From NCBI GenBank assembly GCA_903865015.1, contig CAIPID010000498.1, positions 1 through 39,705 on the forward strand: 39,705 nucleotides of DNA, written 5' to 3'. This DNA is from an uncultured beta proteobacterium (GTDB lineage Bacteria; Pseudomonadota; Gammaproteobacteria; Burkholderiales; Burkholderiaceae_B). The translations under genes and the position numbers were made by a program. This document shows, one piece after another, positions 1 through 39,705 of the stretch. The first letter of the stretch is position 1, and every line of letters begins with the position of its first letter. A model generated the notes under the pieces. The model worked only from the letters and a program-made list of their open reading frames with translations, was not told where the DNA came from and did not search any database.

Positions 1-522
1 TGCCGCCATCATTAGATTTTCTGTGCCGGTCACGGTGACCATATCAGTGCGCACCACAGCACCCTTGAGTCGGGTAGCGCGTGCAACGACAAAGCCATGT
101 TCGATTTTGATGTCCGCACCCAGCGCGGCGAGCCCCTGTATGTGCTGATCAACCGGACGCTGTCCAATTGCACAACCACCAGGCAGACTGACACGCGCTT
201 CGCCAAATCTGGCAAGTAAAGGACCCAGCACCAGAATCGACGCGCGCATGGTTTTAACCAACTCGTAGGGCGCCTCAAGTGTTGTGACTTCATCCGCCGT
301 CATGCAGACGCTGTCATCGCTATTGCGGATAGCCTTGACACCTAGCTGATTCAAGAGCTTGAAGGTGGTCGCGATATCGTTAAGCTTTGGGACATTGGTC
401 AGCGTAATCGTGTCTGCTGTGAGCAAGCTTGCGCAGAGGATCGGCAACGCAGCGTTTTTGGCGCCTGAAATGCTGATCTCGCCCTTGAGCGGTGAGCCGC
501 CAATGATGCGCAACTTATCCAT
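1..522 (-). CDS. murA: UDP-N-acetylglucosamine 1-carboxyvinyltransferase MurA (N-terminal part, cut by window edge)
   Basis: MurA transfers enolpyruvate from PEP to UDP-GlcNAc, the first committed step of peptidoglycan synthesis in the cytoplasm. Only the first 174 codons are present and the frame stays open to base 1, so the ORF track missed it. The start reads MDKLRIIGG, followed by [11 protein letters not shown]; the lysine falls at residue 22, matching the known catalytic Lys22. The loop [11 protein letters not shown] holds the cysteine attacked by fosfomycin in the family, so this copy has the sensitive-type residue. [10 protein letters not shown] closes the visible part. The ATG overlaps the ibaG stop as TAATG, which implies translational coupling and mirrors the ibaG-murA pair of E. 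coli. Identity is certain from the motifs; the 3' end is not visible. Confidence 0.96.
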
Positions 523-776
523 TAACTGTTTGCCTTGTATTCCGCAGGGGTTAGTGTGCGCATCGAGAGTGCGTGAATTTCCTGTTTCATGCGATCACCT
601 AATACTGCGTACACCAGCTGATGGCGTGCGATCGGGCGCTTACCCGCAAATGCTTCGCTCACGATGACGGCTTCGAAGTGCGAGCCGTCGCCGGTGACTT
701 CCAGGTGTTCGCAGGTCATACCTGCTGCAATATATGCGCGGATGTCTTCAGGTGTGGGCAACATGTTCAGTGGCAT
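522..776 (-). CDS. ibaG: BolA family protein IbaG
   Basis: This is an 84-residue BolA-fold protein. The family works with monothiol glutaredoxins in iron-sulfur trafficking and stress response. The conserved stretch [18 protein letters not shown] and the [13 protein letters not shown] ending match the IbaG (YrbA) branch rather than BolA proper. It lies directly before murA and downstream of the Mla block, the same neighbourhood as mlaFEDCB-ibaG-murA in E. coli, here with an ABC exporter pair inserted. The ATG at 776 has an AGGA almost touching it; the next ATG four codons in (764) is an alternative start. A 91-bp gap upstream contains an AT-rich TATAAA that could give ibaG-murA its own promoter, but no convincing -35 was seen. 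Confidence 0.9.
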
Positions 777-867
777 TCCTAGAATATTTATAAGCGGACT
801 ACGTAATTGTTATTAGACGTGAGCGGTTTAATGGGTACAAGCGGTATCTATCGTTGGCATTGAATAA

Positions 868-1659
868 TCAAGTCCGCAGCTTGTAGCCACTGGCCAACAA
901 CCTCAGAGCGAACAAAGCCAGCGCTGCAAATACACCTGCGACCACAGACAAACTATGCCAGGGCGAGACATCCGCCACGCCGAAAAATCCATAACGAAAA
1001 CCATCAATCGTGTAAAAAATCGGATTCCAGTGCGTGACATGTTGCCAGAAAGTTGGCAAGCTATGGACTGAATAAAATACGCCAGACAGGAATGTAGCAG
1101 GCATGATTAAAAAATTCTGAAAAGCAGCGAGCTGATCGAATTTTTCTGAAGTCAGACCGGCGATTAAACCCATGATGGCCATAATCCCGCAAGACAGCAC
1201 AGCAAACCCAATCGCCCATAACGGTTGTTTGACAGGCAGTGCGACAAAATACAACGATACAAACCATACGCAGCATCCGACCGCGATGCCTCGCACGATT
1301 GCAGCCAAAACGTACGCGCTAAAAATCTCGCGGTGTGTCATCGGGGGCAACAGCATGAAAACCAGATTGCCCGTGACACGACTCTGAATCAGTGAGGAGG
1401 AAGGATTTGCGAAAGCGTTTTGCAGCATGCTCATCATCATCAGGCCGGGAATCAGAAAGGCTGTATACGGAACAGAGCCATACACCTGCACATGATCCTG
1501 CAGCACCTGCGCAAAAATAACAAGATACAACAGTGCGGTAATGACGGGTGCAGCAATTGTCTGGAAACTGACCTTCCAGAAACGCAGCAATTCCTTGCCT
1601 AGCAATGTGGGAAAGCCTGAGCCGGAACCAGGACGCGCCGAAAGAATGGGGGTGTTCAT
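868..1659 (-). CDS. ABC-2 type transporter permease (YadH/NodJ-like)
   Basis: A 263-residue inner-membrane permease with about six hydrophobic segments, from TIAAPVITALLYLVIFA near residue 35 to the C-terminal FAALALFALRLLASG. The layout and the motif LIPGLMMMSMLQNAF fit the ABC-2 exporter family (YadH, NodJ). Its ATG overlaps the end of the ATPase gene by 4 bp, so the two subunits are coupled and almost certainly form one exporter. The substrate is not shown by the sequence. Family members export polysaccharide, lipid-linked or drug-like substrates, and the position between mlaC and ibaG-murA suggests an envelope role, which is only inference. Confidence 0.9.
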   Translation of the reverse strand: MNTPILSARPGSGSGFPTLLGKELLRFWKVSFQTIAAPVITALLYLVIFAQVLQDHVQVYGSVPYTAFLIPGLMMMSMLQNAFANPSSSLIQSRVTGNLVFMLLPPMTHREIFSAYVLAAIVRGIAVGCCVWFVSLYFVALPVKQPLWAIGFAVLSCGIMAIMGLIAGLTSEKFDQLAAFQNFLIMPATFLSGVFYSVHSLPTFWQHVTHWNPIFYTIDGFRYGFFGVADVSPWHSLSVVAGVFAALALFALRLLASGYKLRT

Positions 1660-2447
1660 ACAATGCCCTCCGGTTGTGGCGCTGGCTCATTCATAATTTG
1701 TACAAAGGCTTGCTCCAGACTGCCACCACCTGTACGTGCAAGCAGATTTGCAGTCGTATCGAGCGCGACGATCTGGCCGCGTTTGAGCATGGCAATCCTG
1801 TTGCACAGGGTTTCGGCTTCTTCGAGATAATGTGTGGTGAGCAAAATAGTATGCCCTGCACGGTTCAGGCGTGAAATGAATTCCCACAGACTGCGACGCA
1901 AGTCTACGTCGACGCCAGCGGTCGGCTCATCCAGCACAATCACGGGTGGACGGTGGACAAGTGCCTGAGCAACCAGCACACGTCTTTTCATACCGCCGGA
2001 AAGCGCGCGCATATTCGCATCGGCTTTATCCGTGAGCCCGAGGTTAGCGAGGATTTCGTCGATCCAGTCATCGTTATTTCTGAAACCGAAATACCCTGAC
2101 TGGATCCTGAGCGTCTCGCGTACGGTAAAAAAGGGGTCATAGACCAATTCTTGTGGCACGACGCCGAGCGAGCGACGCGCTTGTTGATAGTCATCCACGA
2201 CATCGTAGCCACAGACACTCGCCCGGCCGCTGGTTGCACGCGAAAGTCCGGCCAGGACTGAAATCAAAGTGGTTTTGCCTGCGCCATTGGGCCCGAGTAA
2301 AGCGAAAAACTCGCCATGGTCAATGGAAAGGGAGACATCGTCGAGCGCCTGAAAACCCGTGCCTTGTTGTTTCTGGAACAACGACTTCCAGCCGTGGGAG
2401 CGCGGAGGATAAACCTTACGGATGTGTTCGATCGAAACGGCTGACAT
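1656..2447 (-). CDS. ABC transporter ATP-binding protein (YadG-like)
   Basis: A 263-residue ABC ATPase. Walker A is GPNGAGKTT near residue 55, the Q-loop is in VVPQE, the signature is LSGGMKRR, Walker B is VIVLDEPTAGVD, and the switch histidine is in LLTTHYLEEAE. It energises the ABC-2 permease encoded next, with which it overlaps by 4 bp. The order ATPase then permease matches the yadGH arrangement. The 59 bp between mlaC and this gene is where an mlaB (STAS-domain) gene would be expected in related genomes, but none is there. No strong Shine-Dalgarno was seen before the ATG. Confidence 0.93.
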   Translation of the reverse strand: MSAVSIEHIRKVYPPRSHGWKSLFQKQQGTGFQALDDVSLSIDHGEFFALLGPNGAGKTTLISVLAGLSRATSGRASVCGYDVVDDYQQARRSLGVVPQELVYDPFFTVRETLRIQSGYFGFRNNDDWIDEILANLGLTDKADANMRALSGGMKRRVLVAQALVHRPPVIVLDEPTAGVDVDLRRSLWEFISRLNRAGHTILLTTHYLEEAETLCNRIAMLKRGQIVALDTTANLLARTGGGSLEQAFVQIMNEPAPQPEGIV

Positions 2448-2506
2448 GAAAAATTGCTAGGCCTTGAGTATGGAGGAAGATGGCTGAGCGAACGCACAGT
2501 CTGTTG

Positions 2507-3145
2507 CTATTTATTTTTTTGGTTCAGCGCCGAGATCAGTCCATCAATACCATTTTGTCCGATCTGTTGAGAAAACTGATTACGATAGTTTTCAATGAGC
2601 CAGACATTTTCAACATTGATATCGTATATTTTCCAGCCTTGTGCAGTTTTTTCAAGCCGGTAGTCGAGCTGCACAGGTTGACTGTTGGCGTGCTGGACGA
2701 CCTGGGATTTCACGACAACATCACGCGCATCGTCTTCACCCCGGTAGGCGAGCGTTTTCATGGAGGTCGCGTCGTCCACTCTTGTCAGTGCGCCGCTGTA
2801 GGTGCGACCAAGTGTTGCGCGAAAGGCTTTGACTAGCGCAGCTTGTTGCTCAGGCGTTGCTTGTTTCCAGTAACGCCCGGCGGAGAGGCGGGTCGTTTTT
2901 TCGAAATCTACATAAGGCAGAAGAAGCGCATCAACGATTTCGTTGACGCGCACGGTATCACCTGCGCGCACGTTGTTGTCTGCTTTAAGGGCGAGCAAGG
3001 CTTGATCGGCGACTTGTTGCACAAAAACATTGGGTGCCGCATTTGCATCAGGTTTGGTTTGCGATTGTGATTGCACACTTGCCAAGACACCGCATGCGGC
3101 AAACAAAACGACTAGATAGCGAATGGAGAGAAAACGTTTCATCAT
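2507..3145 (-). CDS. mlaC: MlaC, periplasmic phospholipid-binding protein
   Basis: A 212-residue exported protein of the Ttg2D/MlaC family. The N-terminal signal peptide is clear (two start methionines, KRFLSIRY, then a hydrophobic run to about residue 24). MlaC shuttles phospholipids across the periplasm between MlaA at the outer membrane and the MlaFED complex at the inner membrane. Family landmarks include LLPYVDFEKTTRLSAGRYW and the late WKIYDINVENVWLIENYR. It sits downstream of mlaA in the same operon with a 14-bp gap. Two adjacent ATG codons make the exact start ambiguous by one codon. Confidence 0.94.
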   Translation of the reverse strand: MMKRFLSIRYLVVLFAACGVLASVQSQSQTKPDANAAPNVFVQQVADQALLALKADNNVRAGDTVRVNEIVDALLLPYVDFEKTTRLSAGRYWKQATPEQQAALVKAFRATLGRTYSGALTRVDDATSMKTLAYRGEDDARDVVVKSQVVQHANSQPVQLDYRLEKTAQGWKIYDINVENVWLIENYRNQFSQQIGQNGIDGLISALNQKNK

Positions 3146-3159
3146 GATTCGGGGTAATC

Positions 3160-3963
3160 CTATTTCTTTGCAGGCATGTCAAGCGCTTTATCGTCTTGTG
3201 GCACATCTTCAAAGTCTTCGTAATTGGGGAGCTTTTCAGCTTCGCCTTTAGTGCCGCGAACTTGCGCCGCACGTTTTTTAAGGTAAGCGTCTCGGATAAA
3301 GCTATACGGATCAGGCGCTGTACGATCAACCATGTTAGTGACATCAAGCAGGGCTTCCCGACGTTCGATAATCTCAAAGCCGTAGATTGAATTGCGAACC
3401 TCCACGTCATGGACCAGCTGACCGTAGCCGTATTGGTTAAAGTATAAGTCTGGAATTTTGCCCGTACCATCTCTGAGGGTTGTTCCACCAAGTATTGGCA
3501 GGACCATATAGGGACCTGAGCTGATACCCCATACGCCAAGCGTTACGCCGAAATCGTTTGAAATACGTTTTGCGCCATTCATGCTCGCCAGGTCAAAGCA
3601 GCCGCCAATACCCATCGTAGAGTTCAACAAAAAGCGACCCATCGTGTTGAGTGCGTCTTCGTGACGACCTTGAATGGAGCTATTAATGAAGGACCAGACT
3701 TCACCCAGATTCAAAAAAATATTATTTATACAGGAGCGAACAGGCTGAGGTGTGACAAAAGCGTAGGCCTCGGCCACGGGCTTGAATAATGCCCGGTCGA
3801 TTGCATCATTAAACGCGTAGACAGAGCGGTTCGAGGACTCCCATGGGTCCTGTGGGTTTGCCGTAACGACGTGCTGAGTGGCGCAGCCAGCCAATAGCAA
3901 CGCGGCTAAGACGCTATTCAGTCTGATCGCAGTGCGTAGTGTGAATGTTTGAAGTATTTTCAT
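3160..3963 (-). CDS. mlaA: MlaA (VacJ) outer-membrane lipoprotein
   Basis: A 267-residue lipoprotein; the lipobox LLAGC ends the signal peptide near residue 27. MlaA sits in the inner leaflet of the outer membrane with porins and removes mislocalised phospholipids. Typical motifs are DPWESSNRSVYAFNDAIDR, VRSCINNIFLNLGE and GVWGISSGPYMVLPILGGTTLRDG. In E. coli mlaA lies apart from the other mla genes; here it is inside the operon between mlaD and mlaC, an arrangement common in betaproteobacteria. The C-terminus is charged and lysine-rich, without a further domain. Confidence 0.95.
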   Translation of the reverse strand: MKILQTFTLRTAIRLNSVLAALLLAGCATQHVVTANPQDPWESSNRSVYAFNDAIDRALFKPVAEAYAFVTPQPVRSCINNIFLNLGEVWSFINSSIQGRHEDALNTMGRFLLNSTMGIGGCFDLASMNGAKRISNDFGVTLGVWGISSGPYMVLPILGGTTLRDGTGKIPDLYFNQYGYGQLVHDVEVRNSIYGFEIIERREALLDVTNMVDRTAPDPYSFIRDAYLKKRAAQVRGTKGEAEKLPNYEDFEDVPQDDKALDMPAKK

Positions 3964-3973
3964 GGCCGTCTGC

Positions 3974-4573
3974 TTAATCTTTTTGCGGCGTAACTGCCGT
4001 CGCGCTATTAGCAGGTTGTTCGGTTTGTGCAGGAAGTTGCGACTGTGACTCAGTGGGAGCTGGGTCAGACGGAGCCGGTGCTACCGCTGCGGGTAGAACC
4101 GGCGCTGCAGGCGTGCCTTGTTTTTCGGCTGTGCTGTAGAGGAATTTGCTGATCAGTGTTTCGAGCACGATGGCGCTTTGAGTCATGCTGATCGCGTTGC
4201 CATTCTCAAGGTTTTTGTCATCGCCACCAGGCTCGATGCCAATGTATTGTTCGCCGAGTAAACCGGAGGTCAGGATTTTTGCGGAGGAGTCCGCTGGAAA
4301 GTTAAAGCTCTTTTCCATTTTGAGTGTGACCACAGCCTGGAAGGTTTTGTCATCGAGCTTGATATCGGCAACGCGTCCGACCACCACGCCAGCACTTTTA
4401 ACGGGCGCGCGTACTTTCAAGCCTCCGATATTGTCAAATTTAGCCGACAGATTGTAGGTGGAGGCAAAGGTAAAGGTGCTGAAATTGCCTGCGCGTAGCG
4501 CGAGAAACGCCAGAGCGATTGCGCCTAGCAAAACAAATAGTCCCACCCACCAGTCACTTTTTTCGTTGGACAT
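3974..4573 (-). CDS. mlaD: MlaD, MCE-domain subunit of the Mla complex
   Basis: A 199-residue inner-membrane-anchored MCE protein. A single transmembrane helix (about residues 9-27, VGLFVLLGAIALAFLALRAG) is followed by one MCE domain with GLKVRAPVKSAGVVVGRV and SGLLGEQYIGIEPGG. MlaD forms the hexameric ring over MlaE that passes lipids to and from MlaC. The last 45 or so residues are a low-complexity Pro/Ala/Gln tail, longer than in the E. coli protein and probably disordered. The ATG lies 15 bp after the mlaE stop. The strand, order and spacing fit the mlaFEDAC operon. Confidence 0.95.
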   Translation of the reverse strand: MSNEKSDWWVGLFVLLGAIALAFLALRAGNFSTFTFASTYNLSAKFDNIGGLKVRAPVKSAGVVVGRVADIKLDDKTFQAVVTLKMEKSFNFPADSSAKILTSGLLGEQYIGIEPGGDDKNLENGNAISMTQSAIVLETLISKFLYSTAEKQGTPAAPVLPAAVAPAPSDPAPTESQSQLPAQTEQPANSATAVTPQKD

Positions 4574-4588
4574 TTTGTGGCTCCAGAA

Positions 4589-5377
4589 TCAGTTGCTGAA
4601 CATCAGTGCGGTCAGCAGAAAATCGAGTCCCAGTACAGATAAAGAACTGGTGACAACAGTACGAGTGGTCGCGTGCGCGACGCCCTCAGGGGTTGGTTGT
4701 GCCTGCCAGCCCTCGTATAGGGCGATCAGCGTCACAGCGATACCAAAAACAAAACTTTTAATCACGCCATTAGCGACATCTTTCCAGACATCCACTCCGG
4801 ATTGCATCTGGGACCAGAAGGCCCCCGTATCGATGCCGATCAGCAGCACCCCGACCGCCCAGCCGCCAAGAATACCCACCATAGAAAATACTGCGGCTAG
4901 TATCGGCATGGCGATCACGCCCGCCCAGAATCGCGGCACCAGGACACGGCGTATCGGGTCAACGGCCATGACTTCCATGGCGGCGAGTTGCTCGCCTGCT
5001 TTCATGAGACCGATCTCGGCGGTGAGTGACGTGCCGGCACGCCCTGCAAATAATAGCGCTGTAACGACCGGACCGAGCTCGCGCGTGAGCGAAAGTGCGA
5101 CAAGCAAACCAAGCGCTTCTTCAGAGCCATAGCGATTAAGCGTGTAATACCCTTGCAAACCAAGCACAAAGCCTACAAATAGTCCGGAGACGGCAATAAT
5201 AAGCAGCGAATAGTTGCCGATAAAGTGCACTTGTTGCGAAACGAGTCGCGGACGTTGAAACACGATGCCGGTGCGCGCGAGCAAGGTGAAAAAGAAACGT
5301 GTAAAAAATCCAAGACCCGTTATCCGCAGGCGCGTCTGTTTGCCCATCTGGGTGAGCGCACGAGAAATCTGATTCAT
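4589..5377 (-). CDS. mlaE: MlaE, permease of the Mla lipid ABC transporter
   Basis: A 262-residue inner-membrane permease of the MlaE/YrbE family. Motifs: [45 protein letters not shown] and [17 protein letters not shown]. The ORF track starts at 5404, but that codon is TTG. The ATG at 5377 (MNQISRAL) overlaps the mlaF stop as ATGA and has an AGAGG about six bases upstream, so I place the start there. MlaE forms the membrane core with MlaF as ATPase and MlaD as lipid channel. Translation is probably coupled to mlaF. Confidence 0.95.
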
Positions 5378-6255
5378 CGCAGGCCTCTTTGTAGCGTAAG
5401 CCAAGACATGAACGCAGGTGTTTCAGGATAATCAAAGGCGACCGGGCCATCGGCCTGGCCTTGCAAAAACTGCTGTACATATGGGTCTGACGAGGTGCCG
5501 AGTGTCGCAGGCGAGCCGTGGGCTTTCAGGACGCCCTGGCCGACGAGATAGACCTGATCAGCGATCGCAAAGGACTCAGCTACATCATGGGTGATGACAA
5601 CCGAAGCACAGCCTAGTTTGTCAGACAGGTGACGGATCAGTCTGGCAGTGATGCCCATGGAGATCGGGTCAAGCCCAGCGAAAGGTTCATCGTATAGCAC
5701 TAGCTCAGGTTCAAGGACAACAGCGCGCGCAAGTGCGACGCGTCTGGCCATACCACCTGAAATCTGAGAGATTTTGAGGTGGGCCGCCGCGCGCAGACCG
5801 ACTGCATTCAGTTTGTCGAGCACACGCTCAAGCAGCTTGGCTGGTTTCATGTGCAGATGTTCGCGCAACGGAAAGGCGACGTTTTCAAATACATTGAGAT
5901 CCGTAAACAGCGCACCCTGCTGAAATAGCACACCCATGCGCTGGCGTAAAGATTCTATTTTTGTACGGTCGGCCGTAGCCAGATTTTGACCAAACACCTC
6001 AACGGTGCCAGCCATGGCGACCAGTTGACCAGTTGCGGCGCGTAATAAGGTTGTTTTGCCTGAGCCCGACCCACCCATCATTGCGACGACCTGACCACGC
6101 AGCACTTCGAGAGAAATATCGTGCAAAACAGTGAATTCGCCATAGCCTAGCGTTACGCCATCAAGGCGTAATACAGGATCACTAGGATATAGAGGGGGCG
6201 CTAGCATGGTGAACCATAGAGGTCGGATGGTGAGCCAAAGGGCACGGGCGACCAT
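5374..6255 (-). CDS. mlaF: MlaF, ATPase of the Mla lipid ABC transporter
   Basis: A 293-residue ABC ATPase. Walker A is GGSGSGKTT near residue 62, the signature is [14 protein letters not shown], Walker B is [13 protein letters not shown], and the switch region is [13 protein letters not shown] and the FAGLDPIS stretch are typical of MlaF/Ttg2A. It is the first gene of the mla operon and powers MlaFED. Start choice: the ATG at 6255 has a GGGG-rich stretch upstream and a possible -10 TACAAT at 6273-6278 (minus strand); an internal ATG at 6207 ([10 protein letters not shown]) has a poorer ribosome site but would give a length closer to the E. coli protein (about 270). Confidence 0.94.
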
Positions 6256-6339
6256 AGCCGCCCCAGAAGCCTATTGTATCCCGATCTCCTAAGGGTTTTG
6301 CCTGATAAGAGGGCAGCGAAATCAATACTCTCGAAATAT

Positions 6340-7329
6340 TTATTCCGGCTTGATTCCAGCTGTTTGGATGACTTTTGCCCATTTAGCCCGTTCCGTCTCG
6401 ATAAACTGAGCAAACGTTTCCGGGGATCCCCCTCGGACCTGGCTGCCTGTTTCGGCAATTGCTTTAATTACGTCAGGATCTTGGAGTATTTCATTGAATA
6501 CTTTGTTAAGTTTTTCAATGATTGAGGCCGGGATGCCTGCCGGTCCAACGATGCCTTGCCAGTTGTAGGACTCGAAATCGGCGACACCAGATTCAGCCAT
6601 GGTGGGTACATTAGGCAGGATCGCCAGACGTGTTTTTGAGGTCACGGCGATCGGATGGATTTTGCCAGCCTGAATGGATGGCAGGGCTGAGTAACCCATT
6701 TCGAACATCATGCTCAAGTGCCCAGCCATTAGATCGGTCGCTGCGGGAGAGCCGCCTTTATAAGGTACGTGCGTAATGTCCAGACCCGCTGTCTCGCGAA
6801 ACATTTCACCTGAAAGGTGATGTGCACCACCCACGCCGGAGGAGCCAAAAGTCAGTTTGCCCGGCTCTTTTTTCGCTAGGGCGATCAGGTCGGCCAGGTT
6901 TTTGACAGGTAGGCTGTTTGCGACGCTGAGAACCAGGGGGGCTTGCTCGATCAGGATAATGGGCGCAATGTCCTTGACCGGGTCATAGGGCATTTTTTTC
7001 ATCATTGATGGGTTGACCGCCAACGGGGCCATATTGCCCGAACCAATCGTATAACCATCGGGCACGGCTTTTGCAATGGCTGCAGTACCAATCACACCAC
7101 CCGCACCGCCTTTGTTTTCAACGATAACAGGCTGCCCAAGCTTTTCAGTGAGCTTGCGTGCCAGCAGTCGCATGCGGGTATCAGCAGATCCTCCCGCAGC
7201 GTACGGCGCAATAAGCGTAATGCTTTTAATTGGCCACTCAGGCGTGGATTGTGCCGCAACCTGAGTGAAGGGGAGTGCAGCAGTCATAGCGACCAAACTG
7301 ATTTTTAGCAGCTGATTTAGACCTTTCAT
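6340..7329 (-). CDS. Bug/TctC-type tripartite tricarboxylate transporter receptor (solitary)
   Basis: A 329-residue periplasmic binding protein of the Bug family. The signal peptide runs to about residue 26 (LPFTQVAAQS), then WPIKSITLIAPYAAGGSADTRMRLLA, the usual ligand-loop start. VIVENKGGAGGVIG and FGSSGVGGAHHLSGEMF are also family hallmarks. Related receptors bind carboxylates for TctAB-type permeases, but no tctA or tctB gene is nearby, as is usual for the very expanded Bug sets of Alcaligenaceae. The ligand cannot be told. A good AAGGAGAG lies before the ATG. It sits 41 bp after gltD and 84 bp before mlaF on the same strand, possibly read through from gltBD. Confidence 0.93.
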   Translation of the reverse strand: MKGLNQLLKISLVAMTAALPFTQVAAQSTPEWPIKSITLIAPYAAGGSADTRMRLLARKLTEKLGQPVIVENKGGAGGVIGTAAIAKAVPDGYTIGSGNMAPLAVNPSMMKKMPYDPVKDIAPIILIEQAPLVLSVANSLPVKNLADLIALAKKEPGKLTFGSSGVGGAHHLSGEMFRETAGLDITHVPYKGGSPAATDLMAGHLSMMFEMGYSALPSIQAGKIHPIAVTSKTRLAILPNVPTMAESGVADFESYNWQGIVGPAGIPASIIEKLNKVFNEILQDPDVIKAIAETGSQVRGGSPETFAQFIETERAKWAKVIQTAGIKPE

Positions 7330-7370
7330 GCGGTACTCTCCTTGGTGCGTTGTTTAAAACGTTGACTTGT

Positions 7371-8837
7371 TTAGCGTGGCAATACTGATGAACCCATCAG
7401 GAACTCGTCAACGGAACGCGCGCATTGACGGCCTTCACGGATTGCCCACACAACCAATGACTGACCACGTCGCATATCGCCCGCGGCAAACACTTTGCTG
7501 ACATTAGTTTTGTAGTCATCGGTGTTGGCACGTACGTTACCACGCGGGTCTTGTTCGACAGCAAACGCTTTCAGCACGTGATTGACGGGGGCAACAAAAC
7601 CCATTGCTAACAGGATCAGATCAGCTTTGATATCAAATTGCGATCCTTTGATTTCTTGCATTTTCATCTGTCCGGTCGCTTCGTCTTTGATCCATTCGAC
7701 TTTAGCTGCGACGAGCTTTTCAACTTTGCCGTTTTTGCCTTCGATGGATTTAGTGGTGATCGCCCAGTCACGCTCCGCACCTTCTTCGTGCGAAGACGAG
7801 GTGCGCAGTTTGGCTGGCCAGTAAGGCCACGTCATTGTTTTGTTTTCGCTTTCTGGAGGCTTTGGCATCAGCTCGATTTGTGTCACTGATTTCGCACCAT
7901 GACGGTTGCTTGTGCCCACACAATCAGAGCCCGTATCTCCACCACCGATCACGACCACATGCTTGCCTTTTGCAAGGACTTGATCTGTCAGTTTGTCACC
8001 AGCGACAACTTTGTTTTGTGGGCGCAGAAAATCCATGGCGTACATGACGCCCTCGAGCTCGCGACCTTGTACAGGTAAGTCGCGTGGTGTTTCGCACCCG
8101 CCAGTCAGCACGACTGCATCAAATTCTTTTTGCAATGCCTCAGGTGTTTTAACAGTGAGGCCAGCTGCTGCCGCATCATTTGCGGCGCCAATGTAATGCG
8201 ATGTTTTGAATGTCACGCCTTCGGCTTGTAACTGTTTGACGCGGGCATCGATCAGTTGCTTTTCAAGCTTGAAGTCAGGGATGCCATAACGCAGCAAACC
8301 ACCCACACGATCGTTCTTTTCAAATACCGTCACATCATGTCCGGCACGCCCCAGCTGTTGCGCGCACGCCAGGCCCGCAGGGCCAGAACCTACGACAGCA
8401 ACTTTTTTACCGGTTTTTGTCGCAGCAGGCTGTGCAACGACCCAGCCCTCTGACCAGCCTTTGTCGATGATCGCATGCTCGATGGATTTAATACCGACTG
8501 CATCATCATTGATATTCAGTGTGCAGGCTGCTTCGCAAGGTGCGGGACAGATACGACCGGTGAACTCCGGAAAGTTATTGGTCGAATGCAAGACATCCAG
8601 CGCACCACGCCAGTTCTGGCGATAAACCAGATCATTCCAGTCGGGAATCACATTGTTGACTGGGCATCCGGTATTGCAAAACGGAATGCCGCAATCCATA
8701 CAGCGGGCAGCTTGTTTGCCTGCCTGTGCATCATCCAGATGCAGAACAAATTCACGCCAGTGCTTCAGACGACTCGCGGGAGCCTCAGAGCCCTCTTGCA
8801 GGCGTTCGAGTTCGAGAAAACCAGTAATTTTTCCCAT
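7371..8837 (-). CDS. gltD: Glutamate synthase (NADPH) small subunit
   Basis: A 488-residue flavoprotein, the electron-input subunit of glutamate synthase: it takes electrons from NADPH through FAD and iron-sulfur clusters to GltB. The N-terminal cysteines [17 protein letters not shown] and CPAPCEAAC bind [4Fe-4S] clusters. Two dinucleotide folds follow: [16 protein letters not shown] for FAD and [13 protein letters not shown] for NADPH. The end [19 protein letters not shown] is a strong family signature. It begins 9 bp after the gltB stop, so the two are one transcription unit. Length is normal. Confidence 0.97.
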
Positions 8838-8846
8838 GATGGTTCC

Positions 8847-13580
<4,734 letters not shown>

Positions 13581-13658
13581 GTCGTGCTCCGGAGACACCG
13601 CGGCTATGTTGCAGTGCGAGGCAGAAACAATACTCGGGAAAACACGGATATGCAAGTA

Positions 13659-13724
13659 AATAAAATAGGGTGCGTCCCTAATTTATTTTGGCTTCAGCAT
13701 GGTGCTCAATAAAATAGGGACGCA
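13659..13724. repeat. REP-like palindromic repeat cluster beside the RAYT-like gene
   Basis: Three copies of one short motif lie between gltB and the transposase-like gene. AATAAAATAGGG (13659-13670) and CCCTAATTTATT (13676-13687) form a 12-bp hairpin with one mismatch and a TGCGT loop. TGCGTCCCTAATTTATT (13671-13687) is also inverted against AATAAAATAGGGACGCA (13708-13724), matching at 16 of 17 positions with a 20-nt spacer. The last copy abuts the stop codon of the transposase-like gene. REP/BIME elements beside RAYT genes have this kind of layout; the identification as REP-like is inference because only this cluster was seen in the window. Confidence 0.65.
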
Positions 13725-14429
13725 TCATCCGTGCGCCATTGTGGTGCTGGATTTTGGCCGGCCGCGCTTGGCCGGCCTGACTCTACGGCTTGATAACGGT
13801 GAAATCTCATTTAAAAATGCCTCACTCCCTAAAGGCCATTGCCCTCGCAGGGCTTTTTCGATAGTTATGTCTGTTGAGTGAGTATTGCCCTCCTGCAGTT
13901 TTTTACGATAAATCGCCTGGCGGTCAAATGGGGTGTTTCCGCATGCCCAGTAATCAAGATGCTGCGATAACCACACTGGCGCCAGTCCTGCAGCACCTGT
14001 ATGAGCCGCTACAGAGCACCAGGGCCAGAGTTCAGGGTCTGTACTGGATTGTTCCCTCACGGATTGCCGCTCAAGCCAAAGCAGTGCCGGCAATACCCAG
14101 ACACCAGGCTCCAGTAAAGTCGATCGGTAGCGACCAGAAAATACTGCACCCGTCTTGAGCGCTGCAGCAAGGTGTCGGCCAAGTGACTGAATAAGTTTAG
14201 AAATACCCTGAGGGTCTTTAGGCGTCGCCAATAATAAAATAGACTTAGGTGTTAAGGACCATCCGTGGATCGCGACGTGATACTGAGTGGCGGCCTCGCC
14301 CAGCCAATTTACGATCGTGGGTAATGTTGGATTGGTTAAGTCAAAAGGGAAAATCGTGTTGATATCAGCGAATTCGGCGATGGCAAGCTGGACAGAGCCT
14401 GGAGCATAGAGTCTTGGCAAGCGTGCCAT
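13725..14429 (-). CDS. RAYT-like (IS200/Y1 family) transposase-related protein, catalytic motifs lost
   Basis: A 234-residue protein with the scaffold of REP-associated tyrosine transposases: it begins MARLPRL, contains LLLATPKDPQGISKLIQSLGR, then FSGRYRSTLLEPG, and ends in the basic RPAKRGRPKS. In active relatives the region before LLATP reads like MPNHVHLL and carries the HUH metal site; here it is LTPKSILLL, with no HxH. The catalytic tyrosine region after SLGR (usually RYVRYFN) is HLAAALK, without Tyr. The protein is therefore probably unable to cut DNA by the Y1 chemistry, yet the frame is intact. It may be a domesticated DNA-binding protein or a decaying relic. It follows the propeptide-like gene at 14452 by 22 bp on the same strand. 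Confidence 0.75.
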   Translation of the reverse strand: MARLPRLYAPGSVQLAIAEFADINTIFPFDLTNPTLPTIVNWLGEAATQYHVAIHGWSLTPKSILLLATPKDPQGISKLIQSLGRHLAAALKTGAVFSGRYRSTLLEPGVWVLPALLWLERQSVREQSSTDPELWPWCSVAAHTGAAGLAPVWLSQHLDYWACGNTPFDRQAIYRKKLQEGNTHSTDITIEKALRGQWPLGSEAFLNEISPLSSRRVRPAKRGRPKSSTTMAHG

Positions 14430-14451
14430 AGTCTTGGCCTATGTCTGACGC

Positions 14452-15396
14452 TTAAGGTTTGCGTAAGCGATAAAAAAGATTTGGTTCACTGACGATGTAG
14501 ATATTGCCGGCGTCATCCGTTGCGATACCTTCTGGTCTTGGCATGGGCTTGGTGCCTTTTGGGGATAAAGAAAGCATGCCACGGCCTTCGCCTGTATCAC
14601 CGTCGAGCTGAACAATCATTTGTGACTCTTCGCTTAGCAGAAAAATACGACCGGTAGAGGGATCAACCTCTACTGAGGACAAATCTGTCGCAAAGGGAAT
14701 GTCATCGAGCCAATAACTGAAATTTTCGATACGCAAACCACGCGACTCTGATGATTGCAGGTAGTTGAGGCCGCTTATGCGGTAAAGCGCCCGCGGGCTG
14801 TGTTCTTTAGCGATATACAGGCGATCACGTTTGAGGTCATAGCCCAGGCCATCAAAACCAAAGTTACTATCGTCGCTTTCGCCAAAACGCAACACAAGTG
14901 AAAAGGCACGTGTGACATCCATCACCTGTGGCGTTGGGGGTACTTCGGTGATCAGCACGCGACTTCTTCGCCCGTTAACCATGGCGATTCTGTTGCCGCC
15001 AACCCAGGCAATGCCGTTAACGTCTGAGATCCCTTTGAGAGGATATGTGGCCAAAATCTGACCGTCTACGGACATCGCAACGAGACTGGCAGGTTTATTC
15101 GTCACGGCCCAGAGGCGTTTTTGCAACGGATCGTAGGTTAAACCAGCAAAGTTACCCTCAAGTCCCTGAACTGAAATTGGTTTGTCAGGGGCCGCATAGC
15201 CTGTCAGCGTGTTGCCACCCGAGGCTGCGATTTTGGTTTCCCACTGTTGTTGTTTGGCAGCCAGACCAGATAACCAGCGATAAGCGACCTGCTCCGCATG
15301 GTAATAGCGCACGCCGATATACGTTGCCCATCCAACGAGGATGACAAGCACGCAAGCCAGCAGAATTTTTGAGAGAAACTTAACTAAATCGGACAT
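14452..15396 (-). CDS. SdiA-regulated domain (YjiK-like) membrane-anchored beta-propeller protein
   Basis: A 314-residue protein with one N-terminal membrane segment (FLSKILLACVLVILVGWATYIGV) and a large extracytoplasmic part resembling the SdiA-regulated family (YjiK-like, PF06977). Motifs: GNFAGLTYDPLQKRLWAVTN, GFDGLGYDLKRDRLYIAKEHSP, DLSSVEVDPSTGRIFLLSEES and PEGIATDDAGNIYIVSEPN, which read as beta-propeller blades. The biochemical role of this family is not established. The track start at 15426 is TTG; the ATG at 15396 (MSDLVKFLSK) is preferred. It is divergent from rpoH and shares the 178-bp intergenic region that holds the CIRCE element. Confidence 0.82.
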   Translation of the reverse strand: MSDLVKFLSKILLACVLVILVGWATYIGVRYYHAEQVAYRWLSGLAAKQQQWETKIAASGGNTLTGYAAPDKPISVQGLEGNFAGLTYDPLQKRLWAVTNKPASLVAMSVDGQILATYPLKGISDVNGIAWVGGNRIAMVNGRRSRVLITEVPPTPQVMDVTRAFSLVLRFGESDDSNFGFDGLGYDLKRDRLYIAKEHSPRALYRISGLNYLQSSESRGLRIENFSYWLDDIPFATDLSSVEVDPSTGRIFLLSEESQMIVQLDGDTGEGRGMLSLSPKGTKPMPRPEGIATDDAGNIYIVSEPNLFYRLRKP

Positions 15397-15504
15397 ACCC
15401 GGATCCAGGTGGGCGCTTTTCGGCAAATTCGCCGCTGCGCCGAGCCCCTTGAGATTAACACTCCAGAGGAAATTACGGAACTTTTATAGAAATTAATAGT
15501 CAGA

Positions 15505-15531
15505 TTAGCACTCGGGATGCAAGAGTGCTAA
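15505..15531. promoter_or_regulatory. CIRCE element (HrcA operator) upstream of rpoH
   Basis: The sequence TTAGCACTC, nine bases, GAGTGCTAA is a perfect match to the CIRCE consensus bound by the heat-shock repressor HrcA. It lies 43 bp before the rpoH ATG. A possible promoter, TTAGCA (15505-15510), 18 bp, TAAGAT (15529-15534), would sit right on the two arms, so HrcA binding would block it. Seen directly: the inverted repeat. Known: CIRCE is the HrcA site. Inferred: repression of rpoH, and perhaps of the divergent gene as well. Confidence 0.93.
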
Positions 15532-15574
15532 GATTTAATCGTAGCTTGCACCTAAGTCTAGGAGCAACAATATC

Positions 15575-16456
15575 ATGACAAGTTCAAACGCTTTGACATT
15601 GCAACCAAATCAACTCGCGATGGCGATCTCGAACCCAGGTGCCTTAGGGACCATCGAGGCCTACATCGGAACTGTAAATCGCTTGCCGGTGCTTTCGCCC
15701 GAGCAAGAGCAGACGCTTGCGCGTCGCTTGCGTGACCAAGAGGACATCGACGCGGCGCGTGAACTCGTTCTATCCCACCTGCGACTGGTGGTCTCCGTCG
15801 CACGCCAGTATCTTGGATACGGCTTGCCCCATGCTGACCTGATTCAGGAAGGTAATCTTGGCCTGATGAAAGCTGTCAAACGATTTGACCCCGAGCGCGG
15901 TGTGCGTCTGGTGTCGTTTGCCGTGCACTGGATCAAGGCCGAAATTCATGAATATATCGTGCGTAACTGGCGCATGGTAAAGGTCGCGACCACGAAAGCG
16001 CAGCGTAAGTTGTTTTTCAATTTGCGCAGCATGCGTCCAGATGGTCTGACGCTGGATCCAACGCAGGTCGATGAAATCGCCAAGACATTAAATGTAAAAA
16101 CCGAAGACGTTCGCGAAATGGAAGTTCGCATGTCGGGTCGTGAGATGTCCCTGGAAAATCAGGATGACGATGACGACTCCTACGCACCGATCGCTTATTT
16201 GTCTGATGATGGGCGTTCTGATCCCACGCAGGTGCTTGAGCGTCGTGCAACCGACACGATGCAGGGCGACGGCCTGACTCAGGCCCTTGAGGGCCTGGAT
16301 CCTCGTTCACGTCGTATTGTTCAGGCGCGCTGGCTGCAGGATGATGGTGGTGCGACATTGCATGAGTTGGCTGCAGAATTTGGTGTCTCGGCTGAACGTA
16401 TCCGCCAGATTGAGGTGGCGGCGATGAAAAAAATGCGTGTTGCGCTCGCAGACTAA
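15575..16456 (+). CDS. rpoH: RNA polymerase heat-shock sigma factor RpoH (sigma-32)
   Basis: A 293-residue sigma-70 family factor of the RpoH group. Region 2 holds DLIQEGNLGLMKAVKRFDP and FAVHWIKAEIHEYIVRNWR; the RpoH-box-like stretch TTKAQRKLFFNLRSMR follows; region 4 has the helix-turn-helix ATLHELAAEFGVSAERIRQIE. It directs transcription of chaperone and protease genes after heat or envelope stress. The start is supported by AGGAG upstream. An acidic run DDDDDSY lies between regions 2 and 4. Regulation is suggested by the perfect CIRCE element in its promoter region. A rho-independent terminator follows at 16510-16533. Confidence 0.97.
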   Translation: MTSSNALTLQPNQLAMAISNPGALGTIEAYIGTVNRLPVLSPEQEQTLARRLRDQEDIDAARELVLSHLRLVVSVARQYLGYGLPHADLIQEGNLGLMKAVKRFDPERGVRLVSFAVHWIKAEIHEYIVRNWRMVKVATTKAQRKLFFNLRSMRPDGLTLDPTQVDEIAKTLNVKTEDVREMEVRMSGREMSLENQDDDDDSYAPIAYLSDDGRSDPTQVLERRATDTMQGDGLTQALEGLDPRSRRIVQARWLQDDGGATLHELAAEFGVSAERIRQIEVAAMKKMRVALAD

Positions 16457-16509
16457 TTCAAAGTTCGGGCTGCCAGTGCTTTTGGTAGCCGATAATTCGC
16501 TTTACCATT

Positions 16510-16533
16510 AAGCATCCTCAGGGGTGCTTTTTT
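16510..16533 (+). terminator. Rho-independent terminator after rpoH
   Basis: AGCATCC (16511-16517), a TCAG loop and GGGTGCT (16522-16528) form a 7-bp stem with one G-U pair, followed by a run of T. A second hairpin without a T-tract (about 16466-16491, GCTGCCA paired with TGGTAGC) lies just upstream and may stabilise the rpoH mRNA end. Confidence 0.8.
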
Positions 16534-16574
16534 ATTGCAACGAAAGTTGGTGCAAAGAACTTGGACAAAAAGAA

Positions 16575-19106
16575 ATGGATATAGGTTCTTTTGTATTCGG
16601 ATTAGCGGGCTTGCTTGCACTGATATGTTTCGTGCCGCCACTGGCTGGACGCATTAAATTACCGCATTCGGTTTTCCTGGCAATTTGTGGCTGCCTACTC
16701 GCCTATGCCGCGCACGTTTTAAGATGGGCGCCACCAGTAATTGGCGATTTTCTAGGCATTATCAACACCTTTGAAATTTCTTCCGAAACTTTTCTAATCG
16801 TTTTTTTGCCCATCTTATTGTTTGAAACAGCACTATCCATGAACGTGAGAAGGCTCATGGATGACATCGGTCCGATTCTGATGATGGCGATCGTCGCGGT
16901 GGTGGTGAGCACCCTGTTGGTGGGCGTGGTGTTGTCGGAGTTCTCCGGCATGGGTATTGTCGCGTGCCTGTTGCTGGGGGCGATCGTGTCAACGACCGAT
17001 CCGGCCGCGGTGATCGGAATTTTCAGAGAGGTTGGCGCACCTAAAAGATTGACTACGCTGGTGGAAGGCGAGAGCCTGCTCAATGACGCCGCAGCGATTG
17101 CTTTGTATTCCGTACTTTTGGGTGTTCTTTCTAAAGACACCAACTGGGCAATGGGTTTGGTGGTTAAAGAGTTTCTGGTGCTCTTTTTGGGAGGAGGCTT
17201 AGCAGGATTTGTCATTGGTCGGCTTGCCTGCGCGTCGTTTGCCTGGTTGCGCGGATGGCCTGCAGCAGAGATTTCAATGACGGTGGCCGTTGCCTACCTG
17301 TCGTTTTTTATTTCTGAGCATTATTTGCACGTATCAGGCGTGGTCGCAACCGTTGTGGCGGGTCTTGTGGTCGGCTCGACGGGCCGCACACGCATGTCGA
17401 CGACAACATTTGAAACACTTTCGCACTCCTGGCACCAGTTTGGTTTCTGGGCGAATTCCCTGATCTTTTTATTTGCTGCCATGCTGATACCTAAGATGAT
17501 GCAAAACATCTCATGGAATCATGCGATCCAAATTTTGCTAGTGTTCCTGAGTACGTTGCTGGCCAGAGCCGTCGTAGTGTTTGGGTTGATTCCGTTGTTG
17601 TCGTCCGTTGGTTTCGGTGCGCGCGTGGGGATACGTTTTAAAACTGTGATCTGGTGGGGCGGACTCAGAGGTGCGGTGTCGCTCGCGCTTGCGTTAGCCG
17701 TGACAGAGCGCGCAAGTTTGCCCGCGGACGTTCGGGAATTTATCGCGATTGTCGTGACAGGTTTTGTGCTGGCTACGCTGTTTATCAACGGCTTGTCTTT
17801 GCAGTCGCTTATCCGGATGCTGGGATTGACGCAGTTGACAAAAAAGGAGCGTGCGTTACGTGATCAGGCTGTTCTTGTCGCGGCGACCCTCACACAGCAC
17901 GAAACCGATGTGATTGCACAAGAAGAGCATGTGCCTCACGAAGTCCGTCAGCGTATTCAGGATGTTTTTAATGAGAGCATGGCGGCTTCGGCACAAACGC
18001 CAATCGATTACTTTTCAGAACAAGACAAGATAGATCTTGGGTTATCGATTTTGGCGCGCAGGGAATTCGAAATATATTTTGACGTCCTCAAGCATCAGAT
18101 CATTGATCGCAACATGGCAGAAATTTTGATCGGTAAGGCTGAGCGGCTTGAGGATGCGGTGAGAGTGCGCGGCTTGGGAGGCTTTAATGTGGTTGCAGCG
18201 CGCGCGTTACGCTATCCACGCAGGTTTCGCCAGGCCTTACGTGTTTCGGAAATTTTCGGTATCCAGCGCTGGCTCGCGCATGAGCTGAGCCAGCGTTTTG
18301 TTGCATTGATGTGCATGCGCTCAGTATCCAGGCAGCTGATCATCTTTGCCGATCAAAAATTGCGAGAGATTCTGGGTGATGCGGCAACAGAGCAGGTCAG
18401 GCAGGCGCATCAGCGCCGTTTAGATCTCATCGCCGAGGGGTTGCAAGCCTTGGAATTGCAGTATCCCTCCTATTCTTTGTGGTTGCATGAACGTTATCTT
18501 GGGCGGATTGCGCGACGTATTGAGCGCGAACGCTATGACGAGATGCTGGAGCAGTCTCTGATTAGCGGTGAGGTGTATGCAGACTTGACGGGTAAGGTTG
18601 GCAAGCGCTGGGAGTTTATCGATCGCAATCCGCCGCTTGATATTCAGATGGAGGCGGCTGATCTGGTAGCCAGAGTTCCTTTGCTCAATACATTGACGCC
18701 CGATGTGCAACGTCAGTTGGCAAAGATGCTGACACCGCGTTTGTTTTTACCTGACCAGTTGGTCTGGGGCCAGAAAGGCCCTGCATTTGCGCTTTACATC
18801 GTTGCCTCTGGAGCGGTCAAAGTGCTGTTGCCAGACGGCACCCACATTGAGCTAGGTTCGGGAGAATTTTTTGGCGAGCTCTACATGCTGGCGAAAGAGA
18901 AACTGGATGAGTTTGAGGTCCGCTCACTTGGCTACAGCAAATTATTGTGTTTGCCAGCACGCGATTTTGAAGCATTGCTTTCGCGAGACCCGGCTTTGCG
19001 TGCAAGCATCGAGTTGGTTGCAAAACAACGGATGAGAGCCCTTGAGGTCTGGCGCAGTCAACCGCCTACGCCACCTGTGCCTACGCCACCTGCCGCGAAC
19101 GTCTGA
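16575..19106 (+). CDS. Cation/proton antiporter with C-terminal cyclic-nucleotide-binding-like domain (SOS1-like)
   Basis: An 843-residue protein. The first 420 or so residues form a CPA1-type Na+/H+ exchanger domain with about 12 membrane segments; STTDPAAVIGIF and GESLLNDAAAIALY (near residue 165) carry the ion-binding acidic residues. A long helical cytoplasmic region (about 430-710) follows, then a cyclic-nucleotide-binding fold near 715-815 with GSGEFFGELYML. The order matches plant SOS1 and its bacterial relatives. The PRxA stretch that contacts the nucleotide phosphate is not evident, so nucleotide binding is doubtful. The track start at 16524 is a GTG inside the rpoH terminator; ATG at 16575 (MDIGSFVFG) is preferred, although its ribosome site is weak. 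The 3' end overlaps the convergent NUDIX gene by 26 bp. Confidence 0.88.
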   Translation: MDIGSFVFGLAGLLALICFVPPLAGRIKLPHSVFLAICGCLLAYAAHVLRWAPPVIGDFLGIINTFEISSETFLIVFLPILLFETALSMNVRRLMDDIGPILMMAIVAVVVSTLLVGVVLSEFSGMGIVACLLLGAIVSTTDPAAVIGIFREVGAPKRLTTLVEGESLLNDAAAIALYSVLLGVLSKDTNWAMGLVVKEFLVLFLGGGLAGFVIGRLACASFAWLRGWPAAEISMTVAVAYLSFFISEHYLHVSGVVATVVAGLVVGSTGRTRMSTTTFETLSHSWHQFGFWANSLIFLFAAMLIPKMMQNISWNHAIQILLVFLSTLLARAVVVFGLIPLLSSVGFGARVGIRFKTVIWWGGLRGAVSLALALAVTERASLPADVREFIAIVVTGFVLATLFINGLSLQSLIRMLGLTQLTKKERALRDQAVLVAATLTQHETDVIAQEEHVPHEVRQRIQDVFNESMAASAQTPIDYFSEQDKIDLGLSILARREFEIYFDVLKHQIIDRNMAEILIGKAERLEDAVRVRGLGGFNVVAARALRYPRRFRQALRVSEIFGIQRWLAHELSQRFVALMCMRSVSRQLIIFADQKLREILGDAATEQVRQAHQRRLDLIAEGLQALELQYPSYSLWLHERYLGRIARRIERERYDEMLEQSLISGEVYADLTGKVGKRWEFIDRNPPLDIQMEAADLVARVPLLNTLTPDVQRQLAKMLTPRLFLPDQLVWGQKGPAFALYIVASGAVKVLLPDGTHIELGSGEFFGELYMLAKEKLDEFEVRSLGYSKLLCLPARDFEALLSRDPALRASIELVAKQRMRALEVWRSQPPTPPVPTPPAANV

Positions 19107-19920
19107 GCAGATCTTCCGCGATCACGATCGAAGCCTCGACGGTAAAGGCACCGCCTTGCAACATTTCAAATACAAGCGCAGGTGCTAAGCACTGTATCTC
19201 CATGACTTCGCCATCGCGGTTTTTAGGTGTGATGTGCATAGGCAACACGCATTCGCAAGTTAAAACGTCCTCTACTTGCAGTCCTTCAGGAATGCGTCTG
19301 TTCATGCGGGTGATTGTGTGCAGGGGCGTGCGCTGTGCGATGTCAGGTGCATCGAGTCCGGCCTCCTCATCGGTCTCGCGGACCAAGGCCAGATCGGCGT
19401 CCTCTTGACTTCCAACCAGACCACCGACCAGCGTGTCCCACATGCCTGGGTCGGTTGCTTTAGTCAGCGCACGTCGTGCGACCCAAAGCCCACCATGTTC
19501 GGACCAGGCATTCAGGTGCACCGCTCGGGTGATCAATCCGAGGGGGCGCATAACGCCGCGTTCAATCGCTCCCAGTCTGAATGGCGCTGGGGATGGATCT
19601 GCCCATATGTCGAGCAACTCATTTCGCCAGCCGGGTGCGCAGCCCGCGGCCCGGAGTGTTTCTGCAACATCAGCTAATAACTGATCAAGCTCTGTTCCGG
19701 GTTTAAGGTCGGCGCCAATGTCCAGCTCGGTTGGGTGAACCGCAATGCCTGTTAAACCAGCGAGCGCCGTCGCTGCTGTTGGAAACACCCAGCCACAGAG
19801 ATGGCCTGCGATGCGCAGCCTTTTAGACCCTGGATGCGCAGTGTGTTGAGCCTGATGGATGAGTCGATCGAGCAGGGTTTGGACATCTTTGGTTGGCAAA
19901 GAAATGCTTAATTCCGACAT
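19081..19920 (-). CDS. NUDIX hydrolase with N-terminal DUF4743-like domain
   Basis: A 279-residue NUDIX protein. The Nudix box is GGLVGSQEDADLALVRETDEEAG, close to the GX5EX7REUXEEXGU pattern; the first Glu position is met by the QED stretch. The N-terminal half resembles the DUF4743 region found in NUDIX proteins related to the C-terminal part of yeast thiamine pyrophosphokinase. These hydrolyse nucleoside-diphosphate-linked compounds, possibly oxidised thiamine diphosphates; the actual substrate is unknown. The track start at 19971 is GTG with GGAGGA too close; the ATG at 19920 (MSELSISLP) is the likelier start although no strong ribosome site precedes it. Confidence 0.85.
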   Translation of the reverse strand: MSELSISLPTKDVQTLLDRLIHQAQHTAHPGSKRLRIAGHLCGWVFPTAATALAGLTGIAVHPTELDIGADLKPGTELDQLLADVAETLRAAGCAPGWRNELLDIWADPSPAPFRLGAIERGVMRPLGLITRAVHLNAWSEHGGLWVARRALTKATDPGMWDTLVGGLVGSQEDADLALVRETDEEAGLDAPDIAQRTPLHTITRMNRRIPEGLQVEDVLTCECVLPMHITPKNRDGEVMEIQCLAPALVFEMLQGGAFTVEASIVIAEDLLRRSRQVA

Positions 19921-19981
19921 GATCAAAAGCCAGTTGAGAAAAGACTTTAATTGTAGTGCAGCGAATCGCACGCTCCTCCGC

Positions 19982-19987
19982 TATAAT
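19982..19987 (+). promoter_or_regulatory. Probable -10 box of the coxB promoter
   Basis: A perfect TATAAT lies about 160 bp before the coxB ATG. No good -35 was found at 16-18 bp, so the promoter may depend on an activator. It implies a leader of roughly 150 nt on the coxB mRNA. Confidence 0.55.
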
Positions 19988-20094
19988 CCTCCCGTTTCTT
20001 TATGATTCGCGCGGAGAGTGGGTTCGAAGAATGCGAAAAATCCATTCGTAGTTCTACGAGATCATAATCAGCCGTCCAATAATTTTTGCGTCAG

Positions 20095-20121
20095 GCACCT
20101 TTTGCGATTTCGCACAGGTGC
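20095..20121 (+). other. Hairpin in the coxB 5' leader
   Basis: GCACCT (20095-20100) pairs with AGGTGC (20116-20121), and inside it TGCGA pairs with TCGCA around a TT loop, giving a two-part stem. A smaller hairpin CGTAG-TT-CTACG lies earlier in the leader, near 20048. The large hairpin ends about 20 bases before the GAGG ribosome site, so it could affect translation or mRNA stability. It has no T-tract, so it is not a simple terminator. Confidence 0.5.
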
Positions 20122-20147
20122 TAGGCGCGACGTGTTTCGAGGTCAGC

Positions 20148-21305
20148 ATGAAGAAGTTGATGGGGTTACTAGGTGCCTGTGCCATGTTTTTCAGTGGTAT
20201 TGCGTTCGCACAAGTAAAAGATATGCCAGGTGGCCCTGGTGTAAACCAGCTTAATTTGCGCGAGGGCGTGACCCAGATTGGTCATGACGTCGTCTGGCTG
20301 CACTGGTTGATGCTGATCATCTGTATGGTGATCTTTGTCGCCGTGTTTGGGGTAATGTTTTATTCGATCTGGGCGCACCGCAAGTCACGTGGTGCCATCG
20401 CTGCGACATTCCATGAGCACATGGGTGTAGAGGTTGCCTGGACGATTATCCCATTCATCATTGTGATTGCGATGGCTTTGCCCGCAACACGTACCGTGGT
20501 GGCAATGAAAGATACCAGCGGCGCTGACATCACAGTGAAAGTCACTGGTTATCAGTGGAAATGGGGCTATGAATACATCGACGGCGCAGCTGCCGGCGTC
20601 AAATTCCTGTCCAACCTGTCAACACCTCCCGCGCAGATTGCCAACAAAGAGCCAAAGGGCCCTTTCTATCTGATGGAAGTCGACAATCCACTGGTTGTAC
20701 CCGTCGGTAAGAAAATCCGTATTGCTGTTACAGCTGGTGACGTGATTCACTCTTGGTCGGTGCCTGATCTGGCTGTTAAGCAAGATGCGATCCCTGGTTT
20801 TATCCGTAACACCTGGTTCCGCGCTGAAAAAGTCGGCGAATATCGTGGCTTGTGTTCAGAGCTTTGCGGTAAAGACCACGCCTTTATGCCTATCGTTGTC
20901 AAAGTTCTTTCCGAGCAAGATTTCGCTAAGTGGGCAGAAGACCAGAAAAAATTACTGGCTGCGGCCGCGGATGATCCAAGCAAAGAATGGACTGGCGCTG
21001 AGCTGATGGCGCGCGGTGAAAAAGTCTACGCTGCGAACTGCGTAGCTTGCCACCAAGGCAGTGGTAAAGGCATTGTCGGCGCATTTCCAGCACTTGACGG
21101 CAGCAAAGTCGTGATGGGTCCAAAAGGCGATCAGATTCAGGTGTTGCTCAAGGGTCGACAGGGAACGGCAATGGCTTCTTTCGCCAGTCAGTTAAATGAT
21201 GTTGAGATTGCAGCGGTCATCACGTATTCACGTGGCGCCTGGGGCAACGCCGGCAAAGGTCAGGACCCTGTGGTCCAGCCCGCTGACGTAAAAGCCGCAC
21301 GTTGA
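20148..21305 (+). CDS. coxB: Cytochrome c oxidase subunit II with fused cytochrome c domain (caa3-type)
   Basis: A 385-residue subunit II. The signal peptide MKKLMGLLGACAMFFSGIAFA is followed by two membrane helices (VVWLHWLMLIICMVIFVAVFG and the AWTIIPFIIVIAMALP segment). The CuA site is GLCSELCGKDHAFM with the conserved Cys-x3-Cys, His and Met. A C-terminal cytochrome c domain carries CVACH (CXXCH) and a late methionine-bearing loop, which makes this a caa3-type oxidase. It accepts electrons and passes them to CtaD. The track start at 20118 is GTG; the ATG at 20148 has GAGG upstream and starts at the signal peptide. First gene of the oxidase cluster. Confidence 0.96.
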   Translation: MKKLMGLLGACAMFFSGIAFAQVKDMPGGPGVNQLNLREGVTQIGHDVVWLHWLMLIICMVIFVAVFGVMFYSIWAHRKSRGAIAATFHEHMGVEVAWTIIPFIIVIAMALPATRTVVAMKDTSGADITVKVTGYQWKWGYEYIDGAAAGVKFLSNLSTPPAQIANKEPKGPFYLMEVDNPLVVPVGKKIRIAVTAGDVIHSWSVPDLAVKQDAIPGFIRNTWFRAEKVGEYRGLCSELCGKDHAFMPIVVKVLSEQDFAKWAEDQKKLLAAAADDPSKEWTGAELMARGEKVYAANCVACHQGSGKGIVGAFPALDGSKVVMGPKGDQIQVLLKGRQGTAMASFASQLNDVEIAAVITYSRGAWGNAGKGQDPVVQPADVKAAR

Positions 21306-21359
21306 TTCATTGACGCGCAAGCATTTTTAGATACGACACTTTCATACAGATTTGCTGAT

Positions 21360-21380
21360 AGTCACACCAAACGTGTGACT
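21360..21380 (+). other. Perfect hairpin between coxB and ctaD
   Basis: AGTCACAC, a CAAAC loop and GTGTGACT form an 8-bp perfect stem in the 102-bp gap. There is no T-tract, so termination is unlikely. It may be a processing or stability element that sets the relative amounts of the two mRNAs; that is inference. Confidence 0.5.
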
Positions 21381-21407
21381 GCAGCCTAAGCAGGATAGGA
21401 GTTCACA

Positions 21408-23012
21408 ATGAGCAGCGTCACAGCAGACCACGTTTCGGGCCACGGCCACGACGATCACGACGACCACGGGCATATGCTCCACGGCTGGCGCCGTTGGCTA
21501 TTTGCGACCAACCACAAAGACATCGGCACGATGTACATGATTTTCTCGTTTGCCATGTTGATGGAAGGCGGCTTGCTTGCCCTCTTGCTGCGCACCGAGT
21601 TGTTCCAGCCAGGTTTGCAGTTTTTCCGCCCAGAGCTGTTTAACCAGTTCACCACAATGCATGGCCTGATCATGGTGTTCGGCGCGATCATGCCAGCCTT
21701 CGTAGGCTTTGCTAACTGGATGATTCCTTTGCAGATCGGTGCATCGGATATGGCCTTTGCCCGGATGAACAACTTCAGCTTCTGGCTGTTGCCTGTTGCT
21801 GGTGTGTTGCTCACCACATCATTTTTTGTTCCTGGTGGCGCGACCGCTGCGGGCTGGACGCTTTATGCGCCCCTGACTCTGCAGATGGGCCCAGGTATGG
21901 ATCTGGCGATTTTCGCAGTCCATATCATGGGTGCTTCATCCATCATGGGTGCGATCAATATCGTGGTCACCATCCTGAACATGCGCGCGCCTGGCATGAC
22001 ACTGATGAAAATGCCATTGTTCTGCTGGACATGGTTGATTACTGCTTATTTGTTGATTGCTGTGATGCCTGTGTTGGCTGCTGCGATCACGATGGTTCTG
22101 ACCGACCGTCATTTTGGTACAGGCTTTTTTAATGCCGCTGCCGGTGGTGATCCAGTTCTGTATCAGCATATTTTTTGGTTCTTCGGGCACCCCGAGGTCT
22201 ACATCATGATTTTGCCGGCCTTTGGTATCGTTTCTGCCATCGTGCCAGCCTTTGCCCGTAAGCCTTTATTTGGTTACGCCTCAATGGTGTATGCAACAGC
22301 ATCGATTGCGATTCTGTCGTTCATCGTCTGGGCACACCATATGTTTGCAACAGGTATGCCTGTGACAGGTCAGCTGTACTTTATGTACGCAACGATGTTG
22401 ATTTCGATCCCAACTGGCGTAAAAGTATTTAACTGGGTAGCAACGATGTGGAAAGGTTCGATGACCTTCGAAACTCCCATGTTGTTCGCAGTAGGCTTCA
22501 TCTTCGTGTTCACGATCGGTGGCTTTACCGGTCTGATTTTGTCGATGGCGCCGATTGATATTGCGGTTCACGACACGTACTACGTTGTGGCGCACTTCCA
22601 CTACGTGCTGGTTGCAGGTTCGTTGTTTGCACTCTTTGCAGGCACTTACTACTGGCTGCCAAAGTGGTGTGGTTTCATGTATGACGAAAAATTGGGCAAA
22701 TGGCACTTCTGGATGAGCATCATCTCGTTCAACATCACCTTCTTCCCAATGCACTTCCTGGGTCTTGCAGGTATGCCACGTCGCTATGCTGACTACGCTG
22801 CGCAGTTTACTGATTTCCATCAGATTGCGACCATTGGTGCTTTCTGGTTTGGTCTTTCACAATTATTGTTCCTCTACATCGTTCTCAAAGCCTACGCTGG
22901 TAAGGGCAAACCTGCTCCAGCCAAGCCATGGGAAGGCGCAGAAGGTCTGGAGTGGACGGTTCCTTCACCTGCCCCTTTCCATACCTTTGTGACACCTCCA
23001 GAGGTCAAGTAA
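21408..23012 (+). CDS. ctaD: Cytochrome c oxidase subunit I
   Basis: A 534-residue heme-copper oxidase subunit I with 12 membrane helices; it carries heme a and the heme a3-CuB centre that reduces oxygen and pumps protons. Landmarks: [12 protein letters not shown] at the start, [16 protein letters not shown] with the CuB His and cross-linking Tyr, WAHHMFATG with the paired His ligands, and [14 protein letters not shown] with the heme ligands. The GHPEVY Glu and D-channel features are those of A-type oxidases. The N-terminus is His- and Asp-rich ([14 protein letters not shown]). The ribosome site ATAGGAG precedes the ATG. Copper insertion into CuB normally needs CtaG, which is absent from this cluster. 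Confidence 0.98.
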
Positions 23013-23016
23013 TAAT

Positions 23017-23139
23017 ATGGCACCGACCCCAGAGCAACGTCGTAAAAACAAACGTACCGGACTTATTTTCCTGGTGATTGTATTGGCGATGTTTGGCTGG
23101 ACCATCGGCAAGCAGGTTTATTTGCATTACTTTTCCTGA
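23017..23139 (+). CDS. Cytochrome oxidase small assembly protein (40 aa)
   Basis: This short gene is below the ORF-track cut-off. It encodes MAPTPEQRRKNKRTGL, then a single hydrophobic helix (IFLVIVLAMFGWTIG) and a short tail. The basic start followed by one membrane helix, and the position immediately after ctaD (4-bp gap), match the small oxidase-assembly protein annotated in many Burkholderiales. Its biochemical role is poorly known; it is presumed to help oxidase biogenesis. In related genomes ctaG follows; here DUF2970 follows directly. Confidence 0.85.
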   Translation: MAPTPEQRRKNKRTGLIFLVIVLAMFGWTIGKQVYLHYFS

Positions 23140-23160
23140 CTCAAGAGTCGATAAGGCATC

Positions 23161-23385
23161 ATGGGTCAGGATCTAAAAGAATCTAGTCAGCGCAAGCTGA
23201 ATTTTTTCCAGACACTCAAAGCAATTGCGTGGGCCATGTTTGGTGTACGCAAAGGCTCCGGGTACCAGGAAGACGTGTCCAAACTCAATCCTGTGCATCT
23301 GGTTATCGCGGGGTTGTTGTGTGGTGTTTTGTTTGTGGCTGGTCTGGTGATGGTGGTCCGTTTAGCCATATCCAGTCTGAGCTAA
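23161..23385 (+). CDS. DUF2970 small membrane protein
   Basis: A 74-residue protein with a charged N-terminal half (FFQTLKAIAWAMFGVRKGSGY) and one C-terminal membrane helix (LVIAGLLCGVLFVAGLVMVV). This is the DUF2970 pattern, a family found in oxidase clusters of betaproteobacteria, usually between ctaG and ctaE. The function is unknown. The ATG at 23161 lies 21 bp after the small assembly gene, so it belongs to the same operon. Confidence 0.85.
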   Translation: MGQDLKESSQRKLNFFQTLKAIAWAMFGVRKGSGYQEDVSKLNPVHLVIAGLLCGVLFVAGLVMVVRLAISSLS

Positions 23386-23421
23386 GTGCAGTCTTTAACG
23401 AACTGAAGCATGGAGAATGAC

Positions 23422-24297
23422 ATGAGTGCATCCCACTCGATCCAAGGCAAAGAGGCACCTTACTACTACGTGCCCAACGATTCAGCACATCCCGTGCGCG
23501 CGAGTATCGCGTTGCTGGTGGTGATGCTTGGCGCATCAGCCTGGGTAAACGGTATTGAGCTTGGCAGATACGCTGTATTTGCTGGTCTGCTGGGTTTGAT
23601 CACGGTACTTTATTTCTGGTTTGGCGATGCCATCCACGAAGAAGAAACCGGACTGAATAGCAAGCGTGTGGATGTTTCCTATCGCTGGAGCATGAGCTGG
23701 TTTATTTTCTCCGAAGTCATGTTCTTTGCAGCGTTCTTTGGTGCACTCTGGTACACCCGCACGGTTACAACTCCATGGTTAGGAGATCTAGACCACAAAT
23801 TGCTGCTCTGGCCGACTTTTGTCGCAACCTGGCCAAACAACGGCCCTGCAGGTGTGGTTGAAATTTTCCAGACGGTTGGACCATTTTGGTTGCCAACAAT
23901 CAACACAGCGCTGCTGTTGACCTCGGGCGTTACGCTGACCCTGTCACACCATGCATTGCGTGAAGATCACCGCGGCTCAGCCAAATTCTGGTTGTTTGCA
24001 ACTATCGTGCTTGGTTTTGTATTTGTCGGCTGCCAGGCATATGAGTATTACCATGCCTACCATGCGTTGAATCTGAAATTCAGCTCAGGCGCTTATGGTT
24101 CGCTTTTCTACATGTTGACCGGCTTTCACGGCTTTCACGTGATGATGGGCGCAACCATGCTGACAGTTATATTTGTCCGTATGTTGCGCGGCCACTTTAC
24201 CGCAAACAACCACTTCGGTTTCGAAGGCGCCGCTTGGTACTGGCACTTCGTTGACGTGGTTTGGCTCGGCTTGTATTTGTTCGTGTACTGGTTCTAA
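23422..24297 (+). CDS. ctaE: Cytochrome c oxidase subunit III
   Basis: A 291-residue, seven-helix subunit III that stabilises the oxidase and supports proton uptake. Landmarks: RWSMSWFIFSEVMFFAAFFGALW with the conserved Glu, ITLTLSHHAL-like VTLTLSHHALREDHRG, LTGFHGFHVMMGA and the final AAWYWHFVDVVWLGLYLFVYW. The track start at 23410 would contain the GGAG ribosome site; the ATG at 23422 (MSASHSIQGK) lies six bases after it and is preferred. It is the last gene before a strong terminator. Confidence 0.97.
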   Translation: MSASHSIQGKEAPYYYVPNDSAHPVRASIALLVVMLGASAWVNGIELGRYAVFAGLLGLITVLYFWFGDAIHEEETGLNSKRVDVSYRWSMSWFIFSEVMFFAAFFGALWYTRTVTTPWLGDLDHKLLLWPTFVATWPNNGPAGVVEIFQTVGPFWLPTINTALLLTSGVTLTLSHHALREDHRGSAKFWLFATIVLGFVFVGCQAYEYYHAYHALNLKFSSGAYGSLFYMLTGFHGFHVMMGATMLTVIFVRMLRGHFTANNHFGFEGAAWYWHFVDVVWLGLYLFVYWF

Positions 24298-24318
24298 ACA
24301 GTCGCGATTGCCATTTGC

Positions 24319-24356
24319 AATAAAAAACGACCGGTCTCTACCGGTCGTTTTTTATT
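24319..24356. terminator. Strong bidirectional rho-independent terminator after ctaE
   Basis: AATAAAAAACGACCGGT and ACCGGTCGTTTTTTATT form a perfect 17-bp inverted repeat around a CTCT loop, with an A-run on one side and a T-run on the other. It can end ctaE transcription on the plus strand and the DUF2909 gene on the minus strand. Confidence 0.93.
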
Positions 24357-24375
24357 GGCACTAGTGCATGTGGCA

Positions 24376-24576
24376 CTAGCGAATGCCGGTCGCCTCGATC
24401 CATCCCATCCAGTGTGCGAAAAGTAAGAATAAAAACAGTGCGACAGAAAGGCCAATACGCACGGTGAGTGCGTTGACGGTTTTGTTGCTAGTACCTTTGT
24501 CGCGCATTAAATAAAACAATGCTGAGGCAAGGCTGCCCAGAATAATGATGAAAGCCAGTCCAACTACAATACGCAT
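24376..24576 (-). CDS. DUF2909 twin transmembrane protein
   Basis: A 66-residue protein with two membrane helices (VVGLAFIIILGSLASALFYL and IGLSVALFLFLLFAHWMGW) joined by a short charged loop MRDKGTSNKTVN. This matches the DUF2909 'twin transmembrane' family. A strong GGGAGG lies upstream of the ATG at 24576. It is the only minus-strand gene inside the oxidase cluster and is divergent from SURF1. Its function is unknown; the conserved location suggests a link with oxidase biogenesis. Confidence 0.87.
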   Translation of the reverse strand: MRIVVGLAFIIILGSLASALFYLMRDKGTSNKTVNALTVRIGLSVALFLFLLFAHWMGWIEATGIR

Positions 24577-24611
24577 AAGGCCTCCCGCCTAAAAAAGGAA
24601 TTATCGCAGAC

Positions 24612-25412
24612 ATGGCCGCATCGCACAGCAAACTGCTCAATCTCATTGCAACAATATTGTTGGCGGCTACAGCGATCACCTGTATCTCACTGGGGCGATG
24701 GCAGTTATCGAGGGCACATGAGCGGCAACAAATTGCGGCCATGATTCAGCAAGGGCGCTCGGGCCCGCCGGTTGATCTCAATGCCCATCCGACAGTCGAA
24801 CAATTGCAACCATGGCGCCCTGCGCAGGTAGAGGGTGTCTGGCAGCCACAATTCAATCTATTACTTGATAACCGTAATCTGGATGGAAAGCCAGGTTTGT
24901 GGCTAGCGACTCCGCTATTGTTGGCAGATGGCAGTGCAGTACTTATTTTGAGAGGATGGTTTGCGCGTCCAATAGGAGAACAAACGGCACCCGTGATCCC
25001 GACACCTTTGGGACCGCAAAAAATTACCGGGGAATTATCTTTGCACGTGCCCCGGTTGTTTGAGTTGTGGGGTACCCGACAGCCGTCTGAGGGCAATTTA
25101 CCCGCAGATTGGCCAAGTTCTGACCCGGTCGATCAATCAATCCAGCGCAGCGAGGATATGCGTGCGTTGCCCAGGCTACAAAATATAGAGTTAGAAAGCT
25201 TGAGCAAGAGATTAGGTATCAAGTTTTTACCTGTCGTACTGATGCAAAAGGACGAGCCCAGCGAAGTACTCAAACGCGTGTGGCCAGAGCCTTCCATCGA
25301 TTCAGATAAAAATATGGGCTATGCAATGCAGTGGTTTGGTTTTGCCGCAATTGCTGTGGTTGCATGGCTAGGATTTGCATGGCGAATATGGCGGCGCAAA
25401 AAAAACAGATGA
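24612..25412 (+). CDS. SURF1 family cytochrome oxidase assembly protein
   Basis: A 266-residue inner-membrane protein with an N-terminal helix (LIATILLAATAITCISLGRWQL) and a C-terminal helix (FGFAAIAVVAWLGFAW), flanking a periplasmic domain. The GRWQLSRAHERQQ start and NMGYAMQWFGFA near the end are SURF1 signatures. The family helps insert heme A into subunit I. It begins a second plus-strand operon after the divergent DUF2909 gene. The ribosome site is weak and distant (AAGGAA about 12 bases upstream). Confidence 0.92.
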   Translation: MAASHSKLLNLIATILLAATAITCISLGRWQLSRAHERQQIAAMIQQGRSGPPVDLNAHPTVEQLQPWRPAQVEGVWQPQFNLLLDNRNLDGKPGLWLATPLLLADGSAVLILRGWFARPIGEQTAPVIPTPLGPQKITGELSLHVPRLFELWGTRQPSEGNLPADWPSSDPVDQSIQRSEDMRALPRLQNIELESLSKRLGIKFLPVVLMQKDEPSEVLKRVWPEPSIDSDKNMGYAMQWFGFAAIAVVAWLGFAWRIWRRKKNR

Positions 25413-25473
25413 CGACTAAAATGCATAGGTTCGCCGCCCAATACTGAGTGCGCGATACGGAACGAATCAAATA

Positions 25474-26136
25474 GTGAAACAACAAGTGAAACAACCACAA
25501 TTGAAACCAAGCGCAGTGAACTCAACAGTATCGAAGTCCCGCTCAAAGACGCCGATGGTGATCATTTTTTTGCTGAGCCTGGCGCCCGTGCTCGCAGCTG
25601 TTCTCGTCTATTTCAACCCCCAGTGGCGCCCTGAAGGCAGCAACAATTACGGCCAGCTTGTGGAGCCCCAACGTCCGATGCCCGCACCGGCGGACTTAGC
25701 GCTGACAACGCTGGACGGTAAGCCTTTTGATCTCAATACCCTCAAAGGTAAGTGGCTACTTGTCGCAGCGGATGGCGCTGCCTGCCCCGACTCCTGCGCG
25801 CGAAAGCTCTTTATTTTGCGCAACTCACACGCAAGCCAGGGTAAAAACGTAGAGCGCCTGGCGCGCGTCTGGTTTATTACCGATGACGCACCGGTACCTG
25901 AAAAAGTACTTGAGGCGTATAAAGGTACGAACATGGTCCGCGTGAGCCCCGAGCAATTACAAAAATTCCTGACGACGATGGGAGTGCAAGCCGCCACGCC
26001 TGCGGACGCTTTAGCGCAACCCATGTGGATTATTGATCCGAACGGCAACCTGATCATGCAGTACCCCCTAGATGCAGAGCCAGAAAAAGTTCGCAAAGAT
26101 ATCAGCAAGCTCGTCTATAACTCACGGATAGGCTAA
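25474..26136 (+). CDS. SCO-like membrane-anchored thioredoxin-fold protein of the oxidase cluster
   Basis: A 220-residue protein with a basic N-terminus, one membrane helix (MVIIFLLSLAPVLAAVLVYF) and a thioredoxin-like domain. The motif ACPDSCARKL keeps the Cys-x3-Cys of SCO proteins. The histidine that completes the copper site in true SCO1 is not visible; the matching region reads QPMWIIDPNG. It may therefore act as a thiol reductase in CuA assembly, which is inference. This gene type sits between SURF1 and ctaA in many Burkholderiales. The start is GTG at 25474 with only a weak GGAA upstream; the true start could be slightly different. Six bp separate it from ctaA. Confidence 0.75.
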   Translation: MKQQVKQPQLKPSAVNSTVSKSRSKTPMVIIFLLSLAPVLAAVLVYFNPQWRPEGSNNYGQLVEPQRPMPAPADLALTTLDGKPFDLNTLKGKWLLVAADGAACPDSCARKLFILRNSHASQGKNVERLARVWFITDDAPVPEKVLEAYKGTNMVRVSPEQLQKFLTTMGVQAATPADALAQPMWIIDPNGNLIMQYPLDAEPEKVRKDISKLVYNSRIG

Positions 26137-26141
26137 GCATC

Positions 26142-27167
26142 ATGGCAGATCAGGCACAGGATCGGGTACGTGCACGTTACAAAAAAATATTGTTTCTGAC
26201 ATGGTTTTTAACGCTTGATCTCATCATGTTCGGCGCCTTTGTACGCCTCACAGACTCAGGCCTGGGTTGCCCCGACTGGCCTGGCTGCTATGGCAATGTG
26301 ACGCCTGTTGGTGCGATGACAGAGATCCGTCAGGCTGTCAGTGTGATGCCTGAAGGTCCTGTGACGTTGCCTAAAGCCTGGATTGAGATGGTGCACCGTT
26401 ACGTTGGTGCGCTGCTCGGATTTTTAATTATCTGTATTTGCTGGATGGCCTGGCGTCATCGTAAGGCGTTTAAACAGACCCCTATATTGGCCATCGTCGC
26501 ATTAATCGCAGTTTGCCTGCAGGGTGCTTTTGGTGCCTGGACGGTGACTCATAAATTAATGCCCGTCGTTGTAACAGGGCATCTCCTGGGCGGGATGTTG
26601 TTGCTGGCGCTGATGACCTGGCTTGCCGCACGAGAACGCCCGCACGCGCCTGTCGCGATCACCATGAAGCGATTTACCGCCTGGATGGGATTTGGTTTCG
26701 TACTGTTATGTTTGCAGATAGGGCTCGGCGGGTGGGTGAGCACTAACTATGCAGCATTAGCTTGTATGGATTTCCCCACATGTCATAGTCAGTGGTTGCC
26801 TGATATGGATATCTCAAGCGGTTACTCCTTAATTCGCGGCCTGGGCGAAATGCCAAATGGCGAGATGATTTCCCAGCCAGCTTTGACAGCGATTCACTGG
26901 GTACATCGTAACTTTGCATTCGTGGTTTTTGTTTATCTGGGTATCCTTGCCTGGCGTTTGCGTGCCGATCTTGGACTCAGAGGCCCCGCAACATTGATGC
27001 TGATCTTGTTGCTTGCACAGTTAATGACAGGGCTCACCACCATATTTTTTCAGTGGCCTTTGTTAATTGCCGTGCTGCATAACGGAGGCGCCGCGGGTCT
27101 GGTGCTGGCGAGCGTTACTTTGCTTGTTCGCCTTGGCCGGGCGGGTTCAACAGCTTTGCGCGCCTAA
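26142..27167 (+). CDS. ctaA: Heme A synthase (COX15/CtaA)
   Basis: A 341-residue, eight-helix membrane enzyme that oxidises heme O to heme A. Landmarks: FVRLTDSGLGCPDWPGCYG, VHRYVGALLGF, VTGHLLGGMLLL, IHWVHRNFAF and LHNGGAAGLVLAS, which hold the four conserved heme-ligand histidines. A Cys pair near ACMDFPTCHS is also typical of type-2 relatives in proteobacteria. It lies directly upstream of ctaB, which makes its substrate. Length and topology are normal. Confidence 0.95.
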   Translation: MADQAQDRVRARYKKILFLTWFLTLDLIMFGAFVRLTDSGLGCPDWPGCYGNVTPVGAMTEIRQAVSVMPEGPVTLPKAWIEMVHRYVGALLGFLIICICWMAWRHRKAFKQTPILAIVALIAVCLQGAFGAWTVTHKLMPVVVTGHLLGGMLLLALMTWLAARERPHAPVAITMKRFTAWMGFGFVLLCLQIGLGGWVSTNYAALACMDFPTCHSQWLPDMDISSGYSLIRGLGEMPNGEMISQPALTAIHWVHRNFAFVVFVYLGILAWRLRADLGLRGPATLMLILLLAQLMTGLTTIFFQWPLLIAVLHNGGAAGLVLASVTLLVRLGRAGSTALRA

Positions 27168-27204
27168 CCGGTACAATCATGGCTGATTGCCTAAAATAGA
27201 AACC

Positions 27205-28098
27205 ATGTCCAGCCTTGCAGCCACTCCTTCCGGTTTATTGCGTCAGTACCTCGTACTGACTAAGCCCCGCGTCACGCAATTGGCCGTGTTCTGCGCTGTA
27301 ATTGGTATGTTTCTGGCGACCCCTGGCTTGCCTGATATGTTGAAGGTCGTCGCAGCGACCACTGGAATATGGTTGCTGGCAGCCGCTGCGTTTGCAATTA
27401 ATTGTTTAATCGAGCAGCAGGTTGACGCGCGCATGTTACGTACAGCGCGTCGTGCGACCGCGCAAGGCACCATCTCTACTTTTCAGGTGCTGAGTTTGTC
27501 AGGTTTGCTTGGCGGAGCAGGGATGTTTGTGCTGTATCGCTGGGTCAACCCTTTAACCATGTGGTTAACGTTTGCCACCTTTGTTGGCTATGCCGTGATT
27601 TACACGGTGATCCTCAAACCGCACACACCTCAAAACATTGTGATTGGCGGTTTGTCGGGCGCCATGCCACCCGCGCTGGGCTGGGCTGCGATTGCAGATT
27701 CAGTACCCGCCGAGGCGTGGTTGCTGGTGCTGATTATCTTTATCTGGACGCCGCCACATTTCTGGGCGCTGGCCTTATATCGCACCAATGACTATGCGCG
27801 TGCTGGTTTACCGATGCTGCCGGTCACGCATGGTCAGCAATTCACCCGCTTGCATATTCTGCTTTATAGCGTCGCATTGCTGGCAACGACTCTTTTGCCT
27901 TACATCATTGGCATGAATGGCTGGCTTTATCTCATCGCCGCCTTAGTACTGGGTTTGATGTTTGTTCGTTACGCCTGGCGCTTGTATAAGAACTATAGCG
28001 ACGAGTTGTCGCGCTCAATGTTTCGCTTTTCGATTCTGTATCTCTCACTGCTATTTGCCGCATTGCTAGTGGATCACTGGCTGATCGTGGGTGCGTGA
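27205..28098 (+). CDS. ctaB: Protoheme IX farnesyltransferase (heme O synthase)
   Basis: A 297-residue membrane prenyltransferase of the UbiA superfamily, converting heme B to heme O for the oxidase. The substrate motifs are [18 protein letters not shown] and [33 protein letters not shown] marks helix 1. The track start at 27187 is TTG; the ATG at 27205 ([10 protein letters not shown]) is the natural start. It follows ctaA by 37 bp and precedes sco1 by 15 bp, so the heme A pathway and copper delivery are encoded together. Confidence 0.95.
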
Positions 28099-28113
28099 GC
28101 GGGGTCTAGTCCA

Positions 28114-28722
28114 ATGAAAAGTCACATACTCCAATCCTTACTCCGCGCGATGCTTGCTGCGATCGTGACACTCGGCCTTTGCTCAGCGCTAACCGCTTGT
28201 GGGGATACCACGACCGCCTTTAAGGGCAGTGACATCACAGGCTCTCACCTGGGCCAGAAATGGTCATTGACAGGGATGGACGGCAAAACCTACACCCCAG
28301 CGAATTTCAACGGAAAGGTAACGCTTGTCCTGTTTGGTTTTACTCAATGTCCTGATGTGTGCCCGACCTCGCTGGCTGAGCTTTCCCAAGTCATGCAGCT
28401 ACTCGGGGATCTTGCTTCACGCGTACAGGTATTAATGATTTCAGTCGATCCAGAGCGAGATTCACCAGAGGTTTTGCGTGCTTATGTTTCTGGATTTGAT
28501 CCCAGGTTTTTAGGGCTAACCGGGACGCCCGAGCAGATCAAGGTCGCTGCGGCAGCTTTTAAGGCTTACTACGCACGCGCTGCGACGGTTAATGGCAACT
28601 ACAACATGGATCACAGTGCTAACTTTTATTTGTTAGACGCTAAAGGTGAATCACGCGTGTTACTTGCGAATAATGCTGGCGCTGAAAATATTGCCCACGA
28701 TATCCGAGCCCTGTTGCGCTGA
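28114..28722 (+). CDS. SCO1/SenC copper chaperone lipoprotein
   Basis: A 202-residue protein that delivers copper to the CuA site of CoxB. The lipobox LTAC near residue 29 suggests membrane anchoring through lipid. The copper ligands are all present: TQCPDVCPTSL with the Cys-x3-Cys, and the distal His in MDHSANFYLL. FGFTQCPDVCP and ISVDPERDSPE are family signatures. It closes the oxidase cluster. Unlike the SCO-like protein upstream (25474), this one has the full copper site. Confidence 0.94.
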   Translation: MKSHILQSLLRAMLAAIVTLGLCSALTACGDTTTAFKGSDITGSHLGQKWSLTGMDGKTYTPANFNGKVTLVLFGFTQCPDVCPTSLAELSQVMQLLGDLASRVQVLMISVDPERDSPEVLRAYVSGFDPRFLGLTGTPEQIKVAAAAFKAYYARAATVNGNYNMDHSANFYLLDAKGESRVLLANNAGAENIAHDIRALLR

Positions 28723-28746
28723 TTTACTTAGTCAGTACCTGGCAAG

Positions 28747-28971
28747 TTAATTGGCAACTACGGCACGCCATTCATGAAAAGCTTGCTGGGCGGTCTCTGA
28801 TAGCTCGGACACCGGCAATGATTGGCGGCGCTCAATAATCATGCGCGCATAGGGTGTCGCAAGGGAAGACGCCTCTCGGCACAGGCGAAGCTCCTCTCCA
28901 ACGGAAGGGCTGCGCTGGCGCCAAAAATTGATGGCGGACTCGATCTCGGGGAGGGTAATCAAACTTTGCAT
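28747..28971 (-). CDS. DUF3717 family protein
   Basis: A 74-residue soluble protein without signal or membrane segments. The pattern LPEIESAINFWRQRSPS, then a Cys and YARMIIERRQSLPVSELS, matches DUF3717, a family seen mostly in Burkholderiales. No function is known. It is convergent with sco1 (24-bp gap) and divergent from phaM. An AGAGGA nearly touches the ATG, so the start is slightly uncertain. Confidence 0.8.
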   Translation of the reverse strand: MQSLITLPEIESAINFWRQRSPSVGEELRLCREASSLATPYARMIIERRQSLPVSELSETAQQAFHEWRAVVAN

Positions 28972-29129
28972 TCCTCTATTGTCCCAGATTAATGGCTCAA
29001 GAAACGAGTCACTGATGCTGCTCTAAAGGTTTTGTCGAGTAAAACGGGATGCTCGCTCTGCCCGATGCGGGTAATATCTCATACAGGGTCAATTGCCCGC
29101 TAATCAGTCATTGCCAGAAAGGATCCACC

Positions 29130-29858
29130 ATGAGCGTATCGCCTACGAATCCCTTTGTGCTGCCCGGACTCGGCCAGACAGGAGAGCAAGCTGGAAATCC
29201 TTTGCTCGCCAGTATGGAAATGATGCGTCAGGCGTTTGCAGGTCTGGCGGGTTCCGGCGGCTTTTCGGCCGGTATGCCATTGACCCCATCGATGAACCCC
29301 GAAGACCTCGAGAAACGCATTTCGGAATTAAAGACGGTTGAAAACTGGCTCAAACTTAATCTCTCTATGCTGAGCAGCACCATTCAGGGCATGGAAGTCC
29401 AGTTGGCGACGATTGCTACCTTGCGTTCATTTGCAAGCTCCATGAGCCATACGCAACAAGCGACAGGTGTGGATGCGCCATCAGCCTTAGAGGTTATGTT
29501 GGGTTTGCGACCACAAACACGCACGTCTCAAACGGATACCAAACCCGAGCCTGCCGCACCGACGCAGAGCGAAGTTCTTCAGGAGCCGATCGCCAACACC
29601 TCAGCAGCAAGCAGTGACGAGCAGTCTCCACCATCGGCTGCAGATGAGTCAAATGCTGTGCCCGCAGCCGCGCGCGCCTGGTGGGATATGCTGCAAAAAC
29701 AGTTCAATCAGGTTGCTGCCGCAACAGCGGCGACACTGCACCACAAGGCTGATAAAGCGCCAGCTAAAAAAGCGGTAACGAAAAAAACAACGACTTCACG
29801 GGCAACTAAAAAAACAGTTGTCAGTAGTGCACGCAAAAAACCAACCATTAAAAAATAA
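29130..29858 (+). CDS. phaM: PhaM family polyhydroxyalkanoate granule protein
   Basis: A 242-residue protein. The N-terminal part (NPFVLPGLGQ, then MEMMRQAFAGLAG) and the helical core EDLEKRISELKTVENWLKLNLSML resemble PhaM, which in Ralstonia activates the PHA synthase, binds granules and contacts the nucleoid. The C-terminus is a lysine/alanine/threonine-rich, histone-like tail (KAPAKKAVTKKTTT) suited to DNA binding. The track start at 29049 is an artefact; ATG 29130 has AAGGA upstream. PHA synthesis genes are not in the window. It lies 12 bp before glmU, so the two may be cotranscribed. Confidence 0.85.
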   Translation: MSVSPTNPFVLPGLGQTGEQAGNPLLASMEMMRQAFAGLAGSGGFSAGMPLTPSMNPEDLEKRISELKTVENWLKLNLSMLSSTIQGMEVQLATIATLRSFASSMSHTQQATGVDAPSALEVMLGLRPQTRTSQTDTKPEPAAPTQSEVLQEPIANTSAASSDEQSPPSAADESNAVPAAARAWWDMLQKQFNQVAAATAATLHHKADKAPAKKAVTKKTTTSRATKKTVVSSARKKPTIKK

Positions 29859-29870
29859 TCTTTTACGCTT

Positions 29871-31244
29871 ATGTTGAATATCGTCATTCTGGCTGCTGGG
29901 CTGGGTAAAAGGATGCAGTCCAATCTGCCCAAAGTACTGCACACGATTGCAGGTCGATCGATGCTCGCGCATGTGCTCGATGGTGCGCGCGCACTCAACG
30001 CGGATAGTATTGTTGTTGTCGTGGGCCACGGCGCCGAACAAGTTAAGACTGCCTTCAGCGCACAAGCTGATTTACAGTTTGCGCTGCAACAGCCTCAGCT
30101 TGGGACAGGTCATGCTGTACAGCAAGCGATCCCGTTACTGAAAGAGGATGGTGAGGACGATGTCACAATCGTTTTGTACGGTGATGTGCCTTTAGTCCAG
30201 CTCTCAACATTGCAGGCTTTACTGGATGCGCGTCAGGATGGCTTGGCTGTTCTAACAGAAATCCTCCCAGACCCTACAGGCTATGGACGTATCGTGCGTG
30301 ATCTGCATGGCGATGTCCGCGCGATCGTTGAGCATAAAGATGCAAATGAGGTTGAGCGGGCGATCACAGAAGTCAATACCGGCATTATCGCAGCACCTAC
30401 GGCGGCGCTCAAACGCTGGCTCGCACAGCTCAATAATAATAATGCGCAGGGCGAGTATTACCTGACCGATATTATTGGAATGGCTGTTGCTGACGGGGTT
30501 AAAGTCGCCGTCGCACATCCTCAGGCTGCTTTCGAAACTCTGGGTGTAAATAGTCGCATGCAGCAAGCGCAGCTCGAACGGCTCTGGCAGGCAGAGCAGG
30601 CAAGACGGCAGCTTGAGGCCGGTGTGACACTAGCAGATCCGGCCAGATTTGATGTGCGTGGTCAATTAGTCTGCGGACGCGATGTCTTTATCGATGTGGG
30701 CTGCGTATTCGAAGGAGTGGTGACGCTCGCTGATGGCGTGCGTGTAGGCCCACATTGTGTTTTACGTGATGTTCAGATTGGAGCCGGCACGCAGATTGAG
30801 GCATTTAGCCATCTGGACCATGCGCAGGTCGGGTTGGATGCGCGTATCGGACCTTACGCACGACTGCGCCCGGGCGCAAAACTTGCCAACCATACGCATG
30901 TCGGTAATTTTGTTGAAATCAAAAACACCAATTTAGGCGAGGGCAGTAAAGCGAATCATCTCGCCTATGTCGGCGATGCCGATATCGGTGCGCGCGTCAA
31001 TATCGGTGCCGGTACGATCACCTGCAATTATGATGGCGTCAATAAATTCAGGACAGTGATTGAGGATGATGCGTTCATTGGCTCGGACACGCAGCTTGTC
31101 GCGCCCGTACGTGTGGGGCGTGGCGCAACCATTGGTGCAGGTACAACATTAACTGTAGACGCGCCAGCTGATCAGCTCACGATCTCGCGTATTAAACAAA
31201 CAACGATCGCAGGCTGGAAGCGTCCAGTCAAAAAGGCCAAGTGA
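29871..31244 (+). CDS. glmU: Bifunctional GlmU (GlcN-1-P acetyltransferase / UDP-GlcNAc pyrophosphorylase)
   Basis: A 457-residue enzyme making UDP-GlcNAc. The N-terminal uridyltransferase begins [23 protein letters not shown], the nucleotide-binding loop. The C-terminal acetyltransferase is a left-handed beta-helix of hexapeptide repeats ([23 protein letters not shown]), with the catalytic His in HLDHAQ or near [10 protein letters not shown]. The product feeds MurA at the left end of the window. The stop overlaps the GTG start of the following exporter gene. Confidence 0.97.
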
Positions 31245-32644
31245 GTACTGTTGCTGAATCAGATAAGGTAGAGTCATCGGCCGTAGAGCCAATGGAAGGG
31301 CTGCCAAACCCGCGAAGGCGCTGGGCAGCCATGACCATGCTTGTTGGTATCGGCATGTCAGTGCTTGACTCCTCAATGTCCAATGTGGCGCTGCCAACGA
31401 TTGCGCGAGAGTTGAATCAAAGTGCTGCGGCGGTTGTGTGGATTGTCAATGCTTACGGCCTAACCTTGGTGATGACATTATTGCCAATGTCAGCGATTGG
31501 TGAGCGTACGGGGTTTAAACGCTTATTTAAATATGGGTTGATGTTGTTCACGGTTGCCTCGGTCGCAAGCTCGCTCGCACCTTCATTGCCATTTTTGCTT
31601 GTGTGCCGTGTACTGCAAGGACTAGGTGGCTCGGCCATCATGTGTTTGTTTGGTGCCTTGGTCAGACATATCTACCCGCCAAAGATGATGGCACGTGGTA
31701 TCGGCATCAATGCGATGATGGTCGGTGTGACCTCCGTCTTGGGGCCAACGATTGGTTCATTCATCTTGTCGGTTTCAAGTTGGCATTGGATTTTTGCAGT
31801 CAATATTCCTGTCGGTTTGCTCGCATTACTCGGTGTTAAATATTTACCTGACGTCACGCCAGTTAAAGGTCGTTTTGACTGGTTGTCCGCATGCTTGAGT
31901 ATGGTGACGGTGGGCCTGATCATTGTTGGTATCGATTATCTTTCAACCTATACTTGGCAATCTTTATGCATCATTGTGTTGGGCGCTTTGACAGGGGTTG
32001 TGCTGATCCGGCGCAGCAATCAGCAAACTGCGCCATTGGTACCTGTTGATTTACTCAAAATATCTTCTTTACGTTTTGCGATCGCAGCCTCGTTATGCAC
32101 GTTTTCCGCACAGATGGCGACGTTTATTTCCCTGCCTTTTTATTTACAGCAGACCTTGCATCGTCCACAATCATCGGTCGGGATGCTGATGGCTGCCTGG
32201 CCAATGGGGGCGGCACTGATCGCACTCGTGGCGGGGCGGTTATCAAATATTTATCCTGTCGCGATCCTTAGCGGTTTGGGGGCGGGATCGATGGCAACCG
32301 GCATCGCAATCATTGTCCTGATGCCAGAGTCGGCGAGTGATATCTGGTTGATGCTCGCGATGGGGCTTGCAGGAATTGGGTTTGGATTTTTTCAGACACC
32401 CAACAACCGCGTCATTATCGGCTCTGCTCCCAGGCATCGCGCGGGCGCTTTGGGTGGCTTGCAGGCAACGACGCGTGTGTTTGGTCAGACCTTTGGCGCG
32501 GCCATGGTCGCCTCGGCCTTTAGTCTGAGCGTCACGGTTGGTCCGACACTTGGTCTGACTGTCGGAATTACTTTTGCCTCCATTGCCGTGCTCGTGAATG
32601 TGATTCGCCATCGTCAGGCGGGTGTGTCGCGCAGTGAGGGTTGA
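31241..32644 (+). CDS. MFS transporter, DHA2 (EmrB/QacA-like) family
   Basis: A 467-residue membrane protein with about 14 hydrophobic segments. [17 protein letters not shown] and [16 protein letters not shown] mark helix 1 and motif D1/A of the DHA2 drug:H+ antiporters. [14 protein letters not shown] is the loop 2-3 motif A. The start is GTG at 31241, overlapping the glmU stop (GTGA), with AAGG four bases upstream; later ATG codons at 31292 and 31331 are alternatives. The substrate is unknown. Its coupling to glmU is positional and does not itself show a shared function. Confidence 0.9.
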
Positions 32645-32650
32645 CAGGTA

Positions 32651-33724
32651 ATGGCCCATCCTCCGATGCGTATTTTGCAGATCAATACCGAGCATGGTTG
32701 GCGCGGTGGGGAGCGCCAGACCTTATTAACCGCACTAAATCAACGCAAACTTGGTCATCAGGTCGAGTTACTGGTGCACAGCAAGGGCGAGCTTGCAAAA
32801 AAAGCGCGTGAGCATGGTTTGACAGTGCATCTCGCGCGCAGCGGTGCAGGTTTTGGTGCCTGGCTTGCATTACATGGCCGGCGTTATGACGTTTTACATG
32901 CGCAGACGGCAAAGGTTGTAGCCTGGGCTGTCTTGTCGAAAATTTTTCATCATCGGCCGATTGTTTTTTCGAGACGCACGAGTTTTCCTGTTGGCTCAAA
33001 CAAATGGGCAACGCACTGGAAATGGCAGAATGTCGACCAGCTTGTAGCGATCAGTGATGCCGCCGCTGCCGCACCCCGTGCGATGGGTCTGCAGCCAATT
33101 GTGATTCAGAGTGCCGTGCCCGCAGTTACGCCTGCTCCGGAGCGCGTGCAAGCTTTCGTGACCCAATACGAACTTGAGGGCCTGCGCTTAGTTGGGACGG
33201 CCAGTGCGCTCTCACCAGAAAAGGATCCCATTACTCTGATTCGTGCCGCGGCAATTGTTTGCGCGCAATTCGATGATGTGCGTTTTGTGCATTGGGGCGC
33301 ACCTGGCCAGGCGAGCGCTGTCGCGCATGTGTGCATAGAAGATCTTGGTTTGCAGGATCGTTATTTGTTAGCGGGGTTTACGACTGCCGTTGAGCAACTC
33401 TATCCTGCCTTGTCGGTTTTTGTGATGGCCTCAAAATTCGAAGCGCTCGGTTCAAGTGTCCTCGATGCGATGATGCAGCATGTACCCGTCGTCTCAACCG
33501 ATGCGGGCGGCTTGAAAGAAACACTCTCCAACGGACGGGGTTTGCTTGGTGGTGTTGGCGATGTGGAGGCGATGGCGTTGAGTATTATTCAACTGCTCGA
33601 TCATCCTCAGCAAGCCCGAGCGATGGCCGAGCACGCCTATGCAGAAGTCATCGCAGAATACGATGTCGAACGCATGGCGCGTCGTTATTTGAATGTGTAT
33701 GCCTCGGTATTGTCGCGTCGCTAA
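32651..33724 (+). CDS. GT4-type glycosyltransferase
   Basis: A 357-residue GT-B fold glycosyltransferase of the GT4 group. The N-terminal half begins MRILQINTEHGWRGGERQ, the donor half includes LVGTASALSPEKDPITLIRAA and the motif FEALGSSVLDAMMQHVPVVST. In the usual EX7E motif the second acidic residue is Asp here (E-ALGSSVL-D). The acceptor and product are not known; a role in lipopolysaccharide or capsule assembly is plausible. It starts 6 bp after the exporter stop and is convergent with the AsnC gene, leaving 3 bp between stops. Confidence 0.87.
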   Translation: MAHPPMRILQINTEHGWRGGERQTLLTALNQRKLGHQVELLVHSKGELAKKAREHGLTVHLARSGAGFGAWLALHGRRYDVLHAQTAKVVAWAVLSKIFHHRPIVFSRRTSFPVGSNKWATHWKWQNVDQLVAISDAAAAAPRAMGLQPIVIQSAVPAVTPAPERVQAFVTQYELEGLRLVGTASALSPEKDPITLIRAAAIVCAQFDDVRFVHWGAPGQASAVAHVCIEDLGLQDRYLLAGFTTAVEQLYPALSVFVMASKFEALGSSVLDAMMQHVPVVSTDAGGLKETLSNGRGLLGGVGDVEAMALSIIQLLDHPQQARAMAEHAYAEVIAEYDVERMARRYLNVYASVLSRR

Positions 33725-33727
33725 ATA

Positions 33728-34207
33728 TCAAGCGGTTGCGGTCACGGTAATGTTCGTCTCAAATTTACTTCGATGGACGGAAAAGAAACTTCGGACGTTG
33801 CGCACATTGGCCTCTGCCGTCAGTGCGCGATGAACCAGTGCGTGATAGGCCGGCATATCAGTTACTTGAGCAATCAATACAAAATCCGGTCCGGTCGAAA
33901 CCCGATAGCACTGTAGGACAGTTGCCTCTAGCCCCACGCGTTGTTCAAACTGCTGAAGCCTTTCGGCAGTTTGTACGTCGAGCGTGACTTCGATAATCGC
34001 GGTCAGCGTATTGGCGACTTTCTCGGGCGCAACAATAGCAATCTGTTTTTCAATAACGCCGGATTCGATCAGTCTGCGCACGCGACGCATACAAGTCGGA
34101 GGCGAGGCATGCACAATCTCAGCCAAATCTTGATTGGTCAGGCTGGCATCTTTTTGCATCTGCGTCAGGATTCGGACATCGAGTTCATCGAGCGCAACGG
34201 TCGTCAT
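33728..34207 (-). CDS. Lrp/AsnC family transcriptional regulator
   Basis: A 159-residue regulator. The N-terminal winged helix-turn-helix reads LTNQDLAEIVHASPPTCMRRVRRL, followed by the RAM effector domain with the TGPDFVLIAQV stretch. The Cys in PPTCMRRV is typical of the Lrp subgroup. The track start 34234 is TTG; the ATG at 34207 has AAGG upstream. It is divergent from glmS, and the intergenic region holds two perfect palindromes that look like Lrp-type operators, so it probably controls itself and glmS. The effector, perhaps an amino acid, is not known. Confidence 0.92.
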   Translation of the reverse strand: MTTVALDELDVRILTQMQKDASLTNQDLAEIVHASPPTCMRRVRRLIESGVIEKQIAIVAPEKVANTLTAIIEVTLDVQTAERLQQFEQRVGLEATVLQCYRVSTGPDFVLIAQVTDMPAYHALVHRALTAEANVRNVRSFFSVHRSKFETNITVTATA

Positions 34208-34233
34208 GGGGAGCCTTGAGGTCAAAAATGGCA

Positions 34234-34260
34234 ATAAAGTGAAATATTATTTCACTTTAT
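34234..34260. promoter_or_regulatory. Perfect 13-bp inverted repeat in the AsnC-glmS region (site 1)
   Basis: ATAAAGTGAAATA, one T, TATTTCACTTTAT: perfect 13-bp arms. The half-site TGAAAT recurs in site 2, with centres 44 bp apart, about four helical turns. This is the expected layout for an Lrp-type oligomer wrapping DNA. Operator function is inferred. Confidence 0.75.
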
Positions 34261-34266
34261 ATATTT

Positions 34267-34315
34267 AATGATATTAAATTTCATACTTGCCGAATATATG
34301 AAATTTAATATCATT
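34267..34315. promoter_or_regulatory. Perfect 18-bp inverted repeat overlapping the glmS promoter (site 2)
   Basis: AATGATATTAAATTTCAT (34267-34284) and ATGAAATTTAATATCATT (34298-34315) are exact reverse complements around a 13-nt spacer. A promoter for glmS fits inside: TTGCCG (34287-34292), 16 bp, TATCAT (34309-34314). The right arm therefore covers the -10 box, so regulator binding would be expected to affect glmS transcription. Confidence 0.8.
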
Positions 34316-34356
34316 CTTTTGTGTGCACAATACAACCATAACAAGGAGAGTGCAAT

Positions 34357-36189
34357 ATGTGTGGCATCGTCGGTGCAGTAGCTTCGCGCAACATCACGCC
34401 CATTCTGGTCGAGGGCCTTAAACGCCTTGAATACCGTGGCTACGATTCCTGCGGCGTTGCCGTATTCGACAATGGTGGTTTACGGCGTGTGCGCAGTACC
34501 GAGCGCGTAGCCGAGCTCGAGGAGCACATTGCGCGAGATCATGTTGCAGGATTTACGGGGATTGCGCACACTCGCTGGGCAACGCATGGCGCACCGGTTA
34601 CGCGTAACGCCCATCCGCATTTCTCTGGACAAGGCACCGACGGCCCAAGTATTGCGCTAGTGCATAACGGCATTATCGAAAACCACGAAGAACTTCGCGC
34701 AGAGTTGCAAGCGCAAGGTTATGTATTTGAGAGTCAGACAGATACCGAAGTGATCGCACATCTTGTGCACCATCTATATCACGGTGATTTGCTCGACGCT
34801 GTGCAACAGGCGATTAAACGTTTGCATGGTGCGTATGCGATTGCAGTGTTTTGCCGCGACGAGCCGCACCGAATCGTGGCTGCGCGTCAAGGCTCACCGC
34901 TTGTAATCGGTCGTGGCAAAAACGAAAACTTTCTTGCCTCTGATGCATTAGCGCTTGCAGGTACGACCGACCAGATTGTTTATCTTGAAGACGGTGACGT
35001 CGCCGATTTACAGTTAGGAAATGTCTGGATCATGGATCAATCAGGCAAAGCCGTGACACGTACGATCAATACGGTGCATGTGCATACAGGCGCTGCAGAT
35101 TTAGGCCCATACCGTCATTACATGCAGAAAGAAATTTTTGAGCAACCAAGAGCCGTAGGTGACACGCTCGAAGATGTTGAGTCGATTGCGCCAGAGATGT
35201 TTGGTGATCAGGCGTATAAAGTTTTTAAGCAAATCGATCGCGTCCTGATACTCGCATGTGGCACAAGCTATTACGCAGGCTTAACCGCCAAATACTGGAT
35301 CGAGTCGATTGCAAAAATACCGGTATCGGTTGAGATCGCAAGCGAATACCGCTATCGAGATAGCGTACCAAATCCCAACACGCTAGTCGTCACTATCTCC
35401 CAGTCAGGCGAAACGGCCGACACGCTCGCGGCCTTAAAGCACGCGCGCGGGTTGGGTATGGAGCAGACGCTCACCATCTGCAATGTCTCGACAAGCGCGA
35501 TGGTCCGTGAGTGCAAGCTCGCCTTCATTACCCGCGCAGGCGTTGAGATTGGCGTGGCGTCTACAAAGGCGTTCACCACGCAGTTGACCGCGTTGTTCAT
35601 GCTGACACTTGCACTGGCGCAAGTCCATGGGCAACTGACCGACGAACAGGAAATAGAGCACGTAAGAGCCTTGCGTCATTTGCCTTCTGCGATTAGCGCA
35701 GTACTCGCGCTCGAGCCGCAAATTATGGCGTGGTCTGATAAATTCGCTGCAAAAGAAAACGCATTGTTCCTCGGTCGCGGCATGCATTATCCGATCGCGC
35801 TCGAGGGCGCATTAAAGCTCAAGGAAATCAGCTATATCCATGCTGAAGCCTACCCCGCCGGTGAGCTTAAGCATGGGCCGCTCGCACTTGTGACCGAGCA
35901 AATGCCGGTTGTGACGATCGCACCTAACGATGCGCTGCTCGAAAAACTCAAATCAAATATGCAAGAAGTCCGCGCGCGCGGTGGTGAGCTGTATGTGTTT
36001 GCAGATGCGGGCACAAAAATTGTGAATAGCGAAGGCGTGCATGTGATCCGTATGCCTGAAAACTACGGACCTCTTTCACCTATCCTGCATACGATACCTT
36101 TGCAACTGCTGGCTTATCACACGGCTTGCTCAAGGGGAACGGATGTTGATAAGCCTAGGAATTTGGCTAAGAGTGTGACGGTGGAGTAG
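34357..36189 (+). CDS. glmS: Glutamine--fructose-6-phosphate aminotransferase GlmS
   Basis: A 610-residue isomerising amidotransferase making glucosamine-6-phosphate. The N-terminal nucleophile Cys2 is in MCGIVGAVA; the glutamine domain has [10 protein letters not shown] and HNGIIENH. Two SIS isomerase domains follow ([42 protein letters not shown]), and the end [12 protein letters not shown] is typical. The start has AAGGAGAG upstream. It feeds glmU and murA in the same window. Regulation is probably by the divergent AsnC-type protein; no glmS ribozyme-like leader was seen, as expected in this phylum. Confidence 0.97.
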
Positions 36190-36347
36190 TTTCGTTAGGG
36201 GGTAATAATCAGGAAGGTTTTCTTGTCCGTTTCAGGCTAACGATCAGGACGAGAGGCTTGATGATTGGGGCATATTCAGGCTATCAAATTGAGCTTTCAG
36301 ACAAGATTATTGCCCTACGTATAGGCAATTTGTTTCGCGGCACTTAA

Positions 36348-36380
36348 AACTAACGCACCTCTGGCTCCAGTGGGTTAGTT
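36348..36380. terminator. Terminator-like inverted repeat in the glmS/36405 gap
   Basis: AACTAAC (36348-36354) pairs with GTTAGTT (36374-36380), with an inner CTGG-CT-CCAG stem, followed by TTAAAA. It lies between convergent genes and could stop both. The T-run is short, so confidence is limited. The rest of the 215-bp gap after glmS holds no recognisable gene; a looser repeat CGTTAG/CTAACG spans about 36193-36242. Confidence 0.5.
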
Positions 36381-36404
36381 AAAAGTGATCGACAACAGTC
36401 AGTG

Positions 36405-36992
36405 TTAAGCGCAAAGCATAATCAGATTGTTGATTTCAGCCTCTGCCATCTCATGCATTTTTGTACTGTTCAGAATCAGCGCCTCAAGATCGGGTGCGCT
36501 GAGTGCATTCTGGGGATCCATGTTGATGATCTCAAGATACATCGCGATCAGCTCCTCCAGCACATTGATGCTTTCGGCGGCATCAGGATCGAGATCAAAA
36601 TCTTCCTGATCCTGAAAAAATCCATCCATAAACGCATCAAGTTCTTCGCCACGAATACGTGCCTGATTCATTAAGTCGCCAATCGTTGCAGGAATTGCGA
36701 TGGGTGTCAGGGTAAAGGGATTATCTTGATCGGAATGTGCAGAGAGAGCATCCCAGAGACGCGTTAGGAAAGTATCCTGAATTTCTTTGATCGCATCATC
36801 TGAGTCGATCTCAGGAAACTCCCCATCCCACAAGGCATGCAGCTCAAAAGCAGGATCCACAACAAAGGGGCTGGCGATCGCTCCCATGAAGGCAGCTCTG
36901 ACCTCGTGAAGCTTGTAAGGACATTCGTATTTGGTGAGTAAGCGTTCGACGTCTTGATTGAGCACGGTTTTGGAATCCAGAGAGGTAAGCAT
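36405..36992 (-). CDS. Unrecognised acidic, mainly helical protein (possibly UPF0149/YecA-like)
   Basis: A 195-residue cytoplasmic protein without signal or membrane segments, rich in Asp and Glu. The order of features - a small N-terminal helical part, VRAAFMGAIASPFVVDPAFELHALW, then AIKEIQDTFLTRLWDAL, then the acidic DAFMDGFFQDQEDFDLDPD - resembles the UPF0149/YecA layout, but I cannot confirm membership. The track start at 37013 is GTG; the ATG at 36992 is more likely, though it has no clear ribosome site. It starts 14 bp from the divergent DCC-family gene. No function is proposed. Confidence 0.6.
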   Translation of the reverse strand: MLTSLDSKTVLNQDVERLLTKYECPYKLHEVRAAFMGAIASPFVVDPAFELHALWDGEFPEIDSDDAIKEIQDTFLTRLWDALSAHSDQDNPFTLTPIAIPATIGDLMNQARIRGEELDAFMDGFFQDQEDFDLDPDAAESINVLEELIAMYLEIINMDPQNALSAPDLEALILNSTKMHEMAEAEINNLIMLCA

Positions 36993-37006
36993 ATGATTAG
37001 AAGTAT

Positions 37007-37408
37007 ATGACACCCTTACAGAAACTCACGCTTTATTACGATGCCGCCTGCCCTCTGTGCAGGGCGGAGATTCAGTTCTTGTCCCGTCGTAATCAACAGG
37101 GATTGCTTGCGTTTGTTGATATCAACTCTGAGCACTACCAGCCCGAGATTGTCGGGGTGTCGTGTGAGCAAGCCTTGGCTGCGATGTATGGCCAATATGC
37201 TGATGGAAAGTTAATCAGTGGCGTAGATGTGTTTGCCGCCGCCTATGCTCGCGCAAACCTTAAGGCCTTAGCCTGGCTATTTTCGCGAAAAGCGTTGCGA
37301 CCTGTTATGGACTGGGGTTATAGATTTTTTGCTAGAAACCGACATACTATTTCCAGAATGTTCGGACCATTCGCTTTGTGGTTAGTTACGCTCGCAAACA
37401 AAAAATAA
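37007..37408 (+). CDS. DCC family (DUF393) thiol-disulfide oxidoreductase-like protein
   Basis: A 133-residue protein of the DCC family. The start reads LTLYYDAACPLCRAEIQFL, holding the defining Cys-x2-Cys redox motif near residue 15. The rest has VDINSEHY and a C-terminal hydrophobic and aromatic stretch (GPFALWLVTLA). Family members are predicted thiol-disulfide oxidoreductases with unknown partners. The ATG lies 14 bp from the divergent neighbour's start, with only a weak AGAAG upstream. Confidence 0.85.
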   Translation: MTPLQKLTLYYDAACPLCRAEIQFLSRRNQQGLLAFVDINSEHYQPEIVGVSCEQALAAMYGQYADGKLISGVDVFAAAYARANLKALAWLFSRKALRPVMDWGYRFFARNRHTISRMFGPFALWLVTLANKK

Positions 37409-37447
37409 AATTAAATGTCATGAATACCTAACCTCGTGAGATTGCAA

Positions 37448-37807
37448 ATGAAATTATTCAGCAAAACAGTTTTGTTCATTGTGATTTTTTCATTAGCATC
37501 CTGTGCAAACAACTATTACGCTGGTGTGGACGCAGAGGATCAGTTGACGATTAACGCTGCAACCTGTGGAGAATTGCTGGAGGAGTATCCCGATTATCTG
37601 GCAGCAGAAAACGAACTCGCTGCAAACCTCAAGGATCGCGTGCAGACGCAAGTTGCGACTAATTTGATTGGCGCAGCGACCCTTGCCACACTTGGACTGG
37701 GCTTATTCAGTTTTGACGATACTTCTGATGCTAGCGCAGCACTCGCCGAGTTGAAGGCGATCCGCATTGCCTTGGCCACTGCAATACAGACTCGTGGTTG
37801 TAAATAA
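37448..37807 (+). CDS. Small lipoprotein of unknown function
   Basis: A 119-residue protein. The N-terminus MKLFSKTVLFIVIFSLASCAN is a lipoprotein signal with lipobox LASC. The mature part has an acidic helix (TCGELLEEYPDYLAAENELAANL), a hydrophobic glycine/alanine stretch LIGAATLATLGLGLFSF that could contact the membrane, and two cysteines (TCGE and the terminal GCK) that might form a disulfide. The track start at 37436 is GTG; ATG 37448 begins the natural signal sequence. Convergent with the Bug receptor gene (6 bp between stops). Family not recognised. Confidence 0.7.
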   Translation: MKLFSKTVLFIVIFSLASCANNYYAGVDAEDQLTINAATCGELLEEYPDYLAAENELAANLKDRVQTQVATNLIGAATLATLGLGLFSFDDTSDASAALAELKAIRIALATAIQTRGCK

Positions 37808-37813
37808 ATAGAT

Positions 37814-38782
37814 TTACTCTGCCGCCTTAATCCCCGCGTCTTTAATAATCTTGCCAAATAATTCGTAATCAGCCTTGTAGCGTTTAGCCATTTCCTCTGG
37901 CGTGCTTGCAATAATGTTGTAGCCACTTGCGCGCAATTTTTTGGCAATCTCAGGATCCGCCAACGCTTTGAGTAGTCCTGCGTTTAATGTTGCGATTGTC
38001 GCGGGCGGCGTTTTGCCGGGAGCAGTCAGTCCCCACCAGATCGATTGGTTCAGCTCTTTGTAACCACTTTCTACAAAAGTCGGTACATCAGGCAGGACTG
38101 GTGAGCGTTCAGTAGCAACGATTGCGAGTGCGCGGACTTTACCAGACTGGATTTGTGGCAAGAGGCTTGCGACTGAGCCTGTATAGAGGTCAATACGCTG
38201 ACTGATCAGATCGGTATAAGCAAGCGCCCAGCCACGGTAGGGGATGTGTGTCAGATGCACTTTGCCAGTCGAGCGCCACAGGTGGCCGAGCAGATCGCCG
38301 GTACCACCTGCGCCAGGAATACCGAGCGTAAGCTTGCCTGGATTTTTCGTAGCGGCGGCGGCGACATCGGCTAGTGTTTTATAAGGCGAGTCAGGTGCGA
38401 CAACAAATACGCTTGGTGAGGAGGCAACTAAGCCGACGGGGGTGAAATCCTTAAACGTGTCGTAGGATAATTTTTCATAGAGCCACGGGTTGAGTACGAT
38501 GTTGTCAGTCTGAGCGAGTACCAGCGCGTAGCCGTCGGGATTTGCGCGCGCGGTGGAGTCTAGTGCGAGGTTGCCACCTGCTCCAGGTTTGTTTTCAACG
38601 ACCGTTTTCCAGCCCATTTTTTCTGTCATCCCGCCTGCGACTAAACGTGCGAGCGTGTCAGTGCCACCGCCTGGGGGGAAGGGTGAAATGATGGTGATAG
38701 GCTTGGTTGGGAAATCTTGTGCTGAGGACAAGGAGGACATTAGGGAAAGTGCAGAGGCGATTAGAAGTTTTTTTATTTTCAT
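37814..38782 (-). CDS. Bug/TctC-type periplasmic receptor (second, solitary)
   Basis: A 322-residue periplasmic receptor of the Bug family. The signal peptide is MKIKKLLIASALSLMSSLSSA, followed by PTKPITIISPFPPGGGTDTLARL. VVENKPGAGGNLALD and IPGAGGTGDLLGHLW are further hallmarks. No TctAB permease lies nearby. It differs clearly from the receptor at 6340 (PYAAGGSADT against PFPPGGGTDT), so these are not a recent duplication. Ligand unknown. Confidence 0.93.
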   Translation of the reverse strand: MKIKKLLIASALSLMSSLSSAQDFPTKPITIISPFPPGGGTDTLARLVAGGMTEKMGWKTVVENKPGAGGNLALDSTARANPDGYALVLAQTDNIVLNPWLYEKLSYDTFKDFTPVGLVASSPSVFVVAPDSPYKTLADVAAAATKNPGKLTLGIPGAGGTGDLLGHLWRSTGKVHLTHIPYRGWALAYTDLISQRIDLYTGSVASLLPQIQSGKVRALAIVATERSPVLPDVPTFVESGYKELNQSIWWGLTAPGKTPPATIATLNAGLLKALADPEIAKKLRASGYNIIASTPEEMAKRYKADYELFGKIIKDAGIKAAE

Positions 38783-38926
38783 TGGTTTTATATCTCTTTG
38801 TATGAAATTTAGTTCACATCGAGCTTATAGCGATAGTGACTTATTAGTCTAATTGAATTTAGGGATATAAATATTCAAAATGATTAACTCAAGTCCAGTT
38901 CAAAAATATTGATTTGCACAAGGGTT

Positions 38927-38957
38927 TAACGTTTGACGTTATTAACGATAGTCGTTA
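38927..38957. promoter_or_regulatory. Tandem palindromic operators of the higBA locus
   Basis: TAACGTTTGACGTTA (38927-38941) and TAACGATAGTCGTTA (38943-38957) are two 15-bp palindromes one base apart, both with TAACG half-sites. They resemble HigA/GraA operators. They overlap a promoter-like pair TTGACG (38933-38938), 17 bp, TATTAT (38956-38961). Autoregulation by HigA is inferred. Confidence 0.75.
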
Positions 38958-38964
38958 TTATTTC

Positions 38965-39243
38965 ATGATAGAAAGTTTTGCGTGCGAAGACACGCGAGAT
39001 CTTTTTATGGGTGAGAAGGTTGCAAGATTCGTCAATTTTCAGACGACGGCGATACGCAAGCTTCAGCAGCTCCATGCTGCTCAAACACTTTCTTTTTTAA
39101 GAAAACCGCCAGGTAATCGATTAGAACCACTTCAGGGTGACCTAAAGGGTTATTACAGCATTCGTATTAATGACCAATGGCGATTAAGTTTCTTATGGGG
39201 AGATGGGTCCGTTCATCAAGTACAAATTATTGACTATCATTAA
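38965..39243 (+). CDS. higB: HigB/GraT-type toxin (RelE/ParE superfamily)
   Basis: A 92-residue toxin of the HigB group, likely a ribosome-dependent mRNA endonuclease. It begins MIESFACEDTRDLF, carries RKPPGNRLEPLQGDLKGYYSIRINDQWRLSF and ends VQIIDYH, which are characteristic of GraT/HigB. The track start at 38914 is TTG; the ATG at 38965 restores the conserved MIxSF start. The toxin gene comes before the antitoxin gene, as usual for HigBA. The 12-bp gap to higA implies cotranscription. Confidence 0.92.
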   Translation: MIESFACEDTRDLFMGEKVARFVNFQTTAIRKLQQLHAAQTLSFLRKPPGNRLEPLQGDLKGYYSIRINDQWRLSFLWGDGSVHQVQIIDYH

Positions 39244-39255
39244 TCGAGATAAACG

Positions 39256-39576
39256 ATGGCCCGAAAATTACCGCTTGCCCATCCTGGTGTGATCCTCAGC
39301 GAAGACTGGCTAAAACCGCTAGGTTTAAGCCAATATGCACTAGCACGTGCAATCTCGGTGCCGCCAAGAAGAATCAATGAAATAGTAAAAGGCTTAAGAG
39401 GTATTACTGTTGATACAGCATTAAGACTTGCAGCGTTTTTTGGAACCGATGCCCAAAGCTGGATTAACTTGCAAACACACTACGACACAGAGCTCGCACG
39501 TGAGGCGATGTCTGAAGTGCTTTCACATATTGTTCAATATGAATCTTCGGCTGTTAGACACGTTAGTAAGAAATAA
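39256..39576 (+). CDS. higA: HigA/GraA-type antitoxin
   Basis: A 106-residue Xre-family protein. It reads HPGVILSEDWLKPLGLSQYALARAISVPPRRINEIVKG, a helix-turn-helix typical of HigA, followed by ITVDTALRLAAFFGTDAQSWINLQ. It would neutralise HigB by binding it and repress the operon through the palindromes upstream of higB. Full length for the family. Confidence 0.93.
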   Translation: MARKLPLAHPGVILSEDWLKPLGLSQYALARAISVPPRRINEIVKGLRGITVDTALRLAAFFGTDAQSWINLQTHYDTELAREAMSEVLSHIVQYESSAVRHVSKK

Positions 39577-39607
39577 CTCTTAGTATTCATTGCTCAGGCA
39601 GCTCCGA

Positions 39608-39703
39608 TTACCGCAAACTATCCGTAGCCGTTTCATTGAGCAACAACCTCACACCAAGAGAGCCATTACCCTGGCGAACAGGTGCTTTTTTTAAATAAAC
39701 CTC
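39608..39703 (-). CDS. C-terminal fragment of an unidentified gene (cut by window edge)
   Basis: On the minus strand an open frame enters from the window edge and stops at TAA 39608. It reads EVYLKKAPVRQGNGSL then GVRLLLNETATDSLR. The composition looks protein-like, but 31 residues are too few to name a family. It would be convergent with higA, 31 bp away. It could also be non-coding. Confidence 0.4.
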   Translation of the reverse strand, partial: EVYLKKAPVRQGNGSLGVRLLLNETATDSLR

Positions 39704-39705
39704 AA

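Follow-up and report, generated by a model that had tools for sequence, protein, structure and literature searches.

A perfect CIRCE element, the operator of the repressor HrcA, lies in front of rpoH in the genome of an uncultured beta-proteobacterium, which raises the question of whether HrcA governs the heat-shock sigma factor gene itself and, if so, through which promoter. The window (the whole stretch of DNA that was analysed, 39,705 nucleotides) carries the inverted repeat TTAGCACTC-N9-GAGTGCTAA at positions 15505-15531 (strand-neutral, identified from its sequence and its conservation across relatives). The site reads TTAGCACTC-GGGATGCAA-GAGTGCTAA in a 9-9-9 arrangement with 18 of 18 arm positions exact, as the sequence-only reading had claimed. 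It is the sole site with at most three mismatches in the window, and a chance origin was ruled out by shuffling the window, which yields a mean of 0.01 such sites. The element ends 43 bp before the ATG of rpoH and is therefore close upstream of a heat-shock gene. Indeed, the CDS at 15575-16456 (+ strand) encodes sigma-32 (293 aa), with 417 bits against PRK06596 and 404 bits against the RpoH equivalog model TIGR02392 (cut-off 323 bits), and it is the sole gene in the genome above this cut-off; a ribosome-binding site AGGAG (15560-15564, + strand), read from the sequence, lies 10 nt before the ATG. An RNA thermometer in the rpoH leader was considered and is not proposed, because the stretch 15510-15640 folds no better than its shuffles (z = -0.48). 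Directly after rpoH, a Na+/H+ exchanger with a C-terminal cyclic-nucleotide-binding domain is encoded (16524-19106, + strand). A 234-aa protein encoded at 13725-14429 (- strand) is without a Pfam or NCBIfam match and resembles a REP-associated tyrosine transposase by eye only.

The sequence-only reading had inferred a link from HrcA to sigma-32 and proposed that the genome be searched for other CIRCE sites and for hrcA, the absence of which would have spoken against the link. A scan of the assembly (3.58 Mb, 508 contigs, approximately 87% complete) revealed two perfect CIRCEs, namely the rpoH site and one located 68 bp before groES in front of groESL (contig C450); further sites could be missing since the assembly is only approximately 87% complete. 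A third CIRCE-like site (contig C145, three mismatches) lies within a coding frame, looks like a chance match and was set aside. A gene for HrcA is encoded (PF01628, E = 1.1e-63, open frame of 343 codons), so that the objection from its absence does not apply. This gene is found on a separate contig (C153), apart from grpE-dnaKJ, between genes which by inspection are hemH-like (ferrochelatase-like) and NAD-kinase-like. The genome-wide scan of the assembly detected no CIRCE before hrcA itself, and HrcA thus seems not to be self-regulated here. RpoE is also encoded in the genome (TIGR02939, 301 bits for a cut-off of 236).

The comparison with other Burkholderiales, likewise proposed beforehand, drew on the regions upstream of rpoH in 31 genus genomes, at 59 loci in the order and at 71 loci in the class. 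A CIRCE with at most three mismatches precedes rpoH in 31/31, 51/59 and 51/71 of these, respectively, and a reversed-pattern control never came below four mismatches in the same regions. Within the genus, the arms are unchanged in 21 of the 31 loci and the other 10 differ only at position 3, while the spacer bases drift. The site is also present in 78 of the 79 readable loci of a set of named genomes, the closest members of which are Bordetella, Pusillimonas, Advenella and Candidimonas (RpoH identity 73-78%); the named isolates carrying it include Bordetella, Advenella, Cupriavidus, Paraburkholderia and Herbaspirillum. A genus-only feature or an artefact of metagenome-assembled genomes was ruled out, as the 31 genus genomes and the named isolates carry the same site.

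The sequence-only reading had seen the CIRCE and had missed the more informative feature of the site, namely a sigma-E-type promoter fused to it. A -35 element of the ECF02/RpoE type, GGAACTT (15477-15483, + strand), begins at -28 from the CIRCE, where it is conserved in the genus, and is separated by a 15-bp spacer from a -10 element, GTCAGA (15499-15504, + strand), which ends on the base before the CIRCE. The pattern GGAACTT-N15-GTCnnA is the RpoE-type promoter consensus. The form GGAACTT, approximately 15 bp, nTCnnA is matched exactly at 15477-15504, and exact matches to GGAACTT-N15-GTCNNA in the genome (3.58 Mb) amount to one, before rpoH. The ECF02 logo is discussed in PMC3490749.

At -28, GGAACTT is exact (7/7) in 30 of the 31 genus loci and 6/7 in the remaining one. 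All 31 have TC..A as the -10, at a gap of 15, and the 15 bases of that spacer are variable. Outside the genus, the loci with this upstream layout have TC at a gap of 15 in 20/27 cases and at any other gap in no more than 2/27. The distance from the motif to the CIRCE varies by lineage (-28, -31, -16) and the 15-bp spacing is constant. In most other lineages, GGAACTT is located at approximately -16 and not at -28, i.e. 12 bp further downstream, a register in which the 15-bp spacing makes the -10 coincide with positions 7-12 of the CIRCE, its C-T-C coming from the left arm and its T.A from the CIRCE spacer. These two spacer bases, T10 and A12, occur together in 60/99 loci of the -16 layout versus 2/58 loci of the upstream layout and 0/43 groESL CIRCEs, and the GAACTT/T.A signature is absent from the groESL CIRCEs of relatives (0/43). 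A sigma-E motif with the correct spacing, overlapping or abutting the CIRCE, was found in 31/31 genus loci, 29/51 order loci and 33/51 class loci, compared with 0.5-0.7 loci expected after shuffling flank and spacer and 0-1 loci in a control stretch further upstream; 47 of 211 CIRCE-bearing relatives have no recognisable sigma-E -35 nearby. We lean towards the view that the operator bound by HrcA and the rpoH promoter used by sigma-E are a single shared element throughout the class. HrcA and sigma-E would then compete directly for the same DNA, cytoplasmic stress sensed by GroE and envelope stress would be integrated in a single overlap that sets sigma-32, and the lineage of the window would have shifted by 12 bp to an abutting arrangement.

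A second putative promoter lies within the arms of the CIRCE. In the window, the left arm provides a sigma-70-like -35, TTAGCA (15505-15510, + strand), proposed from the variation at position 3, and 18 bp further on the last three CIRCE bases and the following GAT provide a sigma-70-like -10, TAAGAT (15529-15534, + strand), both of which are weak by sigma-70 consensus. In 45/133 rpoH loci, position 3 is changed from A to G, giving TTGGCA, a good -35, versus 2/133 for the mirror change at position 25. Just outside the CIRCE, A29T30 is found in 110/133 rpoH loci versus 3/43 groESL CIRCEs, so that the right arm runs on into the -10-like hexamer TAAnAT. Being one-sided, the pattern suggests that a promoter of the housekeeping type lies inside the operator and faces rpoH. 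The groESL CIRCEs, for their part, are preceded by CTTGAAA...CCCTATAA (CTTGAAA...CCCTAT type), a sigma-32-type promoter whose -10 abuts the CIRCE. The layout with the operator placed after the -10 is common to groESL and rpoH, and the sigma factor differs; from this contrast, the start region on which an HrcA operator of this group lies is that of a sigma-E promoter in the case of rpoH and that of a sigma-32 promoter in the case of groESL. In one genome (G029, contig C43, L028), two identical perfect CIRCEs are found near groESL at 3747 and 3902, 155 bp apart and beside a run of N, which is possibly an assembly duplication.

The inner promoter could by itself account for the locus: only the CIRCE would be functional, GGAACTT-N15-GTCAGA would be unused, and rpoH would be an ordinary HrcA target transcribed from the sigma-70-like promoter. 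This is what A29T30 and the one-sided TTGGCA would suggest, and the rest of the genome shows no enrichment of the sigma-E motif: with at most one mismatch, the pattern has 18 matches versus 70 for the reversed control, and no clear copy was found upstream of rpoE either. We nevertheless regard this explanation as unlikely, since the sigma-E motif is nearly invariant around a variable spacer in the 31 genus loci, since its 15-bp spacing is held when the register shifts between lineages, and since SigE transcribes the promoter region of Bordetella bronchiseptica rpoH (fam) in vitro (PMC3490749).

The CIRCE could also act in both directions. The divergent gene (14452-15426, - strand, with a start possibly at the ATG at 15396) codes for a beta-propeller-type protein of the SdiA-regulated family (PF06977, E = 1.5e-62), and the sequence-only reading had suggested that it might share the control. 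It lies approximately 80-110 bp from the CIRCE and is kept in 28 of the 29 genus loci searched, which would be consistent with bidirectional control, but it is found in 0/138 of the other loci searched, so that outside the genus the CIRCE-rpoH arrangement is kept without a PF06977 neighbour. Moreover, no conserved promoter-like element is present on the divergent side of the CIRCE: in the genus loci, A29T30 is found on the rpoH side in 30/31 and a mirror-image AT on the divergent side in 7/31. The propeller protein is, in addition, single-anchor. As the promoter-like signals face rpoH only and the gene is confined to the genus, the suggestion is unsupported, and a CIRCE that also controls the divergent gene is unlikely. 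The PF06977 gene is judged a neighbour only and not part of the regulated unit.

The presence of the site follows that of its repressor. In a set of 128 order and class genomes, a CIRCE at rpoH (counted with at most four mismatches) was found in 100 of the 103 genomes with hrcA and in 3 of the 25 without it (Fisher p = 1.6e-18, a value which overstates independence because the genomes are related). The exceptions are three genomes with hrcA and without the site and three with the site and without a detected hrcA; neither is found in 22 genomes, and the hrcA-negative genomes are scattered over many families. The three class genomes that keep a CIRCE-like rpoH site with hrcA undetected (G168, G154 and G109; loci L108, L110 and L187) could hold relics or promoter-constrained remnants, or hrcA could be absent from their assemblies. 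Neisseria gonorrhoeae, reported to be without HrcA (PMC3135505) and used as an hrcA-negative control, has no CIRCE upstream of rpoH. That the site is a relic, with rpoH no longer under HrcA in this lineage and the CIRCE persisting by chance or through overlap with promoter bases, would agree with these three genomes and is very improbable given the loss of the site in 22/25 hrcA-negative genomes and the constancy of the arms over a drifting spacer in the genus. Wide conservation, together with the tracking of hrcA, indicates an old HrcA operator of rpoH and not an oddity of one genome. The link from HrcA to rpoH put forward by the sequence-only reading is thus strongly supported in silico, hrcA being present and the site being conserved and co-varying with it; it is neither special to this genome nor wholly new.

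The reading that we prefer, with a probability of roughly 0.78, is that of a composite rpoH promoter-operator, in which HrcA would block both promoters and the level of sigma-32 would be set jointly by envelope stress through sigma-E and by free GroE through HrcA; HrcA occupancy, repression and the use of either promoter are what we infer for this organism. Counting against this reading are the lack of enrichment of the sigma-E pattern in the rest of the genome, the 47 CIRCE-bearing relatives with no recognisable sigma-E -35, the genomes in which the site and hrcA do not go together, and the weak consensus match of the sigma-70-like element in the window. As the sigma-E promoter ends at the left edge of the CIRCE, its predicted start point (approximately 15510) falls inside the left arm, and the inner housekeeping-like promoter, with its -35 in one arm and its -10 in the other, would start near 15541. 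Once bound to the CIRCE, HrcA would occlude the sigma-E start point as well as all of the inner promoter, and so could block both promoters. In an unstressed cell, GroE would keep HrcA folded and rpoH would be held down; misfolded protein occupying GroE, or inactivation of HrcA by heat, would free the CIRCE, which would allow rpoH to be transcribed by the housekeeping polymerase or, once envelope stress has released it, by sigma-E. Sigma-32 would in turn drive groESL, whose sigma-32-type promoter abuts the second CIRCE of the genome, and new GroE would restore HrcA at both CIRCEs, so that the circuit would be a feed-forward loop under a single common brake. In Campylobacter jejuni, GroE has a stimulating effect on the binding of HrcA (PMC8533110), and the HrcA of Caulobacter depends on GroE to stay folded (PMC8119881); from this dependence, misfolded protein in the cytoplasm would be expected to open rpoH.

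Parts of this composite promoter-operator have counterparts in known systems. Geobacter sulfurreducens has a predicted rpoH CIRCE at position -51 (Rodionov et al. 2004, PMC545781, Table 8), where, as in the window, a perfect CIRCE stands shortly before rpoH and more sites are listed at chaperone operons. In the accessible parts of the same paper, Geobacter has in addition a CIRCE before hrcA-grpE-dnaKJ, such a site not being seen here, and a sigma-E element fused to the rpoH CIRCE is not described. Its authors took their profiles for beta-, gamma- and epsilon-proteobacteria from Permina and Gelfand (2003). Geobacter is delta-proteobacterial and belongs to a different group from the host of the window. 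The 2003 study of Permina and Gelfand reportedly deals with the relevant groups, and rpoH may already be among the HrcA targets that it gives.

With respect to sigma-E, an RpoE-type promoter directly drives rpoH in Escherichia coli (rpoHP3) and B. bronchiseptica (fam) (PMC3490749), as proposed here; the latter study mentions HrcA zero times, and E. coli, unlike the genome of the window, has no HrcA in a control profile search. In Bordetella genomosp. 4, a congener of B. bronchiseptica, TGAACTT-N15-GTCGAA abuts the CIRCE with the spacing and register of the window. The classical HrcA/CIRCE systems at groESL in Caulobacter (PMC8119881) and C. jejuni (PMC8533110) involve the same repressor family, and the groESL site of the present genome is in the usual place; by comparison with a classical groESL CIRCE, the target in the window is a sigma factor gene and the overlapped promoter is of the sigma-E type, not of the sigma-32 or sigma-70 type. 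The prediction of a CIRCE before rpoH (in Geobacter, PMC545781) and the control of rpoH by sigma-E are each already known separately. No paper joining HrcA, rpoH and a sigma-E promoter was found in the open-access literature, in which a conserved sigma-E promoter overlapping a CIRCE at rpoH seems to be undescribed and hence new. In this bacterium and most of its hrcA-bearing relatives, a stretch of a few dozen bases before rpoH is probably where two stress signals converge.

Escherichia coli, the standard model, sets sigma-32 mainly after transcription. The sequence predicts that the wiring differs in the relatives that carry hrcA, Bordetella, Cupriavidus and Paraburkholderia among them: there, the level of sigma-32 would be set at transcription by GroE via HrcA and by envelope stress via sigma-E on the same DNA, and the heat-shock circuitry of a large bacterial group thereby becomes directly testable.
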